Assembly: GCA_024403455.1 (NCBI GenBank)
Contig: JAKSRR010000019.1
Coordinates: 1-58,482, forward strand
Origin: Lachnospiraceae bacterium
GTDB lineage: Bacteria; Bacillota; Clostridia; Lachnospirales; Lachnospiraceae
Length of the DNA: 58,482 bases
Reading direction: 5' to 3'
Under the pieces are notes generated by a model. That model saw only the letters and a list, made by a program, of their open reading frames with translations, had not been told where the DNA came from and did not search any database. Below, one piece after another: positions 1-58,482 of this stretch; the first letter of the stretch is position 1; every line of letters begins with the position of its first letter. Both the position numbers and the translations under genes were made by a program.

Positions 1-62
1 CGAACCTGCACTCATTATAACCTTGGAGGTTTTTTACTTGAAGCTAAAGCTATTTGGGAACA

Positions 63-79
63 CACCTGCATAGCAGGTG
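63..79. repeat. Short perfect hairpin at the left edge
   Basis: CACCTGC and GCAGGTG form a 7-bp perfect inverted repeat around a 3-nt loop, followed on the plus strand by TTTATTG. The same CACCTGC word recurs in the hairpin about 40 bp to the right. It could be the weak terminator of a plus-strand gene off the window, or an end of a mobile element; neither can be shown here. Confidence 0.4.
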
Positions 80-103
80 GTTTATTGTAACTGTCGATAC
101 AAC

Positions 104-132
104 AAAAAACAGGTGGTTTTTGTCCCACCTGC
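104..132 (-). terminator. Intrinsic terminator downstream of yeiH
   Basis: Read on the minus strand, CAGGTGG and CCACCTG form a 7-bp stem around an 8-nt loop, followed directly by six T. It lies about 70 nt past the yeiH stop codon in the correct orientation. Confidence 0.65.
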
Positions 133-202
133 TCTATTGCAACCATATTCCCTTCTGAAAATAGAAACCATTATAATCTGTCACGCAACACAATGCCCAA
201 CC

Positions 203-1288
203 TTATAAATTAGAATAATAGATACCGGACAAATTCTGTACCAGAATCGATACGAGCGTAATCATTACCCAACAGGTGAATCCCATTATTATAGGCTTTC
301 CACCCTTCTTAATCAGCTGTACCACATTGGTATTTAATCCTATTGCGCACATTGCCATGGCGATAAAGAACTTTGCAAGCCACTTCATTGCCTTCACAAA
401 CTTTTCTGTATAAAAAATAGTAAAAGCACTTTCCGGTAACTTTCCTACAATAGTAGTAATAATGGATGCCGCAACGAAGAATAAGATAAACCAGGGAAAT
501 ACCTTTTTAAAAGAAAAACCGTTTGCCTGGGTACCATTCTTCTTGGCCTTACGCATTCTGTAAAATGCAAGCACCAGCGTAATGGGGATAATAGCTAAGG
601 TTCTGGTAAGTTTTACCGTTACTGCCGTATTCAGAATCTTATCACAATCATAAATCTTCTCTGCCGTGGAAGCGGCTGCCGTAACAGAGGAAGTATCATT
701 AACTGCAGTACCTGCAAAGATTGCAAATCCTTCAGATCCCATTCCAATGGCATGTCCTAATGTCGGAAAAATCAGAGCGGCCAATACATTAAATAGAAAG
801 ATAACAGAAATAGCCTGTGCAACTTCCTCATCACTGGCATCCACAACCGGCGCCGTAGCAGCAATGGCAGATCCACCACAAATGGAAGAACCTACACCAA
901 TTAATGTAGACGTATTGCCATTCATTTTCAAAAGCTTACCCATAAGAAAAGCAACAATTAAGGAAGTAGCAATCGTACAAACAATCACAGGAAGACTCTG
1001 GGTTCCTACTTTAGCAATGGTTCCCAAATTCATGGAAAATCCAAGAATAATAACCGCCCACTGCAAAATCTTTTTGGACGTAAATTTCACTCCATCCTTC
1101 ACCATTTCGTGGGTCGCCAGTTTAGGGATACACAACGTTAAAATCATACCTATCAGGATAGAAAATACAGGCGCACCAACTACCTCTAAATTCACCTTAC
1201 CAATTGTCAAACCACCAAGGAATGTAGCAAGGGCTGCAACCGCTGCTGATATGAGAATCCCCAGTGCCTTCTTCTTAATAAAATTCAT
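203..1288 (-). CDS. yeiH: YeiH-family putative sulfate/anion exporter
   Basis: Polytopic inner-membrane protein of the YeiH/UPF0324 family, often annotated as a putative sulfate exporter; the substrate is not established. The 361-residue product is made of about ten hydrophobic helices. Family-typical glycine-rich stretches are visible (GVGSSICGGSAIAA near residue 140; a GTAVNDTSSVTAA segment near 205). I start it at the ATG of MNFIKKKALG, because AGGAG lies 11 nt upstream; the frame extends ten codons further but without a better ribosome site. A TATAAT lies about 35 nt upstream. It reads the same way as the pilus operon next to it but has its own likely promoter and terminator, so it is probably transcribed alone. 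Confidence 0.85.
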   Translation of the reverse strand: MNFIKKKALGILISAAVAALATFLGGLTIGKVNLEVVGAPVFSILIGMILTLCIPKLATHEMVKDGVKFTSKKILQWAVIILGFSMNLGTIAKVGTQSLPVIVCTIATSLIVAFLMGKLLKMNGNTSTLIGVGSSICGGSAIAATAPVVDASDEEVAQAISVIFLFNVLAALIFPTLGHAIGMGSEGFAIFAGTAVNDTSSVTAAASTAEKIYDCDKILNTAVTVKLTRTLAIIPITLVLAFYRMRKAKKNGTQANGFSFKKVFPWFILFFVAASIITTIVGKLPESAFTIFYTEKFVKAMKWLAKFFIAMAMCAIGLNTNVVQLIKKGGKPIIMGFTCWVMITLVSILVQNLSGIYYSNL

Positions 1289-1322
1289 CACTTTATACGC
1301 TCCTGTTCCATATTGCATATCT

Positions 1323-1328
1323 ATTATA
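1323..1328 (-). promoter_or_regulatory. Putative -10 element for yeiH
   Basis: A perfect TATAAT on the minus strand lies about 35 nt before the yeiH ATG, in the gap after the FHA gene. No good -35 hexamer is seen at 17 nt, so this is a single-element prediction. Confidence 0.4.
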
Positions 1329-1346
1329 CATCAAGGAACAGAGAAA

Positions 1347-2597
1347 TTAATGATACTCAAAACATACCTTTCCAAAACGGATCTCATCACCGGACTCAAT
1401 CAATACACTTTCCTCCTCATTTAATCGCATACCATTAACAAAAGTTCCATTGGTAGAATTACAGTCCTCTATATAGACCCGGCCATTTTTTTCTACAAAT
1501 CTTGCATGCATTCGACTAATAGAACCATCCCGAATACAAAAGTCTACGCTTCCTTCCATCTTCCCAACCGTTTTGGGAAAGTCTGTTAATGCAAATTGAT
1601 GTTCTTTTCCTTTATTGGTCTGTACAAGCAATCGCTCCTCGTCATCATCTAGGCTTTCGAAAAATGTAGTCTTCCCATATTCCTCTTTCGGTGGTTCCTT
1701 GTGACTTTCCTTTCTGGATTCTACAGGCTCCGTAATCCCCATATTTTTAGGCGTGAATATTTTTTCAGCGTATATATTTTCATAGGTTTCTTCTTCCTTC
1801 TCCGCTTCTTCCTCCTCTTTAGGCTTTAATAGCCACCCTGATAATTTTGATAAGCCACCCGGCTTTTTTCCTTCTTTCTTTTTTAAGCTTTTAAATATAC
1901 CTTTGGATTTTTTCTCTTCCGCTGGCTCAGACTCTTCTATCTCCGGTTCGCTTTGCGTTACTTCTTTATTCCAATCCTCTTTCACATCATTTTCGTATTC
2001 TGACGAGAATTCTTCTTTACTTTCCGTATTTTCCCAAATCTTCTCTTCTCTACTTTCTTCCTTTCTCTCAAGAAGTCGTTTCAAATCTCCTATAACAAAA
2101 TTTTCTTGTCGTACTATTTTATAAAAATCATACGCTATCTTTACAGCCTCGCCATCATCATGCTCCGCATGATCCATGAGAAACTCCGTTAATCTTAGGA
2201 AACCTTCTTCCTGCTCCGTGTATGGATAAAATAGGAGTTGTACCTCACCCTCTCCCGGACTAATAAAAATATATTTTGGATCTAATAACACCCTCTCCTC
2301 AGATAAAAGATATTCCTGCATCCCTTCAAAGGAATGAACCAATCCTCTTACAAAAGAAATATAATCATCTCTTTTCATTCCTTTATGCTCATATAATCGC
2401 GCTAAAGGCTGTAGGGAACTTATCTCATAATATAACTGCTCTTCTCCATTATTCATCCTGAGTTCTGCAGACAACAAACCTGGTATTTTATTTTCTGTGA
2501 GCATCGTGAACTGATAATCGTTTTTCTCCAAACATTCCATCACCAGATAATTATGGTGCGCGCCCCTTTTATACTGTATATCTAATGTTTCTTTCAT
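1347..2597 (-). CDS. DUF6382 + FHA-domain protein of the pilus locus
   Basis: 416-residue cytoplasmic protein. The N-terminal ~190 residues resemble the DUF6382 domain found in clostridial tad loci. A long charged Glu/Lys-rich linker follows (about 195-320), then a C-terminal FHA phosphothreonine-binding domain (about 330-416) with the classic landmarks: GSISRMHARF and the NSTNGTFVNG strand. FHA domains bind pThr peptides, so this protein may link the pilus machine to Ser/Thr kinase signalling; a kinase with visible catalytic residues is encoded 11 kb upstream, but a link between them is inference. AGGAG sits 5 nt before the ATG. It is the last gene of the operon, 9 nt after the TadE-like gene. 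No membrane segment is visible. Confidence 0.85.
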   Translation of the reverse strand: MKETLDIQYKRGAHHNYLVMECLEKNDYQFTMLTENKIPGLLSAELRMNNGEEQLYYEISSLQPLARLYEHKGMKRDDYISFVRGLVHSFEGMQEYLLSEERVLLDPKYIFISPGEGEVQLLFYPYTEQEEGFLRLTEFLMDHAEHDDGEAVKIAYDFYKIVRQENFVIGDLKRLLERKEESREEKIWENTESKEEFSSEYENDVKEDWNKEVTQSEPEIEESEPAEEKKSKGIFKSLKKKEGKKPGGLSKLSGWLLKPKEEEEAEKEEETYENIYAEKIFTPKNMGITEPVESRKESHKEPPKEEYGKTTFFESLDDDEERLLVQTNKGKEHQFALTDFPKTVGKMEGSVDFCIRDGSISRMHARFVEKNGRVYIEDCNSTNGTFVNGMRLNEEESVLIESGDEIRFGKVCFEYH

Positions 2598-2606
2598 GAT
2601 TTCTCC

Positions 2607-3068
2607 TTATCTATTTTGCAAATATGCCCTACCTCTTTGAATGGTTCTTATCACCATACTCTTTCGTATTCTCGGAGCACTTTTTGTCACCTGGAGACTC
2701 CAGGGACCTGTGCTATAACCATCGGTCATAAATATTTCTCCCGGAACCTTTAGTTGACCAGACACACTAAGTTCTACTTCTCCATACCCAACACTTCCTT
2801 CTACATGGATATCATTTACACAAACTAATTGGTCTCTAACGAGCTCCTCAAATCTTGTAACCATATATTCCATTAGCTCCTCATTGCTTTTCTCAGCCTG
2901 ATACGCTGTTTCCATGGTGGCAATATTTACTGCATTTGTTAACACGGTGCGGTTATATAAAAGAAATCCCATCCAAATAAGTACGAGAATAATCATGATG
3001 GTAAATGGAATTAGAAAACAAGCCTCTATAGTTATCATACCCTTATTATTTTTCACTCTTCTCACCAA
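2607..3068 (-). CDS. TadE-like minor pseudopilin
   Basis: 153-residue protein with a prepilin-type N-terminus: a short basic leader ending in NNKG, then MITIEACFLIPF, putting Glu at +5 after the predicted cleavage Gly and starting one ~25-residue hydrophobic helix. This is the TadE/TadG pattern: membrane-anchored pseudopilins processed by the A24 prepilin peptidase. The rest is an extracytoplasmic domain with a basic C-terminus. Its start overlaps the stop of the preceding prepilin peptidase by 7 nt, suggesting translational coupling. It could equally be called TadG-like; the sequence does not separate the two. Confidence 0.8.
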   Translation of the reverse strand: MVRRVKNNKGMITIEACFLIPFTIMIILVLIWMGFLLYNRTVLTNAVNIATMETAYQAEKSNEELMEYMVTRFEELVRDQLVCVNDIHVEGSVGYGEVELSVSGQLKVPGEIFMTDGYSTGPWSLQVTKSAPRIRKSMVIRTIQRGRAYLQNR

Positions 3069-3496
3069 ACACCACCTCCCATAACCTCATAGGTAAAAAA
3101 TCCTGCCATCATAAATGGGAGGAAGGGAATCGTGCTTTTTCCTTTTCCTTTTCTCGAGACTAGAATGATCATTGCAAATACTGCAGCAAACAGAACGGAC
3201 CAGAACAATACTACTAAACCACTAAACGCACCTACTAAAAGCCCAATGGAACCTAGGACCATCCCATCACCTTCACCAAATACACCACATAGCCTCGCTA
3301 AGATAACAGCAACAGCGCCTTCTGCAAGCCCAGCCATACATTCTACAACATGCGTTCTGCGGATAAATATTACAAAAATAAAGGAAATCCCTATTGCAAT
3401 CCATGCATATATTTTTGGAATGCTCTTTCGCTTCACATCATAGATACTTCCTGTTGCTAGAATTATCGTTCCTAATATTCTTTCTATTAGTATCAA
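3062..3496 (-). CDS. Prepilin peptidase, A24 family (second copy in locus)
   Basis: Integral membrane aspartic peptidase of about 144 residues that cleaves prepilin leaders. Both catalytic aspartates are visible: one in SIYDVKRKSIP near the N-terminus and one in the GxGD motif (FGEGDGMVL). About six hydrophobic helices. I choose the in-frame TTG at 3496, because AAAGGAG lies 8 nt before it; the frame's ATG at 3532 would overlap the upstream gene by 20 nt and has no ribosome site. The usual Lys after GxGD (GDVKL) is replaced here (GDGMVL), unlike the copy at the head of the operon, so the two enzymes may process different substrates (inference). Confidence 0.8.
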   Translation of the reverse strand: MILIERILGTIILATGSIYDVKRKSIPKIYAWIAIGISFIFVIFIRRTHVVECMAGLAEGAVAVILARLCGVFGEGDGMVLGSIGLLVGAFSGLVVLFWSVLFAAVFAMIILVSRKGKGKSTIPFLPFMMAGFFTYEVMGGGVW

Positions 3497-3512
3497 AAAA
3501 CTCTCTCCTTTC

Positions 3513-4364
3513 CTACGGAGCTGTCCCTGCACATCTTGAGCAGCAGTTCATTCCTTCACAAGAAGATAGTGGTACTCTCTGTACACTTCTCTTCAAGGAA
3601 CTGCAGGTTAAAGAACTATGAACTCTGTCACCCGTATCTGTAATATACATAAGTGCGTCTGTTCCTACGCCGCATAATTCACAAGCTTTATATCGTTCTT
3701 GATTTGCCGTTCGCAATTCATAAATATACTCTCTACTCACAGGTATGATGGTTAGATCTATATGACTGCAGGTTTCTGTAAGATGATATACTTCTCCAGT
3801 TTCTGTAATATATACATACCTTTCCTCTTCCTCTACCGTTTGCCTCTGTTCATATCCATTCCAAACCTTTACTCTGGCTCTGTTGATAAAAGGAATTCCA
3901 CTCATCCCAATGAAATTAAATCGTGGTTCCATGGTATACATGACAACAGCATCTACTACGGATGTTCCTGAGGATAAGTAAGAGGTTGTAAATCGTAAAT
4001 TCTGTATGCCTGCCTTTTCCAAGGTTTCTGCGTCCAGTCTTTTTCGAACTTCATTTTCTATATAAACATTCGATATGACTTTTGTGGCAATATCAGATAC
4101 ATCTATCCCTGAGTTATCAGTACCAAGACTTTCTCTCCCTGCAGATTCACCACCAATCGCAGGCGATATAATTTCCTTTGCCGCACTATACACGGCAACC
4201 CGTTGCGCTTCCTTTGCTAACTCACTTTGTAAACCGCCGTAGAAATGAAACAACGCAAAGGATGAATATAGCATCAGTATAGTTAAGATAAAAATCGGAA
4301 ATACCATCGCTGCTTCTAATGTCATGGACGCACGATATATTTGATTGTTTCTTTTTTCTACCAT
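3513..4364 (-). CDS. TadE-like pseudopilin with duplicated Cys-rich module
   Basis: 283-residue pseudopilin. Residues 11-40 form the type IV prepilin-like start (RASMTLEAAMVFPIF, with the family Glu) and the single hydrophobic helix. After a ~130-residue extracytoplasmic domain come two related modules: VYITETGEVYH...C199 with C228/C231, and MYITDTGDRVH...C254 with C269/C274/C275/C278. Each starts with Y-I-T-x-T-G, then a His and a Cys, and ends in a CxxC, as in small Cys/His modules that bind metal or form disulfides. It follows a 185-nt gap that holds a large palindromic element. It ends 17 nt before the TTG start of the next peptidase gene. Confidence 0.8.
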   Translation of the reverse strand: MVEKRNNQIYRASMTLEAAMVFPIFILTILMLYSSFALFHFYGGLQSELAKEAQRVAVYSAAKEIISPAIGGESAGRESLGTDNSGIDVSDIATKVISNVYIENEVRKRLDAETLEKAGIQNLRFTTSYLSSGTSVVDAVVMYTMEPRFNFIGMSGIPFINRARVKVWNGYEQRQTVEEEERYVYITETGEVYHLTETCSHIDLTIIPVSREYIYELRTANQERYKACELCGVGTDALMYITDTGDRVHSSLTCSSLKRSVQRVPLSSCEGMNCCSRCAGTAP

Positions 4365-4382
4365 ATATTCCCTTTCCCAAAG

Positions 4383-4504
4383 AAAACTGCTAAAGAGAAT
4401 CCTTATCTGCGCCCGTTAGGGAACGGGTTACGCCCGGATACCGTATTTTTTTATTTTAAATGGAGTGAAAGATTTTACAGATAAGGACTCTCCATAGCAG
4501 TCTT
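4383..4504 (-). repeat. Large palindromic, RNA-like element inside the tad operon
   Basis: Two 27-nt arms (4383-4409 and 4478-4504) are inverted repeats with 23 of 27 positions matching. On the minus strand, which is the transcribed one, three of the four mismatches become G-U pairs and only one stays unpaired; on the plus strand those three are A-C clashes. The 68-nt interior has a second hairpin (CCCGTT, 4-nt loop, AACGGG). The element fills the only long gap in the operon, between the DUF5702 gene and the TadE-like gene. It could be an mRNA stability or processing element, a small RNA, or a MITE-type insertion. No ORF or T-run accompanies it. Confidence 0.6.
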
Positions 4505-4549
4505 CGAATTTATCAAAATGCTTGAGAATAATAGAATGTATTAACAGGA

Positions 4550-6076
4550 TTAGTAGTAGCTAAATTTTCTTTTCATTAAAAATGCATTTCCATAGATGTT
4601 CGTAAAAATATACTGTACTTCGCCTCCTGCAATACAGTTATCCAATCGGAAGTCATTGTTTCCCGTGATTCGACGAATATCCATCTCAACAATATCCATT
4701 GCTCTCATGGTTCTTTTATCTATACCAACTTCTAGTAGCATGAATCTGAGATAATCTTTATAATCCATTCCTCTTCCTTCATCAGAACCAATCTTTAAAT
4801 TCAGCGACAATCCTTCCCAAAGAGATGTTTGCCACTCATCACTCTTTTTATCTAGTGGTATCTTTTTTCCATGCATCAGTTTTTTAACGTCACAAAGACT
4901 CTCTGCAACAATCCATGCCGTCTTTAGTAATTCCTCATAAGCAGGCTTTGCTTCCGGTGAGAAGGTTACAAACGCGATTCCCCAAGCCATTGTTTTAATC
5001 TTTTCTACTCTGGCGGCGCTTTTCGATATAAGTCCTGAATTGATTAGTACACGCATACCAAAAATTTGCCATGCTATTTTTTTCAGGTTATCTTTGTCGT
5101 TGTCCTTTCCCGCAATGATATATTCGATTTGATATTGCAAAAGACTATCTTCTCTTTCCTGGCCATAATATCCCATCATTGTAAGCAGGTACTCATTAAA
5201 GAAGAACGCTTCTGCAAATTCTAATGACTCTTTCCACTCTGGATTCATACCACTGCCAGCCACCAAGTCTCTTTTAGATGCATATACATCTAGATTAGCG
5301 GACGCTCCAGATATACTGCCACTGCAAACCTTTTTTAATATTCCACTTCTGTTTACAGAGGTTACTTCCTGCGCTGGCTGATCTTTTACAGGTTCTTCCC
5401 AATCTTCACCTGCATCTTCCGGTTTTGTAACTGTTAGCTGGTCAATGTTTTTCTGGGCCTCCATCACTTCTTTCATAGGATCATCATTTTTACCGGAATA
5501 CAATTCAAAATTTGCATATTCTGTATCAAGATCACCCATGGTTTCCAGATAGCTGATTCCTACCTTCTCGAGCATATACTGACACGCCAAGTAGCGAAAC
5601 ACTTCCCCTTTTCCATCTGTCGCTCTGGATGCAGATATAAAATCAATTCCTTCTACATCCAGTCCCAAGAGATCCCTGCTGCCAATCGCTGACAGCAGGT
5701 CCTTCTTCGGATGAAGATTGTACATCATATAAGATTTCAAATGCTCTTTTGTATTATCAAGGCTGCCACTCATCTCTCCATATGAGGTATCGATTAGCAG
5801 TAAGCCATATCGATCCAGCAATTCCTTATGATACTCAGCCAAAATCGAATCCATACCCATCTCTGTAACAGCTTCTAAAGTACTCTTACAGGCACTGTTT
5901 CTGGCGCCATCTATCATCATCATTAACAGTGGGATTAATACCGCGAGAACCAGTGTCAGGTAGATTGTCATTTGTGCACTATAGGAAGAAGTCTTCGCAA
6001 AGTTCTTTAAACAACACATTTCCTTTTTTCTTATTCCTATTGTTTCAAGATTTGTAGTTTCTTTTATGATTACCAT
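4550..6076 (-). CDS. DUF5702 / TadG-like pilus-locus protein
   Basis: 508-residue protein anchored by one N-terminal hydrophobic helix (SAQMTIYLTLVLAVLIPLLMMMIDGAR, about residues 35-60). The remainder is extracytoplasmic and lacks recognisable catalytic motifs. This matches the DUF5702 family of clostridial tad loci, which takes the place of TadG. I start at the ATG of MVIIKETTNL because AGGA lies 6 nt upstream; the open frame runs 29 codons further with no ribosome site and would run into the end of the Flp pilin gene. A second in-frame Met (MCCLKNF) sits too close to its purine run. It is followed by the palindromic element before the next pilus gene. Confidence 0.75.
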   Translation of the reverse strand: MVIIKETTNLETIGIRKKEMCCLKNFAKTSSYSAQMTIYLTLVLAVLIPLLMMMIDGARNSACKSTLEAVTEMGMDSILAEYHKELLDRYGLLLIDTSYGEMSGSLDNTKEHLKSYMMYNLHPKKDLLSAIGSRDLLGLDVEGIDFISASRATDGKGEVFRYLACQYMLEKVGISYLETMGDLDTEYANFELYSGKNDDPMKEVMEAQKNIDQLTVTKPEDAGEDWEEPVKDQPAQEVTSVNRSGILKKVCSGSISGASANLDVYASKRDLVAGSGMNPEWKESLEFAEAFFFNEYLLTMMGYYGQEREDSLLQYQIEYIIAGKDNDKDNLKKIAWQIFGMRVLINSGLISKSAARVEKIKTMAWGIAFVTFSPEAKPAYEELLKTAWIVAESLCDVKKLMHGKKIPLDKKSDEWQTSLWEGLSLNLKIGSDEGRGMDYKDYLRFMLLEVGIDKRTMRAMDIVEMDIRRITGNNDFRLDNCIAGGEVQYIFTNIYGNAFLMKRKFSYY

Positions 6077-6119
6077 CTCTTTTCCTTTTGAATGATTTTT
6101 ATTTGTAGGAATTCCCTTT

Positions 6120-6287
6120 TTAGAAGGAAGATGTTTTATCCGTGATCTTATCAAATAGTCCACCGATAATGGCTGTGATCTGATTTCTGAAGATTAGCAC
6201 CAAACCAACAAGCACTACGATTATAAGGATCACTTCAACCGTTCCCATTCCATCTTCTTCCTTAAGAAACCGTTTTATGGCATTCAT
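6120..6287 (-). CDS. Flp-type IVb pilin (major pilin)
   Basis: 55-residue prepilin. The leader is MNAIKRFLKEEDG. Cleavage is predicted after Gly13, leaving MGTVE with Glu at +5, followed by one hydrophobic helix (VILIIVVLVGLVLIF) and a short tail ending TDKTSSF. This is the Flp/Flp1 pilin pattern, and it should be the main fibre subunit. AGGGGG lies 6 nt before the chosen ATG; the frame continues 30 codons upstream without a ribosome site. A 64-nt gap separates it from the tadC stop. Confidence 0.88.
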   Translation of the reverse strand: MNAIKRFLKEEDGMGTVEVILIIVVLVGLVLIFRNQITAIIGGLFDKITDKTSSF

Positions 6288-6351
6288 TCTTTTCCCCCTT
6301 TCTACAGTTTTCCCACTTAATATTGTGCCTCCCCTTGAATAGGGGAATCTG

Positions 6352-7701
6352 TTAGAAGGACAGAAAGGCTGGCACAATAATGACGACCATCGTTATAATC
6401 AACATCAGAAACATGGGAACTAGTAATTTTGTTCCTGCTTCTTCACCCTTCTTCTCTGCATTACTTTTTCTCTCCTCAAACGCATCTCTTGATTCCGTAA
6501 GGAGCTGTGAAACCATTCCAGCCGCTCCTAACCGGCTGCTCTGATCCAGCACTGCTGCCAGCTTCATATACTTTTGTTCCCTGCAACGTACGGAAAAATG
6601 TCGATAGGCCTCCTGTTCTCCGATGCCATTTTCCATCTCATGCACGCAAAGCAACATCTCCTCATAGGCATATCGTTTCTCTTGGTTCTCCTTCAGTTTT
6701 GTTTGATAGTTTTCTACAATTCTCTTAAAGCTTGCTCGTACCGTTAATCCTGCGCCAATGAGAAGTGTAAGTTTGGATACGATTTCCGGATAGTCTTCCA
6801 TCATCTCTTCACCGCGACGTGCCAAATCCTTATCCGGCTCTTTTGTTTTTACAAACAAAATTGCTAACATGGCCACTACCATTAACACAAAAAGCATGAT
6901 TACATCGTGTGTTTTTTCTTCTTTCCAAACAATCTTAATCCCATCGATCTCCTCAGGAAGTGCTAGGTCTTCCAGCGATTCCGTTTCCTCCTGCTTACCT
7001 GCAATCAAGTGATATATTCTTCTCTTCATTAAATCTAGTACAGATAAGTCTTCCGGATAAACCATAAGTGGTATAGTATAAATTTCTTCAAAATCTCTGT
7101 AGGTGCAGGTTGCCGTGATTTCTATAAGTGTTCCTTCTTCACTAACCTCTTCTCCTATATTTCCATCCCTGTCAATTACCTTATAATCAGAAGATTTCCA
7201 TGCTATGGAAAATGGAAATTCTTCCAACTCTTCAACAAAATGCAAAGGATGAACAATGCCATCGGCTGTTTCATTTTCTGCCAAAAGTTCTTCTTCTAAC
7301 TGCTCATAGAATGCCGGTAAAATTCTCATCAGTTCCCGCTCTGTATATATTCTTTCTGGAACCTCTATCTCCATACCATCAAGATCTAATTCACCAATGG
7401 TTGCATCTAATTGCACGGTATATTGTTTTTTATTTCTCGATAAATAATAGTCTTCCTTTAAAATGCTTTCCCCAGACTTTTTGATTCCATAAAATAGCAG
7501 CAATATGGTTCCAACCAAAAATACAAGAAGAATGCTCTTCATTGCTTTTTGCATCTTCTCCCTGGCAACAGCCCTTCCGCTCTTACCTGGATACAGGATG
7601 CTATAATTCTCCTCCATCTTTGTAAACTGCCTAGCCAAAAACCGAATTCGAAACAAAAGCTCTGTCAGCTTTATAGATAATTTTTCTAATAATTTATCCA
7701 T
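6352..7701 (-). CDS. tadC: TadC-like pilus platform protein with large extracytoplasmic insert
   Basis: Type II secretion F-domain protein of the TadB/TadC platform. The C-terminal part (about 300-449) has the T2SSF signature: LTLLIGAGLTVRASFKRIVENY, a conserved ARxL-like region around DQSSRLGAAGMVSQL, and a final hydrophobic helix. It is unusually long at 449 residues. A first helix lies at about 52-72 and a second at about 263-287; the ~190 residues between them carry no hydrophobic segment and should be outside the cell. TadB directly precedes it (10-nt gap), as in other tad loci. GAAGG sits before the ATG. Confidence 0.82.
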   Translation of the reverse strand: MDKLLEKLSIKLTELLFRIRFLARQFTKMEENYSILYPGKSGRAVAREKMQKAMKSILLVFLVGTILLLFYGIKKSGESILKEDYYLSRNKKQYTVQLDATIGELDLDGMEIEVPERIYTERELMRILPAFYEQLEEELLAENETADGIVHPLHFVEELEEFPFSIAWKSSDYKVIDRDGNIGEEVSEEGTLIEITATCTYRDFEEIYTIPLMVYPEDLSVLDLMKRRIYHLIAGKQEETESLEDLALPEEIDGIKIVWKEEKTHDVIMLFVLMVVAMLAILFVKTKEPDKDLARRGEEMMEDYPEIVSKLTLLIGAGLTVRASFKRIVENYQTKLKENQEKRYAYEEMLLCVHEMENGIGEQEAYRHFSVRCREQKYMKLAAVLDQSSRLGAAGMVSQLLTESRDAFEERKSNAEKKGEEAGTKLLVPMFLMLIITMVVIIVPAFLSF

Positions 7702-7711
7702 TCTTCACCTT

Positions 7712-8500
7712 CTATATTCTGATTCTTATTATTTTGTCAGCAAGCTTTAGGGCTACAATATATATGGCAAATAGAATTGTCATAATAGCAATACCCGTCA
7801 TATTTCCATATAGAACATCAAAAAATCCCGGGGAGGTAAATCCGATATATAGAATGATTCCAAATGGAACTAGATTCATAATGCTCTGTTCAAACTGCTT
7901 TGCACTGATAAGAGTAGATATTCTTCTCTTTACATCCATCTTTCCTCCAATCACATCCGCACAGTTTGATAACACTTTTGGTAAGCTTCCTCCACTTCTC
8001 TTGGCCACATTAAAGACTTCCGCAAAATCTCGAATATCTTCTACATGACTACGTGCACCAAAATCAGAAAGCAAATCCTCCAGGTTCTTGTTATTCTTTA
8101 GTCCTGCCGCAATGACATTCATTTCTTTGGTAATATCTGCTTTCTTACCAAACACCATTGCCAGATCATCTCTGGCATGAAGAAACGCGTTTTCTACAGA
8201 ATAACCAGCAGCTAACCCGGCATTCACTGCTCCCATCAGTTCTTTGAACTGTACACTTAGATTCTCCTTCTGTTTTCGAATACACTTTCTTCTCTTCTCT
8301 TTGAAATACAGAATGAGATATGGAATCAGCAAAATAAATGCCAATATCGATCGATAGAATATATAGGCATATAAAGCTATCTTTCCAATTCCCTCGATGA
8401 AAAACAAAATGATTTCTTTTATGGAAAAATGATAAAAATCATAGTCCTTCATTTTTCCTTTCTGCACAATCTTTTCCTTCTTTTTCTTTTCAGATTTCAT
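7712..8500 (-). CDS. tadB: TadB-like pilus platform protein
   Basis: 262-residue T2SSF-domain membrane protein that should form the inner-membrane platform with TadC. Hydrophobic helices lie at about 30-65 and in the last 60 residues (IMNLVPFGIILYIGFTSPGFF and MTGIAIMTILFAIYIVALKLADK). The cytosolic F domain contains AVNAGLAAGYSVENAFLHA and the conserved FAEVFNVAKRSGGSLPKVL segment. The start overlaps the tadA stop by 11 nt, with an AGGA inside the tadA 3' end, so translation is probably coupled. The lysine-rich N-terminus is cytosolic. Confidence 0.87.
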   Translation of the reverse strand: MKSEKKKKEKIVQKGKMKDYDFYHFSIKEIILFFIEGIGKIALYAYIFYRSILAFILLIPYLILYFKEKRRKCIRKQKENLSVQFKELMGAVNAGLAAGYSVENAFLHARDDLAMVFGKKADITKEMNVIAAGLKNNKNLEDLLSDFGARSHVEDIRDFAEVFNVAKRSGGSLPKVLSNCADVIGGKMDVKRRISTLISAKQFEQSIMNLVPFGIILYIGFTSPGFFDVLYGNMTGIAIMTILFAIYIVALKLADKIIRIRI

Positions 8501-9716
8501 GCATTAGTCCTGCTCCCTGTAACTTTTTTGTATGATAAAGCTTTTCTTTTCTCACAAACTGTCCACGAACTTTTCCGTCTTTCTCTTCTTTCTCAACAAA
8601 CTCATATAATACCTGTGTCTTAATTTGTCCTTCTTCGTATCCCAGCACTTCTACTATTTGAAGCATTTTTCTGCTTTTATCGCGAAGTCTCCCAAGATGA
8701 ACAATAATATCTATTCCACTTGCAAGCTGCGACCGGATTGCTGGAAGCGGAAGCTCCATACCCATCAGAATCATCGTTTCTAATCTGGCCAGCATGTCTG
8801 CAGCACTATTTGCATGACCCGTGGACAGAGAGCCGTCATGCCCCGTATTCATTGCCTGCACCATATCAATTGCCTCTGCCCCTCTAACTTCTCCGACGAT
8901 CAGTCTATCAGGACGCATTCGTAGAGAGGACTTTATAAGATCTCGTATTGTAATTTCTTTACATCCCTCTACGTTTGCGTTTCTTGTTTCTAGACGCACT
9001 AAATTTTCTACACCAATAATTTGCAGTTCTGCACTGTCTTCAATCGTAATAATACGTTCGTCTTTTGGAATAAAATCCGAAAGGGCATTTAAGAATGTGG
9101 TCTTTCCTGAACCAGTACCACCCGAAATAAAAATATTGTAACCTGCAACAACCAACTTACGCAGAAATTCCATCACTTCTTCATCTAGTGCACCAAATCC
9201 TATAAGGTCACTCATAACAAAGGGACGTTCTGGAAATCTTCTAATAGTAACAATGGGTCCATTTAGAGCTACCGGCGCAAGAACAACATTCACTCTTGAC
9301 CCGTTTTCTAATCTGGCATCTACAATGGGAGATGATTCATTAACACTTCTGTTACACTTGGCCACTATTTGCTGTATGACATCATTTAGCTTTTCTGTGG
9401 ATTCAAAATGTTTCTCCCACTGATAAAGCTGTCCTCCTCTTTCGATGAAGATATGATCTTTTCCATTGATCATTATTTCCGTAACTTTAGGATCTTCCGT
9501 TAGTTCTTCTAGGATATCCAGCTTACGAATAGCATAGAACAGTTCCTTAGAAAGTCGCATTTTGTCTTCTAAAGAAATGAAACATTCCTTACTTTTTTCT
9601 ATTACGGTTCGATCTATAAGTTCCCGAATCTCATCATCTTCCGTTTCCCCTGCCAGATCTATCTTTGTGATGATTTCTTCTTTTAATGTTTGTCGTAGCC
9701 AATCATACTTCTCCAC
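8490..9716 (-). CDS. tadA: TadA/CpaF pilus assembly ATPase
   Basis: 408-residue hexameric secretion ATPase of the CpaF/TadA class that powers Flp pilus assembly. Visible motifs: Walker A GGTGSGKTTFLNALSDFIP, the Asp box with ITIEDSAELQI, Walker B in RPDRLIVGEVRGAEA, and the His box MNTGHDGSLSTGHANS. The N-terminal domain contains VTEIMINGKDHIFIERGG, typical of the family. Length is normal. Translation starts at GTG (9716), placed just after AGGAGGAAGTGA, and overlaps the end of the TadZ-like gene by 14 nt, indicating tight coupling. It is the most conserved component of the locus. Confidence 0.95.
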   Translation of the reverse strand: MEKYDWLRQTLKEEIITKIDLAGETEDDEIRELIDRTVIEKSKECFISLEDKMRLSKELFYAIRKLDILEELTEDPKVTEIMINGKDHIFIERGGQLYQWEKHFESTEKLNDVIQQIVAKCNRSVNESSPIVDARLENGSRVNVVLAPVALNGPIVTIRRFPERPFVMSDLIGFGALDEEVMEFLRKLVVAGYNIFISGGTGSGKTTFLNALSDFIPKDERIITIEDSAELQIIGVENLVRLETRNANVEGCKEITIRDLIKSSLRMRPDRLIVGEVRGAEAIDMVQAMNTGHDGSLSTGHANSAADMLARLETMILMGMELPLPAIRSQLASGIDIIVHLGRLRDKSRKMLQIVEVLGYEEGQIKTQVLYEFVEKEEKDGKVRGQFVRKEKLYHTKKLQGAGLMHEI

Positions 9717-10722
9717 TCACTTCCTCCTCTACCAGTTCTCTGACATAACCACAAAGGGCGCTGCCATATAGATCTTTTAACTCTGGAAGTGTTCCATTTA
9801 TATTTGGTACGCCAGCAAAACAGATATGATCTAATACGTCTTCATAATTCATTTCTTTTAGTAATCGGGAAAACTGCTCGATTTTTCCCTTGCTGTCTTT
9901 GTCATAATCCGTCATACAAATGGTCTTGTCACAGTCTCTTAAAAAGGAAAATAGTCCTTGCATGATTTCCCCTGTATCAACCAGTATATAATCATATTTT
10001 CTGGCACCCTTAATAATATTAAAGAGCTTTTTCCAGTCTGCTTCCGGAACTGCCATGAGATCTATATAGGATTCGGCCGGTGGTATATAATCTACCCCTG
10101 CCATATTACGCAGCATACTTTCCAAGTGGCTCATGGTTTTTTCTTCGTCACTCTTCATGTAATAAAGTAAGTCTGATAAGTTCTTTTCTCCCTTTTCTGT
10201 TAGCAACTCCTCCCCTGCATAAGGCTCTAGATTTACATATAGAACCTTATGCTTTTTTGCGAGGATTTGTCCAACAAGGAGAGAGATTTTCGTTTGCATG
10301 ATTCGTTTTACCGGTGAGTAGAATCCAAGCAGTATCCCTTCATGACTTCCTTTTGTAAAGGCTGGTTGGGAAGCTTCTTCTGCGTAGATTCGAAGCAGTT
10401 CTCTTCGAATAGCATCCGCAGACTGATACTTTAATACATAAGGAACTTCTTTTTCAAAAGTACGTTCACTTTCTCTTGTCGCAAGTATCGCAAGTGCTTC
10501 CCCCTTCTTTCTCTTGAAAAGTTCTTCCCGGGATTTCTCATAGGAGGATTCGGAAAGAATAACCATTTCAAATGTATTCTTTAACATCCCCGTCAGAAGA
10601 TTCTTTTCATCATGAAAGATGCAGATCTGAAAAGGAAAAGAGTCTCCTGACTCATAATATTCCCGCAGTCTATCTACATACACTTCTTCTCTGTCACACA
10701 ATGCAACCAATCTCTTCTTCAA
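9703..10722 (-). CDS. TadZ/CpaE-like protein with lost P-loop lysine
   Basis: 339-residue protein in the TadZ position before tadA. It has a receiver-like N-terminal half (about 1-120) and a MinD/ParA-type ATPase half (about 128-339). The Walker B-like strand YDYILVDTGEI is intact, but the P-loop is not: at 136-147 the usual SPVxRxGKT pattern reads SPVKRIMQTKIS, so the GK pair is absent. TadZ proteins act as polar hubs for tad machines; this one is unlikely to hydrolyse ATP in the usual way and may be a structural hub. Its stop overlaps the tadA start; its start overlaps the end of the prepilin peptidase gene by 4 nt. Confidence 0.75.
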   Translation of the reverse strand: MKKRLVALCDREEVYVDRLREYYESGDSFPFQICIFHDEKNLLTGMLKNTFEMVILSESSYEKSREELFKRKKGEALAILATRESERTFEKEVPYVLKYQSADAIRRELLRIYAEEASQPAFTKGSHEGILLGFYSPVKRIMQTKISLLVGQILAKKHKVLYVNLEPYAGEELLTEKGEKNLSDLLYYMKSDEEKTMSHLESMLRNMAGVDYIPPAESYIDLMAVPEADWKKLFNIIKGARKYDYILVDTGEIMQGLFSFLRDCDKTICMTDYDKDSKGKIEQFSRLLKEMNYEDVLDHICFAGVPNINGTLPELKDLYGSALCGYVRELVEEEVSGEV

Positions 10723-11234
10723 AATATCCCTCCCTTGCTAATTAGTACCGCTGTCAGTATGGGAATGGAAAAATGTATTCTATTTCTCGTTTTCCTTTGT
10801 GACAACTCTTTCAAATGTCTTAATTTTGTAGGTGTATTCTTATTAAATTGTATTTGTGAATTTCTTTTTCCTCCTTTCTCTACAAGTCTATAGATCTGAA
10901 TTACGACGACTTTCATAAGGCCTAGAATAGCTCCCACTACCATGGAAACTATCAGAATCTCGTAGGTTGCTTTCCTGCCTTCAAATACAGCAATCACAGC
11001 AAACAGTTTTACATCTCCTGCACCAAGTGCTTTCATAAGGTACAGCAAAAATAAGCTAATGCAAATAATCAGGGAATTTACGATGGCAGAGAATGCCACT
11101 TTGGGACCGCCAAGAACAGCGGTTCCTAATAGTCCCGAGAGGAGACTTGCTAGAATAAAAAAATTCGGAATCCTGTATGTACGTAAATCCAAGATTACTG
11201 CACCTACAAGAATTCCCATCAATAGTACCGTCAT
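10719..11234 (-). CDS. Prepilin peptidase TadV/CpaA, A24 family
   Basis: First gene of the tad operon. A 171-residue polytopic aspartic peptidase with both catalytic Asp regions: VILDLRTYRIPN near the N-terminus and the canonical GAGDVKLFAVI in the middle. It should cleave Flp and TadE-type leaders on the cytosolic face. The C-terminus has a basic, poorly conserved extension of about 45 residues ending in a short hydrophobic stretch. I choose the second in-frame ATG (MTVLLMG) because GGAGG lies 5 nt upstream; the first Met, four codons earlier, sits within that ribosome site. The stop overlaps the next start by 4 nt. Confidence 0.85.
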   Translation of the reverse strand: MTVLLMGILVGAVILDLRTYRIPNFFILASLLSGLLGTAVLGGPKVAFSAIVNSLIICISLFLLYLMKALGAGDVKLFAVIAVFEGRKATYEILIVSMVVGAILGLMKVVVIQIYRLVEKGGKRNSQIQFNKNTPTKLRHLKELSQRKTRNRIHFSIPILTAVLISKGGIF

Positions 11235-11405
11235 CTGTCCCTCCATTCTTTATCCAGTCCCCATTGTGGCAAAACACAAAAAAGGGTACTAAAAGCACCT
11301 AGGACAGTTCCCGCAAATTGTCATTGGGTAAACCTTCACTTCCCGATAAAGGAAGCGACAGAATTAAGACTTTTGACTCGCCAGCTTACGCTGCGTCGTG
11401 CTGAT

Positions 11406-11434
11406 ATAGTAACAAATGTTTTTTCAAATTGCAA
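11406..11434 (-). promoter_or_regulatory. Putative tad operon promoter
   Basis: On the minus strand, TTGCAA (11429-11434) and TACTAT (11406-11411) are separated by exactly 17 nt. This is the best pair in the 228-nt gap before the first tad gene. The implied leader is about 165 nt and includes small inverted repeats (CAGC/GCTG near 11390; CTTCC/GGAAG near 11345). No known riboswitch consensus was recognised in it. Confidence 0.4.
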
Positions 11435-11462
11435 GTATTATTTTTAAAAAATATAATTTCAA

Positions 11463-13766
11463 TTACATCGGCGCAGAATAGATTATCTGCATCTTTCCTT
11501 CCAGCTTTGTTCCCATAAGGCCAGCAGGTATAAGGAAATGGGTTCCTTTCTGTACCATAGTTCCATTTACAAAGCCTTCTCCCTCTATGATACTGCACAT
11601 CATAAAGTCATAGGGATTATCTAGAATGTAAGAACCATTTAACGGAAGACTCCAAATCTTATAGAGATCTGTCTCTATAATCTCTACATTCACATTTTCT
11701 GTCTGGTCCACATGCGTAATCTGCTCATTTCCCCACGCATCGGGCGTCTTAATAACATCCAGACTTTGTTTTAAATGTAGCTGTCTGGGTTTTCCATCGG
11801 ACAAACGATCATAGTCATAAACGCGATAGGTAACATCACTGGACTGCTGGGTTTCTAAAATCAAGAATCCACCTTTGATAGCATGTAATGTTCCAGGATC
11901 AATCTGCAGGAAGTCTCCCTTCTTAACGGGAACTTCATTACAAAGATCACTAAATCTTCCTTCTGCAATCATCTGCTCTAACTCTGCATGATCCTTCGCA
12001 CGATTTCCAACAATAAGACTGGCATTCTCCGGGCAGTCTAATACATACCAGCATTCCTTCTTACCATAGCTGTTCTCATATTTTTTTGCATATACATCAT
12101 CGGGATGAACTTGGATAGAAAGATCATCCTTTGCATCAATTATTTTTAGAAGCAGGGGAAACGTTTCTTCTTTGCGGTTGCCAAACAGATGCTTTTCATT
12201 TTTCCATAAATCAGACAGCGTTCTGCCTGCATAGGTTCCATTAAGCACTTCATTGTCCGCTTCCGGATGTGCAGAAATGGCCCAGCATTCGCCGATTCCA
12301 CTCTCCTTAGTTGCTTCATATCCCCACTCTTTAATTAATCTATCACCACCCCAAATGCGTTCCTTACACTGCGGTTTAATAAACAGTACCATCTTGTCAC
12401 CTCGATTAATAGATAAATTTGCACCATTACTTTCCATTGTTTTTTTGTACCAAAAGGCTGAATCCTTTGCCGTTCTTCTCTGGGTCGTAAAATCTACATG
12501 AACAATACCAAAGCGTTCGGAATATCCCTTTTCCCACTCAAAATTATCAAGGAAGGTCCAAAGGAAATATCCTCTTATATCTACACCTTCATCACTCGCT
12601 TTTTGTAATGCAGAAAGATATCTGTCTAAAAAGTGAATTCTTTCCGGATCATGAACGCAGCCATCTTCGCTGACTACATCTGCACAGGAGCAACCATTCT
12701 CTGTAATATAAAGAGGCATCTTATACTTTTCATATAAAAATTTAACACCCCAATATAAGCACTCTGGTGTCACAGGCCATTTTGCGGCAGTCACGGGAAA
12801 ACCATCCACATGAGAAATGCCAACCGGCTTTCCATCCTCACCCATTCGGATGGGATAACCATTGTAAATATTCTGTCCCATGAAATCTATTGGCTGATGG
12901 ATTAATTCCATATCTCCCGGCTTAATCTCTGGCAGGAAATCCTTGAATTTTTCCAAACCTTCTTGGGGATATTCGCCTAAAAATACCGGATCCGAAAACC
13001 AAGATACATTCCAGGTACAATTCTCTAACGGATGATAGAATCCAAGATAAAACTGTCTCGCTGCTTCAATATCTGCGGGATCATTGGTGCTGGGACATGC
13101 TACACTGCAGGTAGGTGCATAACCAATCTGTATTTTCTTCCCCGCATACTTTCGTAGATTAATAACAGCCTGTCCATGTGCCATTAAGGCATGATGTGCA
13201 ATAGTAAATACATCCTTATGAGGAAGCTTATATCCCGGTGCATGACAACCCACTAGGTTTCCCAGACCCACAAAGCATTCCGGCTCATTTAATGTAATAA
13301 AATAGTCACTTAGATCTGCAAAGTTTTCTGCAACTACCTTTGCATATTCACCAAACCATTCCACTGACTTAGGATTCAGCCAACCACCCTGGTCCTGTAA
13401 TGCCTGAGGAAGCTCCCAATGAAACATTGTTATATAAGGAGTAATGCCATTATGCAGCATCTCCTGAATCATGTCTCTATAAAGTGCTATTCCTTTTTCG
13501 TTGATTCTGCCAACACCTTCCGGAAGAATTCGTGACCAGTTTAAAGAAAAGCGATATGCTTTCACTCCTAATAATCGCATCAACTTATAATCTTCTTTAT
13601 AGCGATGCATATGATCGGCAGAAATAATTGCATTCTGCTTATCTCTGATTTTCCCCTCTTCACAAAAGGTATCCCAGATACATTTTCCTCTGCCGTCCTC
13701 TGGATCCGTACCCTCTATCTGATAAGCACTGGAAGCGACACCCCACGCAAAATCATCACGAAACAT
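11463..13766 (-). CDS. GH1 beta-glucosidase fused to mannose-6-phosphate isomerase
   Basis: One 767-residue frame joins two complete enzymes. Residues 1-458 are a GH1 glycosidase (QIEG start, acid/base in ITLNEPECF, nucleophile in LYITENGCS, WTFLDNFEW near the end). Residues 459-767 are a class I phosphomannose isomerase (KERIWGGDRL, metal ligands in SIQVHPDD, DPGTLHAI, then QQSSDVTYRVYDYDR). Each part has normal family length. The joint keeps an AGGTG ribosome site and the ATG of MVLFIKPQ (12390-12392), so ManA may also be made alone. Joint action on beta-linked sugars or mannosides entering as phosphates is inference. GGAG precedes the first ATG. It follows the kinase and a tiny membrane gene. 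Confidence 0.88.
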   Translation of the reverse strand: MFRDDFAWGVASSAYQIEGTDPEDGRGKCIWDTFCEEGKIRDKQNAIISADHMHRYKEDYKLMRLLGVKAYRFSLNWSRILPEGVGRINEKGIALYRDMIQEMLHNGITPYITMFHWELPQALQDQGGWLNPKSVEWFGEYAKVVAENFADLSDYFITLNEPECFVGLGNLVGCHAPGYKLPHKDVFTIAHHALMAHGQAVINLRKYAGKKIQIGYAPTCSVACPSTNDPADIEAARQFYLGFYHPLENCTWNVSWFSDPVFLGEYPQEGLEKFKDFLPEIKPGDMELIHQPIDFMGQNIYNGYPIRMGEDGKPVGISHVDGFPVTAAKWPVTPECLYWGVKFLYEKYKMPLYITENGCSCADVVSEDGCVHDPERIHFLDRYLSALQKASDEGVDIRGYFLWTFLDNFEWEKGYSERFGIVHVDFTTQRRTAKDSAFWYKKTMESNGANLSINRGDKMVLFIKPQCKERIWGGDRLIKEWGYEATKESGIGECWAISAHPEADNEVLNGTYAGRTLSDLWKNEKHLFGNRKEETFPLLLKIIDAKDDLSIQVHPDDVYAKKYENSYGKKECWYVLDCPENASLIVGNRAKDHAELEQMIAEGRFSDLCNEVPVKKGDFLQIDPGTLHAIKGGFLILETQQSSDVTYRVYDYDRLSDGKPRQLHLKQSLDVIKTPDAWGNEQITHVDQTENVNVEIIETDLYKIWSLPLNGSYILDNPYDFMMCSIIEGEGFVNGTMVQKGTHFLIPAGLMGTKLEGKMQIIYSAPM

Positions 13767-13784
13767 TTACTCTCTCCGTTTCAA

Positions 13785-13922
13785 TTAGATGTTCGTCTTC
13801 TGTATTTTCTCAATACACTTTTTTCTGTTCTTATTACGATTCCCAAGAATTACAAACATAATTACTAAAAATATAATGGTGCCGGCAATGCCACCAAAGA
13901 ACATCATCTTTCCTACGGTCAT
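13785..13922 (-). CDS. 45-residue single-pass membrane peptide
   Basis: Small gene found by reading the gap between the kinase and the GH1-ManA gene. ATG at 13922 follows AGGAGGACAGGCATA, a strong ribosome site. The product starts MTVGKMMFFGG, has one hydrophobic helix (about residues 8-27) and a basic cytosolic tail rich in Lys/Arg/Asn. It starts 15 nt after the kinase stop and ends 18 nt before the GH1-ManA ATG, so the three look co-transcribed. No family is recognised. Confidence 0.65.
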   Translation of the reverse strand: MTVGKMMFFGGIAGTIIFLVIMFVILGNRNKNRKKCIEKIQKTNI

Positions 13923-13937
13923 TATGCCTGTCCTCCT

Positions 13938-15983
13938 TTAATAGCCTTTATTCTGTAAATCCTGATAGTAAGGTAAAACTTCCAGGAAGTACGCATCTGC
14001 ATCTTTTCGAATATCATCTTGCTCCATCAGCTGAACAATACGATCATAATTCTGCTGATAACCATCATAGTTACCCTGATAAATATTCAATAGGAAAAGC
14101 TTACAATACACTCTATAGTCTTCTCCATAATTTTCCAGCATGGATAATAATTCGGTCTGTGCAGCCACAAAATCTTCCAGCTTCATGGAAAGCACTGCTA
14201 TATTCATGTGAGTCTGGAAGGTTGCTTTTCCAAGAGAAACAATCTGGCGCTGAGCATCTAGAAATTCTCTTGTATGATCACTTTCCATACTACCATACAC
14301 AATAGAAAGCTGCTCTAATACAGAAACTTTATACTGCTCTTCCACCTGGTTGACGGCTTCCTGCAAAATCCTTGCTTTCTCAAGTCGTGCTTCCTCTGTA
14401 TCACCAAGACATTTTGCCCAGTTTACGTATGCTCTATATTTGGTGTAGGCGTCCTTCGTTTCAGAGATACACTCACGAAAATCACTTTCTGCTTCTGACA
14501 AATTTCCTCGTCTTCCGGCAATCTCACCTTTTGCAAGATAGACAATATCTCCCGCAACATAATGATTGATAGCTTCTGCTAATATACGGTCTGCCTCGGT
14601 AAGATCTCCATTTTGCGCTAGTGCAATCGCATAGTAGATATAATAATCGCCTACCGTATCATTCTCTTCAATAGCTTTCTTATAATAATTTAATGCCTTT
14701 TGTGTGTCAGGTATTGCTATTTCCATAAGCGCATTTGCGTCTAAGAAATATAACTTTGCGCGATCACTCGGAATCTCAAAAGAAGGTATATCTAATGTAT
14801 CTAAATACTCGGCCAATTCTGCATACAGTCCTTGGTTATAAAGTATCGTTGCCTTCTGCTCATAAGCCAGAAAACGATCTTCATCCATGGACAAGGCTTC
14901 CTCATAGAGCTCTTCAAATCGATCATAAGCGCCTGCCGATGCAGCTTCTTCCATTTGTCCTACAACAGCCTCATAGGCTTCTTGGTTTTCTTTCTGCATT
15001 CTCCAAAAACCATTCACACCTACATAGGCGCAGATAGCTGCACATAATCCGCATAATGCAGCAGAAAGGCGCTGTCTGAAAACAAGTGCTTTGTATCTCT
15101 TATCCGTCTTTGCGAGATTAACAGCCGCATCTAAAAATTCTTCCGCTTTTTGGAAACGATTCTCCTTTTGAATCTGCATGCACTTATCAACGACATGCTT
15201 AAGTCCTTCTGAACATCCTGTACACAGCTGTTCCACCGGTACAATTTGACTAAAATCTTTATCCGGTTTTTTTCCTGTTAATAAACTATATAGAAAGGCA
15301 CCCGTACTATAAAAATCGGACCGTTCATCCATAGACACGGTAATAGAATCCTTTAACCCTTTTATAGGAGAAACTCCCCTCTCATCAACATAGCGTTCAG
15401 GATGTAAGAATACCTCCGGTCCACCATGCTGCATGACATAGGTCTGTGCTTGTGCAATTAATTCCACCTGCTCCGGCGGTGCATATCCAGGGGTATATCC
15501 CATATTCAAATCAATGGAATCATTCTGTAACTGAGAAATATTAAAATCAATCAGACAAATATTATCATCTGGAGTGAGCATAATGTTGGCAGGCTTAATA
15601 TCACCATGCACAATGGCTGGTTTCTGGTTATGCAGATAGGTAAGAACCTTACCCATTTGAGATGCATACTTTTCTACCTGCGCCTGTGTAAACTGAACAC
15701 CTCTTTTTAATAGTGACTCAAAGGATTCGCCTGGGATGTAGTCCATTACTGTAAAGATTTGCCCCTGCTCTTCCAGAAAGTCCAAAACAACCGGTAAATA
15801 TTCATGATGAAGATTCTTTAATATATTTAACTCCGAACGAATATCAACCTGGTTTTGTATCTCTGTATGAATTCTTTTTAAGACAACCCATTTCTGCATA
15901 CGAACATGAAATGCCTTAAATACCGTTCCGCCTCCACCGGCTCCAATTTGCTCAATATTTGTATATGTTGACTCGATGCTCAT
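13938..15983 (-). CDS. Membrane Ser/Thr protein kinase with C-terminal TPR region
   Basis: 681-residue Hanks-type kinase. Cytosolic kinase domain (about 8-280): Gly-rich loop IGAGGGGTVF, ATP-binding Lys36 (VVLKRI), catalytic loop HGDIKPANIM (Asp128), metal-binding Asp146 in DFN instead of DFG, and APPEQ. The catalytic loop has HGD where most kinases have HRD. A transmembrane helix follows (about 302-322), then a ~350-residue extracytoplasmic part built of TPR-like helical pairs, with no PASTA repeats. It may sense cell-surface protein complexes (inference). I start at the ATG 7 nt after AGGA; a GTG lies one codon upstream. It leads an operon with the 45-aa peptide and the GH1-ManA gene. Confidence 0.85.
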   Translation of the reverse strand: MSIESTYTNIEQIGAGGGGTVFKAFHVRMQKWVVLKRIHTEIQNQVDIRSELNILKNLHHEYLPVVLDFLEEQGQIFTVMDYIPGESFESLLKRGVQFTQAQVEKYASQMGKVLTYLHNQKPAIVHGDIKPANIMLTPDDNICLIDFNISQLQNDSIDLNMGYTPGYAPPEQVELIAQAQTYVMQHGGPEVFLHPERYVDERGVSPIKGLKDSITVSMDERSDFYSTGAFLYSLLTGKKPDKDFSQIVPVEQLCTGCSEGLKHVVDKCMQIQKENRFQKAEEFLDAAVNLAKTDKRYKALVFRQRLSAALCGLCAAICAYVGVNGFWRMQKENQEAYEAVVGQMEEAASAGAYDRFEELYEEALSMDEDRFLAYEQKATILYNQGLYAELAEYLDTLDIPSFEIPSDRAKLYFLDANALMEIAIPDTQKALNYYKKAIEENDTVGDYYIYYAIALAQNGDLTEADRILAEAINHYVAGDIVYLAKGEIAGRRGNLSEAESDFRECISETKDAYTKYRAYVNWAKCLGDTEEARLEKARILQEAVNQVEEQYKVSVLEQLSIVYGSMESDHTREFLDAQRQIVSLGKATFQTHMNIAVLSMKLEDFVAAQTELLSMLENYGEDYRVYCKLFLLNIYQGNYDGYQQNYDRIVQLMEQDDIRKDADAYFLEVLPYYQDLQNKGY

Positions 15984-16054
15984 CACTGTGTCCTGTTAAT
16001 ACTTTCTGTTTATTATTCTATCACCATTATTTTTTATGCATTACCACTATTTTT

Positions 16055-17098
16055 CTACATTTGTACATCTAAGATTTGTTCTAATAGAATCACATTTTCT
16101 GCTGAATTCTCCAGTTCTCTGGAATATTTATAAAGGATTTTTGCCTGTTCCTCTATCGTTAATGCCTTTCCCTTTTCCTGGAATGCCGCCACCCATAAGA
16201 GCTTAATCATATATGTGTTGTAAATAGCCTGGGCAGACATGGCGTAAACATAATCATCATAAACAGCACCGCACATATACGTGAAGAGAAAATAATATAG
16301 AAGATTCTCACACTGTCGTTGCCATGCAGGGTGTGCTGTATCAAAAGCTCTTACCATAGATTCCAAAGTAGCTTTGGAAAAGGGTCTGTCTTTTGGCCCA
16401 AACAGAATATGTCTGGATTTTTCCAAAAGCTGGGTCCAGGATGCCTGTAAAGGTTCTAATTCGAATAAAAACTGAAAGTATTCTTGACGAAGAAGGTCTT
16501 TCTTCTCAAACGCCTCTGCTTCATCGTCATATAAAGAGTACTGCTTGTTTTTCATATATTCCAGAATCTGATTACACTTCTCATCAAAAGACAATTCCGT
16601 GTTTTGTACGATGTCTAAAACATACTCCCTGCATAAAACCAGTGCGTCATATAACTCCTGGTCATAATCTTCATATAAACTTTCATCTTCCGGCGCATCA
16701 TCCTCTTCTTCGGTAAAAGATAAAAGCGTCTGCATGGTAAGTAACTCTTTTGCAGCCTCCGGGCAAGATACGGAAAGAGAATACTCTCTGACACCTTTAA
16801 ATTCTTCGATGTGTCTTGGATAGAGTCTGCAGGTATCACATAACATATCCTCTCCCTGCTGTAAGATCATATCACACAGGCCCCTGCTATTTAGAAAAGC
16901 GCAGTCTCCATTTGCTCTCTGGCAAAAACATGCTTCCGTATAATTAATGTTATCTTGAAAACTATCCTCTTTTACTGCCTGATATCTCTCTAATGCTTCT
17001 TCATCAATTTCGATTTCCCATCCACTACAACAGGTTGCCTCGCAGGCATCTGCAACGCAAATAAAATCTTTATATTTTTCCAAATATCTTCGAATCAT
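16055..17098 (-). CDS. fliB: FliB-like flagellin lysine N-methylase
   Basis: 347-residue Cys-rich protein resembling the FliB family, which methylates lysines of flagellin. The N-terminus shows the family Cys pattern DACEATCCSGWEIEIDEEALERY, followed by CFCQRANGDCAFL, LCDMILQQG and CDTCRLYPRHI; these Cys probably bind a metal or FeS cluster. The C-terminal half is helical. No flagellin gene lies in the window, and homologues occur widely in clostridia without neighbouring flagella genes, so the true substrate is unknown. Stands alone on the minus strand, separated from the PPK2 gene by a perfect hairpin. Confidence 0.75.
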   Translation of the reverse strand: MIRRYLEKYKDFICVADACEATCCSGWEIEIDEEALERYQAVKEDSFQDNINYTEACFCQRANGDCAFLNSRGLCDMILQQGEDMLCDTCRLYPRHIEEFKGVREYSLSVSCPEAAKELLTMQTLLSFTEEEDDAPEDESLYEDYDQELYDALVLCREYVLDIVQNTELSFDEKCNQILEYMKNKQYSLYDDEAEAFEKKDLLRQEYFQFLFELEPLQASWTQLLEKSRHILFGPKDRPFSKATLESMVRAFDTAHPAWQRQCENLLYYFLFTYMCGAVYDDYVYAMSAQAIYNTYMIKLLWVAAFQEKGKALTIEEQAKILYKYSRELENSAENVILLEQILDVQM

Positions 17099-17128
17099 AA
17101 ATAATCCTTTTAGGTATCTTCAGTATTT

Positions 17129-17150
17129 GAGCCCCTAATAAAAGGGGCTC
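17129..17150. terminator. Perfect hairpin between PPK2 and fliB-like genes
   Basis: GAGCCCCT and AGGGGCTC form an 8-bp perfect GC-rich stem with a 6-nt loop, in the 66-nt gap between the fliB-like start and the PPK2 stop. No T-run follows on either strand, so termination at this hairpin would be weak; RNA 3'-end protection of the PPK2 transcript is as likely. Confidence 0.4.
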
Positions 17151-17164
17151 GCTAATAGAAGACT

Positions 17165-18610
17165 CTATGCTTCCAATCTCTTTTCGATAGCAGCAATAAT
17201 GGTCTTTAATGCTTTGATTCTTGCATAATGTTTATCATTGGATTCCAGAATCGTCCAAGGTGCAAAATCTGTATTGGTTTTTGCAATCATTTCATCAATG
17301 GCAACCTCGTACTGATCCCACTTCTCTCGATTTCTCCAGTCTTCCTCTGTAATCTTCCACTGCTTTTCCGGTGTGTTCTGTCTATCGTTGAATCTAGCAA
17401 GCTGGGTATCTTTATCAATGTGTACCCAGAACTTTACAACGATGGCACCATCTGCCGTTAAGTCATGTTCAAACTCATTCATCTCATGAAAAGCTCTCTG
17501 CCAATCATTCTCCGAGCAGAACCCTTCCAGTCTTTCTACCATGACTCTTCCATACCAAGTACGATCAAAGATAGCAATATGACCGCTCTTAGGAAGTCTT
17601 GTATAAAATCTGTAAAGGAAGTGTCTTGCTTTTTCTTCTGGACTGGGACTAGCAATGGGAAGCACTTCATACCCTCTAGCATCCAGAGCAGAAGCAACTC
17701 TCTTAATATTTCCTCCCTTTCCAGCAGCATCCCATCCTTCATATGCAACAATTAGAGGAATACGTTTTCTGTATAATTTATTATGCAGTTTTCCAAGCTT
17801 TTTCTGCAGAGATTTTAATTCTTCCTGATATGCGTCATCTGCAATCGTTTTATCCTGCAAGGATACCTTAGAAAGTTTTGTCGCAGGAAGCAGCGTATAT
17901 GGATTCTGCTGCAGTGGACGATCCTTACCATTCTTTTCATCTGCAGCAATTCTCGCATCAATGGCATTGGTGATAATGGAAATGATTTCCCCTTCTACAT
18001 CGGAAAGATGTGCACTTTCCAGCACATGCCAAGGACAGCACTTCGTATTTGTCTGCTCTCTAACTTTTCCATAGGCTTCTTCATAATATTCGAAGTTCTC
18101 ATTCTGTTCCAAATCTTCTTTAGTAACTCGCCATGCTGTATTTTTATGTTCTAAAAGTTCTTTCAGACGATTCTTCTGCGTTTTCTTATCTACATGCAGA
18201 TAAATCTTAACAATTAAATATCCATTATCTGTCATGCTACGTTCGAAATTATTCATACTTTCGATACGCTGTTTCATCTGCTTTTTGTTCTGGCTACGTT
18301 TTACAATTTCATCAATATAACCACCATCAAAGAAAGTAAACTGTCCCTGAGCAGGCATTTTCACTGCATATCGATAAAGAAACGGACGTCTCTCTTCCTC
18401 TTCTGTAATCTTGTCCATGTTATACACTTTAAAGAATCTGGGATCCATAAAACGAATGGTACTGGAAATAGCGCTGCCTTTTCCGGCCGCTCCAAACCCT
18501 TCCAACATAACAATGACTGGTAGCTTCTTTTCTTTCACTACAACTTGCTTATCTGCTAATTTACTGCGAAGAGCATCTCTCTCTTCCTTGGTATATTTTT
18601 TCTCTTTCAT
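17165..18610 (-). CDS. pap: Two-domain PPK2, polyphosphate:AMP phosphotransferase
   Basis: 481-residue protein with two tandem PPK2 domains (about 5-225 and 255-480), the architecture of class II polyphosphate:AMP phosphotransferase, which makes ADP from AMP and polyphosphate. Both domains keep a Walker A (EGFGAAGKGSA near 37-47 and EGWDAAGKGGN in the second) and a lid/Walker B region (FFDGGYIDEIVKR; IFDRTWYGRVMVERLEG). The second domain is the more canonical (FDRTWYGR), as is usual in this enzyme, where the N-terminal half is often less active. Cytosolic. No polyphosphate kinase 1 gene is adjacent. Its stop is 66 nt before the fliB-like gene. Confidence 0.9.
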   Translation of the reverse strand: MKEKKYTKEERDALRSKLADKQVVVKEKKLPVIVMLEGFGAAGKGSAISSTIRFMDPRFFKVYNMDKITEEEERRPFLYRYAVKMPAQGQFTFFDGGYIDEIVKRSQNKKQMKQRIESMNNFERSMTDNGYLIVKIYLHVDKKTQKNRLKELLEHKNTAWRVTKEDLEQNENFEYYEEAYGKVREQTNTKCCPWHVLESAHLSDVEGEIISIITNAIDARIAADEKNGKDRPLQQNPYTLLPATKLSKVSLQDKTIADDAYQEELKSLQKKLGKLHNKLYRKRIPLIVAYEGWDAAGKGGNIKRVASALDARGYEVLPIASPSPEEKARHFLYRFYTRLPKSGHIAIFDRTWYGRVMVERLEGFCSENDWQRAFHEMNEFEHDLTADGAIVVKFWVHIDKDTQLARFNDRQNTPEKQWKITEEDWRNREKWDQYEVAIDEMIAKTNTDFAPWTILESNDKHYARIKALKTIIAAIEKRLEA

Positions 18611-18623
18611 TCTCTATACCTCT

Positions 18624-19364
18624 TTACCAATTGCTAAAGACACTATTATAGCCGTTAAATGCACTATCAAAAATATCATCAAAAACAACAAAGGACTGTA
18701 TTAACACACCATCGTTTACAACTCGCCATCCTTCTTCACATTTAATCAACGTCATCGTTATATTCTGGGAATCTTCTCGTCCGGCATTTTTATACTCAAC
18801 TCTAACTTTAACCTGATATCCACTATCAATATCATAACGAGATCCAAAATTCATATTTACTTCCTGACGAAGCGCAAACATTCCTAACGAACTAATACTA
18901 TCTGCACCTTTGATTTTATAGGAAGTAATTTCTACATCTCCTAAAATGTCATTCATATAGTCTTCTTTACTGAATCCTACCGCCCTTCTTTCATCATCAA
19001 TCTCTCTGGCAATTGCAGGTAAGAATGCAGATGTCAATGAGTCGTAATCTCTATCTTTTAAACCTCTAAAATAATCATTTACAGGCTTACGATATGCATT
19101 TGACATTAAAAATAGAACAATCAAAGCGGACAGTCCTGCCCCTACTAAAGAAAGCAGTACGATAAGCAGTGGTTTTTTTGACTTCTTCTCTGGTTTTTGC
19201 ATCATGCCCTGCTGCATGGGCATAGGCTGCATATACATATTGTTAGGCGGCATCTGCATACCTGCTGGATTTGTATATGCCACTGGTTGTATTTTATTTC
19301 CACACTGGGAGCAGAATGGGGCTCCATCCGTAACAAAGCCTTTGCAGACTGAACATTGTGCCAT
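18624..19364 (-). CDS. Zinc-ribbon single-pass membrane protein
   Basis: 246-residue protein: an N-terminal zinc ribbon (CSVCKGF...CSQCG, residues 4-22), a Met/Pro/Gln-rich linker, one membrane helix (about 65-87, LLIVLLSLVGAGLSALIVLFL) and an extracytoplasmic domain of about 155 residues that looks NTF2-like (PVNDYFRGLKDRDYDSLTSAF at its start). The TcaA-type zinc-ribbon/membrane arrangement is common in Firmicutes; the function is unknown. It begins 11 nt after the plsC stop and ends 13 nt before the PPK2 start, so the three may share a transcript. Confidence 0.7.
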   Translation of the reverse strand: MAQCSVCKGFVTDGAPFCSQCGNKIQPVAYTNPAGMQMPPNNMYMQPMPMQQGMMQKPEKKSKKPLLIVLLSLVGAGLSALIVLFLMSNAYRKPVNDYFRGLKDRDYDSLTSAFLPAIAREIDDERRAVGFSKEDYMNDILGDVEITSYKIKGADSISSLGMFALRQEVNMNFGSRYDIDSGYQVKVRVEYKNAGREDSQNITMTLIKCEEGWRVVNDGVLIQSFVVFDDIFDSAFNGYNSVFSNW

Positions 19365-19375
19365 ATTATTATCCT

Positions 19376-20110
19376 CTAATACAAATCTTCTTCCATCTTC
19401 TGACGTGCTCTTGCACTAATGCTATGCGTACTTTCCCCTTCCATCTCTTCCGGCATAATGACATCAACAATATGAAACTCTACCCGAGAGGCACGCTTAG
19501 GAAAATTATCCTTTACTTTAATAGCATCACGAACCGTCATAACCACAATAGGTCTCTTTGCCTTCATCGCAGGGCGGAAGATTCCATCATGAAAAGGAAG
19601 TAATCCTTTTTCAGGTTCTTTATTTCTGGTTCCTTCCGGGTAAATAGCAACACTGTTCGTGTCTCCCGAAAGCATTTCTTGCACTCTGTGAAGAATCTTC
19701 GTAGACTGCTTGGGATCACTTCTATCGATTCCAAGAAAAGTACATTTACTTAGATATCTTCCAAAAATAGGCCAAGAAAAATTTTCCTGCTTACTAACAA
19801 AAATTAGTCTTTTCTTGCGAAACATAGACCAGCCTAAGATAGAATCAAAATCCGATGTATGATTGCACACTAAAAGGAATTTTCCATCCTTAGGAATCTT
19901 TTCAAAACCAACTTTCACTATCTTGATTCTCGCTACAAACCGAATCAAAAAGGTAACACTCTGTAATGCACCATAATAAAATGGACTGAATTTATCATAG
20001 ATTTTTCCCTTCTTCACAAAGATGGAAATAAACCAAAGGAAAAAGCCATACAGTATAATAACTCCTAGAATCGATAATATGACAATTCCTATAATCTTTA
20101 ATGCTAACAT
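19376..20110 (-). CDS. plsC: 1-acyl-sn-glycerol-3-phosphate acyltransferase
   Basis: 244-residue PlsC-type acyltransferase that acylates lysophosphatidic acid in phospholipid synthesis at the membrane. The N-terminus carries a ~30-residue hydrophobic anchor. Motif I is NHTSDFDS (the HX4D pair), motif II is around FIFVSKQENFSWP, and motif III is IYPEGTRN. Length is typical. It lies upstream of the zinc-ribbon membrane gene in the same direction (11-nt gap). A terminator separates it from the NifX-FKBP gene. Confidence 0.9.
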   Translation of the reverse strand: MLALKIIGIVILSILGVIILYGFFLWFISIFVKKGKIYDKFSPFYYGALQSVTFLIRFVARIKIVKVGFEKIPKDGKFLLVCNHTSDFDSILGWSMFRKKRLIFVSKQENFSWPIFGRYLSKCTFLGIDRSDPKQSTKILHRVQEMLSGDTNSVAIYPEGTRNKEPEKGLLPFHDGIFRPAMKAKRPIVVMTVRDAIKVKDNFPKRASRVEFHIVDVIMPEEMEGESTHSISARARQKMEEDLY

Positions 20111-20171
20111 CTCTCTGCTCCTGCAATGTATAAAATGTCTCTATTATTATAATATAGAACGAATAAAAAGG

Positions 20172-20195
20172 AAAAAGCTGTCCCAAAGGACAGCT
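20172..20195 (-). terminator. Intrinsic terminator after the NifX-FKBP gene
   Basis: On the minus strand AGCTGTCC and GGACAGCT form a perfect 8-bp stem with a 4-nt loop, followed by TTTTTCC. It begins 23 nt past the stop codon of the NifX-FKBP gene. Confidence 0.8.
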
Positions 20196-20217
20196 AGATT
20201 CTTTCATCGTGCCTAGG

Positions 20218-21066
20218 CTATAAAATCTCTTCCAGCGTAATTTCAAAATTCAGCTCTTTTCCGGCCATTTCATGATTTGCATCTAGTACGATATGTTTCT
20301 CATCCTTCTCTAATACAGTTACCTTAAAGGGCATTCCAAAAGCATTTTGCAGATATACCTGCTGTCCTTCATTAAGATCCTCGGCTCCAGGAAGATTTTC
20401 AATAGGAAGATCAATAATTGCATCAGGATCCTTCTCTCCATAGGCTTCTTCAGGCATTAAATGAATCTGTATGGTTTGTCCGACCTCCATCGTGGCAACC
20501 GCTTTATCAAAACCGAGGATCATTTGTCCTGCACCACACACAAATTCCAAGGGCTCATTCCTCTTATAAGAAGAATCAAACTCCTCTCCATTATCAAATG
20601 TACCCTTATAATGTGTACGAACCGTCTTACCTACATTAGGACCTTCAAAAGAAGGTTTTCTATGGCAACCGCCACCACAATGGCCACATCCTCCGGCTTC
20701 TTCTTTTTCACCACAGTCGCATCCATGACCATCCTCATGACAATGACAGTTCACACCTGCATCTTCTAATTCACCTTTCAAGTAACGCTCTACTGCTTCA
20801 TCACAGTTTCCTTCTACTCCTGCAACAAAATCAATTCCCGCATCCATTAACGCACTCTGAGCACCACTGCCAATGCCACCACAGATTAACACTTCTATAC
20901 CCATTTCTTCCAGCACATTTGCTAAAACCTCATGTCCTACTCCGTCACAGGAAACAACCTCACTGGAAGTGACTTTTCCCTCTTCTATCTCATAGATTTT
21001 AAACTCTTTTGTCTTTCCAAAATGTGCAAATACTTCATTGTTCTCATAGGTAACTGCAAGTCTCAT
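20218..21066 (-). CDS. NifX/NifB-type Fe-Mo-like domain fused to SlyD-like FKBP
   Basis: 282-residue fusion. Residues 1-103 match the dinitrogenase iron-molybdenum cofactor (NifX/NafY/NifB C-terminal) fold: MRLAVTYENNEVFAHFGKTKEF and VLICGGIGSGAQSALMDAGI. Residues 105-136 form a short linker with 9 Cys and 5 His, plausibly metal-binding. Residues 144-282 are an FKBP-type prolyl isomerase of SlyD type (THYKGTFDNGEEFDSS, YGEKDPD, FEITLEEIL). SlyD proteins are metallochaperones in other bacteria, so a metal-handling folding factor is likely (inference). GGAG lies 7 nt before the ATG. No nitrogenase genes are nearby. It is probably monocistronic, given the terminator behind it. Confidence 0.85.
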   Translation of the reverse strand: MRLAVTYENNEVFAHFGKTKEFKIYEIEEGKVTSSEVVSCDGVGHEVLANVLEEMGIEVLICGGIGSGAQSALMDAGIDFVAGVEGNCDEAVERYLKGELEDAGVNCHCHEDGHGCDCGEKEEAGGCGHCGGGCHRKPSFEGPNVGKTVRTHYKGTFDNGEEFDSSYKRNEPLEFVCGAGQMILGFDKAVATMEVGQTIQIHLMPEEAYGEKDPDAIIDLPIENLPGAEDLNEGQQVYLQNAFGMPFKVTVLEKDEKHIVLDANHEMAGKELNFEITLEEIL

Positions 21067-21095
21067 TTCATATCTCCTTTTTCATGGCAATCCTT

Positions 21096-21998
21096 TTATC
21101 CCAAAATCTCTCTGGAAGAAGAGTTTACAAAGAAATCCCGATTTTTATTTAATAATGCAGCCAGATAACTGAAAGAACTATTGGAAACAATCATTCCTTT
21201 GCAGGAACTCATAAGCTGCAAATCAATATAATTTTTCCCATTAATATTTCCTTCAACAAAGACAGCTTCTTCAAAACTCTCTAGACCCAATTCTCTTTGG
21301 TTCTTCTTGCACCATTCAATATCATCAGAAAAAACAAATGCTGTCCACGACTTACCAAAATTCTCAATAAATACATCTACTAATGCTTTATATGTATCAC
21401 TATCATAGGCCCACCCTAGAGAAACAAAGTCTCCTCTTCGGATATGAACACACACCGAATTTTCTGATTGAATTCTTCCTAAATATGAGAGATTCTTCTC
21501 GTCTGTAAGTTCTGGGAACGTAAAATCCTTTCGAATTTCCTCTGCATACTTCTCAAAATACTTACCATTAATCCAGTATCCATGATAATACAAAATCCCG
21601 TTAATATCTTGATCCATAATTTGTGGGATATATTGATTACAAGGAATAGAACAAACTGTACCTGCAAAGGGATTCCACTGCTTGTAATTATCTGCCTCTG
21701 CAATCATAACAGTGGTTACACCATTATCTTGTAATATTTGCGGTAGACTTCTGCCTTCCTTTCGTTGCGCTAAAATATTATCCCATGCTTCTTTGTTAAA
21801 AAGTTCACTTGCCATCGACGGTTTTAGGCCAAATACTTTATTTAACTCGTATCCATTATGCACCGTGTTATTTGCAAAATACGAGTCATCCAAATACATT
21901 TTTTCTCCTGGATGAGATAACTCATAATATCTAGAAAAAATATACTGAAATGCCTGGTTGGCCAGACCACCATTTAAAAATTGTATTTTTATACCCAT
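21096..21998 (-). CDS. GT11 alpha-1,2-fucosyltransferase-like glycosyltransferase
   Basis: 300-residue cytosolic glycosyltransferase of family GT11. Family motifs: N-terminal GGLANQAFQYIFSRYYE, the HxRRxD motif in VCVHIRRGDFVSLG (donor binding), FVFSDDIEWC, and LMSSCKGMIVSNSSFSYLAALL near the end. GT11 enzymes transfer fucose, or related sugars, in alpha-1,2 linkage. It is the last gene of a three-gene glycan cassette with a radical SAM protein and a CgeB-like transferase, so it may act on a surface polysaccharide or glycoprotein. GGAG lies 5 nt before the ATG. Confidence 0.85.
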   Translation of the reverse strand: MGIKIQFLNGGLANQAFQYIFSRYYELSHPGEKMYLDDSYFANNTVHNGYELNKVFGLKPSMASELFNKEAWDNILAQRKEGRSLPQILQDNGVTTVMIAEADNYKQWNPFAGTVCSIPCNQYIPQIMDQDINGILYYHGYWINGKYFEKYAEEIRKDFTFPELTDEKNLSYLGRIQSENSVCVHIRRGDFVSLGWAYDSDTYKALVDVFIENFGKSWTAFVFSDDIEWCKKNQRELGLESFEEAVFVEGNINGKNYIDLQLMSSCKGMIVSNSSFSYLAALLNKNRDFFVNSSSREILG

Positions 21999-22037
21999 AT
22001 GTACTCCACTATAGTTCTATTGTGCTATCACTTTGTT

Positions 22038-23150
22038 CTACACCCAGTCTTCTTTGCAACTTTTCTTTCCGACTGCTTGCCAAGACTCTACTGCTCCGGA
22101 ATAACAATATTTACATCGTTCCATCGGTGTATAGATATACCTCTTTATTTCCTCTAGCGACACTCCTGGATTTGTGAGGCATAATCCTTCCTCCGTGGGA
22201 AGTGCCTCTCCAAATGCTCGATTAAAATACTTGGTTGTATACGGTGCATAGCAGGGCATTAAGATTCCATCCTGCAAGCAAGTACAAGTTGCCTGAAAAC
22301 AGTGGAAAAAGAAATCTGTATTTTGACTTTCCTCCAGCTTCTGCGTTTTCATAAAAACATCATTCATGGGAGACACAGTAAATGCAATATTCTTCTCTAC
22401 TAAAAACCGTTTGATTTTCTCTATCTGATTTTCAACAGGTTTATATAAAGAAATATGGAAAAAGACTATGTTGTCTTGCATGGTCTTAATCAGTTCATCA
22501 CTTATCTTTTCAACTAAAATACCATTGGTCACAACATCAATAATGGCTGCTGGATAGAGAAATCTCGTATATTCAATAAACGCCGGCAACTGATCATTCA
22601 GCAGTGGCTCCCCACCTAGAATACGTATAATACCAATATCCTTTACCTTCTGTTTTAATGATTTTAATCCTTTTTTAAATGTATCTAAATCTGTAAACAC
22701 TGGCTCCATTACTAGAGGTGAATAATGCGTACAAAGTTTGCAGTTTAAGTTGCAATGGTCTGCCACATGATACTCAAGATAGGAAAGATAAGGATCCTCT
22801 AAGAAGGGGGTAAGCAATGCATTATAAGAAATATCTTTTATTCCTTCCAATCGGCAAGAGACATAGATTCCCTCATACGGAACACCCTCTCGAAGAAGCG
22901 CCATGACAATTGCATTCTGGTGAATGTAATATTCCTTAGGAAGAATGATTGCTGCCAGTGTTCCCATTGCAAACTCCTTCGCAAATTCTGCAATGGTAAT
23001 CGCGTTCTCTGTTTTCTGTAGAGAAACAAATGCCTTGCACTGCAATGCTTCTCCACCTGCTTCTTCTACAAGATGAGAATATTCATTTTCCAGGATGTCC
23101 TGTAAAACTTTACTCCACTTTCCATCCCCATAAATCGCTACTGGTACCAT
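22038..23150 (-). CDS. Radical SAM protein with Rossmann-like N-terminus, in glycan cassette
   Basis: 370 residues. Residues 1-110 look like a nucleotide-binding domain (VPVAIYGDGKWSKVLQDIL). The radical SAM core follows, with the cluster motif CNLNCKLC in YHVADHCNLNCKLCTHYSPL, then GGEPLL. Later Cys pairs (CFQATCTCL...CYAPY and RCKYCYSG) resemble auxiliary-cluster ligands of SPASM-like enzymes. The reaction is unknown; its place between two glycosyltransferases suggests sugar or glycoprotein modification. I start at the ATG of MVPVAIYG because AGGAG sits 4 nt before it and the upstream gene ends 7 nt earlier; seven further codons of open frame would overlap it. Confidence 0.8.
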   Translation of the reverse strand: MVPVAIYGDGKWSKVLQDILENEYSHLVEEAGGEALQCKAFVSLQKTENAITIAEFAKEFAMGTLAAIILPKEYYIHQNAIVMALLREGVPYEGIYVSCRLEGIKDISYNALLTPFLEDPYLSYLEYHVADHCNLNCKLCTHYSPLVMEPVFTDLDTFKKGLKSLKQKVKDIGIIRILGGEPLLNDQLPAFIEYTRFLYPAAIIDVVTNGILVEKISDELIKTMQDNIVFFHISLYKPVENQIEKIKRFLVEKNIAFTVSPMNDVFMKTQKLEESQNTDFFFHCFQATCTCLQDGILMPCYAPYTTKYFNRAFGEALPTEEGLCLTNPGVSLEEIKRYIYTPMERCKYCYSGAVESWQAVGKKSCKEDWV

Positions 23151-23157
23151 ATTTCTC

Positions 23158-24324
23158 CTATAACAAACCAATTAATTCTTCATGTAATTCCTTTGCTCGT
23201 GCCTTCCAAGTATGCTTACCTTGAATGGCTTTCATACTGGTATGAGATATGCTTTGCAGTTGTGTTTCATCAGACAGGATTTCTCTAATCCTGTCAGGAA
23301 CGCTTTCCATGCTTTCTTCTTCCAAAGAATAAGTAATGTAGGATCCTTTCGGTAAGGTTTCCCTTAGATACTTCGTTTCTTCTGTGACAACAACGCATCC
23401 TCGAAGCATTCCGTTAAATACTCGTTCATGACTTCCATCTTTAAACCAAGGAAATGTGTTTAGGATGATCTTACTATTTTGCATTTTTTCCGTCACTTCC
23501 TCTGGAGAAATCATTCCTAAATAATGAACATTTTTCTGTTTTATAATCTCTGTTTCTTCATATCCATTGCCACAAAGTGTTAAAGATATTCCTGCCTTTG
23601 CAATCAGTTCCAAAATTCTTTCTCTATAGTAGGAACTAACGATTCTTTCTATGTACGTGCAAGAGGAAATAAACTGACTTAATTCTTCCTCTGAAAGAAA
23701 AACACCTTTACCATTTAATTTTTTTTCTAATATAACTTCAATGGTTTCTTCCGGGTGCATTTTCAAATATTGTATCGTTTCTTCACACACCTCTTCTGCC
23801 GGAAATGAAAACATAGAAAAATCTGGTTTTCTAATATCCTTCTTATATAGAGAACCCGCATAAAATACATCTATCTCTCTCTTCTCTATATTTTTTACGT
23901 CTTTTCTTATCTCATCTGCTCCATGGGGAAGAAATCCTGTCATTGGAAAGGTGTTATAAAATCGATTCAAAAACGCTAAATGGCCTCTATCAATACAAAG
24001 GATTACACAGTTCGGCGAAGACTTCTTTAGTATATCCCTATACCAGTAGGGATGATCTACTAAAATATTAATACAGGGAATCCCTAAGGTATCCCAAACA
24101 AATGCTCCCGACGGCGTCTTTAGGGTGAAGAAATAACTATTAAATCCTATCATACAGGATACTTTCTGCTTTTGATGGTAAGTCGACAAGCGTACTAATT
24201 CGGAACTTGTCTTCTGCAGATCAAACCAGAATATCTCATATCCTAACTCTGTAAATCCTTCTGCCAATTCCCGTGAAAAAGTATCTAACAAATGTAGTTT
24301 TCCATGAAATAAAACAATCGTCAT
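23158..24324 (-). CDS. CgeB/DUF3880-like glycosyltransferase
   Basis: 388 residues; GT-B fold resembling the CgeB family of spore/surface glycosyltransferases. The N-terminal half contains CMIGFNSYFFTLKTPSGAFVWDTLGIPCINILVDHP, and the C-terminal half has the donor-site pattern GMISPEEVTEKMQNSKIILNTFPWFKDGSHERVFNGMLRGCVVVTEE. It is the first gene of the glycan cassette, 7 nt before the radical SAM gene. No Shine-Dalgarno is visible; a TATAAT (24331-24336) ends just 7 nt before the ATG, so the mRNA might be leaderless, but no matching -35 was found. Confidence 0.8.
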   Translation of the reverse strand: MTIVLFHGKLHLLDTFSRELAEGFTELGYEIFWFDLQKTSSELVRLSTYHQKQKVSCMIGFNSYFFTLKTPSGAFVWDTLGIPCINILVDHPYWYRDILKKSSPNCVILCIDRGHLAFLNRFYNTFPMTGFLPHGADEIRKDVKNIEKREIDVFYAGSLYKKDIRKPDFSMFSFPAEEVCEETIQYLKMHPEETIEVILEKKLNGKGVFLSEEELSQFISSCTYIERIVSSYYRERILELIAKAGISLTLCGNGYEETEIIKQKNVHYLGMISPEEVTEKMQNSKIILNTFPWFKDGSHERVFNGMLRGCVVVTEETKYLRETLPKGSYITYSLEEESMESVPDRIREILSDETQLQSISHTSMKAIQGKHTWKARAKELHEELIGLL

Positions 24325-24358
24325 GTATTTATTATATCGTATACTATCTTTTTTTTTC

Positions 24359-25126
24359 TTAAAGAAATTGTCTGATACTTACCTGTAGCTTTCCTTTTTT
24401 TGACGTATAATCTCCGCCATCATAAATAAACTTTCCATAACCACGTACAGAAAACCTGTCTCCCTTTTCCATGGTCTTACTATAGTTCTCACAGAGCCTA
24501 CCATTTACAATTACTTTTCTATCATGAAATAGTTCTGCTACAGCATTTCGGGATAGTTTTGTCACCTTACTGACAATCAAATCAATCCTCTCCGATGCCA
24601 CACTTTCATGCAATTCTTTATATTGCTGTGGCGGGCGTGTCTTTTCCCATTCCTCTAAGGACTTTTCTGTGCAAAGAACTGTTGTGTGTTTGATACGGGA
24701 CAACTCCTGCAGGATGTACGCACTAACCGATTTTAATACGATTACATAGGCTTCCTTTTCCCCTATAACAAAATCGCCGATGGTACTGCGCTCAATCCCT
24801 AAATTTAATAGAGCCCCTAAATAATCTCTGTGCGTTAAATCATCTGCAAACTTCTTTTGCAAAGGTTCTATTTTTATAACGCTTAATGGAATCTCTTCTT
24901 CGTATCCCAAACTCTCTATAGAACCAAAAATAACAATCCCTCGGGAAGCGTCTTCATATCCCCCTTCCACGTGGTAATCCACAAAAGAAAGTTCATTCTT
25001 CATCTCTTCAAAATCACTTCGTTCTGCTTCTGTCATAAATGCAGAATAGGTATATACATTCTGTTGATAACTTTTCTCTGCAAGATCCATGATGTGATTT
25101 TGAAAAAGCTGTGTTTCATTTTTCAT
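24359..25126 (-). CDS. ylmH: YlmH-type S4-domain RNA-binding protein
   Basis: 255-residue cytosolic RNA-binding protein of the YlmH/Sll1252 family. The family core is GALLNLGIERSTIGDFVIGEKEAYVIVLKSVSAYI, and the C-terminal ~65 residues are an S4 domain (ERIDLIVSKVTKLSRNAVAELFHDRKVIVNGRLCENYSKTMEKGDRFSVRGYGKF). YlmH is linked to ribosome rescue and division-gene clusters in other Firmicutes; here it is far from the dcw cluster. I start at the ATG of MKNETQLF: the open frame extends 15 codons, but those run into the terminator that precedes the gene. No clear ribosome site. Confidence 0.85.
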   Translation of the reverse strand: MKNETQLFQNHIMDLAEKSYQQNVYTYSAFMTEAERSDFEEMKNELSFVDYHVEGGYEDASRGIVIFGSIESLGYEEEIPLSVIKIEPLQKKFADDLTHRDYLGALLNLGIERSTIGDFVIGEKEAYVIVLKSVSAYILQELSRIKHTTVLCTEKSLEEWEKTRPPQQYKELHESVASERIDLIVSKVTKLSRNAVAELFHDRKVIVNGRLCENYSKTMEKGDRFSVRGYGKFIYDGGDYTSKKGKLQVSIRQFL

Positions 25127-25158
25127 TGTTTTTCTTAATATTATTTCTGAGATACAAT

Positions 25159-25185
25159 AAAAGGATTGCATTTCGCAATCCTTTT
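25159..25185. terminator. Terminator after tRNA-Arg, symmetric
   Basis: AAAAGGATTGC and GCAATCCTTTT form an 11-bp perfect stem with a 5-nt loop, ending in T4 on both strands. It begins 6 nt past the 3' end of the minus-strand tRNA gene. Confidence 0.85.
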
Positions 25186-25190
25186 ATGTA

Positions 25191-25262
25191 CGTTCCCTGG
25201 GGGAATCGAACCCTCAACTGACCCTTAGGAGGGGTCTGTTATATCCATTTAACTAAGAGAAC
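25191..25262 (-). tRNA. tRNA-Arg (anticodon CCU)
   Basis: A full cloverleaf reads on the minus strand: acceptor GTTCTCT with AGGGAAC (one G-U), D-arm GTTA/TAAC with GG in the loop, anticodon stem GACCC/GGGTC with loop CTCCTAA giving anticodon CCT, variable loop of four, and T-arm GAGGG-TTCGATT-CCCCC (one mismatch). The discriminator is G; CCA is not encoded. It decodes AGG. A strong terminator follows directly. Confidence 0.93.
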
Positions 25263-25314
25263 CTAAAAACTGTAGTTTGGTTTTTGATGGTTGCTTATTG
25301 TGATGCTGTAATTA

Positions 25315-25428
25315 AAAAGGTAGATACACGAGATTTCTTCGCGCTTCGCTAAATGATATATTACTCACAACCGCTTCGCTTGTTGTTCGTTATGATAATA
25401 TCACTAAGTGATATTATCATACATTATA
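25315..25428. repeat. Intergenic palindromic element, copy 1 of a shared-head pair
   Basis: Positions 25315-25337 are identical over 23 nt to 38581-38603, 13 kb away. Behind this head lie short repeats (GCGCTTCGCT; CCGCTTCGCTTGTT) and, at its right end, ATGATAATATCACT and its complement AGTGATATTATCAT, a 14-bp perfect inverted repeat with a 1-nt centre. The element fills most of the gap between tRNA-Arg and the DUF3881 gene. No coding potential is seen. Confidence 0.55.
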
Positions 25429-25464
25429 CTACAGTTTGAACCCTATACCTAACTGCCTTTCTTT

Positions 25465-26355
25465 TTATGGCCATAGAATGCTTCCCTGCAGCCATACCGT
25501 CCCTTTAAATCGTCGTCCCACTGCAGGTTCACCCATGAGATCTTCTTCATTAATACAAATATCCATAGGTACATCATTAACGGAAAGTGCCATCACATAA
25601 ACCTTCTCTTCCGTAACGGGATTGGTAAGCAGATCTACGGTGACAATTTCTCCAATAATCGTATATAAATCACATTCTAATCCATAGGGAATGATGGAGG
25701 TATCTACCAGAGAAAGAACATCTTCCTCATCTTTTATTTTCTCTTGTATAATCTGACAAATATCTACATCAGAAGCCGTCAGACTTTCCATTGCTTCCTC
25801 ATCACCACTCCTAGCCTTAGCAATCATTCGTGCCTTTCGAATCTGCTGCTTCACAGCAATTCTTTGATCCTCTGGCGTTTTTTCGATAGGAAACAAAATC
25901 ATACCATCATCGGATAACCCTGTGAGACAAAGCTTTGCTCCATCCTTAGGTAGATTCCCTGTAAGAGCCCGCTTCATGTAAGGCACCGCATCCTGCAGAT
26001 AGAAGATTAATGTAAGTCCTGTCATAAGTTCATCAATAGCTCCAGCATAAGCAGTCTTTTCCAAATGTTTCTCAATGGAAATTTCCTCTGCCGAACTGAT
26101 ACATCTTCCCTTCAGATATGGAAAATAGTAATCGCAAAGCAAATGATGATCTGACTCTAGCGCACCACGCACACAAAGACCAATGGTGGCTCCATTTCCT
26201 TCAGCCACCACTGTCTTATACTCTGCAAACAGTTCCTCGTCGTAATTTACATACATTTTGGTATTTGCACTCTGTACACTCTTTACAACGAGGCTGTTTA
26301 TATCTTTTCGGTTTTTAATTTTTGAATAGCCAATGGCTCTTAAAAAACGATGCAT
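25465..26355 (-). CDS. DUF3881 family protein
   Basis: 296-residue soluble protein matching the DUF3881 family of Lachnospiraceae (MHRFLRAIGYSKI start, NVDYDEEL-like segment, GLSDDGMILFPI, and a C-terminal half beginning around VDTSIIPYGLECDLYTIIGEIV). No catalytic motif is visible and the function is unknown. It starts 4 nt after the serS stop and ends a long co-directional run that begins at parA. Downstream lies the palindromic intergenic element and no obvious T-tailed terminator. Confidence 0.8.
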   Translation of the reverse strand: MHRFLRAIGYSKIKNRKDINSLVVKSVQSANTKMYVNYDEELFAEYKTVVAEGNGATIGLCVRGALESDHHLLCDYYFPYLKGRCISSAEEISIEKHLEKTAYAGAIDELMTGLTLIFYLQDAVPYMKRALTGNLPKDGAKLCLTGLSDDGMILFPIEKTPEDQRIAVKQQIRKARMIAKARSGDEEAMESLTASDVDICQIIQEKIKDEEDVLSLVDTSIIPYGLECDLYTIIGEIVTVDLLTNPVTEEKVYVMALSVNDVPMDICINEEDLMGEPAVGRRFKGTVWLQGSILWP

Positions 26356-26359
26356 TAAA

Positions 26360-27649
26360 TTATTTATTCTTTACTTCAATCTTATCCTTGCCACCCATAT
26401 AAGGACGAAGTGCTTCAGGAATACGAACACTTCCATCAGCCTGCAGATTGTTCTCTAAGAAAGCAATCAGCATACGAGGAGGAGCAACAACCGTATTGTT
26501 TAAGGTATGTGCAAGATACTTTCCATCCTTACCGTTTACACGAATCTTCAATCTTCTTGCCTGTGCATCGCCAAGATTAGAGCAGCTGCCAACTTCAAAG
26601 TACTTCTTCTGGCGAGGACTCCATGCCTCTACGTCTACAGACTTAACCTTAAGATCTGCAAGGTCACCAGAGCAGCACTCTAAGGTTCTTACAGGAATAT
26701 CCAGACTTCTGAATAAATCTACGGTGTTCTGCCATAATTTATCAAACCACATAGGGCTTTCTTCTGGCTTACATACAACAATCATTTCCTGCTTTTCAAA
26801 CTGATGAATTCTGTAGACACCACGTTCCTCAATACCATGTGCACCCTTCTCTTTTCTAAAGCAAGGAGAGTAGGAAGTTAAAGTATAGGGAAGCTTTTCT
26901 TCATCTACAATCTGGTCAATGAACTTACCAATCATAGAGTGCTCGGAAGTACCGATTAAATAAAGATCTTCCCCTTCAATCTTATACATCATGGCATCCA
27001 TTTCTGCAAAAGACATAACGCCTGTAACTACATTACTACGAATCATATAAGGAGGAATACAGTAGGTAAATCCTCTATCAATCATGAAATCTCTTGCGTA
27101 GGAAATAACTGCAGAATGTAATCTTGCTATATCACCCATGAGATAGTAGAAACCATTACCAGCTACACGACCTGCTGCATCTAAATCAATACCATCAAAT
27201 TTCTCCATGATTTCTGTATGGTAAGGAATCTCAAAATCAGGAACAACTGGCTCGCCATAACGCTGTACTTCTACGTTCTCCTCGTCATTCTTACCAATGG
27301 GAACAGAAGGATCAATGATGTTAGGAATAATCATCATGATCTTGGTTACTTTCTCTTCCAGCTCTTTCTGCTTTCCATCTAACTCTTCCAAACGAGCAGA
27401 ATTTGCAGCAACCTGCTTCTTAACCTCTTCTGCTTCTTCCTTCTTACCCTGTCCCATTAAAGCACCAATCTGCTTACTGATCTTATTCTTCTCTGCTTTA
27501 ATGTTATCTGCTTCCTGCTGTACAGCTCTTCTTTCTGCATCTAATGCAATAACTTCATCTACCAGAGGAAGCTTATCGTCCTGGAACTTCTTCTTGATGT
27601 TTTCCTTTACTGCATCAGGGTTTTCTCTTAAAAACTTAATGTCAATCAT
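26360..27649 (-). CDS. serS: Seryl-tRNA synthetase
   Basis: 429-residue class II aminoacyl-tRNA synthetase that charges tRNA-Ser. The N-terminal ~100 residues form the antiparallel coiled coil that grips the tRNA (rich in Glu/Lys/Ala between 30 and 105). Class II motifs: motif 2 in YSPCFRKEKGAHGIEERGVYRIHQFEKQEM, and motif 3 in LNNTVVAPPRMLIAFLENNLQADGSVRIPEALRPYMGG. AGGAGG precedes the ATG. Only 31 nt separate it from the upstream membrane gene, so there is no room for a T-box leader; it seems to be transcribed with that gene. Confidence 0.97.
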   Translation of the reverse strand: MIDIKFLRENPDAVKENIKKKFQDDKLPLVDEVIALDAERRAVQQEADNIKAEKNKISKQIGALMGQGKKEEAEEVKKQVAANSARLEELDGKQKELEEKVTKIMMIIPNIIDPSVPIGKNDEENVEVQRYGEPVVPDFEIPYHTEIMEKFDGIDLDAAGRVAGNGFYYLMGDIARLHSAVISYARDFMIDRGFTYCIPPYMIRSNVVTGVMSFAEMDAMMYKIEGEDLYLIGTSEHSMIGKFIDQIVDEEKLPYTLTSYSPCFRKEKGAHGIEERGVYRIHQFEKQEMIVVCKPEESPMWFDKLWQNTVDLFRSLDIPVRTLECCSGDLADLKVKSVDVEAWSPRQKKYFEVGSCSNLGDAQARRLKIRVNGKDGKYLAHTLNNTVVAPPRMLIAFLENNLQADGSVRIPEALRPYMGGKDKIEVKNK

Positions 27650-27680
27650 GGGGTGCCTCCTATATTGTGCATAAATTTAT

Positions 27681-29165
27681 TTATTTCGTCTTTGCAATCA
27701 TATCTACCATTGCCCAATGAGGATTGTCCTGTCCATCATCGGAATCATCATAGTTAACAAAGTAGAATGTAGAATCAATCTCATCTGTAACCTTATCACC
27801 ATTTCTGGTTAATGTCATGTTCTTTACATAGCTAATATGACAGGAGAAACAGTTCTCGGAATATTCTACATATTCATCAATGACAGGTTCTGTATATCCA
27901 TCTGTATTATGTGCGCTCATAAAAGTAATGTCTACACCACCAGCATACTGCGTTGCCAGATTCCAGTAGTAAGAATCTTTAATGAGATACTGACGAACTG
28001 TTCCAAGTCCATGGCTATTGCCTGCTAAATCATTGGTCATAAAGTTCTGCCAAGTTTTTGCAATTTCGAATACCATTTCCTTACGATCTTCCGGCATACT
28101 GTCACCGGAAATACTTGCTACAACCTTTCCGTCAGTAATGGTAGCCGGTGCCGTTACACCCTTTGCATCCGTTAGTGTAATGGAAGGCTCATTGACTAGG
28201 CCTTTTACCTCATAGGTAATGTCTGTAGGCATTGCCACATATTCTTCTACATTAGCATAATCTGGATTGGGAGAATTGCTTACCACATATTGATCTGATA
28301 AGGTTACTCCATTGACAGCTACCGTATATACACTAGGAACCGTAATGATATAATCTTTGGTTTCTACATTAATCACAGGTTCAATGGAAGCCACTTCCCA
28401 GTCCATAATTGTAAGAATTCCAAAAATGGTTTTCTCATTGTAGGAATGCAGAGTTACTTTTGCAACCATCTTATCATCTGCCATAATGTCATAGATAGGC
28501 GCTTCTGTATTGTAGCTGGATGCATCCTTCTGATAGGTATAAGCGGAAGCACCTTGCGCAGATGCAAGGAATAACTGACCATAAATACCAGCATCTTCGA
28601 ACTCGCCGCCACCGGCAGGAAGTTCCATTTCACTTACGATACTTCCATCTGCAATACCAGCTTTAACATCTTCTAAGACCACATCCATCTTGTGATTCGG
28701 TTGTGCCGCTTCATACTGCTTTAAGCACTTATCCGTATAACTTAAGAAGATAATTCCTAATACAATTAGAATGAATGCCCATGCACCAAGACAAATCCAG
28801 AAAATCGGTTTCTTTTTCTTTTCAGAAGGAACAGGACGCTTATGATTCTTCGCCTCCATTACCTTCGGCTTTTCGGTCTTCTTATAATCTTCTGGCTGCT
28901 CTAAGAATGGATTAGGACGCTTTACAGGCGGTTTGCTTACTGCAGACTTTGGTGCTGCAGGTTTCGATGCCATGGATTTTGGTGTCGCTTTTTTCGTCGC
29001 TTCGCCATCCAATCTCTTTGCACCTGGACGCTTTAACATTCTTTCCATCTCTTCATCAGAGATTTCCATATAGATAAATTCTTTATCCGTAAAGGCCACT
29101 CGCTTCTTCGGTTTGTTTGTGGAAGAAGCTGGTCTATTTTGTCTCATTTCATCGTAAGTACTCAT
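27681..29165 (-). CDS. Membrane protein of unknown function
   Basis: 494 residues. An N-terminal cytosolic part (1-125) is rich in Pro, Lys, Ala and Ser, with repeated KxAxPKSxxSKP units. One membrane helix follows (about 125-150, IFWICLGAWAFILIVLGIIFLSY). The remaining ~345 residues are extracytoplasmic, with two beta-rich segments and an NTF2-like C-terminus (MVFEIAKTWQNFMTNDL). This resembles zinc-ribbon/TcaA-type envelope proteins in layout but has no zinc ribbon. Function unknown; its place between the NAGPA-type gene and serS in the same direction gives no firm clue. Confidence 0.65.
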   Translation of the reverse strand: MSTYDEMRQNRPASSTNKPKKRVAFTDKEFIYMEISDEEMERMLKRPGAKRLDGEATKKATPKSMASKPAAPKSAVSKPPVKRPNPFLEQPEDYKKTEKPKVMEAKNHKRPVPSEKKKKPIFWICLGAWAFILIVLGIIFLSYTDKCLKQYEAAQPNHKMDVVLEDVKAGIADGSIVSEMELPAGGGEFEDAGIYGQLFLASAQGASAYTYQKDASSYNTEAPIYDIMADDKMVAKVTLHSYNEKTIFGILTIMDWEVASIEPVINVETKDYIITVPSVYTVAVNGVTLSDQYVVSNSPNPDYANVEEYVAMPTDITYEVKGLVNEPSITLTDAKGVTAPATITDGKVVASISGDSMPEDRKEMVFEIAKTWQNFMTNDLAGNSHGLGTVRQYLIKDSYYWNLATQYAGGVDITFMSAHNTDGYTEPVIDEYVEYSENCFSCHISYVKNMTLTRNGDKVTDEIDSTFYFVNYDDSDDGQDNPHWAMVDMIAKTK

Positions 29166-29179
29166 CGCTTCCTCCTTTC

Positions 29180-30301
29180 TTATTTAGGCTCTACCACGAA
29201 AGCTGTAGGCAGCTTCCAGGACGAGTTCTGATAGTAGAATGTTACACTGGTCATTTCATACTCACCATTATAAACCATGGTAGAAGAGCTACCGCCATCA
29301 AGGTTTGCTGCATTCACTGCACCATAGTCTTTCATAATGCTGATTAAGTCGGACGCTGTTGCACCAAGGTGTCCGGAAGCACCACGTCCATCTGTAACAA
29401 GTAATAAGACCGCACCATCGGCACGCTGACCAATAACGGTTCTCGGATTTGCACCGGATCCCTGACCATTTAATGCTCTCTCTTCACCATTGATAATCAA
29501 AGAGACAAAATGGTTATTTGCATCGGAGCTTTCTTCCTGGAATGCTACGGCATCACGGATGCCAGCACTTGCTACATAGTTCTCAAAATCCGCAGCACTC
29601 ATTCCTGCAAGATCCTTGATGATCAAAATATTATTGTTATCAAAGCCAATCATATAAAGACCATTTAAGCCCTGGGGACTATTGTAGGTAATCTGTCCTT
29701 CCTGTACAACAACGCCTAGTGGCTGTCCTCCCTTGTTACCAGTAGAAACATAAATACCACCGTTAACACCTGCAACGCTGCCAGCATTTGCAACGATTTC
29801 ATGCAGTTCCTTTCCTTCTGCACTCCAAGGATAGGTACTGCCTACCTTTACCTGAGAAGGATCTTTGATGATGAGCATTTTTGCAAGGTAGCTTCGACCA
29901 GAAATCTCCTCGATGCGAATACCATTTTCATCAAACTCTTCATCACCGTAAGGACTCTCTTCGTTTTCTTCCCCTGTAGCATCATCATTTCCAACCGTAA
30001 TTAAGGAAGCATCTACGTTGGCATCCATAGCTTCCATGGTATTTGCATTAACGATTTCTTCAATCTCTTCCTTACTGCAAACCCATTTTGCTAAAAACTT
30101 TAGCTGTCCGGATTCCAAAATGGTGGAAACAAACATGGTTCTTGCTGCCTCGGATGGACCATTACAACACTTCTGCAGCATGATGTAAACGGTACCAACC
30201 AGAATCACTACCGTCACTAAAATAACGATTAAAATTCTGCTGAGTACAAACAAAATTTTTTGTGGTACAGATCTTTGTTTTTGCTTCTTTTTCTTACTCA
30301 T
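29180..30301 (-). CDS. Phosphodiester glycosidase (NAGPA) family protein
   Basis: 373 residues. A short basic N-terminus (MSKKKKQKQRS) and one signal-anchor helix (about 15-47), then an extracytoplasmic NAGPA-type phosphodiester glycosidase domain (about 140-373) with GVNGGIYVSTGNKGGQPLGVVV, VLLLVTDGRGASGHLGATASDL and the signature NLDGGSSSTMVYNG. Homologues act at the cell surface on phosphodiester-linked sugars; the local gene run includes polysaccharide genes, which fits a cell-wall glycan role. It lies 19 nt after the DUF4446 gene and 14 nt before the next. Confidence 0.87.
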   Translation of the reverse strand: MSKKKKQKQRSVPQKILFVLSRILIVILVTVVILVGTVYIMLQKCCNGPSEAARTMFVSTILESGQLKFLAKWVCSKEEIEEIVNANTMEAMDANVDASLITVGNDDATGEENEESPYGDEEFDENGIRIEEISGRSYLAKMLIIKDPSQVKVGSTYPWSAEGKELHEIVANAGSVAGVNGGIYVSTGNKGGQPLGVVVQEGQITYNSPQGLNGLYMIGFDNNNILIIKDLAGMSAADFENYVASAGIRDAVAFQEESSDANNHFVSLIINGEERALNGQGSGANPRTVIGQRADGAVLLLVTDGRGASGHLGATASDLISIMKDYGAVNAANLDGGSSSTMVYNGEYEMTSVTFYYQNSSWKLPTAFVVEPK

Positions 30302-30320
30302 TTTTTTCTCTCTATCTTTT

Positions 30321-30842
30321 TTATTTTTCTGTTTCTTTACTACGTTTCATAGCCCTATCTACAGCCAGTTTCTCTTCTGGAGAAAGATTAATCTCACATT
30401 CCCCGCCTTTAATTCTCTTCATGTAAGAGAAACATCCAGAACTACTATGCACAGAAGAAAGTACATATCCATTATCATTTTCATCCAACAAGGAAATGCA
30501 GTAGCTTAGCTTTCCACCCATTTCCTTAAAGGCATCATATTTTACAAGGCCCATCTTCTGAAAAGCAAATTCATGCTTTCTATACAGATTAGTAATATTG
30601 TTTTCGTGCTGGTCAGAGGCAATGGTTAATTCTTCCACTTTCTCTACCAGATCCATAATCTGGGTTTCCAGACTTTTTGCACGACTTCCCTGCATAAACT
30701 TATTGTATTTACGCTCTAACTTCTTATACTTGTTAATGGTCAAAAAACAAAGCACACCCATGCCAATGACCAGCACAAGCATAATCACAAACAGAATACC
30801 AATATCTAATTTTATGCCAATTGCCTCAAATGCTGGGGACAT
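30321..30842 (-). CDS. DUF4446 family membrane protein
   Basis: 173 residues. One N-terminal membrane helix (about 15-37), a coiled-coil-like stretch (KYKKLERKYNKFMQGSRAKSLETQIMDLVEKVEELTI), then the family core KMGLVKYDAFKEMGGKLSYCISLLDENDNGYVLSSVHSSSGCFSYMKRIKGGEC. DUF4446 genes commonly sit next to parB in Firmicutes, and here it lies three genes away in the same run. Function unknown. Confidence 0.88.
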   Translation of the reverse strand: MSPAFEAIGIKLDIGILFVIMLVLVIGMGVLCFLTINKYKKLERKYNKFMQGSRAKSLETQIMDLVEKVEELTIASDQHENNITNLYRKHEFAFQKMGLVKYDAFKEMGGKLSYCISLLDENDNGYVLSSVHSSSGCFSYMKRIKGGECEINLSPEEKLAVDRAMKRSKETEK

Positions 30843-30851
30843 ATTTACTCC

Positions 30852-31877
30852 TTATATTTCATAAGCTTCTCTAAGGGATTTCTTATAGGAAGCAATATCA
30901 TTAATACGATTACTTTGCTCTCTCTGTGCATCTTGCATGTTCTGCCATAAATTCGAGTCACCAAGTAACAGCAGAATTTTTTCAGAAAGAACATCTTCCT
31001 CTGCGGAAAGAAATCCATTTTTTCCTTCTTCCACAACATCGCACATACCATCCGTTGGTGTGGAAACAATCGGAATTCCTAATGCCATGGCCTCCAAAGA
31101 TACCATAGGCGTTCCTTCCCAATCACTGGTAAGTACCAGTACTTTCGCCTTGGATAAATACCGAAGAGGATTTCTTTCAAAACCTAAAACTTTCACTTGT
31201 TCTTCTAATCCATAGGATTGAATCTTCTGACGAACAACTTCTTCCTCTGATCCTTTTCCTAGCATAGCTGCTCGAAGCGAAGGATAAGCTTTCGAAACCT
31301 TTGCCATTACATCTACGAACCGACCTGGATTCTTCTGAAGACAAAGTCTTCCTATATAGAGAACATCAAAAGCTTCCGCTTCTTCTTTTCCTCTTTCCAC
31401 AGCTTCCTGTGCATGAATAATATTTACAAGCACAGAGCTCTTTTCTTTCACATTTTGATAATACTTATACTGCTCCAAACAGGACTTCGAAACCCAGAAT
31501 ATATGCTCTGCCTTCTTTGCTGCTATTTTATAAAGCAAAGATTTCACACTCATCTTTCGCATTCTAATATCATTGCTATGAATGGTATGAATAACTTTAT
31601 ATTGTTTTGCAAATTTCGAGGTTATAAAACTAGCCTTTATATCATGACCATGCAAAATATCTGGCTGATATTCTTGGATAACCCTACGTAGTTCCGATGT
31701 GGATAGTTCCTTCATAGGAAGAAACGGCACACCTTTTGCTTTTAAAGTCTCTGCAATATCCCCATTCGGACTGGCATAAGCCATTTCTATTTCATTTTCA
31801 AACATCTTTATAATCTGACAAACAACATTCTCTGCGCCAGAGAAAAAAGATGTATTTAAAACATGCAGTACTCTCAT
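30852..31877 (-). CDS. GT4-type glycosyltransferase
   Basis: 341-residue GT-B enzyme. The N-terminal acceptor domain starts MRVLHVLNTSFFSGAENVVCQI. The C-terminal donor domain shows DVLYIGRLCLQKNPGRFVDVMAKV, AAMLGKGSEEEVVRQKI and the EX7E-type donor site SDWEGTPMVSLEAMALGIPIVSTPTDGMCDVVEEG. It lies 6 nt after the epimerase gene, which makes UDP-sugar precursors of the type such enzymes use, so the pair probably serves capsule or wall polysaccharide synthesis. Confidence 0.88.
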   Translation of the reverse strand: MRVLHVLNTSFFSGAENVVCQIIKMFENEIEMAYASPNGDIAETLKAKGVPFLPMKELSTSELRRVIQEYQPDILHGHDIKASFITSKFAKQYKVIHTIHSNDIRMRKMSVKSLLYKIAAKKAEHIFWVSKSCLEQYKYYQNVKEKSSVLVNIIHAQEAVERGKEEAEAFDVLYIGRLCLQKNPGRFVDVMAKVSKAYPSLRAAMLGKGSEEEVVRQKIQSYGLEEQVKVLGFERNPLRYLSKAKVLVLTSDWEGTPMVSLEAMALGIPIVSTPTDGMCDVVEEGKNGFLSAEEDVLSEKILLLLGDSNLWQNMQDAQREQSNRINDIASYKKSLREAYEI

Positions 31878-31883
31878 CTTTAT

Positions 31884-33764
31884 TTAGTCATTCTTCGGAT
31901 GATAGGTAGGAACAATCTTCTGCACCAGTTTGCGAATATCAGATGCTTCGTCCTTACTTGCGGTTTCTAATAGATCCAATTGTTCTATAAAGTTAGTCTC
32001 ATCTAACTCGATTGGCTTTCCAATATGGATAAGTTTATTATTGGTATCCTGCAGACCCTCTTCATCCATGAGCAGTTCTTCGTATAACTTTTCTCCCGGA
32101 CGAAGACCAGTAAACGTAATCTTAATATCCTCATCCACACGATAACCAGAAAGCTTAATAAGATTCTTAGCAAGATCCAGAATCTTAACTGGTTCACCCA
32201 TATCTAGTACGAAGATTTCGCCACCCTTCGCATAAGCTCCTGCCTGCAGAACCAAAGATACAGCTTCCGGAATAGTCATAAAATACCGAATAATGTCCGG
32301 ATGCGTAACCGTTACAGGACCACCCTCTGCAATCTGTTTTTTAAAGAGAGGTATAACACTTCCGTTAGAACCAAGAACGTTACCAAAGCGAACCGCCACA
32401 AATTCTGTATCATAACGCTTATCAAAGGTCTGTACAATCATTTCACAGATTCGTTTGGAGGCACCCATAATATTGGTAGGGTTCACTGCCTTATCTGTGC
32501 TAATCATTACAAATCGCTTTACATGATTTTCCCCTGCTGCTTTTGCTACCTTATAGGTACCAAAAACATTGTTCTTAATTGCCTCATGGGGACTTTCTTC
32601 CATAAGTGGTACATGTTTATGAGCTGCAGCATGATACACAATATCCGGATGGTAGGTCGCAAAAATATAATTCATTCGCGCTGTATTACGAACAGAAGCG
32701 ATCAGTACCACTAAATCTAAATCAGGGTGCGTAATCTTTAATTCCTGCTGAATCTCATAAGCACTATTTTCATAAATATCAACAATGATTAACTGCTTAG
32801 GCTGGTGGCTGGCAATCTGACGACAAAGTTCGCTTCCAATAGAACCACCGCCACCGGTTACTAGTATAATCTGATTCTTTACATATCCTAAAATAGAATC
32901 TAAATCTACAGAAATTGGGTCTCTGCCTAGTAAGTCTTCTACCTCAACATCCTTCAGTTTACTGATATTTACTTCACCATTTACAAGCTGATACATTCCT
33001 GGAAGAGAACGAAGCTTACAGCTGGTTTCCTTACAAATATCTAAGATTTCCTTCATGGCAGAAGGCTTCGCGGATGGCATGGCAATAATAATTTCATCCA
33101 CCTGATACTTTATAGCACAGGATAAAATCTGTGACCTGTCTCCCTCCACCTTAATTCCCTGAATGTACTTTCCCTTTTTTCCAGGGTCATCATCGATGAT
33201 GCAGGCAATCTTCATGGTAGAAAAATGACTGTTCACAATCTCTTTAATAATGACATTTGCCGCTTCTCCAGCGCCAATTACCATAACGATAACATCATTA
33301 TCTTTATTAATCATTTTATGTTTTCTCTCTCTTAAAAACCGATAGGAAAATCGGGAAATGAAGAGAAAACATATGAGTAAAAATACATAAAAGAAATAAT
33401 AACTCTTAGGTACTGCAACCAAATCCTCTTTAAAGAACTGGAGACCCACAAAATTAATTACACCCGATGCCAAGGAAGCAAATGCAATATTTCTAAGTTC
33501 CGCTTCCCCTGCATAAGCCCACAAGCTATGATATAGGCGAAATACATAAAATAATAAAATGGAAAGTACCACGCTGATAGGCAAAAATTTTTCTACCGGG
33601 TGTAAATACACAGGTGGTATATCGGAGACATGTAATTCAAAACGAAAAAGAAGGGAAAGAAAAGAAACCGCCACAATACTGATGATGTCATAAATCATCA
33701 GTGCAGACTTTCTATATAATAGTTTTATATTGAATCTCTTTTTCTCTTTCATTCGCTCATTCAC
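31884..33764 (-). CDS. Membrane nucleoside-diphosphate-sugar 4,6-dehydratase (CapD/PglF/WbpM type)
   Basis: 626 residues. Four N-terminal membrane helices (about 15-145), a CoA-binding-like Rossmann domain (about 150-270), and a C-terminal short-chain dehydrogenase domain with ILVTGGGGSIGSELCRQIASHQPK (NAD-binding) and the SDKAVNPTNIMGASKR region, where the usual Tyr of YxxxK is Met, as in PglF/WbpM-type dehydratases (SMK). These enzymes convert UDP-GlcNAc to a 4-keto-6-deoxy intermediate for surface glycans. It lies 33 nt after parB and 6 nt before the GT4 gene. Confidence 0.9.
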   Translation of the reverse strand: MNERMKEKKRFNIKLLYRKSALMIYDIISIVAVSFLSLLFRFELHVSDIPPVYLHPVEKFLPISVVLSILLFYVFRLYHSLWAYAGEAELRNIAFASLASGVINFVGLQFFKEDLVAVPKSYYFFYVFLLICFLFISRFSYRFLRERKHKMINKDNDVIVMVIGAGEAANVIIKEIVNSHFSTMKIACIIDDDPGKKGKYIQGIKVEGDRSQILSCAIKYQVDEIIIAMPSAKPSAMKEILDICKETSCKLRSLPGMYQLVNGEVNISKLKDVEVEDLLGRDPISVDLDSILGYVKNQIILVTGGGGSIGSELCRQIASHQPKQLIIVDIYENSAYEIQQELKITHPDLDLVVLIASVRNTARMNYIFATYHPDIVYHAAAHKHVPLMEESPHEAIKNNVFGTYKVAKAAGENHVKRFVMISTDKAVNPTNIMGASKRICEMIVQTFDKRYDTEFVAVRFGNVLGSNGSVIPLFKKQIAEGGPVTVTHPDIIRYFMTIPEAVSLVLQAGAYAKGGEIFVLDMGEPVKILDLAKNLIKLSGYRVDEDIKITFTGLRPGEKLYEELLMDEEGLQDTNNKLIHIGKPIELDETNFIEQLDLLETASKDEASDIRKLVQKIVPTYHPKND

Positions 33765-33797
33765 CCTTCCTCTTATATAAGAGAGAAGGCAGCATAC

Positions 33798-34685
33798 TTA
33801 TTTCAAAAGCTTCTCATAAATCTTGTTAAACTCTTCACTACTGTAGAAATCTAACTCAATTTTTCCTTTATTCTTATCTTTAAGTGTTACTTTAACCTTC
33901 GCACCAAGACTTTCAGAAAGACGTTTTGCCAAGCTTTCATATTGGATGCGATACTGTTTGATATTATCTTCCTTTTTAACCTCTGGCTTCTTGGGTGCAT
34001 TCAGATCACGAACTAGTTTCTCCGTTTCACGAACGTTTAATGCCTGCTCAATCACCTGCTTTGCAACCTGTGCCTGACGAGTAGCATCCTCAATACCAAG
34101 GAGAGCTCTCGCATGTCCCTTGGAAAGCTTATCTTCCATAACGTACTGCTGTACTGCCTTACTTAATTTCAGAAGACGCATAGAGTTCGTTACTTCCGTA
34201 CGGCTCTTAAATACTTTTTCCGCAACCTGTTCATCAGTAAGCGAGAAATCTTCCTTTAGACGTTTATAACCTGCCGCCTCTTCAATAGGATCTAAATCCT
34301 CTCGTTGCAGGTTTTCAATCAAGGATATTTCAAAAATCTCTTGATCTGTTAAATTCTTAATAATAACAGGAACTTCCGTTAGACCAGCCTGAATAGCAGC
34401 TCTCCATCTACGCTCACCGGCAATAATTTCATAATGGTCTTTTTTATCCTGTACTACAATAGGCTGTAAAATACCATGTTCTTTGATGGATGCAGAAAGT
34501 TCTGCTAAGGGTTCCTCTTTAAATTTCTTACGAGGCTGCTCTTTATTACGATCTAACTTTCTAATATCTACCATAACCGCAGCGCCCTTTACAGCAGACT
34601 CTGCCAGAGGGTTCTGGGGAATAATATTTGTTTTGCTTTGAATCAGGCCGCCAAGTCCTTTTCCTAGTGCTTGTCTCTTTGCCAT
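33798..34685 (-). CDS. parB: Chromosome-partitioning protein ParB
   Basis: 295-residue ParB CTPase/clamp. The N-terminus MAKRQALGKGLGGLI is the family tag that contacts ParA. The ParB/Srx domain carries ENLQREDLDPIEEAAGYKRL and the GERRWRAAIQAGL CTP-binding motif, followed by the helix-turn-helix (SLTDEQVAEKVFKSRTEVTNSMRLLKL) that reads parS, and a C-terminal dimer domain. I chose this ATG; two in-frame GTG codons lie 3-4 codons upstream, nearer to the AGAGG, so an alternative start is possible. It follows parA by 24 nt. Two perfect parS sites lie upstream of parA. Confidence 0.97.
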   Translation of the reverse strand: MAKRQALGKGLGGLIQSKTNIIPQNPLAESAVKGAAVMVDIRKLDRNKEQPRKKFKEEPLAELSASIKEHGILQPIVVQDKKDHYEIIAGERRWRAAIQAGLTEVPVIIKNLTDQEIFEISLIENLQREDLDPIEEAAGYKRLKEDFSLTDEQVAEKVFKSRTEVTNSMRLLKLSKAVQQYVMEDKLSKGHARALLGIEDATRQAQVAKQVIEQALNVRETEKLVRDLNAPKKPEVKKEDNIKQYRIQYESLAKRLSESLGAKVKVTLKDKNKGKIELDFYSSEEFNKIYEKLLK

Positions 34686-34709
34686 ACTAATCACCACACC
34701 TCTTTCATA

Positions 34710-35474
34710 CTATTTGTTTCTCTGAATCACTTCTTTTGCAAGATTTCTATATGCTTCTGCACCACTACATTTTGGATCATATAGAGTAATAGGTTTTCCA
34801 AAACTAGGTGCCTCAGATAATCTTACATTTCTAGGAATTTTGGTTTCATAAATCTTATCAGGGAAAGTTTCCTTTACACTTTCCACAACCTGTCCTGACA
34901 AACTAGTGCGCGTATCATACATAGTGAATACAATACCTTCCAAATCTAAGGCAGGGTTTAATCTTTCTTTCACTAAGTTAATGGTGGTAATCAAATCGCT
35001 TAATCCCTCTAGTGCCAGGAACTCACACTGAATAGGAACGATAATAGAAGATGCAGTTGTCATGGCATTTAAGGTGAGCGTATTTAATGCGGGAGGACAA
35101 TCTATCACAATATAATCATACTGGTCCTGTACCCACTCTATTTCCTTCTGAAGAATAAATTCCTTATTCTCAATACCAATCAGCTCTATTTCTGCTGCAG
35201 CTAAATTTACATTAGCAGGAATAAGAGATACCCCTGGAATCACTTCTGAAAGAATACATTCTTTAATAGAACAATCTCCCAAAAGAAGCTCATAAATGGT
35301 ATTTTCCAATTCCACCTTTTCAATACCGAGCCCCGTAGTTGCATTGCCCTGGGGATCCGTATCAATTAATAGAACCTTCTTTTTCTGCTCAGCTAATGCT
35401 GCCACCAGGTTCACTGCTGTGGTTGTCTTTCCAACACCACCTTTTTGATTTGCTACAGCGATAATCTTTGCCAT
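34710..35474 (-). CDS. parA: Chromosome-partitioning ATPase ParA/Soj
   Basis: 254-residue ParA ATPase. The deviant Walker A is in MAKIIAVANQKGGVGKTTTAVNLVAAL; Walker A' is VLLIDTDPQGNATTGLG; Walker B is DYIVIDCPPALNTLTLNA. It acts with ParB at parS to orient the origin and regulate DnaA. I chose the canonical start; the frame runs 21 codons further upstream without family similarity. AGGA lies 14 nt upstream, a long spacing. It is the first gene of a roughly 10-kb co-directional run. Confidence 0.96.
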   Translation of the reverse strand: MAKIIAVANQKGGVGKTTTAVNLVAALAEQKKKVLLIDTDPQGNATTGLGIEKVELENTIYELLLGDCSIKECILSEVIPGVSLIPANVNLAAAEIELIGIENKEFILQKEIEWVQDQYDYIVIDCPPALNTLTLNAMTTASSIIVPIQCEFLALEGLSDLITTINLVKERLNPALDLEGIVFTMYDTRTSLSGQVVESVKETFPDKIYETKIPRNVRLSEAPSFGKPITLYDPKCSGAEAYRNLAKEVIQRNK

Positions 35475-35678
35475 AATTTTATCTTTCGTCCTTTCTATAG
35501 TACCCGGACAGATTGTCTTGTTTTTTCTTCCACTCACAAGGGTTAATTATAGCATTTTTGGTCTACATAATCTATATGAAAGCCTTGTACACCCTTGCTA
35601 TAAAAGCATTTTACTATATATAGTAGGTGTCCATAATTTGTATTTTATGGCCTGTTTCACGACATTTTTACCATATAA

Positions 35679-35694
35679 TGTTTCACGTGAAACA
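35679..35694. promoter_or_regulatory. parS site 1 (perfect)
   Basis: TGTTTCACGTGAAACA, the exact 16-bp palindromic parS consensus bound by ParB. It lies about 200 bp upstream of parA. A degenerate half site (TGTTTCACG) lies 26 bp to its left at 35653-35661. Confidence 0.97.
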
Positions 35695-35737
35695 TTTTTT
35701 ACTAAATATAGGGTGTACTTGTTAACATAATAAATTA

Positions 35738-35753
35738 TGTTTCACGTGAAACA
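35738..35753. promoter_or_regulatory. parS site 2 (perfect)
   Basis: A second exact TGTTTCACGTGAAACA, centred 59 bp from the first. Together they mark a ParB loading region about 7.5 kb from the dnaA start. Confidence 0.97.
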
Positions 35754-35858
35754 ATTTGACTAAATGAAGGTGTTTCTTCTATATATAGATGTACTAAAGT
35801 TTTTCTCTCATTTTAAAACCAGAAATCTAATATTTTTTACAGCTATAGAAATAAAATA

Positions 35859-35891
35859 GCCAGCATAAACCATTTATCATTTTATGCTGGC
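35859..35891 (-). terminator. Terminator-like hairpin after the transposase-nuclease remnant
   Basis: GCCAGCATAAA and TTTATGCTGGC form an 11-bp perfect stem with an 11-nt loop. On the minus strand it is followed by TATTTTATTTC, a T-rich tail. It lies about 85 nt beyond the remnant's stop. Confidence 0.6.
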
Positions 35892-35975
35892 CTTGATTTA
35901 CAAGTGTACAAATGCACACTTCATCATCTATTAAAGTATCTTTCCCAGGTATCTATATCATTCAACCTTTTGCTA

Positions 35976-36242
35976 CTATAACTGCTTTTTCAGTTTTTCA
36001 AGTTCCTCAGCCGAACACTCCAAAACATCCATGATTAGTTCCTCTGAGAACTCATGCTTTAGCATGTTACGAAGTGTTGTTAATCGGGACTTCTGTTCTC
36101 CCTGCTCAAGGCCTTCTGCTACACCCTCTGCACGCAAACCTTCTAAAGCCTTACACATATTCACATCCTCCTTTTCTTCTCTTGGGAATCTGTAACTGGT
36201 AAACAGTTCTACTACTCTGATGACATCCTCCGATGCATACTT
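35976..36242 (-). pseudogene. C-terminal remnant of a Rpn/PDDEXK-family transposase-nuclease
   Basis: The frame from 36242 to the stop at 35976 encodes about 88 residues like the C-terminus of Rpn-family recombination-promoting nucleases: ASEDVIRVVELFTSYRFP, MCKALEGLRAEGVAEGLEQGEQ, then the Leu-rich tail. No ATG begins the homologous stretch; only a GTG at 36164 and the internal ATG could start a 60-residue fragment. The frame is cut off upstream by the stop codon of the neighbouring membrane-nuclease gene, so the nuclease domain (about 200 residues) is missing. It is a decayed mobile gene and marks insertion or deletion activity between parA and the origin. Confidence 0.7.
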
Positions 36243-37193
36243 TTATACATTCATCCATTGGTATGCAAAATAAATAACTGTAATTATTATAACTATTGTA
36301 AATATTCCACCAATTATTTTTGCTATATTATCTTGTTTTTTCTTTTTATTAGCCTTTTTGATAACCTTTCGAATAGTCTCCATAGCTTCTTTTTCTTTTT
36401 TTTCAAATTCTGCATTTAATTCCTCATTATCATATCCAATTACCTCATGTTCTATTGTCTCAATTACTCGTTTATTTATTTCATCAACTTTCTTTATATA
36501 AATTACATTCTTTCTAGGATTATATATTCCAATTTTATCTATATCTACAAACTCATCTTTCTTTGACCTTTTCCCCATCAAATAATACATTAATATTTGC
36601 AATGTATGATCTTTTGTTAGATTACCTTTTACAACTTTAAAATCCCATAATGTATCTTTTGTTAAAAAATCGCCATCACCTGCAGAAACTACACTTGTAT
36701 ATCCACCTTCAAATGTAAATCCATCTTTGGTTATAGGTCCATATTGTTTAATAAATTCAATACTTCTTCTCACCATTATTCTTATGTTATCTATCGTTTC
36801 ATCATTCGGTATTATTCCCACAACTGGTTTATATGCTTTCGGACCAACTCTATATATACAGTCATATCCAACTAACTTACATGCAGAATCTATAGATCTT
36901 TCATCTAACCCAGTAATATTATCTGCAAAGAATCTCGCCTGTTTTTCAAATCCCCCTAACTTTGCACCTAATAAAGATATTTGAAATGCTTCATCCACTG
37001 TTGCTCCATTCATATACCTTGTTAGATAGTCTACTGCCATACCTACTAAACCACCTATTATATTTTCTTGCTCTATTTCATGTAATTCTTCCTCTATAGG
37101 TAATTCTATTTTTTCAAACTCCTTAACAGGTAAAAACCCACCTCTAGGTTGCATTTGTGTTATCTCTTTTATTCTTCCGGTAACCGTTGCCAT
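36243..37193 (-). CDS. Putative membrane-anchored PD-(D/E)XK nuclease
   Basis: 316 residues, not recognised as a named family. The middle carries the RecB/Cas4-like nuclease pattern: GDGD (D175), then WDFK (D184, K186), then QxxxY in QILMYYLMG (Q199, Y203), in the right order and spacing for a PD-(D/E)XK core. A Lys/Glu-rich helical stretch follows (about 255-288), then one C-terminal membrane helix (about 293-311), so the nuclease domain should be cytosolic and tail-anchored. The gene is noticeably AT-rich against its neighbours and lies between a transposase remnant and small orphan genes, consistent with horizontal acquisition. AAGGAG precedes the ATG. Defence or mobile-element function is a guess. 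Confidence 0.6.
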   Translation of the reverse strand: MATVTGRIKEITQMQPRGGFLPVKEFEKIELPIEEELHEIEQENIIGGLVGMAVDYLTRYMNGATVDEAFQISLLGAKLGGFEKQARFFADNITGLDERSIDSACKLVGYDCIYRVGPKAYKPVVGIIPNDETIDNIRIMVRRSIEFIKQYGPITKDGFTFEGGYTSVVSAGDGDFLTKDTLWDFKVVKGNLTKDHTLQILMYYLMGKRSKKDEFVDIDKIGIYNPRKNVIYIKKVDEINKRVIETIEHEVIGYDNEELNAEFEKKEKEAMETIRKVIKKANKKKKQDNIAKIIGGIFTIVIIITVIYFAYQWMNV

Positions 37194-37273
37194 ATCAAAT
37201 CTCCTTCATTATCAAAATTCTAACTTAATATTTTTCAAAAAATTCTGTTACTTTTAAGAACAAACAATTCACA

Positions 37274-37486
37274 CTACCCTTTAGAAATCTTTTTTAGATA
37301 CTGATCCTTTAACGTATTCTTTTCTTCTAGCATATCTATTTTCTTTTGTAACGCCATGATATAATCCTTGGTTACTTTCACTCCACCTCTTACAGCAAGA
37401 TCCTCATGATTTTCCATTTCTGATAACCAGTCTTCTACAGAACGAGCACGTAGATCATGAAAAGTGGTATCCTCTTTATACATCAT
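37274..37486 (-). CDS. Small protein of unknown function
   Basis: 70 residues, hydrophilic, with a coiled-coil-like C-terminus (YIMALQKKIDMLEEKNTLKDQYLKKISKG). Its ATG overlaps the stop of the DUF1292-like gene by 4 nt (ATGA-type junction), and GGGGAG lies inside that gene's end, so the two are translationally coupled. No family recognised. The pair looks like a small regulatory or adaptor module. Confidence 0.6.
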   Translation of the reverse strand: MMYKEDTTFHDLRARSVEDWLSEMENHEDLAVRGGVKVTKDYIMALQKKIDMLEEKNTLKDQYLKKISKG

Positions 37487-37734
37487 ACGTCCATCTCCCC
37501 ATAAGCCTTCACAACCTTCTCATAATCCACATGATTACTAATCTTCTCTACCTGAAATTCATCCCCATCTTTCACTTTGTAAATATACACACCATCGTTG
37601 CAAATGGTATCACCTTCTACACGAGCAGCTGCCACGTAATTCTTATTATCAACAACAAACTCATCTACAACGGCCAGTTCCACTTCTTTTCCCTCTGTCG
37701 TTGTAATCATAAATGTAACAAATTCTTTTTCCAT
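37483..37734 (-). CDS. DUF1292-like small protein
   Basis: 83 residues resembling the DUF1292 family: FVTFMITTTEGKEVELAVVDEFVVDNKNYVAAARV near the start and DGVYIYKVKDGDEFQVEKI in the middle. It is acidic and soluble. AAGGAG lies 7 nt before the ATG. It is coupled to the 70-residue gene downstream by a 4-nt overlap. Function unknown. Confidence 0.75.
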   Translation of the reverse strand: MEKEFVTFMITTTEGKEVELAVVDEFVVDNKNYVAAARVEGDTICNDGVYIYKVKDGDEFQVEKISNHVDYEKVVKAYGEMDV

Positions 37735-37812
37735 CTTTTTTCTCCTTTTATAATCTTCTTCACCTTCTCACACCAGGATAAACAATCTTATAAATATCAT
37801 AACTTTTGTCAC

Positions 37813-38466
37813 TTATTCTATAATCGTTAATGTATCTTCCTGTACTCTGCAGGGAAGATACAATATCTCCACACCATTTTGTACAGCCTTTTCCATTGCC
37901 ACTCCAAATTCTTTCTGCATGGAAACATTAGGAAGAACTTTGGTAATACCCTCCATCTGAATAACAAAAGCTAATATACTATGATATCCTTCTTTCTTTG
38001 CTTTTATTAATTCATAAATATGCTTCACACCTCGTTCTGTGGGTGCATCAGGAAAATACCCTATCCCTTCTCTTTCTAAAGTACATCCTTTTACTTCCAT
38101 CAGAAATTTTTCATTTCCTTTTTCCATGTAAAAATCAATACGTGAATTACCATAGGTATATTCTGGAAGAACCAGGTCATAATCCTGATTACTAAGCCAT
38201 TCTTTAACTACTTTATTTGGTGCCTGACTATCCATATTAATCAGTCCAAAATTTTCTTTATACACAGCAATAAGATCATATTTTGTTTTACGAAGAGGAT
38301 TCTCTGAAATTTCTAAAATAACCGCTACACCAGGTAGTAATAGTTCTTTACATCTGCCTGTATTTTTAACATGAACCGTTTCTAAAACATCTTCCACCAA
38401 AACATGAGCAATAAAACGATTCGGTCTGTCTACAAAAATTCCTTTTACAATCTTGTTGTATTTCAT
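37813..38466 (-). CDS. sfsA: DNA/RNA nuclease SfsA
   Basis: 217-residue SfsA. The N-terminal OB-like part contains GIFVDRPNRFIAHVLVEDVLETVHVKNTGRCKELL, and the PD-(D/E)XK core has RIDFYMEKGNEKFLMEVKGCTLEREGIGYFPDAPTERGVKHI. SfsA proteins bind DNA and have nuclease activity; older reports link them to sugar-fermentation regulation. I start at the ATG of MKYNKIVKG with AGGT nearby; the frame extends 14 codons further without a ribosome site. An inverted repeat and TATAAT lie upstream. Confidence 0.93.
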   Translation of the reverse strand: MKYNKIVKGIFVDRPNRFIAHVLVEDVLETVHVKNTGRCKELLLPGVAVILEISENPLRKTKYDLIAVYKENFGLINMDSQAPNKVVKEWLSNQDYDLVLPEYTYGNSRIDFYMEKGNEKFLMEVKGCTLEREGIGYFPDAPTERGVKHIYELIKAKKEGYHSILAFVIQMEGITKVLPNVSMQKEFGVAMEKAVQNGVEILYLPCRVQEDTLTIIE

Positions 38467-38499
38467 AAAATAATACCTATCTGTATTTACTCTATATAA

Positions 38500-38544
38500 A
38501 TTATACAATGATATAATTAAACAAATAGAACATATGTTTGTTTA
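38500..38544 (-). promoter_or_regulatory. Putative sfsA promoter with palindromic operator
   Basis: On the minus strand a TATAAT (38500-38505) lies about 34 nt before the sfsA ATG. Just upstream, TAAACAAA and TTTGTTTA (38518-38525, 38537-38544) form an 8-bp perfect inverted repeat with an 11-nt spacer, overlapping the expected -35. This is the layout of a repressor site; no cognate regulator is visible. Confidence 0.4.
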
Positions 38545-38575
38545 TAGATATATACTTTTTTATAGTATGATGCCA

Positions 38576-38701
38576 GGGTCAAAAGGTAGATACACGAGAT
38601 TTCGACCTGCTGCGCACTCTCGAAATTTCTAAAATATTCGAAATCCGCTCATTTTCAGACTCTTATGAGCAAGCTCATCGAGTCTTCAAGGCTTTTGACC
38701 C
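38576..38701. repeat. Intergenic palindromic element, copy 2 of the shared-head pair
   Basis: Bounded by GGGTCAAAAG (38576-38585) and its complement CTTTTGACCC (38692-38701). Positions 38581-38603 repeat the 23-nt head found at 25315. The interior has AGACTC-tt-ATGAGC-aa-GCTCAT-c-GAGTCT (about 38657-38684), a 12-bp nearly continuous stem, and shorter AAATTTCG-type repeats. The bodies of the two copies differ although the heads match. No gene overlaps it. Confidence 0.6.
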
Positions 38702-38709
38702 TTGTATCT

Positions 38710-39120
38710 TTAAATAATAATCCCTTCCAAATGATCACATTCATGCTGCACAATTTGTGCAATGTAATCTTTAAAAACCTGCTTGGTCTGCCGGAAATGT
38801 TCATCCTGATAAGATACTTCTATTTCTTTATATCTGGTTGTTTTTCTTACCCCTGTTAGTGACAAACATCCCTCTTCTGTATCATAGGGCATCTTCTTTT
38901 TTGTGATTACAGGATTCACCATAATCATGTTTACAAATCCCATATTTACAATAATAATTCTCTTTTTGTATCCAATCATATTAGCAGCCATGCCGACACA
39001 ACGTTCACGATTTGCCACCAGAGTATCTTTTAAATCAATGATAATCTGCTTATCTTCCACATTAGCTTCTAAAGATTTTTGACCGAGAAAAAATATATCC
39101 TTTACAATCTCTTTAACCAT
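38710..39120 (-). CDS. def: Peptide deformylase-like protein
   Basis: 136-residue deformylase family protein. Two of three metal-site motifs are canonical: EGCLSL (Cys ligand) and QHECDHLEG (two His ligands and catalytic Glu). Motif 1, normally GxGLAAxQ, reads VGMAANMIG, so the Gln that helps position the substrate is Met. This short type is common in clostridia alongside a classic Def; activity on formyl-Met peptides cannot be judged from sequence. I start at the ATG of MVKEIVKD; a TTG four codons upstream is the other option. No ribosome site is evident. Confidence 0.8.
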   Translation of the reverse strand: MVKEIVKDIFFLGQKSLEANVEDKQIIIDLKDTLVANRERCVGMAANMIGYKKRIIIVNMGFVNMIMVNPVITKKKMPYDTEEGCLSLTGVRKTTRYKEIEVSYQDEHFRQTKQVFKDYIAQIVQHECDHLEGIII

Positions 39121-39193
39121 ATATAAACCCAACTTAAAATAAATATTTTTAATAAAGAAAAATTTATCAAATTCAAGATTCTAAAAATAGCAC

Positions 39194-39595
39194 TTACTTT
39201 TCACTAATAATTTCTACTAAAATTCCATCAGGATCACTGATAAAAAAATAATCCCGACCAAGTCTACCTGTCTTTATTTCAGGTCTATCAGAAATCAATT
39301 CATTTTGCAGTAAATACGCAATTGCCTCTTCTAAATCATTTACATGTAAAGCAAAATGTTTGGTTCCCATTACCTTTAAATCTGTAGCAATCTCTTTTGC
39401 ACTTTGAGGAAGTTCTTCTTTATCTTGGTAACAAAATAGTTCAAGCCAAGTGCCTTCCTTTAATAACATTACAATAGATAAACTGCCATCTTCTGCCACC
39501 CATTTTTTATCAAGTATAAAACCAAGCTTTTCATAAAATGCTACACTTGTTTCCATATCAGAAACACTAAGAGCTGTATGATCAATATGAAACAT
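39194..39595 (-). CDS. VOC-superfamily (glyoxalase-like) protein
   Basis: 133-residue vicinal-oxygen-chelate protein: FHIDHTALSVSDMETSVAFYEKLGF, KHFALHVNDLEEAIAYLL and DPDGILVEIISEK. The paired beta-alpha-beta halves and His/Glu metal ligands are in place (HIDH, KHFALHV, ILVEI). Could be a lactoylglutathione-lyase-like or methylmalonyl-CoA-epimerase-like enzyme; the substrate is unknown. GGAGG lies 9 nt before the chosen ATG; upstream in-frame Met codons fall inside the jag terminator. Monocistronic by context. Confidence 0.85.
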   Translation of the reverse strand: MFHIDHTALSVSDMETSVAFYEKLGFILDKKWVAEDGSLSIVMLLKEGTWLELFCYQDKEELPQSAKEIATDLKVMGTKHFALHVNDLEEAIAYLLQNELISDRPEIKTGRLGRDYFFISDPDGILVEIISEK

Positions 39596-39609
39596 AAAAT
39601 AAAACCTCC

Positions 39610-39637
39610 AAAAAAACAGGCACATTTCTGTGCCTGT
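39610..39637 (-). terminator. Intrinsic terminator of the rpmH-jag operon
   Basis: On the minus strand ACAGGCACA and TGTGCCTGT form a 9-bp perfect stem with a 4-nt loop, followed by TTTTTTT. It begins 20 nt past the jag stop, and the VOC gene's ribosome site begins right after the T-run. Confidence 0.9.
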
Positions 39638-39656
39638 CAAAAGAATACTTTTAATA

Positions 39657-40493
39657 TTATTTCTTTAATGTAATAACAACCTTTCTGTAAGGTTCTTCAC
39701 CTTCAGAATGGGTAGTAACGTAATTATCATTCTGCAGGGCAGAGTGAATAATACGTCTTTCATAAGGATTCATAGGCTCAAGTACAACACTTCTTCTGGT
39801 ACTTTTAACTTTGTACGCCTGGTTCTTTGCAAGGTTCTCTAAGGTATCTTTACGACGCTTACGATAGTTCTCTGTATCAACCTTTACGCGAATATATTCA
39901 TGCGTTCCCTTATTTACAACAAGACTAACAAGATACTGCAGAGAATCTAATGTCTGTCCACGACGACCAATGAGAACACCCATGTCATCGCCAGCAAGAT
40001 CAATAGATAAAGTATTATCTAATCTTGCAAATTCAGAAGTAACTTCCACTTCCATCTGCATAGATGCAAATACATCCTTTAAGAACTTATCAGCAGCAGC
40101 CTTTACTTCTTCAATTTCTTCATCAGTAAGTACTTTACCACCACGTCCAGTTTCCTTAGGTGCAGTCGCTTCCGTTACTTTAGCATCAATTGCTTCCTTC
40201 TTTGCTTCAAAAGCTTTTTCATCAACTACTTCATTCTTTGCTTCCATAGCAATTTTTTCAGCTTCTAAAGCAGCCTTCTGGCTGATTGCTTCTTCTTCTA
40301 CAGCAGCAACCATTTCTTCTTCACTTTTTACTCTTGCTTTGATGATGGCAGGCTTAGCACCAATACCAATGAATCCGGTAGAACCTTCTGTAACTACTTC
40401 ATATACTAATCTGTCAGAAGGAACACCTAAAGTGGTGCAGGCTTCCGTAATACAATCGCTAACTGTTTTAGCGGAAAATTCCTGAAATTCCAT
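39657..40493 (-). CDS. khpB: Jag/KhpB RNA-binding protein
   Basis: 278 residues. Jag N-terminal domain (1-52), an Ala/Glu/Lys-rich helical linker (about 60-140), a KH domain (about 145-205; VLIGRRGQTLDSLQYLVSLV) and a C-terminal R3H domain (about 215-278; LEPMNPYERRIIHSALQNDNYVTTHSEGEEPYRKVVI). KhpB binds RNA and influences cell elongation in other Firmicutes. It is coupled to yidC by a 12-nt gap. AAGGAG lies 7 nt before the ATG. It is the last gene of the rpmH-rnpA-yidD-yidC-jag operon, and the usual next gene (mnmE) is not here. Confidence 0.95.
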   Translation of the reverse strand: MEFQEFSAKTVSDCITEACTTLGVPSDRLVYEVVTEGSTGFIGIGAKPAIIKARVKSEEEMVAAVEEEAISQKAALEAEKIAMEAKNEVVDEKAFEAKKEAIDAKVTEATAPKETGRGGKVLTDEEIEEVKAAADKFLKDVFASMQMEVEVTSEFARLDNTLSIDLAGDDMGVLIGRRGQTLDSLQYLVSLVVNKGTHEYIRVKVDTENYRKRRKDTLENLAKNQAYKVKSTRRSVVLEPMNPYERRIIHSALQNDNYVTTHSEGEEPYRKVVITLKK

Positions 40494-40505
40494 ATTTCAA
40501 CTCCT

Positions 40506-41918
40506 TTATACTTCTTTGCTATCTTTCTTTGCAGAATCAGTATTGGACTCTGCAACTTCCTTAAAATCATCTACCTTCTCTTCTTTTACAGATTCTTCCT
40601 TACGGAAAGCATAAGAGCCTTTTTCATTATACTGTTTAACCATCATTGCTTTTGAAGCAAGAGAACCAGGCTTTGCAGTAGAACTCTTCTTATAATAATC
40701 TGTAGATTCAGAAATCTTTGCTTTATTTGCTAAAGAATTGGTATTCTTTCTCTGAACATTTTTGGTATTCATAGTAGCAGCCTGAGTAATCTGCATAGGA
40801 GAAAGACCCTTCTTAGCACGCTTTGCATTTTCCTTTTCAATATTCTTCTTAACCATTTCGTCAATATCAATCTTATCAAGACGCTTATTAACAATAATCT
40901 GGATAATAGAACGAACAACTGCACCGGCTACCCAGTAAAGTCCCATACCAGCAGGAAGAGTAACACAGAAAATGATAGACATGATAGGCATAATACTGTT
41001 CATAACCTTCATGGACTGACCCATGGAGTTCATACCATCACTATCACTCTTAGGCTGCTGTGGCATTAATTTTGTATTAATCCACTGGGTAAGACCTGCT
41101 AATAAAGGAATCAAAATAGCAAGAATAATAACCCATACGTGTCTCTCATCAGAAGGCATACCAAATTGCTCAGCAATAATATTCTTAGGAGAACTACTGA
41201 TGTTTAATCCAAGGAAATTATTAAACTTGTCTAATTTTTCAGAAGCATCTGCAACTGTACTAGCAAGATCAGGATACTGCGCAGATACATTTAAAAGCTC
41301 AGCTGTTGAACTTCTGTTTAATACATCAATATAGGTATTAGTAGTATAGTTAACAATCTGAGGATTGGTGCTGGTAACATCAAAAAGTGCATTACCAAAC
41401 TGTTTTGTGTAATACATTGCACCAGATAAATTAGCAGGATCCTTGATAAAATCTACACTGTTTGCGTGTCCTAAAAGACCATTTGCAATAGGAATAAATA
41501 CTTCCTTAATTTTTGCAACATAGGCAGGCATAGAATAGATTACACGATATAGTGCAAATAAAATCGGCATCTGAATTAATAACTGAATACAACTACCAGA
41601 AGGATTTACACCATACTTTTTATATACCATCTTATTCTCCATCTGCATACGCATAATGGAATCCTGATCTGTTTTGCCCTGATACTTCTCTCTAATAAAC
41701 TGAAGTTCAGGAGCCATCTTGGCATTTAATTTTGAAAACTTCTGCTGCTTTGCTGTAAGAGGAATCATAAGTCCATATACAACAATGGTAAATAAAATAA
41801 TTGCAAGACCGATATTGGGAATACCAATAAAATTCAGAAATGCAAAAATCTTATCCATGATAAAACCAAGGATAGCGGCAAAAGGTTTTAAAAAACCGCC
41901 TACTTTCGTTAAAAGCAT
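40506..41918 (-). CDS. yidC: Membrane protein insertase YidC
   Basis: 470-residue insertase, longer than the usual ~260 of monoderm YidC. The N-terminal helix block contains PNIGLAIILFTIVVYGLMIPLTAKQQKFSKLNAKMAPELQFIREKY, the charged hairpin with MQMENKMVYKKYGVNP, and the substrate-groove helices around LIQMPILFALYRVIY. An insert of about 100 residues precedes the last helix pair (VILAILIPLLAGLTQWI, PIMSIIFCVTLPAGMGLYWVAGAVVRSI). The C-terminal ~100 residues are a basic cytosolic tail that can bind ribosomes. No lipoprotein signal is visible. It lies between yidD and jag. Confidence 0.96.
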   Translation of the reverse strand: MLLTKVGGFLKPFAAILGFIMDKIFAFLNFIGIPNIGLAIILFTIVVYGLMIPLTAKQQKFSKLNAKMAPELQFIREKYQGKTDQDSIMRMQMENKMVYKKYGVNPSGSCIQLLIQMPILFALYRVIYSMPAYVAKIKEVFIPIANGLLGHANSVDFIKDPANLSGAMYYTKQFGNALFDVTSTNPQIVNYTTNTYIDVLNRSSTAELLNVSAQYPDLASTVADASEKLDKFNNFLGLNISSSPKNIIAEQFGMPSDERHVWVIILAILIPLLAGLTQWINTKLMPQQPKSDSDGMNSMGQSMKVMNSIMPIMSIIFCVTLPAGMGLYWVAGAVVRSIIQIIVNKRLDKIDIDEMVKKNIEKENAKRAKKGLSPMQITQAATMNTKNVQRKNTNSLANKAKISESTDYYKKSSTAKPGSLASKAMMVKQYNEKGSYAFRKEESVKEEKVDDFKEVAESNTDSAKKDSKEV

Positions 41919-41935
41919 AAAACCTCTTTTCTGAC

Positions 41936-42184
41936 TTATGATTTCACATCAAAATAGCGGCGTCTGATTTTCTTTTCAGGCACCGGATCATATCCACCAT
42001 GAGAAAAAGGATTGCATCTTAAAATACGATAAAATGCAAGAAACGATCCTTTGAATGCGCCATGTGTTTTCACAGCATCTAATCCATACTGGGAACAGCA
42101 AGGATAGTAAGGACATTTCGTTCTCTTCATAGGAGATAAATATTTTTGATAGAAATGTATAAGTCCGATAATAATCTTCTTCAT
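41936..42184 (-). CDS. yidD: Membrane insertion efficiency factor YidD
   Basis: 82-residue YidD with the family core IHFYQKYLSPMKRTKCPYYPCCSQYGLDAVKTHGAFKGSFLAFYRILRCNPFSHGGYDPVP, including the conserved Cys and the CNPF motif. It helps YidC-dependent insertion. The start is the ATG of MKKIIIG; a TTG six codons earlier also fits. Neither has a strong ribosome site, but the gene is 30 nt from rnpA and probably coupled. Confidence 0.95.
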   Translation of the reverse strand: MKKIIIGLIHFYQKYLSPMKRTKCPYYPCCSQYGLDAVKTHGAFKGSFLAFYRILRCNPFSHGGYDPVPEKKIRRRYFDVKS

Positions 42185-42214
42185 GTTCTTTTGCAGATAC
42201 AAATAATAAGGAAA

Positions 42215-42550
42215 TTATTTTATCTGCTTGTGTAATTTCATTAAATGTAAAAGGGCTTGTTCAATATCGCCAAACCTCGCGCGGTCGGCTCCCCTTCTTA
42301 CCACAACCACGATATCTAGACCACTACTAAATAATTCCTCATGAATGCGGTAGCTTTCTTTTACAAGTCTTTTTAAATGATGTCTTACGATAGAATTTCC
42401 AACTTTTTTACTAACAGAGATTCCAAGTCTGTTTTCGTCCGACTGGTTTTTCAGTACATACATAATAAGAAGCTTGTTCGCATAGGATTTGCCAGACTGA
42501 TATACATTTTGGAAACTACTATTCTTTTGTAAGGAAACTGTAAAATGCAA
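42215..42550 (-). CDS. rnpA: Ribonuclease P protein component
   Basis: 111-residue basic protein subunit of RNase P. It has the RNR-like motif in NRLGISVSKKVGNSIVRHHLKRLVKESYR and a C-terminal DIVVVVRRGADRARF. It assists the catalytic RNA in tRNA 5' maturation. Translation should start at TTG (42550), which follows AGGTGAG by 5 nt. It follows rpmH past a short hairpin. Confidence 0.94.
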   Translation of the reverse strand: MHFTVSLQKNSSFQNVYQSGKSYANKLLIMYVLKNQSDENRLGISVSKKVGNSIVRHHLKRLVKESYRIHEELFSSGLDIVVVVRRGADRARFGDIEQALLHLMKLHKQIK

Positions 42551-42580
42551 GATAACTCACCTAACTAACTGTAAACAATA

Positions 42581-42602
42581 AAAGGCCCTAAGCAGGGCCC
42601 TT
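42581..42602 (-). terminator. Attenuator-like hairpin between rpmH and rnpA
   Basis: On the minus strand AAGGGCCC and GGGCCTTT form an 8-bp stem (one G-U) with a 6-nt loop, then TTTTATTG. It starts 6 nt past the rpmH stop. A partial terminator here would let rpmH be made in excess over rnpA, a layout seen in other Firmicutes. Confidence 0.65.
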
Positions 42603-42607
42603 ATCTA

Positions 42608-42742
42608 TTAAGCGGATAATACTTTTCTTCCCTTTGCTCTTCTAGCCTGAAGAACTTTTCTTCCACCTGCTGTACTCATTCTGGAACGGAAACCGTGAAC
42701 CTTAGAACGCTGACGCTTTTTAGGCTGATATGTCATTTTCAT
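42608..42742 (-). CDS. rpmH: Ribosomal protein bL34
   Basis: 44-residue, highly basic large-subunit protein: [22 protein letters not shown] followed by the conserved [22 protein letters not shown] tail. Too short for the ORF threshold but unmistakable. AGGT lies 9 nt before the ATG and a strong promoter about 60 nt upstream. It leads the rpmH-rnpA-yidD-yidC-jag operon next to oriC. Confidence 0.97.
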
Positions 42743-42808
42743 ACTTCTGGTACCTCACTTTCTCATAAATTTACCAGCAAACTTCTCATGCCGGAAAAAC
42801 CGAAATTC

Positions 42809-42838
42809 ATTATAATAGAAAAAACTTTATTTCGTCAA
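42809..42838 (-). promoter_or_regulatory. rpmH promoter
   Basis: TTGACG (42833-42838) and TATAAT (42809-42814) on the minus strand are 18 nt apart. This is one of the best promoter matches in the window and lies about 65 nt upstream of the rpmH ATG. Confidence 0.75.
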
Positions 42839-43198
42839 GTTAAAAAATCTATATTTTAAGCACTTTTTAGCAATTTGCTTAATCCAAATTATCAAATAAC
42901 TTTTCTTAAAAAATTTATATTTTTTTAAGATTTCAAAATGTAGTGGGAGTCAAAAAATGAAAGCACCATATCTTATGATTTACATAATATTTTATAATAA
43001 GAAATGGTTGCCATAATACTATCCACAAAATGTGGAAAAAATGTTGATAAATTTGGATAAAGTCTCAATTTTATTGATAAATAAGGGAAAAATAGTCTAT
43101 TTTCAATGTTAACAACTTATCCAAATCTTCAAAAATGAAAGAATTTGTAAAAAGTTATGCAACCTGTTATACACATTGTCTGACAATTTTTTCCACAT

Positions 43199-43227
43199 TT
43201 GAAATTTTTTTTTCTTTATAGTAGGAT
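43199..43227 (+). promoter_or_regulatory. Putative dnaA promoter
   Basis: TTGAAA (43199-43204) and TAGGAT (43222-43227) are 17 nt apart, about 70 nt before the dnaA start. DnaA boxes at 43189-43197 and 43269-43277 flank it, which suggests autoregulation. Confidence 0.4.
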
Positions 43228-43297
43228 ATAAAAACGCGCAAAATGCCTTAAATAAAAGACTTTTAGCGTGTGGATAACTTTTTGGGGAGAAAGAACC

Positions 43298-44677
43298 TTG
43301 ATTAACTTAGAAAAAGAATTCGATTCCATTAAGAATACCGTAAAAAAGGAATTTGAATTAACGGACATTGCTTATAATATTTGGATTGCACCATTAAAGT
43401 ATGTAAGTTTTGAAAATAATGTCGTTACGATTATGGTGCCGGATGAGCATTCTCAAATTTTAGATCATATTTCCAAAAAGTATAAAGTATATTTTCAATC
43501 TGTTATTTCCGAATTATTGGATAATATTGTAAATATTAATTTTGTTGTACAGCAGGAAGAAACGAAAGAAGAAAATCAATCTATGCCTGTACAAAGTCAA
43601 AGAGATGATGATTATTTTAAAGCTGCAAATTTAAATAAGAAATATTCCTTTGAAAATTTCGTCGTTGGATCTAATAATGACATGGCCCAGCGTGCATGTT
43701 TAGCAGTTGCAGACTGTGTATGTAATGGAAATAGTAATGATGAAGGAATTAATCCTCTCTTTATCTATGGTGGATCCGGTCTTGGAAAAACCCATTTAAT
43801 GAATTCCATTGGACATTATATTGTTAAAAATAAACCCAATAAAAAGGTTTTATATGTATCTAGTGAAGAATTTACAAATGAAGTTATTGAATCCATCAGA
43901 GGTGGTAATTCTACTGTTTCCCATATGACAAAGCTAAGGGAAAAATATAGAAATATTGATGTTCTATTAATTGATGATATCCAGTTTATTATTGGAAAAA
44001 ATTCTACCCAGGAGGAATTTTTCCACACCTTTAATACACTCTATGAAGCAGGAAAAACGATTGTTATTTCCTCTGATAAACATCCAAAGGAAATGGTAAC
44101 ATTAGATGAACGATTCAGAAGTCGTTTCCAAATGGGATTAATCACTGATATTCAGCCTCCTGTTTATGAAACAAGAATGGCTATTCTACAGAAATATGTG
44201 GAAAACTTAGGAAGACCTATTAATAATGACATTTTGATGTATATTGCTGAAAATATTAAATCCAATGTCAGAGAACTGGAAGGTGCTGTTAACAAAGTAA
44301 TTGCTATAGGAAGATTAAATCCTTCTACAGAAATGACCCTAGAAACAGCAAAAGACGCTTTAAAAGACACTATATTCCCTGATTCCAATACCATTATTAC
44401 ACCGGGAAATATATTAGACGCAGTAGCAGAATATTTTCATATTAAGACAGAAGACATTATATCTAAAAAAAGAAGCCAGGATTTGGTTCTTCCAAGACAT
44501 ATATTCATGTATCTTTGCAGAGAAATGACAGATACCACATTAAAGGGAATAGCCATTATTTTGGAAAGAGATCATTCCACAGTAAAGCACGGTGTGGATA
44601 AAATTGGGGATGAAATGAGGACAAACCAGGAACTGAAAGATACGGTAGAAATCATCCGTAAAAAAATATCCAAATAG
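43298..44677 (+). CDS. dnaA: Chromosomal replication initiator DnaA
   Basis: 459-residue AAA+ initiator. Domain I (about 1-85, INLEKEFDSIKNTVKKEFEL), a short domain II, the AAA+ core (FIYGGSGLGKTHLMNSIGHY Walker A; VLLIDDIQFIIGK Walker B; sensor regions; the box VII Arg in RFRSRFQMGL), and domain IV with the DnaA-box reader DHSTVKHGVDKI. The start is TTG (43298) because GGGGAG lies just upstream; the longer frame begins inside a DnaA box. It is followed by a terminator before dnaN. Confidence 0.98.
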   Translation: MINLEKEFDSIKNTVKKEFELTDIAYNIWIAPLKYVSFENNVVTIMVPDEHSQILDHISKKYKVYFQSVISELLDNIVNINFVVQQEETKEENQSMPVQSQRDDDYFKAANLNKKYSFENFVVGSNNDMAQRACLAVADCVCNGNSNDEGINPLFIYGGSGLGKTHLMNSIGHYIVKNKPNKKVLYVSSEEFTNEVIESIRGGNSTVSHMTKLREKYRNIDVLLIDDIQFIIGKNSTQEEFFHTFNTLYEAGKTIVISSDKHPKEMVTLDERFRSRFQMGLITDIQPPVYETRMAILQKYVENLGRPINNDILMYIAENIKSNVRELEGAVNKVIAIGRLNPSTEMTLETAKDALKDTIFPDSNTIITPGNILDAVAEYFHIKTEDIISKKRSQDLVLPRHIFMYLCREMTDTTLKGIAIILERDHSTVKHGVDKIGDEMRTNQELKDTVEIIRKKISK

Positions 44678-44681
44678 TAGT

Positions 44682-44710
44682 AAAAAGGAGAGGAAAACCT
44701 CTCCTTTTTT
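44682..44710 (+). terminator. dnaA terminator
   Basis: AAAAAGGAGAGG and CCTCTCCTTTTT form a 12-bp perfect stem with a 4-nt A loop, followed by T. It lies 4 nt past the dnaA stop, so dnaN needs its own promoter. Confidence 0.92.
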
Positions 44711-44882
44711 AGTACACTTATTCACATGGTTTTACTAGCAATTTTTGCCCAAATTTAGTATAATAGACAAGGTTTTCCACCTTATAAAAACACCTTATTA
44801 CTATGTTTATTATTATATAAATAATTATATATCTAAGGGATTTTTTCCCTGTCTCAAAATATGAATTTGGAAAGGTTCTTTT
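44711..44882. other. dnaA-dnaN intergenic region: DnaA box, AT-rich stretch, dnaN promoter
   Basis: Contains a consensus DnaA box TTATTCACA (44718-44726), then TATAAT (44759-44764) as a likely dnaN -10 with a weak TAGCAA -35 at 17 nt, and a very AT-rich tract (about 44790-44845) suited to unwinding. The same bipartite layout, boxes on both sides of dnaA with the unwinding element before dnaN, is known for Firmicute origins; that this one works so is inference. Confidence 0.6.
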
Positions 44883-45980
44883 ATGAAAATCAAATGTGAA
44901 AAAAGTGCATTATCCTCTTGCGTAAATATGGCTGCAAAAGCAGTACCAAGAGAGACAACATTAAGTATTTTAGAAAGCATTTTAATCGAAGCAAAAGATG
45001 GTAAAGTATCCTTTACTGCAAATGATTCCGATTTTGGTATTTATACCTTTATGGAAGCTGAAATTGTAGAAGAAGGTAAGATTGCTATTGATGCAAAGAA
45101 GTTTTGTGAAATCGTTAATAAATTACAGGATGGTGAAATCACTATTGTAACAGAAGGAGCAGAAGCAAGAATTCTTTGTGGAAAAGCAAAAAATAAGATT
45201 CCTTGCAGAAGTGGTGAAGATTATACTTACCTTCCTGAAATTGAAAAGAATAGCCCTATTGTTGTAAGTCAGTTTACCTTAAAGGAAATGATTAAGAAGA
45301 CTGTCTTTGCAACTGGCAATTTAGAATCTAATAAGATTATGTCTGGTCTTCACATGGTTGTGAACAATGACAGAATGGAACTTACTGGTCTTGATGGACA
45401 TCGTATTGCAATTAGAAAATCTCCTCTTAGAGATAGCCATGATGCAGTAGATATTATTATTCCTGGAAAAACAGTTTCTGAAATCAGTAAAATTGTTCCC
45501 GGTGATGATGAGCAGGAAGTATTCATTTACGTAACCAATAACTACATCGTATTTGAATTTAATAATACTGTAATTACTTCCAGATTAATTGAAGGAAAAT
45601 ATTTCGATGTTAATAAGATGATTAATGCAGATTATGAAATCGAAATTAAGTTAAATAAGCGTGAGTTGTATACATCTGTGGATGCTTCCATGGTTTACTA
45701 CAAGGAAGGCAATAAAAAACCTATTATCTTCAATATTGAAGGAGAGAATTTACATCTTGAATTAAATTCTCAGGATGGAAAGTATGACAATGATCTTGAT
45801 ATTGAACATACTGGTCCAGATTTAAGAATTTGCTTCGATCCTAAATATATTGTTGATGCATTAAAGTTCATCGATGATGATGAGATTTATATGCAGCTGA
45901 TGAACAATGTTAAGATGCCACTTTATATTAGAGATAAGGAAGACACTTATACCTATGTTGTACTTCCTATTAATTCATAA
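44883..45980 (+). CDS. dnaN: DNA polymerase III sliding clamp (beta subunit)
   Basis: 365-residue clamp with the three-fold repeated fold: MKIKCEKSALSSCVNMAAKAVPRETTLSILESILIEA at the start, SGLHMVVNNDRMELTGLDGHRIAIRK in the middle domain and the conserved C-terminus YTYVVLPINS. It rings DNA and tethers polymerase III. It lies 2 nt upstream of yaaA, so the two are probably translated together. Confidence 0.97.
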   Translation: MKIKCEKSALSSCVNMAAKAVPRETTLSILESILIEAKDGKVSFTANDSDFGIYTFMEAEIVEEGKIAIDAKKFCEIVNKLQDGEITIVTEGAEARILCGKAKNKIPCRSGEDYTYLPEIEKNSPIVVSQFTLKEMIKKTVFATGNLESNKIMSGLHMVVNNDRMELTGLDGHRIAIRKSPLRDSHDAVDIIIPGKTVSEISKIVPGDDEQEVFIYVTNNYIVFEFNNTVITSRLIEGKYFDVNKMINADYEIEIKLNKRELYTSVDASMVYYKEGNKKPIIFNIEGENLHLELNSQDGKYDNDLDIEHTGPDLRICFDPKYIVDALKFIDDDEIYMQLMNNVKMPLYIRDKEDTYTYVVLPINS

Positions 45981-45982
45981 TT

Positions 45983-46189
45983 ATGAAAACAATTACGATT
46001 AGAGATGAATTTATAAAATTAGGCCAGGCATTAAAGCTTGCTGGACTTGTAAATGAAGGTGTAGAAGCAAAAATTGCCATTCAGAATGGAGAAGTACTTC
46101 TTAATGATGAAGTATGTACTATGCGTGGTAAGAAATGTGTTTCTGGCGATAAAGTTTCCTATAAAGGAGAGACTTTTACAATAGCATAA
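45983..46189 (+). CDS. yaaA: S4-domain RNA-binding protein YaaA/RlbA
   Basis: 68-residue S4 protein (FIKLGQALKLAGLVNEGVEAKIAIQNGEVLLNDEVCTMRGKKCVSGDKV). It is the standard gene between dnaN and recF in Firmicutes and is thought to aid ribosome assembly. Its ATG is 2 nt past the dnaN stop. Confidence 0.95.
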   Translation: MKTITIRDEFIKLGQALKLAGLVNEGVEAKIAIQNGEVLLNDEVCTMRGKKCVSGDKVSYKGETFTIA

Positions 46190-46204
46190 GTCAGGAGTTT
46201 ATTC

Positions 46205-47290
46205 ATGTTTGTAAAGTCTCTGGAACTTGAAAATTTTAGAAATTATAAATATTTAAATCTTTCTTTTGATAAAGGTGTAAATATTCTTTATGGAGATAAT
46301 GGTCAGGGTAAAACCAATGTTTTAGAAGCAATTTATGTTTCTGCGACAACCAAGTCTCACAAAAGCAGTAAAGATAAAGAGATTATACATTTTGATGCAG
46401 AAGAAGCACATATCAAAACGATTCTTGAAAGAGATGAATTAGAACGAAGAATTGATATGCATCTTCGTAAAAATAAATCCAAAGGAATTGCTGTTGATAA
46501 AGTAAGATTAAAAAAGGCTGTAGAACTTTTAGGATTATTAAAAGTAGTATTTTTCTCTCCAGAAGATCTCTCCATTATCAAAAATGAACCTGATAAAAGA
46601 AGAAGGTTCGTAGATATGGAACTTTGTCAGATTGATTCCTTATATGTGAATGATTTAAATAATTACAATAAGATTTTAAATCAGAGAAATACTCTTTTAA
46701 AGGATATGTATTTTCATCCGGAATATAAAGACATGCTTCCCATTTATGATATGCAGCTTGCATCTTATGGAAGCAGACTGATTAAAAGACGTAAAGAATT
46801 TACAGAAGAATTAAATCTTATTATTAAAGAAATTCATAAAAATATTTCTGGTTCTTTAGAAGAATTAATTATGAATTATCATCCCAGTGTTACGGAAGAA
46901 GAATTCGAAGATACACTTGTAAAAAATCGTGAAAAAGATTTAAAAATGAAAATGACCTGCTGTGGTCCTCATAGAGATGATTTTTCATTTTATAGCAATG
47001 GAATCAATTTAAGAACATATGGTTCCCAGGGACAACAGAGAAGTGCTGCTCTTTCCCTAAAATTATCTGAAATTGCACTGGTTCAGAAAATTACAAAAGA
47101 TAATCCAATTCTTTTATTAGATGATGTTTTATCAGAATTAGATAGTAAGAGACAAAATCATTTGATTGAAAGTATTGGTGATATACAAACCATTCTTACC
47201 TGTACGGGTGTAGATGATTTTATTCATTCCAGGATGCAGGTCAATAAAGTATTTAATGTAAGTAATGGAACAATTACTTGTGGAAATTAG
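46205..47290 (+). CDS. recF: DNA replication and repair protein RecF
   Basis: 361-residue SMC-like ATPase. Walker A in LYGDNGQGKTNVLEAIYV, ABC-type signature region in GSQGQQRSAALSLKLSEIALV, Walker B in PILLLDDVLSELDSKRQNHL. It loads RecA at gaps with RecO and RecR. AGGAG lies 7 nt before the ATG. The operon order with yaaA and gyrB is typical. Confidence 0.97.
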   Translation: MFVKSLELENFRNYKYLNLSFDKGVNILYGDNGQGKTNVLEAIYVSATTKSHKSSKDKEIIHFDAEEAHIKTILERDELERRIDMHLRKNKSKGIAVDKVRLKKAVELLGLLKVVFFSPEDLSIIKNEPDKRRRFVDMELCQIDSLYVNDLNNYNKILNQRNTLLKDMYFHPEYKDMLPIYDMQLASYGSRLIKRRKEFTEELNLIIKEIHKNISGSLEELIMNYHPSVTEEEFEDTLVKNREKDLKMKMTCCGPHRDDFSFYSNGINLRTYGSQGQQRSAALSLKLSEIALVQKITKDNPILLLDDVLSELDSKRQNHLIESIGDIQTILTCTGVDDFIHSRMQVNKVFNVSNGTITCGN

Positions 47291-47318
47291 TTCCATGGTG
47301 CTTTTTAAAAAGAGGTAA

Positions 47319-49262
<1,944 letters not shown>

Positions 49263-49290
49263 TAGAAAGTACCAAGTAGTAAGCCCTGAT

Positions 49291-49321
49291 AAAACTTTTC
49301 TATAAAATGTTGAAAAGTTTT
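49291..49321 (+). repeat. Inverted repeat between gyrB and gyrA
   Basis: AAAACTTTT and AAAAGTTTT form a 9-bp perfect stem with a 13-nt loop, ending just before the gyrA ribosome site (AAGGAG). Supercoiling-sensitive AT-rich DNA or an mRNA hairpin are both possible. Confidence 0.4.
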
Positions 49322-49338
49322 CAAAATAAGGAGTAATC

Positions 49339-51942
49339 ATGGAACCCATTAAATTTGATGATATCAAAGAAGTAGATCTTAAACAGACAATGGAAAAGAA
49401 TTACATTGATTATGCCATGAGCGTAATCGCCTCTCGTGCTCTTCCTGATGTACGTGATGGATTAAAGCCGGTACAGAGAAGAATTCTTTTCTCCATGATC
49501 GAATTAAATAATACATTTGATAAACCTCACAGAAAATGTGCCCGTATTGTCGGTGATACCATGGGTAAATATCACCCTCATGGTGATAGCTCTATTTATG
49601 GAGCACTTGTTAATATGGCCCAGGATTGGAATTTCAGATATCCATTAGTAGATGGTCATGGTAACTTTGGTTCTGTCGATGGCGATGGCGCCGCAGCAAT
49701 GCGATATACGGAAGCAAGACTTTCTAAAATTTCCATGGAAATGCTTGCAGACATCAATAAAGATACCGTTGATTTCGTTCCTAACTTTGATGAAACAGAA
49801 AAGGAACCTTCTGTACTTCCTGCAAGATATCCTAATCTTCTTGTGAATGGTACTACAGGTATCGCTGTAGGTATGGCAACCAATATTCCGCCTCATAATT
49901 TACGAGAGACGATTAATGCTTGCCTTAAGATTATTGATAATCAGGTACAGGAAAACAGAGAAACCGAAATTGATGAGCTTTTAGAAATTGTAAAAGGTCC
50001 TGATTTCCCTACGGGAGCACAGATTTTAGGTACACGCGGTATTAATGAAGCTTATAGAACAGGCCGTGGAAAGATTAAGATGCGTGGTATTACCAACATC
50101 GAAACTTTACCAAATGGAAAGAGCCGTATTATTATTACGGAACTTCCCTATATGGTCAATAAAGCTAATATGATTCAGAAAATCGCAGAGCTTGTTAAAG
50201 AAAAGCGTATCGATGGTATTACTGATATTCGTGATGAATCCAACCGTGAAGGTATGCGTGTTGTTGTAGAACTTCGTCGTGATGCGAATGCTAATGTTAT
50301 TTTAAATAAATTATATAAGCATACACAGCTGCAGGATACCTTTGGTGTAAATATGCTTGCTCTTGTTAATAATGAGCCGAAGGTATTAAATCTTCTTGGT
50401 ATGCTTACAGAATATTTAAAGCATCAGGAAGAAGTAGTAACAAGACGTACCAAGTATGATCTTAAGAAAGCAGAAGAAAGAGATCATATTTTACAGGGCT
50501 TGCTAATTGCATTAGATAATATTGATGAAGTGATTGCAATTATTCGTGGAAGCCAGAGTACAGCGGAAGCAAAAGAAAAGTTAATTGAAAGATTTACTTT
50601 ATCGGAAGTTCAGGCGCAAGCGATTGTAGATATGCGTCTTCGTGCTCTTACAGGACTTGAACGTGAAAAACTTGAACAGGAGCATGCAGAACTTCTTGCA
50701 AAGATTGCTGAATATAAGGCAATTCTTGCAGATCATAATAAATTATTAATGGTTATTCATGAAGAACTTTCCTTAACCAGAGATAAGTATGGTGATGATA
50801 GAAGAACCTCTATTGGTATTGATGATTCGGAAATTTTAGATGAGGATATGATTCCTTATGAAAATACCGTTATTGCAAGAACCAGCCTTGGTTATATTAA
50901 GCGTATGAGCGTGGATAACTTTAAGGTTCAGAACCGTGGTGGTAAGGGAATTAAGGGTATGACCACTATTCAGGAGGATTACATTGAAGATCTTCTGATG
51001 ACATCTACCCGTCATAGAGTTCTTTTCTTCACTAATACAGGTCGTGTATTTATGTTAAAGAGCTGGGAGATTCCTGAAGCAGGAAGAACCAGTCGTGGAA
51101 CTGCTATTATTAACTTATTACAGCTGCTTCCTGGAGAAAAGATTTCTGCACTCATTCCTATTCAGAATCTGTCTGAAGCAGAAGGAAAGAATCTATTCTT
51201 CATCACTAAAGATGGTTTCGTAAAGAAGACACCTGTATCGGGATTTGCTAATATTCGTAAGACAGGACTTATTGCAATTAGTCTTCGTGAAGGCGATGAA
51301 TTAATTGAAGTAAAAGAAAGTACTGATGAGAGTGACGTATTCTTAGTTACTAAGAAGGGTATGAGTATTCGATTTAAGGAGACAGATGTACGTCCTACAG
51401 GTCGTGATACCCAGGGTGTTATCGGTATTGATTTGCAGGAAGGTGATGAAGTTATCGGTGGACAGCTTGATCATCAGGGTAATTCCTTATTGGTAGTATC
51501 TGAAAATGGTATGGGTAAGCGTTCTAAGTTAGAGGATTTCCGTCTTCAGAAACGTGCTGGTAAGGGTCTCATCTGTTATAAGATTACAGAAAAGACCGGT
51601 GAGCTTGTAGGTGTTAAGGCAGTTAATGACGATCATCAAATCATGATGATAACCTCCGGTGGTATTATTATCCAGATTGCTATGGATGATATTAGAGATC
51701 TTGGAAGAAATACTTCTGGTGTGAAGTTAATCAATTTATCAGACGGTGTTAAAGTAGCAAAGATTGCAAAGGTTCGTGAAAAGATTTCTGATGGAAATCA
51801 GGAATTCGATGATGTAGATGAAGCAGCAAAGGATGTTACAGAACACGTAGACTTTTCTGTAGGAAATGCAGATATGGAAGAAGAGGAAGATGAAAATAAG
51901 GCTTTCGTTGATCCAGATGCATCTACGGAAGAGGAAGAGTAA
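49339..51942 (+). CDS. gyrA: DNA gyrase subunit A
   Basis: 867-residue DNA-cleaving subunit. Quinolone-determining region [22 protein letters not shown] (around residues 76-97) with Ser84 and Gly88; catalytic Tyr in [13 protein letters not shown]. The six-blade C-terminal beta-pinwheel contains the GyrA box in [11 protein letters not shown] and ends in an acidic tail. The residue equal to E. coli Asp87 is Gly. AAGGAG lies 5 nt before the ATG. A bidirectional terminator follows. Confidence 0.98.
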
Positions 51943-51952
51943 ATAAAAAAGT

Positions 51953-51988
51953 AGAGACAGATTGTTTGTAGCAGTCTGTCTCTTTTTT
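51953..51988. terminator. Bidirectional terminator between gyrA and the methyltransferase
   Basis: AGAGACAGATTG and CAGTCTGTCTCT form a 12-bp stem with one mismatch and a 7-nt loop, with T6 on the plus side and TTTTTT on the minus side. The two flanking genes converge here. Confidence 0.85.
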
Positions 51989-51994
51989 ATTGGT

Positions 51995-52777
51995 TTATTT
52001 TTGCAGAATATCTACTATATGAGAGCTGGCACCTAAAAGATCAGTTCTTTCACAGTTTTGTAGCTGGTATTTTAAAAATAGCTGAAAGGTGTCTTCATCC
52101 ATAGCATTTAATATTTGTCGCATATAATCGGAAGGCCCATCTGGAGCGATGATTTGTACTCTTTTATAATTCAAAGAAGTATTTAGTGCATCAATTTCAG
52201 ATAAACTTACATAGTCATATAATTCTCCATCTTTTGGATTTACATGAAAATGCTCATCAATCCTTCCTTCGGCAATACATTCTTTGATATGATTTTCTTT
52301 AAATCCATAAGTTAAAATGCTATAGTCATTCATACAATAAGCTACTAATAAATATCCGCCAGGCTTTACAACACGCATAGCTTCAGAAAGCGCCTTCTGC
52401 TTCTCTTCAAAAGAAATCAGATGATACATTGGACCAAATAGAAGAGCGATATCATAATAATTGGAAGCGAATTTCTTTAGATTTAATGCGTTTCCCTGAA
52501 ATGCTTTTACAGTAGAATTCTTCTTTTTTAAAATGCCAAGATTGTATTTTACGAGTTCAACAGCAGTAACATCGTGACCTTCTGAAGCTAACGCCACAGA
52601 ATATCTTCCTGTTCCTGCACCAATATCAATAATGGACAAAGACTCACTATTATTTTGAAGCTTTTGAATATATCTATGAATATATTCCATGGTAACAAAA
52701 TATTCCACCTGCCCATGACGGGAAAGCAGACGTTTTTCTTCGTTAAATTTGTTGTAGTATTCTTCTAGTGGTGTCAT
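51995..52777 (-). CDS. Class I SAM-dependent methyltransferase
   Basis: 260-residue Rossmann methyltransferase with motif I IDIGAGTGRYSVALASEGHDVTAVELV, motif II FASNYYDIALLFGPMYHL and post-motif ALSEAMRVVKPGGYLLVAYC. Substrate unknown. It has no visible ribosome site; upstream lies the repeat array at 52.85-53.03 kb. It converges on gyrA. Confidence 0.85.
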   Translation of the reverse strand: MTPLEEYYNKFNEEKRLLSRHGQVEYFVTMEYIHRYIQKLQNNSESLSIIDIGAGTGRYSVALASEGHDVTAVELVKYNLGILKKKNSTVKAFQGNALNLKKFASNYYDIALLFGPMYHLISFEEKQKALSEAMRVVKPGGYLLVAYCMNDYSILTYGFKENHIKECIAEGRIDEHFHVNPKDGELYDYVSLSEIDALNTSLNYKRVQIIAPDGPSDYMRQILNAMDEDTFQLFLKYQLQNCERTDLLGASSHIVDILQK

Positions 52778-52850
52778 AAGTATTTTAATTATGTGATTTG
52801 TGAAAGGAATTAATTCCGTTTTTCAAGAGGTGGATAAAATACCTTTTTTA

Positions 52851-52994
52851 GGAATATTCTATTATTCCAGGGGCAGGATATAGTGCCTCTCTGAGGAATA
52901 TTCTATCATTCCAGGGGCAGGATATAATGCTTTTTTGAAGGAATACTCTATTATTTCAGGGGCAGGATATAGTGCCTCTCTGAGGGAATATTCT
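52851..52994. repeat. Tandem array of half-units leading into repeat copy A
   Basis: The decamer GGAATATTCT (one copy GGAATACTCT) starts at 52851, 52895, 52940 and 52985, a 44-45 bp period. Between successive decamers is CAGGGGCAGGATATA(G/A)TGC plus a pyrimidine run, the left arm of the hairpin family. Only the last unit continues into a full loop and right arm, so three left halves stand without partners. Unit sequences differ by several substitutions. Confidence 0.7.
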
Positions 52995-53028
52995 TTTCTG
53001 ACCGAAGAGAGGCACTTATATCCGCCCC
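52959..53028. repeat. Hairpin repeat family, copy A
   Basis: Left arm 52959-52980 (GGGGCAGGATATAGTGCCTCTC, 22 nt) pairs with right arm 53007-53028, with one bulge on each side. The 26-nt loop 52981-53006 matches the family loop. In the divergent gap between the methyltransferase and the nuclease-like gene. Confidence 0.85.
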
Positions 53029-53105
53029 AATTACTAAAATCCGCCCCTCTATAAAACATTTAATTTATTTTAAAATAACACGATTAAAATGAAAAGTTTT
53101 CTTTT

Positions 53106-53134
53106 TTGTATATGATTTTAAATGGTTGTATAAT
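53106..53134 (+). promoter_or_regulatory. Putative promoter of the nuclease-like gene
   Basis: TTGTAT (53106-53111), 17 nt, TATAAT (53129-53134). Transcription would begin near 53141, downstream of the first in-frame TTG at 53126, which argues that the true start lies further in. Confidence 0.5.
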
Positions 53135-53953
53135 ATTTTTACCATTTCGGAGGCAAAAATCATAAAAACATCCTTTACCATAGAAAAAATAAAACCCTTT
53201 TCAGAAGAGGAAAAAGACCGGTTTCAAAGAGCAATAGATACGGTTTCTTTTTATGCAAAAGGATTGCAGGGAATTGGTTCCTACCAAGAAAAGTCAGTGC
53301 ATGCAGTACTAAAGCATTATTTTGCACCAGATAGGAGCTGTCAGGAAATTCCTGTAGGACAATACGTGGCAGATGCGGTAAAAGATGGAGAAATTTATGA
53401 GGTTCAAACCAAAGATTTTTATCGAATGAAAGGAAAACTGGATTGTTTTCTTAAAAATTACGATATAACAATCGTATATCCAGTGATTATTGAGAAAACA
53501 GTTAGATGGGTAGATCCAGCGACGGGAGAAGTTTCGGAGGCTCTCAAATCACCCAGAAAAGGTAGTATTTTCAGTATTTTTCAGGAATTATATGGAATTA
53601 AAGAATATCTGAAAAAGAAAAAACTGCATTTTATGATGATATTTATGAATGCAGAAGAGTATAAACTTCTGGATGGATATGGAAAGGATAAAAAAAGAAG
53701 GGCTACCAAGGCGGATAGGGTGCCTACGGAATTTTTGGGAGAATATATACTAGATGGAAAAAAGGATTATAAAAATCTTCTTCCAGAATCACTTCCAAAA
53801 CAGTTCACAACCAAAGAATTAAAAAGTCTTACAAAGTGTACAACAGAGCAGGCCCAGATCTTTGTGAATATCTTATCCTTTATAGGATGTATCAAAGAAG
53901 TAGGACGACAGGGAAGATGTAAGTTGTATGAGATACCAGGGAGGAAATCCTAA
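53126..53953 (+). CDS. Uncharacterised nuclease-like protein (DUF8091-type)
   Basis: Up to 275 residues. It fits an uncharacterised family (I believe DUF8091) with YAKGLQGIGSYQEKSVHAVLKHY, a restriction-endonuclease-like core (VADAVKDGEIYEVQTKDFYRMKGKLDCFL: D83, E92, Q94, K96), SPRKGSIFSIFQELYGI and a C-terminal winged helix (PKQFTTKELKSL...EVGRQGRCKLYEI). Role unknown. The start is uncertain: the only TTG (53126) overlaps a TATAAT, whereas GGAGG (53149-53153) points to ATC (53159) or ATA (53162). Coordinates here use the TTG. It lies directly upstream of mnmE. Confidence 0.7.
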   Translation: MYNIFTISEAKIIKTSFTIEKIKPFSEEEKDRFQRAIDTVSFYAKGLQGIGSYQEKSVHAVLKHYFAPDRSCQEIPVGQYVADAVKDGEIYEVQTKDFYRMKGKLDCFLKNYDITIVYPVIIEKTVRWVDPATGEVSEALKSPRKGSIFSIFQELYGIKEYLKKKKLHFMMIFMNAEEYKLLDGYGKDKKRRATKADRVPTEFLGEYILDGKKDYKNLLPESLPKQFTTKELKSLTKCTTEQAQIFVNILSFIGCIKEVGRQGRCKLYEIPGRKS

Positions 53954-54006
53954 ATAAACGCATGAGTGTATTGTGATTTCTTCGAAAAATAAAGGGGAAT
54001 AAATAG

Positions 54007-55416
54007 ATGTCAGAAATTATAGCAGCCATTGCTACGGGAATGACCCAGGCAGGAATAGGCATTATTAGAATATCAGGAGAAGGATCCATCGGCATAGCCG
54101 ATCAAGTTTTTGTATCTCCTAGTGGAAAAAAATTAAGAGACGTAAAAACCCACACCATACATTATGGTCATATTGTGTGGCAGGAAGAAGTATTCGATGA
54201 AGTTTTAGTTTCCGTCATGCATGGTCCTCATACATTTACGGGAGAGGAAACCGTGGAGATTAATTGTCATGGTGGTCTTTATATATTAAAGAAAATCTTG
54301 GACTTACTTTGCTCCATTGGTGCAAGATTAGCTGAACCTGGAGAGTTTAGTAAACGAGCATTCTTAAATGGTAAGAAAGATCTTTCAGAAAGCGAAGCCA
54401 TTATGGATGTCATTGGTGCCGGCTCAGATGCGGCTCTTCGTAATTCCATGAAAATGTTACAAGGTGGATTATATGAGGGAATCAAAAATCTCAGAGAAGA
54501 AATTCTGTTTGAGATTGCATTTATTGAGTCAGCATTAGATGACCCAGAACATATTTCATTAGATGGATATCAGGAAAAATTGTCTGAAAAAGTGGCACGT
54601 CTGCAAAGTAAAATTAAGATGCTGATAGACAGTTATAAGAGAGGATCTTTGCAAAGAGAAGGAATTGGAACAGTATTATTGGGTCGACCCAATGCAGGAA
54701 AATCTTCTATACTTAATGTTCTTGCCAGAAAGGACAGAGCTATTGTTACGGATATTCCAGGAACAACCAGAGATACTTTGGAAGAAACGATTCTTCTTGG
54801 AAATCTATCCCTTAGATTGTATGATACGGCAGGACTGCGAGAGACAGAAGATACTGTAGAGAAAATTGGTGTAGACAAAGCACTGGAGACGGCTAAAGAA
54901 GCCGACTTAATCTTATATGTTATCGATGGCGGAGAAGCATTAACAACAGACTTTGAAGAGATGCTGCCTACATTATCTGAAAAGAACTGCATCGTATTAG
55001 TAAATAAGTTTGACTTGGAATCAAAAGTAACTGCAGAAGAAATAAGGGAAAAATTGCCTACAGCAAAGGTACTGTCTGTCTGTGCATCTAAAGAAAAATG
55101 GGAAGCATTAAATGCATCATTGCAAGAATTCTCATGGGTGAAAGAACTAGAAGATTTAATTACAGATCTCTTCTTTAAAGAAGGGGCTTCCATGAATGAC
55201 GAAATCCTTATTACGAATCTTCGCCACAAAAGAGAATTAGAAGAAGCAAAACAGGCATTATCTCAGGTACAAAATAGTATAGAAATGGATATGCCGGAAG
55301 ACTTTCTGTCCATTGATTTAATGGCAGCCTATTCCCATCTCGGATTCATTATTGGAGAAGAAGTAGATGATGATTTGGTAGATGAAATCTTTAGTAAATT
55401 CTGCATGGGAAAATAG
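54007..55416 (+). CDS. mnmE: tRNA modification GTPase MnmE
   Basis: 469-residue GTPase that modifies the tRNA wobble uridine (cmnm5U) with MnmG. N-terminal folate-binding domain (AIATGMTQAGIGIIRISGEG, CHGGLYILKKILDLL, GEFSKRAFLNGKKDLSESEAIMD), inserted G domain (LGRPNAGKSSILN, DIPGTTRDT, DTAGLRET, NKFD) and the family C-terminus, IDLMAAYSHLGFIIGEEVDDDLVDEIFSKFCMGK. It usually sits next to mnmG and jag on the other arm; here it is alone on the right arm. AAGGGG lies before the ATG. Confidence 0.97.
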   Translation: MSEIIAAIATGMTQAGIGIIRISGEGSIGIADQVFVSPSGKKLRDVKTHTIHYGHIVWQEEVFDEVLVSVMHGPHTFTGEETVEINCHGGLYILKKILDLLCSIGARLAEPGEFSKRAFLNGKKDLSESEAIMDVIGAGSDAALRNSMKMLQGGLYEGIKNLREEILFEIAFIESALDDPEHISLDGYQEKLSEKVARLQSKIKMLIDSYKRGSLQREGIGTVLLGRPNAGKSSILNVLARKDRAIVTDIPGTTRDTLEETILLGNLSLRLYDTAGLRETEDTVEKIGVDKALETAKEADLILYVIDGGEALTTDFEEMLPTLSEKNCIVLVNKFDLESKVTAEEIREKLPTAKVLSVCASKEKWEALNASLQEFSWVKELEDLITDLFFKEGASMNDEILITNLRHKRELEEAKQALSQVQNSIEMDMPEDFLSIDLMAAYSHLGFIIGEEVDDDLVDEIFSKFCMGK

Positions 55417-55455
55417 CTTGCATATGCTTTTATAAAAGATGAAATATCTATACCA

Positions 55456-55526
55456 AGAGAAGAATACCATACCTCTCTGAATGAATATTCTTTTCTGACT
55501 GAAGAGAGGTACGGTATTCTCTCTTC
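55456..55526. repeat. Hairpin repeat family, copy B
   Basis: Left arm 55456-55477, 26-nt loop 55478-55503, right arm from 55504 (about 17 paired positions near the loop). The single mismatch in the 17-bp core is A-C on the plus strand and G-U on the minus strand. It lies 40 nt after mnmE. Confidence 0.85.
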
Positions 55527-55547
55527 TAAATAATATTCTAAAACTTA

Positions 55548-55612
55548 GGGAAGAAATCATACCTCTCTGAGGGAATATTCTTTTCTGACCGAAGAGAGGT
55601 ATGATTCTTCCC
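55548..55612. repeat. Hairpin repeat family, copy C
   Basis: Left arm 55548-55567 (GGGAAGAAATCATACCTCTC), loop 55568-55593 identical to copy A's, right arm 55594-55612. One bulged A. It lies 21 nt after copy B in the same orientation, before the esterase gene. Confidence 0.87.
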
Positions 55613-55665
55613 GTATTAATAGATATGAAAGAGCAACAATATTTCTATAAAGAAAGGAACTACGT

Positions 55666-56763
55666 ATGCTTCATGAAGTAAAAATTAGCGAAAATGAAAA
55701 TATAAGAATTGGCGGAAGAACCATTTCTCAGAAAGATCCTGTGATTTTACAATGGGGCGGAAGTTTTATTGAACTTACAGTAAAAGCCAGTGAGCTTTGG
55801 ATAGAGGTAGCTGGTCCACATACCAACAATGAGAACTGGATGGCTGTAGAAATTAATGGAGCTATCTTATCCAGACAAATTGTGCCAAAGGAAAAGAGTC
55901 TTGTTCCTGTTTTCATACATCGCAATCCGGAAAAAGAAACAAGAGTAAGAATTTTCAAAGAGGTACAGGCCATGAGTGGTGATGCACACCACGCGCTTGA
56001 AATTTATGGTGTAAAGCTAGATGGAGAAATTGTACCTTCTAAGGAATATTCATATAAGCTGGAATTTATTGGGGATTCTATCACCAGTAGTGAAGGTACT
56101 ATGGGAGCGAAGGAGGAGGAAGACTGGATTAGTATGTATTTTTCTCATACTCATGCCTACTCCTATATGACTGGAAAGGCACTCAATGCCGAGGTGAGAT
56201 GTATTAGTCAGAGTGGATGGGGTGTTTTTGCCTCCTGGGATAGCCATTTTGATTGTAATCTTCCTGCGCATTATGAGGAGATTTGTTCTTTATGTAATGG
56301 AGAAGAATTTGCAGAATTCCAAAAGCCTTATGATTTTTCTTCCTGGCAACCGGATGCGGTTATTATTAATTTAGGAACGAATGATGCCTCCGCTTTTCAT
56401 CAGGAAGGATATTTTAATGAAGCAACAGGAAAGCTTGAGGAACTTCGTATGGAAGGGGATAAATTTAATGCGGAAGATGCAGATAAGGTATCCTCTTACA
56501 TTGCAGAGTTTTTAAAGAAGGTTAGAAAGAATAATCCAGGGGCTTATATTCTTTGGGCATATGGAATGCTAAGTACGGAATTTGAAGAAGTAATTTTAGC
56601 TGGTATTCAGAAGTATAAGGAAACCAGTCAGGATGATAGGATTAAATATTTGGTTCTTCCGGAAGTAAATGATGATACGGTTGGTGCTAGATGGCATCCA
56701 GGGGAGAAGTGTCATAGAGCGGCGGCAGAGGTTCTTGTGAAGGAACTGAAAGAAATTTTGTAA
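55666..56763 (+). CDS. CE2/SGNH-type carbohydrate esterase
   Basis: 365-residue esterase with an N-terminal jelly-roll-like domain (about 1-125) and a C-terminal SGNH domain: block I FIGDSITSSEG (catalytic Ser), block III NLGTNDASAF, and HPGEKCHRAAAEVL with the His. This order matches family CE2 acetyl-xylan/mannan esterases. There is no signal peptide, so it should act in the cytosol on imported acetylated oligosaccharides. AAGGA precedes the ATG. The GH1-ManA fusion in this window could use related sugars (inference). Confidence 0.85.
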   Translation: MLHEVKISENENIRIGGRTISQKDPVILQWGGSFIELTVKASELWIEVAGPHTNNENWMAVEINGAILSRQIVPKEKSLVPVFIHRNPEKETRVRIFKEVQAMSGDAHHALEIYGVKLDGEIVPSKEYSYKLEFIGDSITSSEGTMGAKEEEDWISMYFSHTHAYSYMTGKALNAEVRCISQSGWGVFASWDSHFDCNLPAHYEEICSLCNGEEFAEFQKPYDFSSWQPDAVIINLGTNDASAFHQEGYFNEATGKLEELRMEGDKFNAEDADKVSSYIAEFLKKVRKNNPGAYILWAYGMLSTEFEEVILAGIQKYKETSQDDRIKYLVLPEVNDDTVGARWHPGEKCHRAAAEVLVKELKEIL

Positions 56764-56774
56764 TAAATTATGAT

Positions 56775-56798
56775 GGGGCAGATATATTGCCCCTTTTT
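56775..56798 (+). terminator. Terminator of the CE2-like esterase gene
   Basis: GGGGCA and TGCCCC form a 6-bp GC-rich stem with a 7-nt loop, then TTTTT. It is 11 nt past the stop. Its GGGGCAGATATA... sequence resembles the arms of the hairpin repeat family, and TAATTAGAAAAGA after it resembles the family loop, so it may be a decayed copy. Confidence 0.85.
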
Positions 56799-56832
56799 AA
56801 TTAGAAAAGATTTATATAATTTAGATAGAGTA

Positions 56833-56895
56833 GCAGATATAATGCCCCTCTTCAGTCAGAAAAGAATATTCCTTCAGAGGGGCATTATATCTTGC
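56833..56895. repeat. Hairpin repeat family, copy D (inverted)
   Basis: Left arm 56833-56850 (GCAGATATAATGCCCCTC), 26-nt loop 56851-56876, right arm 56877-56895, pairing without mismatch except one bulged base. Orientation is opposite to A-C. The right arm is followed by TTTTTT on the plus strand, so this copy could also terminate. Confidence 0.87.
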
Positions 56896-56963
56896 TTTTT
56901 TCAAGGTGATATTATTTTTGTTTATTGTAGGTTGAATGGGAATTTTGAATGTAGACTTGGGGC

Positions 56964-57021
56964 GGATATAAATCCTCTCTTCGTTCAGAAAAGAATATTC
57001 CCTCAGAGGGGATTTATATCC
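56964..57021. repeat. Hairpin repeat family, copy E (inverted)
   Basis: Left arm 56964-56979 (GGATATAAATCCTCTC), loop 56980-57005, right arm 57006-57021. One of 16 pairs is G-U on the plus strand and C-A on the minus. Same orientation as D. It lies 22 nt beyond the stop of the minus-strand membrane gene. Confidence 0.85.
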
Positions 57022-57043
57022 TATGCGCTAGAAAGGAATATAT

Positions 57044-58420
57044 TTATAGAGGGGAATTTGTTTGCTCAACAGGGGAAGAGGATTTTTTAAAGAGATGTAA
57101 TAGCATGGCAAAAAGCATCATATAGAAGAGTGCCATATTATAAATCATATATCTGGTCTGGCAGAAAATAAGTGCAGCTGTGACCCCAATGTTTACAAGA
57201 ATAGAAAGTAAAACAAGAAGAGAAGAGAGGCCAATGATGCGGGTCTCTTTTTTAATCATCATTTTAACGGTGAGTGCCAGATATAAAATGTATGCAAAGA
57301 TAGAGTAAAGATCCAGGATAGGATGTCTCTTTGCAACGGTATTGATTAATCCTTCCATAAAGGAAGCAAAATAGATACGAATATATTTAGAAAGATTATC
57401 TTTTAGTAGAGAAGAAACAATGACGGAACTCATGCGGTCTGCTTCCTCTTCTGCTTTCATACCTTCTTCAAAACCTCTTTCGATGGCATTTTCAACAAAG
57501 GTTTTTTCGGTGACATCACAGGTAATCTGATCAAAGCTTATGGTATAGTGATAAGCAAGTCCAGACCAACCATCTTCAGCATAGGAGATGTTTAATTCTT
57601 TTGCATCTAAGGTATCAAAGGTTTCTAAAAATAAATCTTGAATTGCCTCTTCTTCAATGAGAGAAACATCTTCTCTGTCGCAGATATAAAGTGAAGTGGT
57701 AAGAACCAGATTCATATTACGGGTGCTGCCGGAAAATTCTCCACGAAGGGCATAATTATAAAGTTTGGTTCCTCCCATGGCAAGAAGCAATCCTCCCGCC
57801 ATAATAAGCAGTGACAGGCCCATTTTCTTAAAGTATTCTTTTTGCTTCATCCAGCCAAAGAACAGAGCGCCAAATAGGATGATAAAACAGATGAGCATCT
57901 GCTTTCTGGTATCCATAAGAAGTGCAGCATAAAGCGTAGCAAACAGTACATATTTTAAGGACTGGGTCAGCATGGCTTCCATGGTGGCATGGATAAAGAG
58001 TAAAAAGAGACTTAATGTAATACCCTCCGTAATAATGGAGTTTGGATAAGCAGCACTACGTCCAGCTAAGAACTGATTCATAATAGCAACCATGAAATGA
58101 ATGCCTAAGAAAACATAGGAACTCCATATTGGCAGAAAGAGTTTTTTCTGTGCATAGGAACAGATTTTAAACACAGCAAATGCCATGAGAAGATTTTGAA
58201 TAATAACGACAACCCGCATATAAATATCTGTCCCAAAGATGCTGCGGAAAATCCATAGAAAAAGAGAATAAACAGGTTCTCTGGTAGAGGACATATTTAC
58301 ATAGCTGACAGTATCATTATCTGTAAAAATAGGAAAAATAAGTGCAAAAAGGAGATAAAAAAGAAAGCTAAGTCCTAAAAGACAAAGGGTGTGTTTTTTT
58401 TCTTTGGACAAAGATTTCAT
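57044..58420 (-). CDS. Polytopic membrane protein, GT-C-like
   Basis: 458-residue membrane protein with about ten helices. The N-terminal loop after helix 1 has TDNDTVSYVNMSSTREPVYSLFLW, an acidic patch in the position where GT-C glycosyltransferases and EpsG-like proteins bind metal. A soluble segment at about 235-335 lies between membrane blocks. No family is assigned with confidence; polyprenyl-phosphate-sugar transferase or a polysaccharide-related permease are options. Nothing is seen in the 62 nt between its start and the window edge, so its promoter may lie there or beyond. Confidence 0.6.
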   Translation of the reverse strand: MKSLSKEKKHTLCLLGLSFLFYLLFALIFPIFTDNDTVSYVNMSSTREPVYSLFLWIFRSIFGTDIYMRVVVIIQNLLMAFAVFKICSYAQKKLFLPIWSSYVFLGIHFMVAIMNQFLAGRSAAYPNSIITEGITLSLFLLFIHATMEAMLTQSLKYVLFATLYAALLMDTRKQMLICFIILFGALFFGWMKQKEYFKKMGLSLLIMAGGLLLAMGGTKLYNYALRGEFSGSTRNMNLVLTTSLYICDREDVSLIEEEAIQDLFLETFDTLDAKELNISYAEDGWSGLAYHYTISFDQITCDVTEKTFVENAIERGFEEGMKAEEEADRMSSVIVSSLLKDNLSKYIRIYFASFMEGLINTVAKRHPILDLYSIFAYILYLALTVKMMIKKETRIIGLSSLLVLLSILVNIGVTAALIFCQTRYMIYNMALFYMMLFAMLLHLFKKSSSPVEQTNSPL

Positions 58421-58482
58421 ATCTAATTTGTATGCTAATTAAGAAGCAAAACTGCATACGTTCCTTTCATTTTTCTCTAACG

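Follow-up and report, generated by a model that had tools for sequence, protein, structure and literature searches.

Small palindromic repeats are usually recognized by a conserved stem or foot, and palindromic repeats that move normally conserve the stem. Correia/NEMIS, ERIC, and YPAL-type families are defined by shared sequence, stem included, and the BOX elements of pneumococcus are modular intergenic repeats in which a foldable structure is joined by tandem units of ~45 nt in varying number. Integron attC sites are recognized as folded single strands of largely free stem sequence, with a variable end and conserved parts at the foot, and the iron-responsive element carries a constant end loop and a bulge on a stem of free sequence. 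Two accounts of REP/BIME sequences describe folded single strands bound by TnpAREP transposases through irregularities of the loop or stem, one half of which can be non-specific (PMC8266576), and GTAG-family REPs with 6–13-bp stems, loops of 2–3 nt in many families, and a GTAG (or CGTC) foot (PMC8266576, PMC3733652). Two further accounts describe several Correia/NEMIS, ERIC, and YPAL-type families as folding on both strands and as possibly transcribed with their neighbors (PMC2229807, PMC2267715).

The hairpins described here, like BOX, combine a foldable structure with tandem units of about 45 nt, but BOX keeps its units within the folded element, whereas in the present family each unit is one arm with part of a tip and sits beyond one foot. 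The largely free stem sequence calls integron attC to mind; there the foot is conserved and the end varies, whereas here the tip is constant and no gene cassettes were seen. A constant tip on free stems is also the design of iron-responsive element RNA hairpins, from which the present family differs in its mixed placement and orientation relative to genes and in being known from DNA sequence alone. As with REP/BIME sequences (TnpAREP/RAYT), we find small intergenic palindromes in several families per genome and restricted to a lineage, as REPs often are (PMC8266576, PMC3733652). Unlike REPs, these hairpins have 16–23 Watson-Crick stem pairs (12 copies), a structured tip of 22–24 nt throughout the family, and unconserved stem letters: a REP is a 20–40-bp palindrome with a mostly small loop and a common stem sequence, whereas the hairpins of the window (the whole stretch of 58,482 nucleotides analyzed) are 58–71 nt long with a 24-nt tip, and identity over 12 copies is 35% in the outer arm (positions 7–20) compared to 92% in the loop. 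The Correia/NEMIS, ERIC, and YPAL-type families are likewise small foldable repeats, many of them intergenic (PMC2229807, PMC2267715), but here the shared sequence is confined to the tip and the few stem pairs next to it.

All five hairpins of the original prediction, A–E, were recovered in the window at their predicted positions; each belongs to tip sub-family I and has MFE z-scores in the range of −4.1 to −7.7 found for this group on both strands. Assigning to each hairpin the strand that reads TCAGAAAAGAATATTC, hairpin A (52959..53028, − strand, tip 52982–53005) lies in a divergent gap flanked by a methyltransferase-like ORF (−) and by an ORF (+) with no Pfam match; an extra partial arm copy, ACTAAAATCCGCCCC (53033..53047, no strand assigned, repeat family D17), lies just outside the hairpin. 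Hairpins B (55456..55526, tip 55479–55502) and C (55548..55612, tip 55569–55592), both on the − strand, share a gap between an MnmE-like ORF, named by eye, and a GDSL/CE2-like ORF, both +. Hairpins D (56833..56895, tip 56852–56875) and E (56964..57021, tip 56981–57004), both on the + strand, lie in a convergent gap.

The genome-wide copy count that had been proposed showed that the observation is real and that the family is larger than first reported, with at least 17 hairpins in this bacterium. A search of the source genome (2.23 Mb, 82% complete) with model R2 gave 17 hairpins and one half-copy, 12 of the hairpins lying outside the window. All 17 are intergenic, and they form three tip sub-families of 11, 2, and 4 copies within this one genome. 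The 16-nt core has 12 exact occurrences in the genome and none at one mismatch, compared to one occurrence of a reversed control pattern, and 12/12 sit inside hairpins; chance origin is thus excluded. A looser tip pattern, which misses hairpins C12b and C1, matched 24 places in the source genome (controls, 2 and 2): 15 are hairpins of the family, one is the half-copy, and the remaining 8 lack such a hairpin. The clustering of 5 of the 17 hairpins within about 4 kb was matched by none of 200,000 uniform placements. Two contigs of the assembly, C10 and C31, start at a hairpin or close to one.

The loop had been described as 26 nt long with 22 positions identical in the five window copies. The identity stands, but the length includes the closing T-A pair; between the closing pairs the loop has 24 nt, 20 of them identical. 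In all 17 hairpins, G21, GAATAT at 25–30, T35, TGA at 38–40, and A44 are invariant. Within the 24-nt loop lies a 2-bp inner helix that is paired in 94% of cases and covaries through G-C/A-U and G-C/C-G exchanges, and RNAalifold predicted it unprompted on both alignments. On the GAGGGAATATTCTTTTCTGACCGA strand, the apical module comprises a 2×2 internal loop, GA/GA, the covarying 2-bp helix, a second helix of GAA with TTC, a TGA bulge, and an end loop of 7 nt. The three diverged tip sub-families have this one architecture in common.

As the original prediction held, stems differ between copies and yet pair within each. Over 12 copies, the mean stem score was 36.3 within a copy, compared to 16.8 when left and right arms were taken from different copies. 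Stem covariation, computed on paralogous copies from this one genome, was 0.645 versus 0.226 for shuffled alignments (0/500 reached the observed value) and at most 0.253 for slid versions, so the covariation check proposed earlier was passed on paralogs. DNA template switching can also create, repair, and maintain perfect stems (PMC8794818), and covariation alone, among the repeats of one genome, therefore does not identify an RNA. A reading of DNA-level repair from the scarcity of one-sided changes and of G-U pairs was rejected, as it failed a tRNA control: 12 tRNAs (204 cells) gave 2 one-sided, 84 two-sided, 3 unpaired, and 7 G-U cells, and the hairpins (216 cells) gave 5, 57, 27, and 10, respectively. 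This control is rough, having an ungapped register, 3 of 12 rows from the same tRNA-Lys gene, and several rows from other organisms; it shows that constraint on RNA and constraint on DNA cannot be told apart by the pattern of substitutions.

Five hairpins of the family terminate a tandem array of half-elements with a period of 39–45 nt and mostly degenerate tip halves. In the window, such an array (52832..52957, no strand assigned, period 44–45; TRF spans 52832–52994 and 52850–52994, repeats D1 and D2) leads into hairpin A; each unit corresponds to A's left arm (+ strand) plus part of the tip, and three units were scored for the state of the half-tip. The tip half-core is intact in 11/11 sub-family I hairpins but in only 4/16 arrayed half-copies (Fisher 0.00018, with half-copies chosen by eye and units within one array non-independent); the 16 are those of sub-family I, an intact sub-family III half-copy being excluded. 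In the array at C34_45, edit distances to the hairpin's own unit are 11, 8, 9, and 2 from the farthest unit to the nearest, the nearest being the most similar. Polarity is clear in this array only; in C31_7 and C31_66 the difference is a single edit, and C10 is reversed. A degenerate half-copy upstream of D (56778..56810, + strand, repeat family D3) is 85% identical to D's left arm plus half the tip. It contains a GGGGCA..TGCCCC stem followed by TTTTT, which looks terminator-like by eye. The 52832–52957 array, the 56778–56810 half-copy, the inner helix, and the 12 other hairpins were absent from the original prediction.

These stems and arrays bear on the reading, which we regard as quite doubtful, that the family is a functionless short cassette of recent spread whose stems were made later at each locus by template switching from the flanks, the covariation being mutational. 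Template switching can create and maintain perfect stems (PMC8794818); sub-family I similarity, judged by eye, drops abruptly past the first 7 stem pairs; and the C34_45 gradient places the most hairpin-like unit nearest the hairpin. That gradient is missing in other arrays, however, the inner helix covaries, some stems are alike (A, D, E, and C31_7 share the word GATATAA), and recent neutral spread does not predict three diverged sub-families with one architecture.

An RNA read from a particular strand had been proposed because mismatches in B and E become G-U there. Each of these two hairpins does carry one G-T on that strand, but over 12 copies the G-T:A-C ratio of 7:4 shows no clear preference, and the two cases of wobble within the tip (C31_7 and sub-family III) favor the opposite strand. 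Tip wobble on one strand only is, in itself, a hint of RNA. Gaps of all types, divergent, convergent, and co-directional, contain hairpins; in co-directional gaps 8/11 are sense for the opposite, GAGGGAATATTC strand (p = 0.23), and three hairpins are antisense to both neighbors. RNA from the strand originally named is thus not borne out.

A regulatory RNA hairpin on the GAGGGAATATTC strand, either a cis element or a small RNA, is a serious rival to the repeat reading that we favor, possible if rather unlikely. A protein would bind its structured tip, which would carry tandem G-A mismatches and a UGA bulge, in the manner of the iron-responsive element, the tip being constant and the stem free. 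Covariation, including that of the inner helix, agrees with it, and 17/17 hairpins have a standard inner pair 23-42 when read on this strand, the four sub-family III copies have G-U at pair 25-37 here and A-C on the other strand, invariant G21 and A44 fit a G-A mismatch, and the sense orientation in co-directional gaps runs in the same direction. That orientation bias is nevertheless compatible with chance at the p value given, the three antisense hairpins and varied gap types run counter to the RNA reading, and the stems lack a clear strand bias. Moreover, no Rfam family reached its gathering score at any of the 17 hairpins (the window region gave sub-threshold matches only, mostly microRNA-type), and the neighbor genes scanned have no common Pfam family that would suggest one regulon.

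It is extremely improbable that the hairpins are bidirectional intrinsic terminators sharing a loop by chance. They do sit in gaps, and on the + strand the stem of D runs into TTTTTT, but 13/17 have no stretch with at least 6 T per 8 nt beyond the stem on either strand, in keeping with the earlier statement that they are not just terminators, and to our knowledge a conserved 16-nt loop sequence is not a feature of terminators. The four T-rich exceptions are D, C12b (scattered T), and, on the array side, C31_66 and C34_45; among the 17, a T-run after the stem is clear only for D and, on the array side, C31_66.

With respect to GC skew, 13/17 hairpins are oriented alike (p = 0.049; by gap 11/13, p = 0.022), a post hoc and borderline bias against which D and E run. 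The five window copies lie 9–15 kb from the window's GC-skew switch (about 42–44 kb), a probable origin. This cluster and orientation could be traces of a chromosomal DNA site where a nucleoid or replication protein binds a cruciform or a hairpin linked to replication. We consider this reading unlikely to a marked degree: four copies point the opposite way, including D and E within the cluster itself, the origin distance applies to copies on the window contig only, and absence from the same-genus genomes searched would be odd for chromosome maintenance.

The scan of related Lachnospiraceae proposed earlier found no family member in 34 same-genus and 396 family genomes, where only unrelated weak matches appeared, and none was found in the public collections scanned or in Rfam, the wide searches being partial. 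Six other order-level genomes contain the exact core, and 20 contigs from genomes plus 2 from viruses match an extended version of it, in no case within a continuous hairpin; the best of the extended-core matches has 17/26 scattered pairs, wobble included, and no hairpin surrounds any public-contig pattern match. All 19 weak R1 matches in relatives were folded and were unrelated; one of the rejected candidates, L085 in G015, lies without a hairpin inside a 276-codon open frame and agrees with the right tip half and inner stem over 19 nt. The four weak R2 matches in relatives proved to be common hairpins, terminator-like or of other kinds, and a tip-like loop in G023, ATCAATTCTTAG.., belongs to a separate hairpin pair that has no counterpart in G000. 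For a phage or plasmid origin, blastn queries with the D–E region and viral scans with exact patterns gave nothing above chance. MnmE matches in 20/34 same-genus genomes are 45–54% identical over the full length (58% for one partial match), and because these relatives are remote, an empty-site comparison within the genus is uninformative and revealed no such site.

The original prediction offered a protein-bound loop or a REP/MITE-type element with an absent enzyme, and both remain live except for the classical MITE. A MITE/DDE-type miniature element is rejected, as the terminal arms are not conserved (by the stem scores above) and the flanks show no duplication (mean longest shared word 4.35 within a copy versus 4.57 between different copies). 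A REP with a known foot tag is rejected as well, since no 4- to 6-mer beyond AT-rich words is common to either foot of the 17 copies. GTAG occurs near one foot in D and C12a, by eye, and not in the rest. A search of the 82% complete genome for the Y1 transposase class found no cognate transposase; its single Y1_Tnp gene (C12:20563) is flanked by GGGGACGGTCC repeats rather than by this hairpin family.

A constant tip over a freely changing paired stem means that something probably recognizes the tip, and a structured tip kept while the stem drifts points to a tip-reading protein. Our leading reading, held tentatively and at somewhat short of even confidence, is a lineage-restricted intergenic palindromic repeat whose tip is recognized in trans and whose stems are interchangeable. 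The inherited and recognized part would be the apical module, and the stem would serve as a handle that must pair but whose letters are mostly free. A lineage protein may bind the folded strand at its tip, with DNA a likelier ligand than RNA, since neither stem strand is preferred and orientation follows replication slightly better than it follows genes. Copies might spread directly through this protein or by way of replication and repair events at the hairpin, a REP/MITE-type life; arm complementarity could come from selection on the hairpin, aided by template switching in which one arm is recopied from its partner; and the arrays may be tandem duplications whose two endpoints fall, one within the tip and one beyond the stem. 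A bolder version, which we think unlikely, makes the tip the sole heritable letters: replication would write and maintain a matched stem from local DNA by template switching, and the hairpin would shed half-element arrays whose tips decay off-stem. Such an element would inherit shape, not sequence. The 17 stems form a natural set for weighing selection against template switching in arm complementarity. The absence of core mismatches among the 12 exact copies also fits a selected functional site that does not move.

The five hairpins claimed in the original prediction were all found in the window, at 52959–53028 (A), 55456–55526 (B), 55548–55612 (C), 56833–56895 (D), and 56964–57021 (E). A 26-nt loop with 22 identical positions is obtained when the closing T-A pair is counted; 24 nt lie between the closing pairs, and 20 of these are identical among the five. 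We call the strand reading TCAGAAAAGAATATTC the C strand and that reading GAGGGAATATTCTTTTCTGACCGA the R strand; the C strand is the minus strand in A, B, and C and the plus strand in D and E. The window's own genome (2,234,603 bases, 35 contigs, 82% complete) contained the 16-nt core exactly at 12 places and at none more with one mismatch, compared to one match for a reversed control pattern. All 12 exact cores lie inside a long hairpin, five in the window and seven outside, at C4:45914, C10:132, C12:139860 (C12a), C31:257, C31:7492, C31:66587, and C34:45724 (C31_0, C31_7, C31_66, and C34_45, named by contig and kilobase). R1, a covariance model of these 12, added C12:139727 (C12b) and two C34 hairpins with a different tip, and a pattern for that tip matched C32:22762, C34:76457 (C34_76), C34:82029 (C34_82), and C1:165822 (with one mismatch), along with a half-copy (an arm and a portion of the tip) at C34:76399. 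The genome scan suggested with the original prediction, made with R2, a combined model of 17 rows, recovered these 17 hairpins together with the half-copy, with no other match at E ≤ 0.2 among the 150 candidates scored out of 1200 from the first look. By tip, 11 hairpins form sub-family I (TCRGTCAGAAAAGAATATTCYYTC, with small variants), two that face each other between crt-like and hbd-like ORFs (named by eye) form sub-family II, and four form sub-family III (TCAGTCAAAAACATATTCCTTC).

The stems differ yet pair within each copy, as had been proposed: across 12 copies, the mean arm–arm score was 36.3 within a copy versus an average of 16.8 between arms of different copies, and identity was 92% in the tip and 35% in the outer arm. 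In the 12-row alignment, 87.5% of cells were paired, both sides had changed in 14 of 18 pairs, and covariation was 0.647 versus 0.202 after shuffling. The 17-row alignment had 84.6% of cells paired and covariation of 0.645 versus 0.226 shuffled (reached in 0 of 500 shuffles; slid structures ≤0.253), so the proposed covariation check came out positive, on rows that are paralogues of one genome, for which shuffles overstate significance. Template switching, a stem-keeping process described in PMC8794818, may keep the stems matched. Scarcity of one-sided changes was dropped as a sign of DNA-level repair because a rough tRNA control was equally scarce in them.

Rather than forming a plain loop, the tip has inner structure: RNAalifold placed a 2-bp helix within it in both alignments, and a GAA/TTC helix in the first. 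On the R strand, the first inner pair is standard in 17 of 17 hairpins (G-C 9, A-U 7, G-U 1) and the second in 15 (G-C 13, C-G 2); a 2×2 internal loop is GA/GA in 15 of 17 and could form tandem G-A pairs. Columns G21, GAATAT 25–30, T35, TGA 38–40, and A44 (numbering of alignment A3) are invariant in all 17. The element would work like a hairpin that is read at its tip.

Five hairpins (C10, C31_7, C31_66, C34_45, and A) end a tandem array of 2.4 to 4.9 units with a period of 39–45 nt (TRF), and a single outlying half-unit occurs at C34_76 and at D. Each unit comprises one arm and part of the tip, with the opposite arm in the terminal unit only; divergence rises clearly away from the hairpin at C34_45 only. 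All 11 sub-family I hairpins retain an intact 10-nt half-core, versus 4 of 16 arrayed half-copies (Fisher 0.00018, an overstatement because the half-copies were chosen by eye and the units within an array are related to each other and may simply be older), suggesting that tips are mostly retained when displayed on a stem. The half-copy of sub-family III at C34:76399, outside the 16 counted, is intact. An array of unrelated sequence (TAACGAGCAAAAAGCGAAGCGTTTGCGAGTATATCC, 36 nt, about 4 units) lies 1.2 kb from C31_7 (stretch L022, 6102–6252).

All 17 hairpins occupy gaps between likely genes. Two of them, C31_0 and C34_82, are covered by the adjacent ORF when its most extended TTG-start reading is taken, and each of these ORFs also has an ATG farther downstream. 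Spurious small ORFs cross several hairpins (window 52862–53059 (−), 55318–55560 (−), and 56770–57090 (+); L022 20–286 (−)), giving a recurring peptide like LFSQKRIFLQRG that automatic annotation may list as small proteins. A Pfam scan of 20 neighboring proteins (crt and hbd outside it) left four without a family, and the rest suggest no common function. Five of 17 hairpins within about 4 kb arose in 0 of 200,000 uniform placements, which ignore that only gaps are occupied. Window GC skew changes sign within 41000–44000 (about 42–44 kb), from about −0.2 to +0.2, with gyrA-like and mnmE-like ORFs (named by eye) to the right; 41000–44000 is probably the chromosomal origin of replication, which places the five-hairpin cluster near it. 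At window 35679–35753, two TGTTTCACGTGAAACA boxes in inverted orientation, separated by 41 nt, form a pair that we take to be parS-like; similar pairs occur close to mnmE in same-genus stretches L027, L035, L038, and L044. Two Clostridiales-1 RNAs (RF01699; 72.5 and 65.5 bits) lie at L020 10957–11069 and L023 2179–2304, on contigs that also carry hairpins.

The argument from two G-U pairs for RNA read from one strand did not hold up, as G-T to A-C on the C strand was 7:4 over 12 copies; the tip has two cases of wobble, in C31_7 and in sub-family III, and both favor the R strand. In two tests devised post hoc, the R strand was sense in 8 (B, C, C12b, C31_7, C34_45, C34_76, C32, C1) and antisense in 3 (C4, C12a, C31_66) of the 11 hairpins with both neighbors on one strand (p = 0.23), and coincided with the G-rich strand in 13 of the 17 hairpins (p = 0.049; exceptions D, E, C4, C12a) or, by gap, in 11 of 13 (p = 0.022, mixed C12 gap left out), the skew around C31:1–18000 being weak (0.065). 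The remaining hairpins abut a contig end (C10, C31_0) or lie in divergent (A, C34_82) or convergent (D, E) gaps.

The exact core, searched in 60 genomes (the own genome, 34 from its genus, and 25 more) and 392 of the order including the own, had one match in each of six other genomes, none within a hairpin. R1 and R2 found members in the own genome only among 35 genus genomes including it; weak matches in relatives (19 for R1, 4 for R2) proved unrelated after folding, and repeats of the TCATTCTGAGCGAAGCGAAGAATC type, carried by several genomes of the genus (L072, L073, L083, L090), are a source of such matches. Among 397 family genomes, R2 found the own genome's copies and one partial match without a long stem, at a setting that recovered 13 of the 17 own hairpins and could miss distant members. 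Exact patterns in public collections, from which records very close to the own genome may be absent, gave 0 matches in two scans and 20 and 2 elsewhere without a continuous stem; the exact sub-family III core gave 0 in viral contigs, and the D–E region matched plasmids and phages at chance level only. Full-length identity of same-genus MnmE reaches 54% at most, which makes absence from the genus a poor guide to age. In the same-genus genome G023, two hairpins sharing a different loop, ATCAATTCTTAGNRAAGNGAATTG, flank mnmE (L033 1323–1380 and 3435–3528) and are perhaps an analogue; that loop has only these two copies in G023 and none in 16 other genomes searched.

On testing, the family lacked defining features of REP elements, MITEs, Rfam families, and terminators; for TnpAREP recognition we drew on PMC8266576, for REP anatomy on PMC3733652, and for stem-loop families on PMC2267715 and PMC2229807. 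Among the open-licence papers found by literature search, none had a title or opening of the abstract pointing to such a family in this lineage. The restricted range, the clusters, arrays, and sub-families, and the lack of strand preference in the stems incline us toward recognition as DNA rather than RNA, in an element with a mobile past. A Y1 transposase gene at C12:20563 (L126) has a GGGGACGGTCC repeat on each side, and stretch L019 (17633–17712) carries seven more copies, some in a 38-nt inverted pair; these repeats form a separate REP-type family, with the transposase as its likely enzyme.
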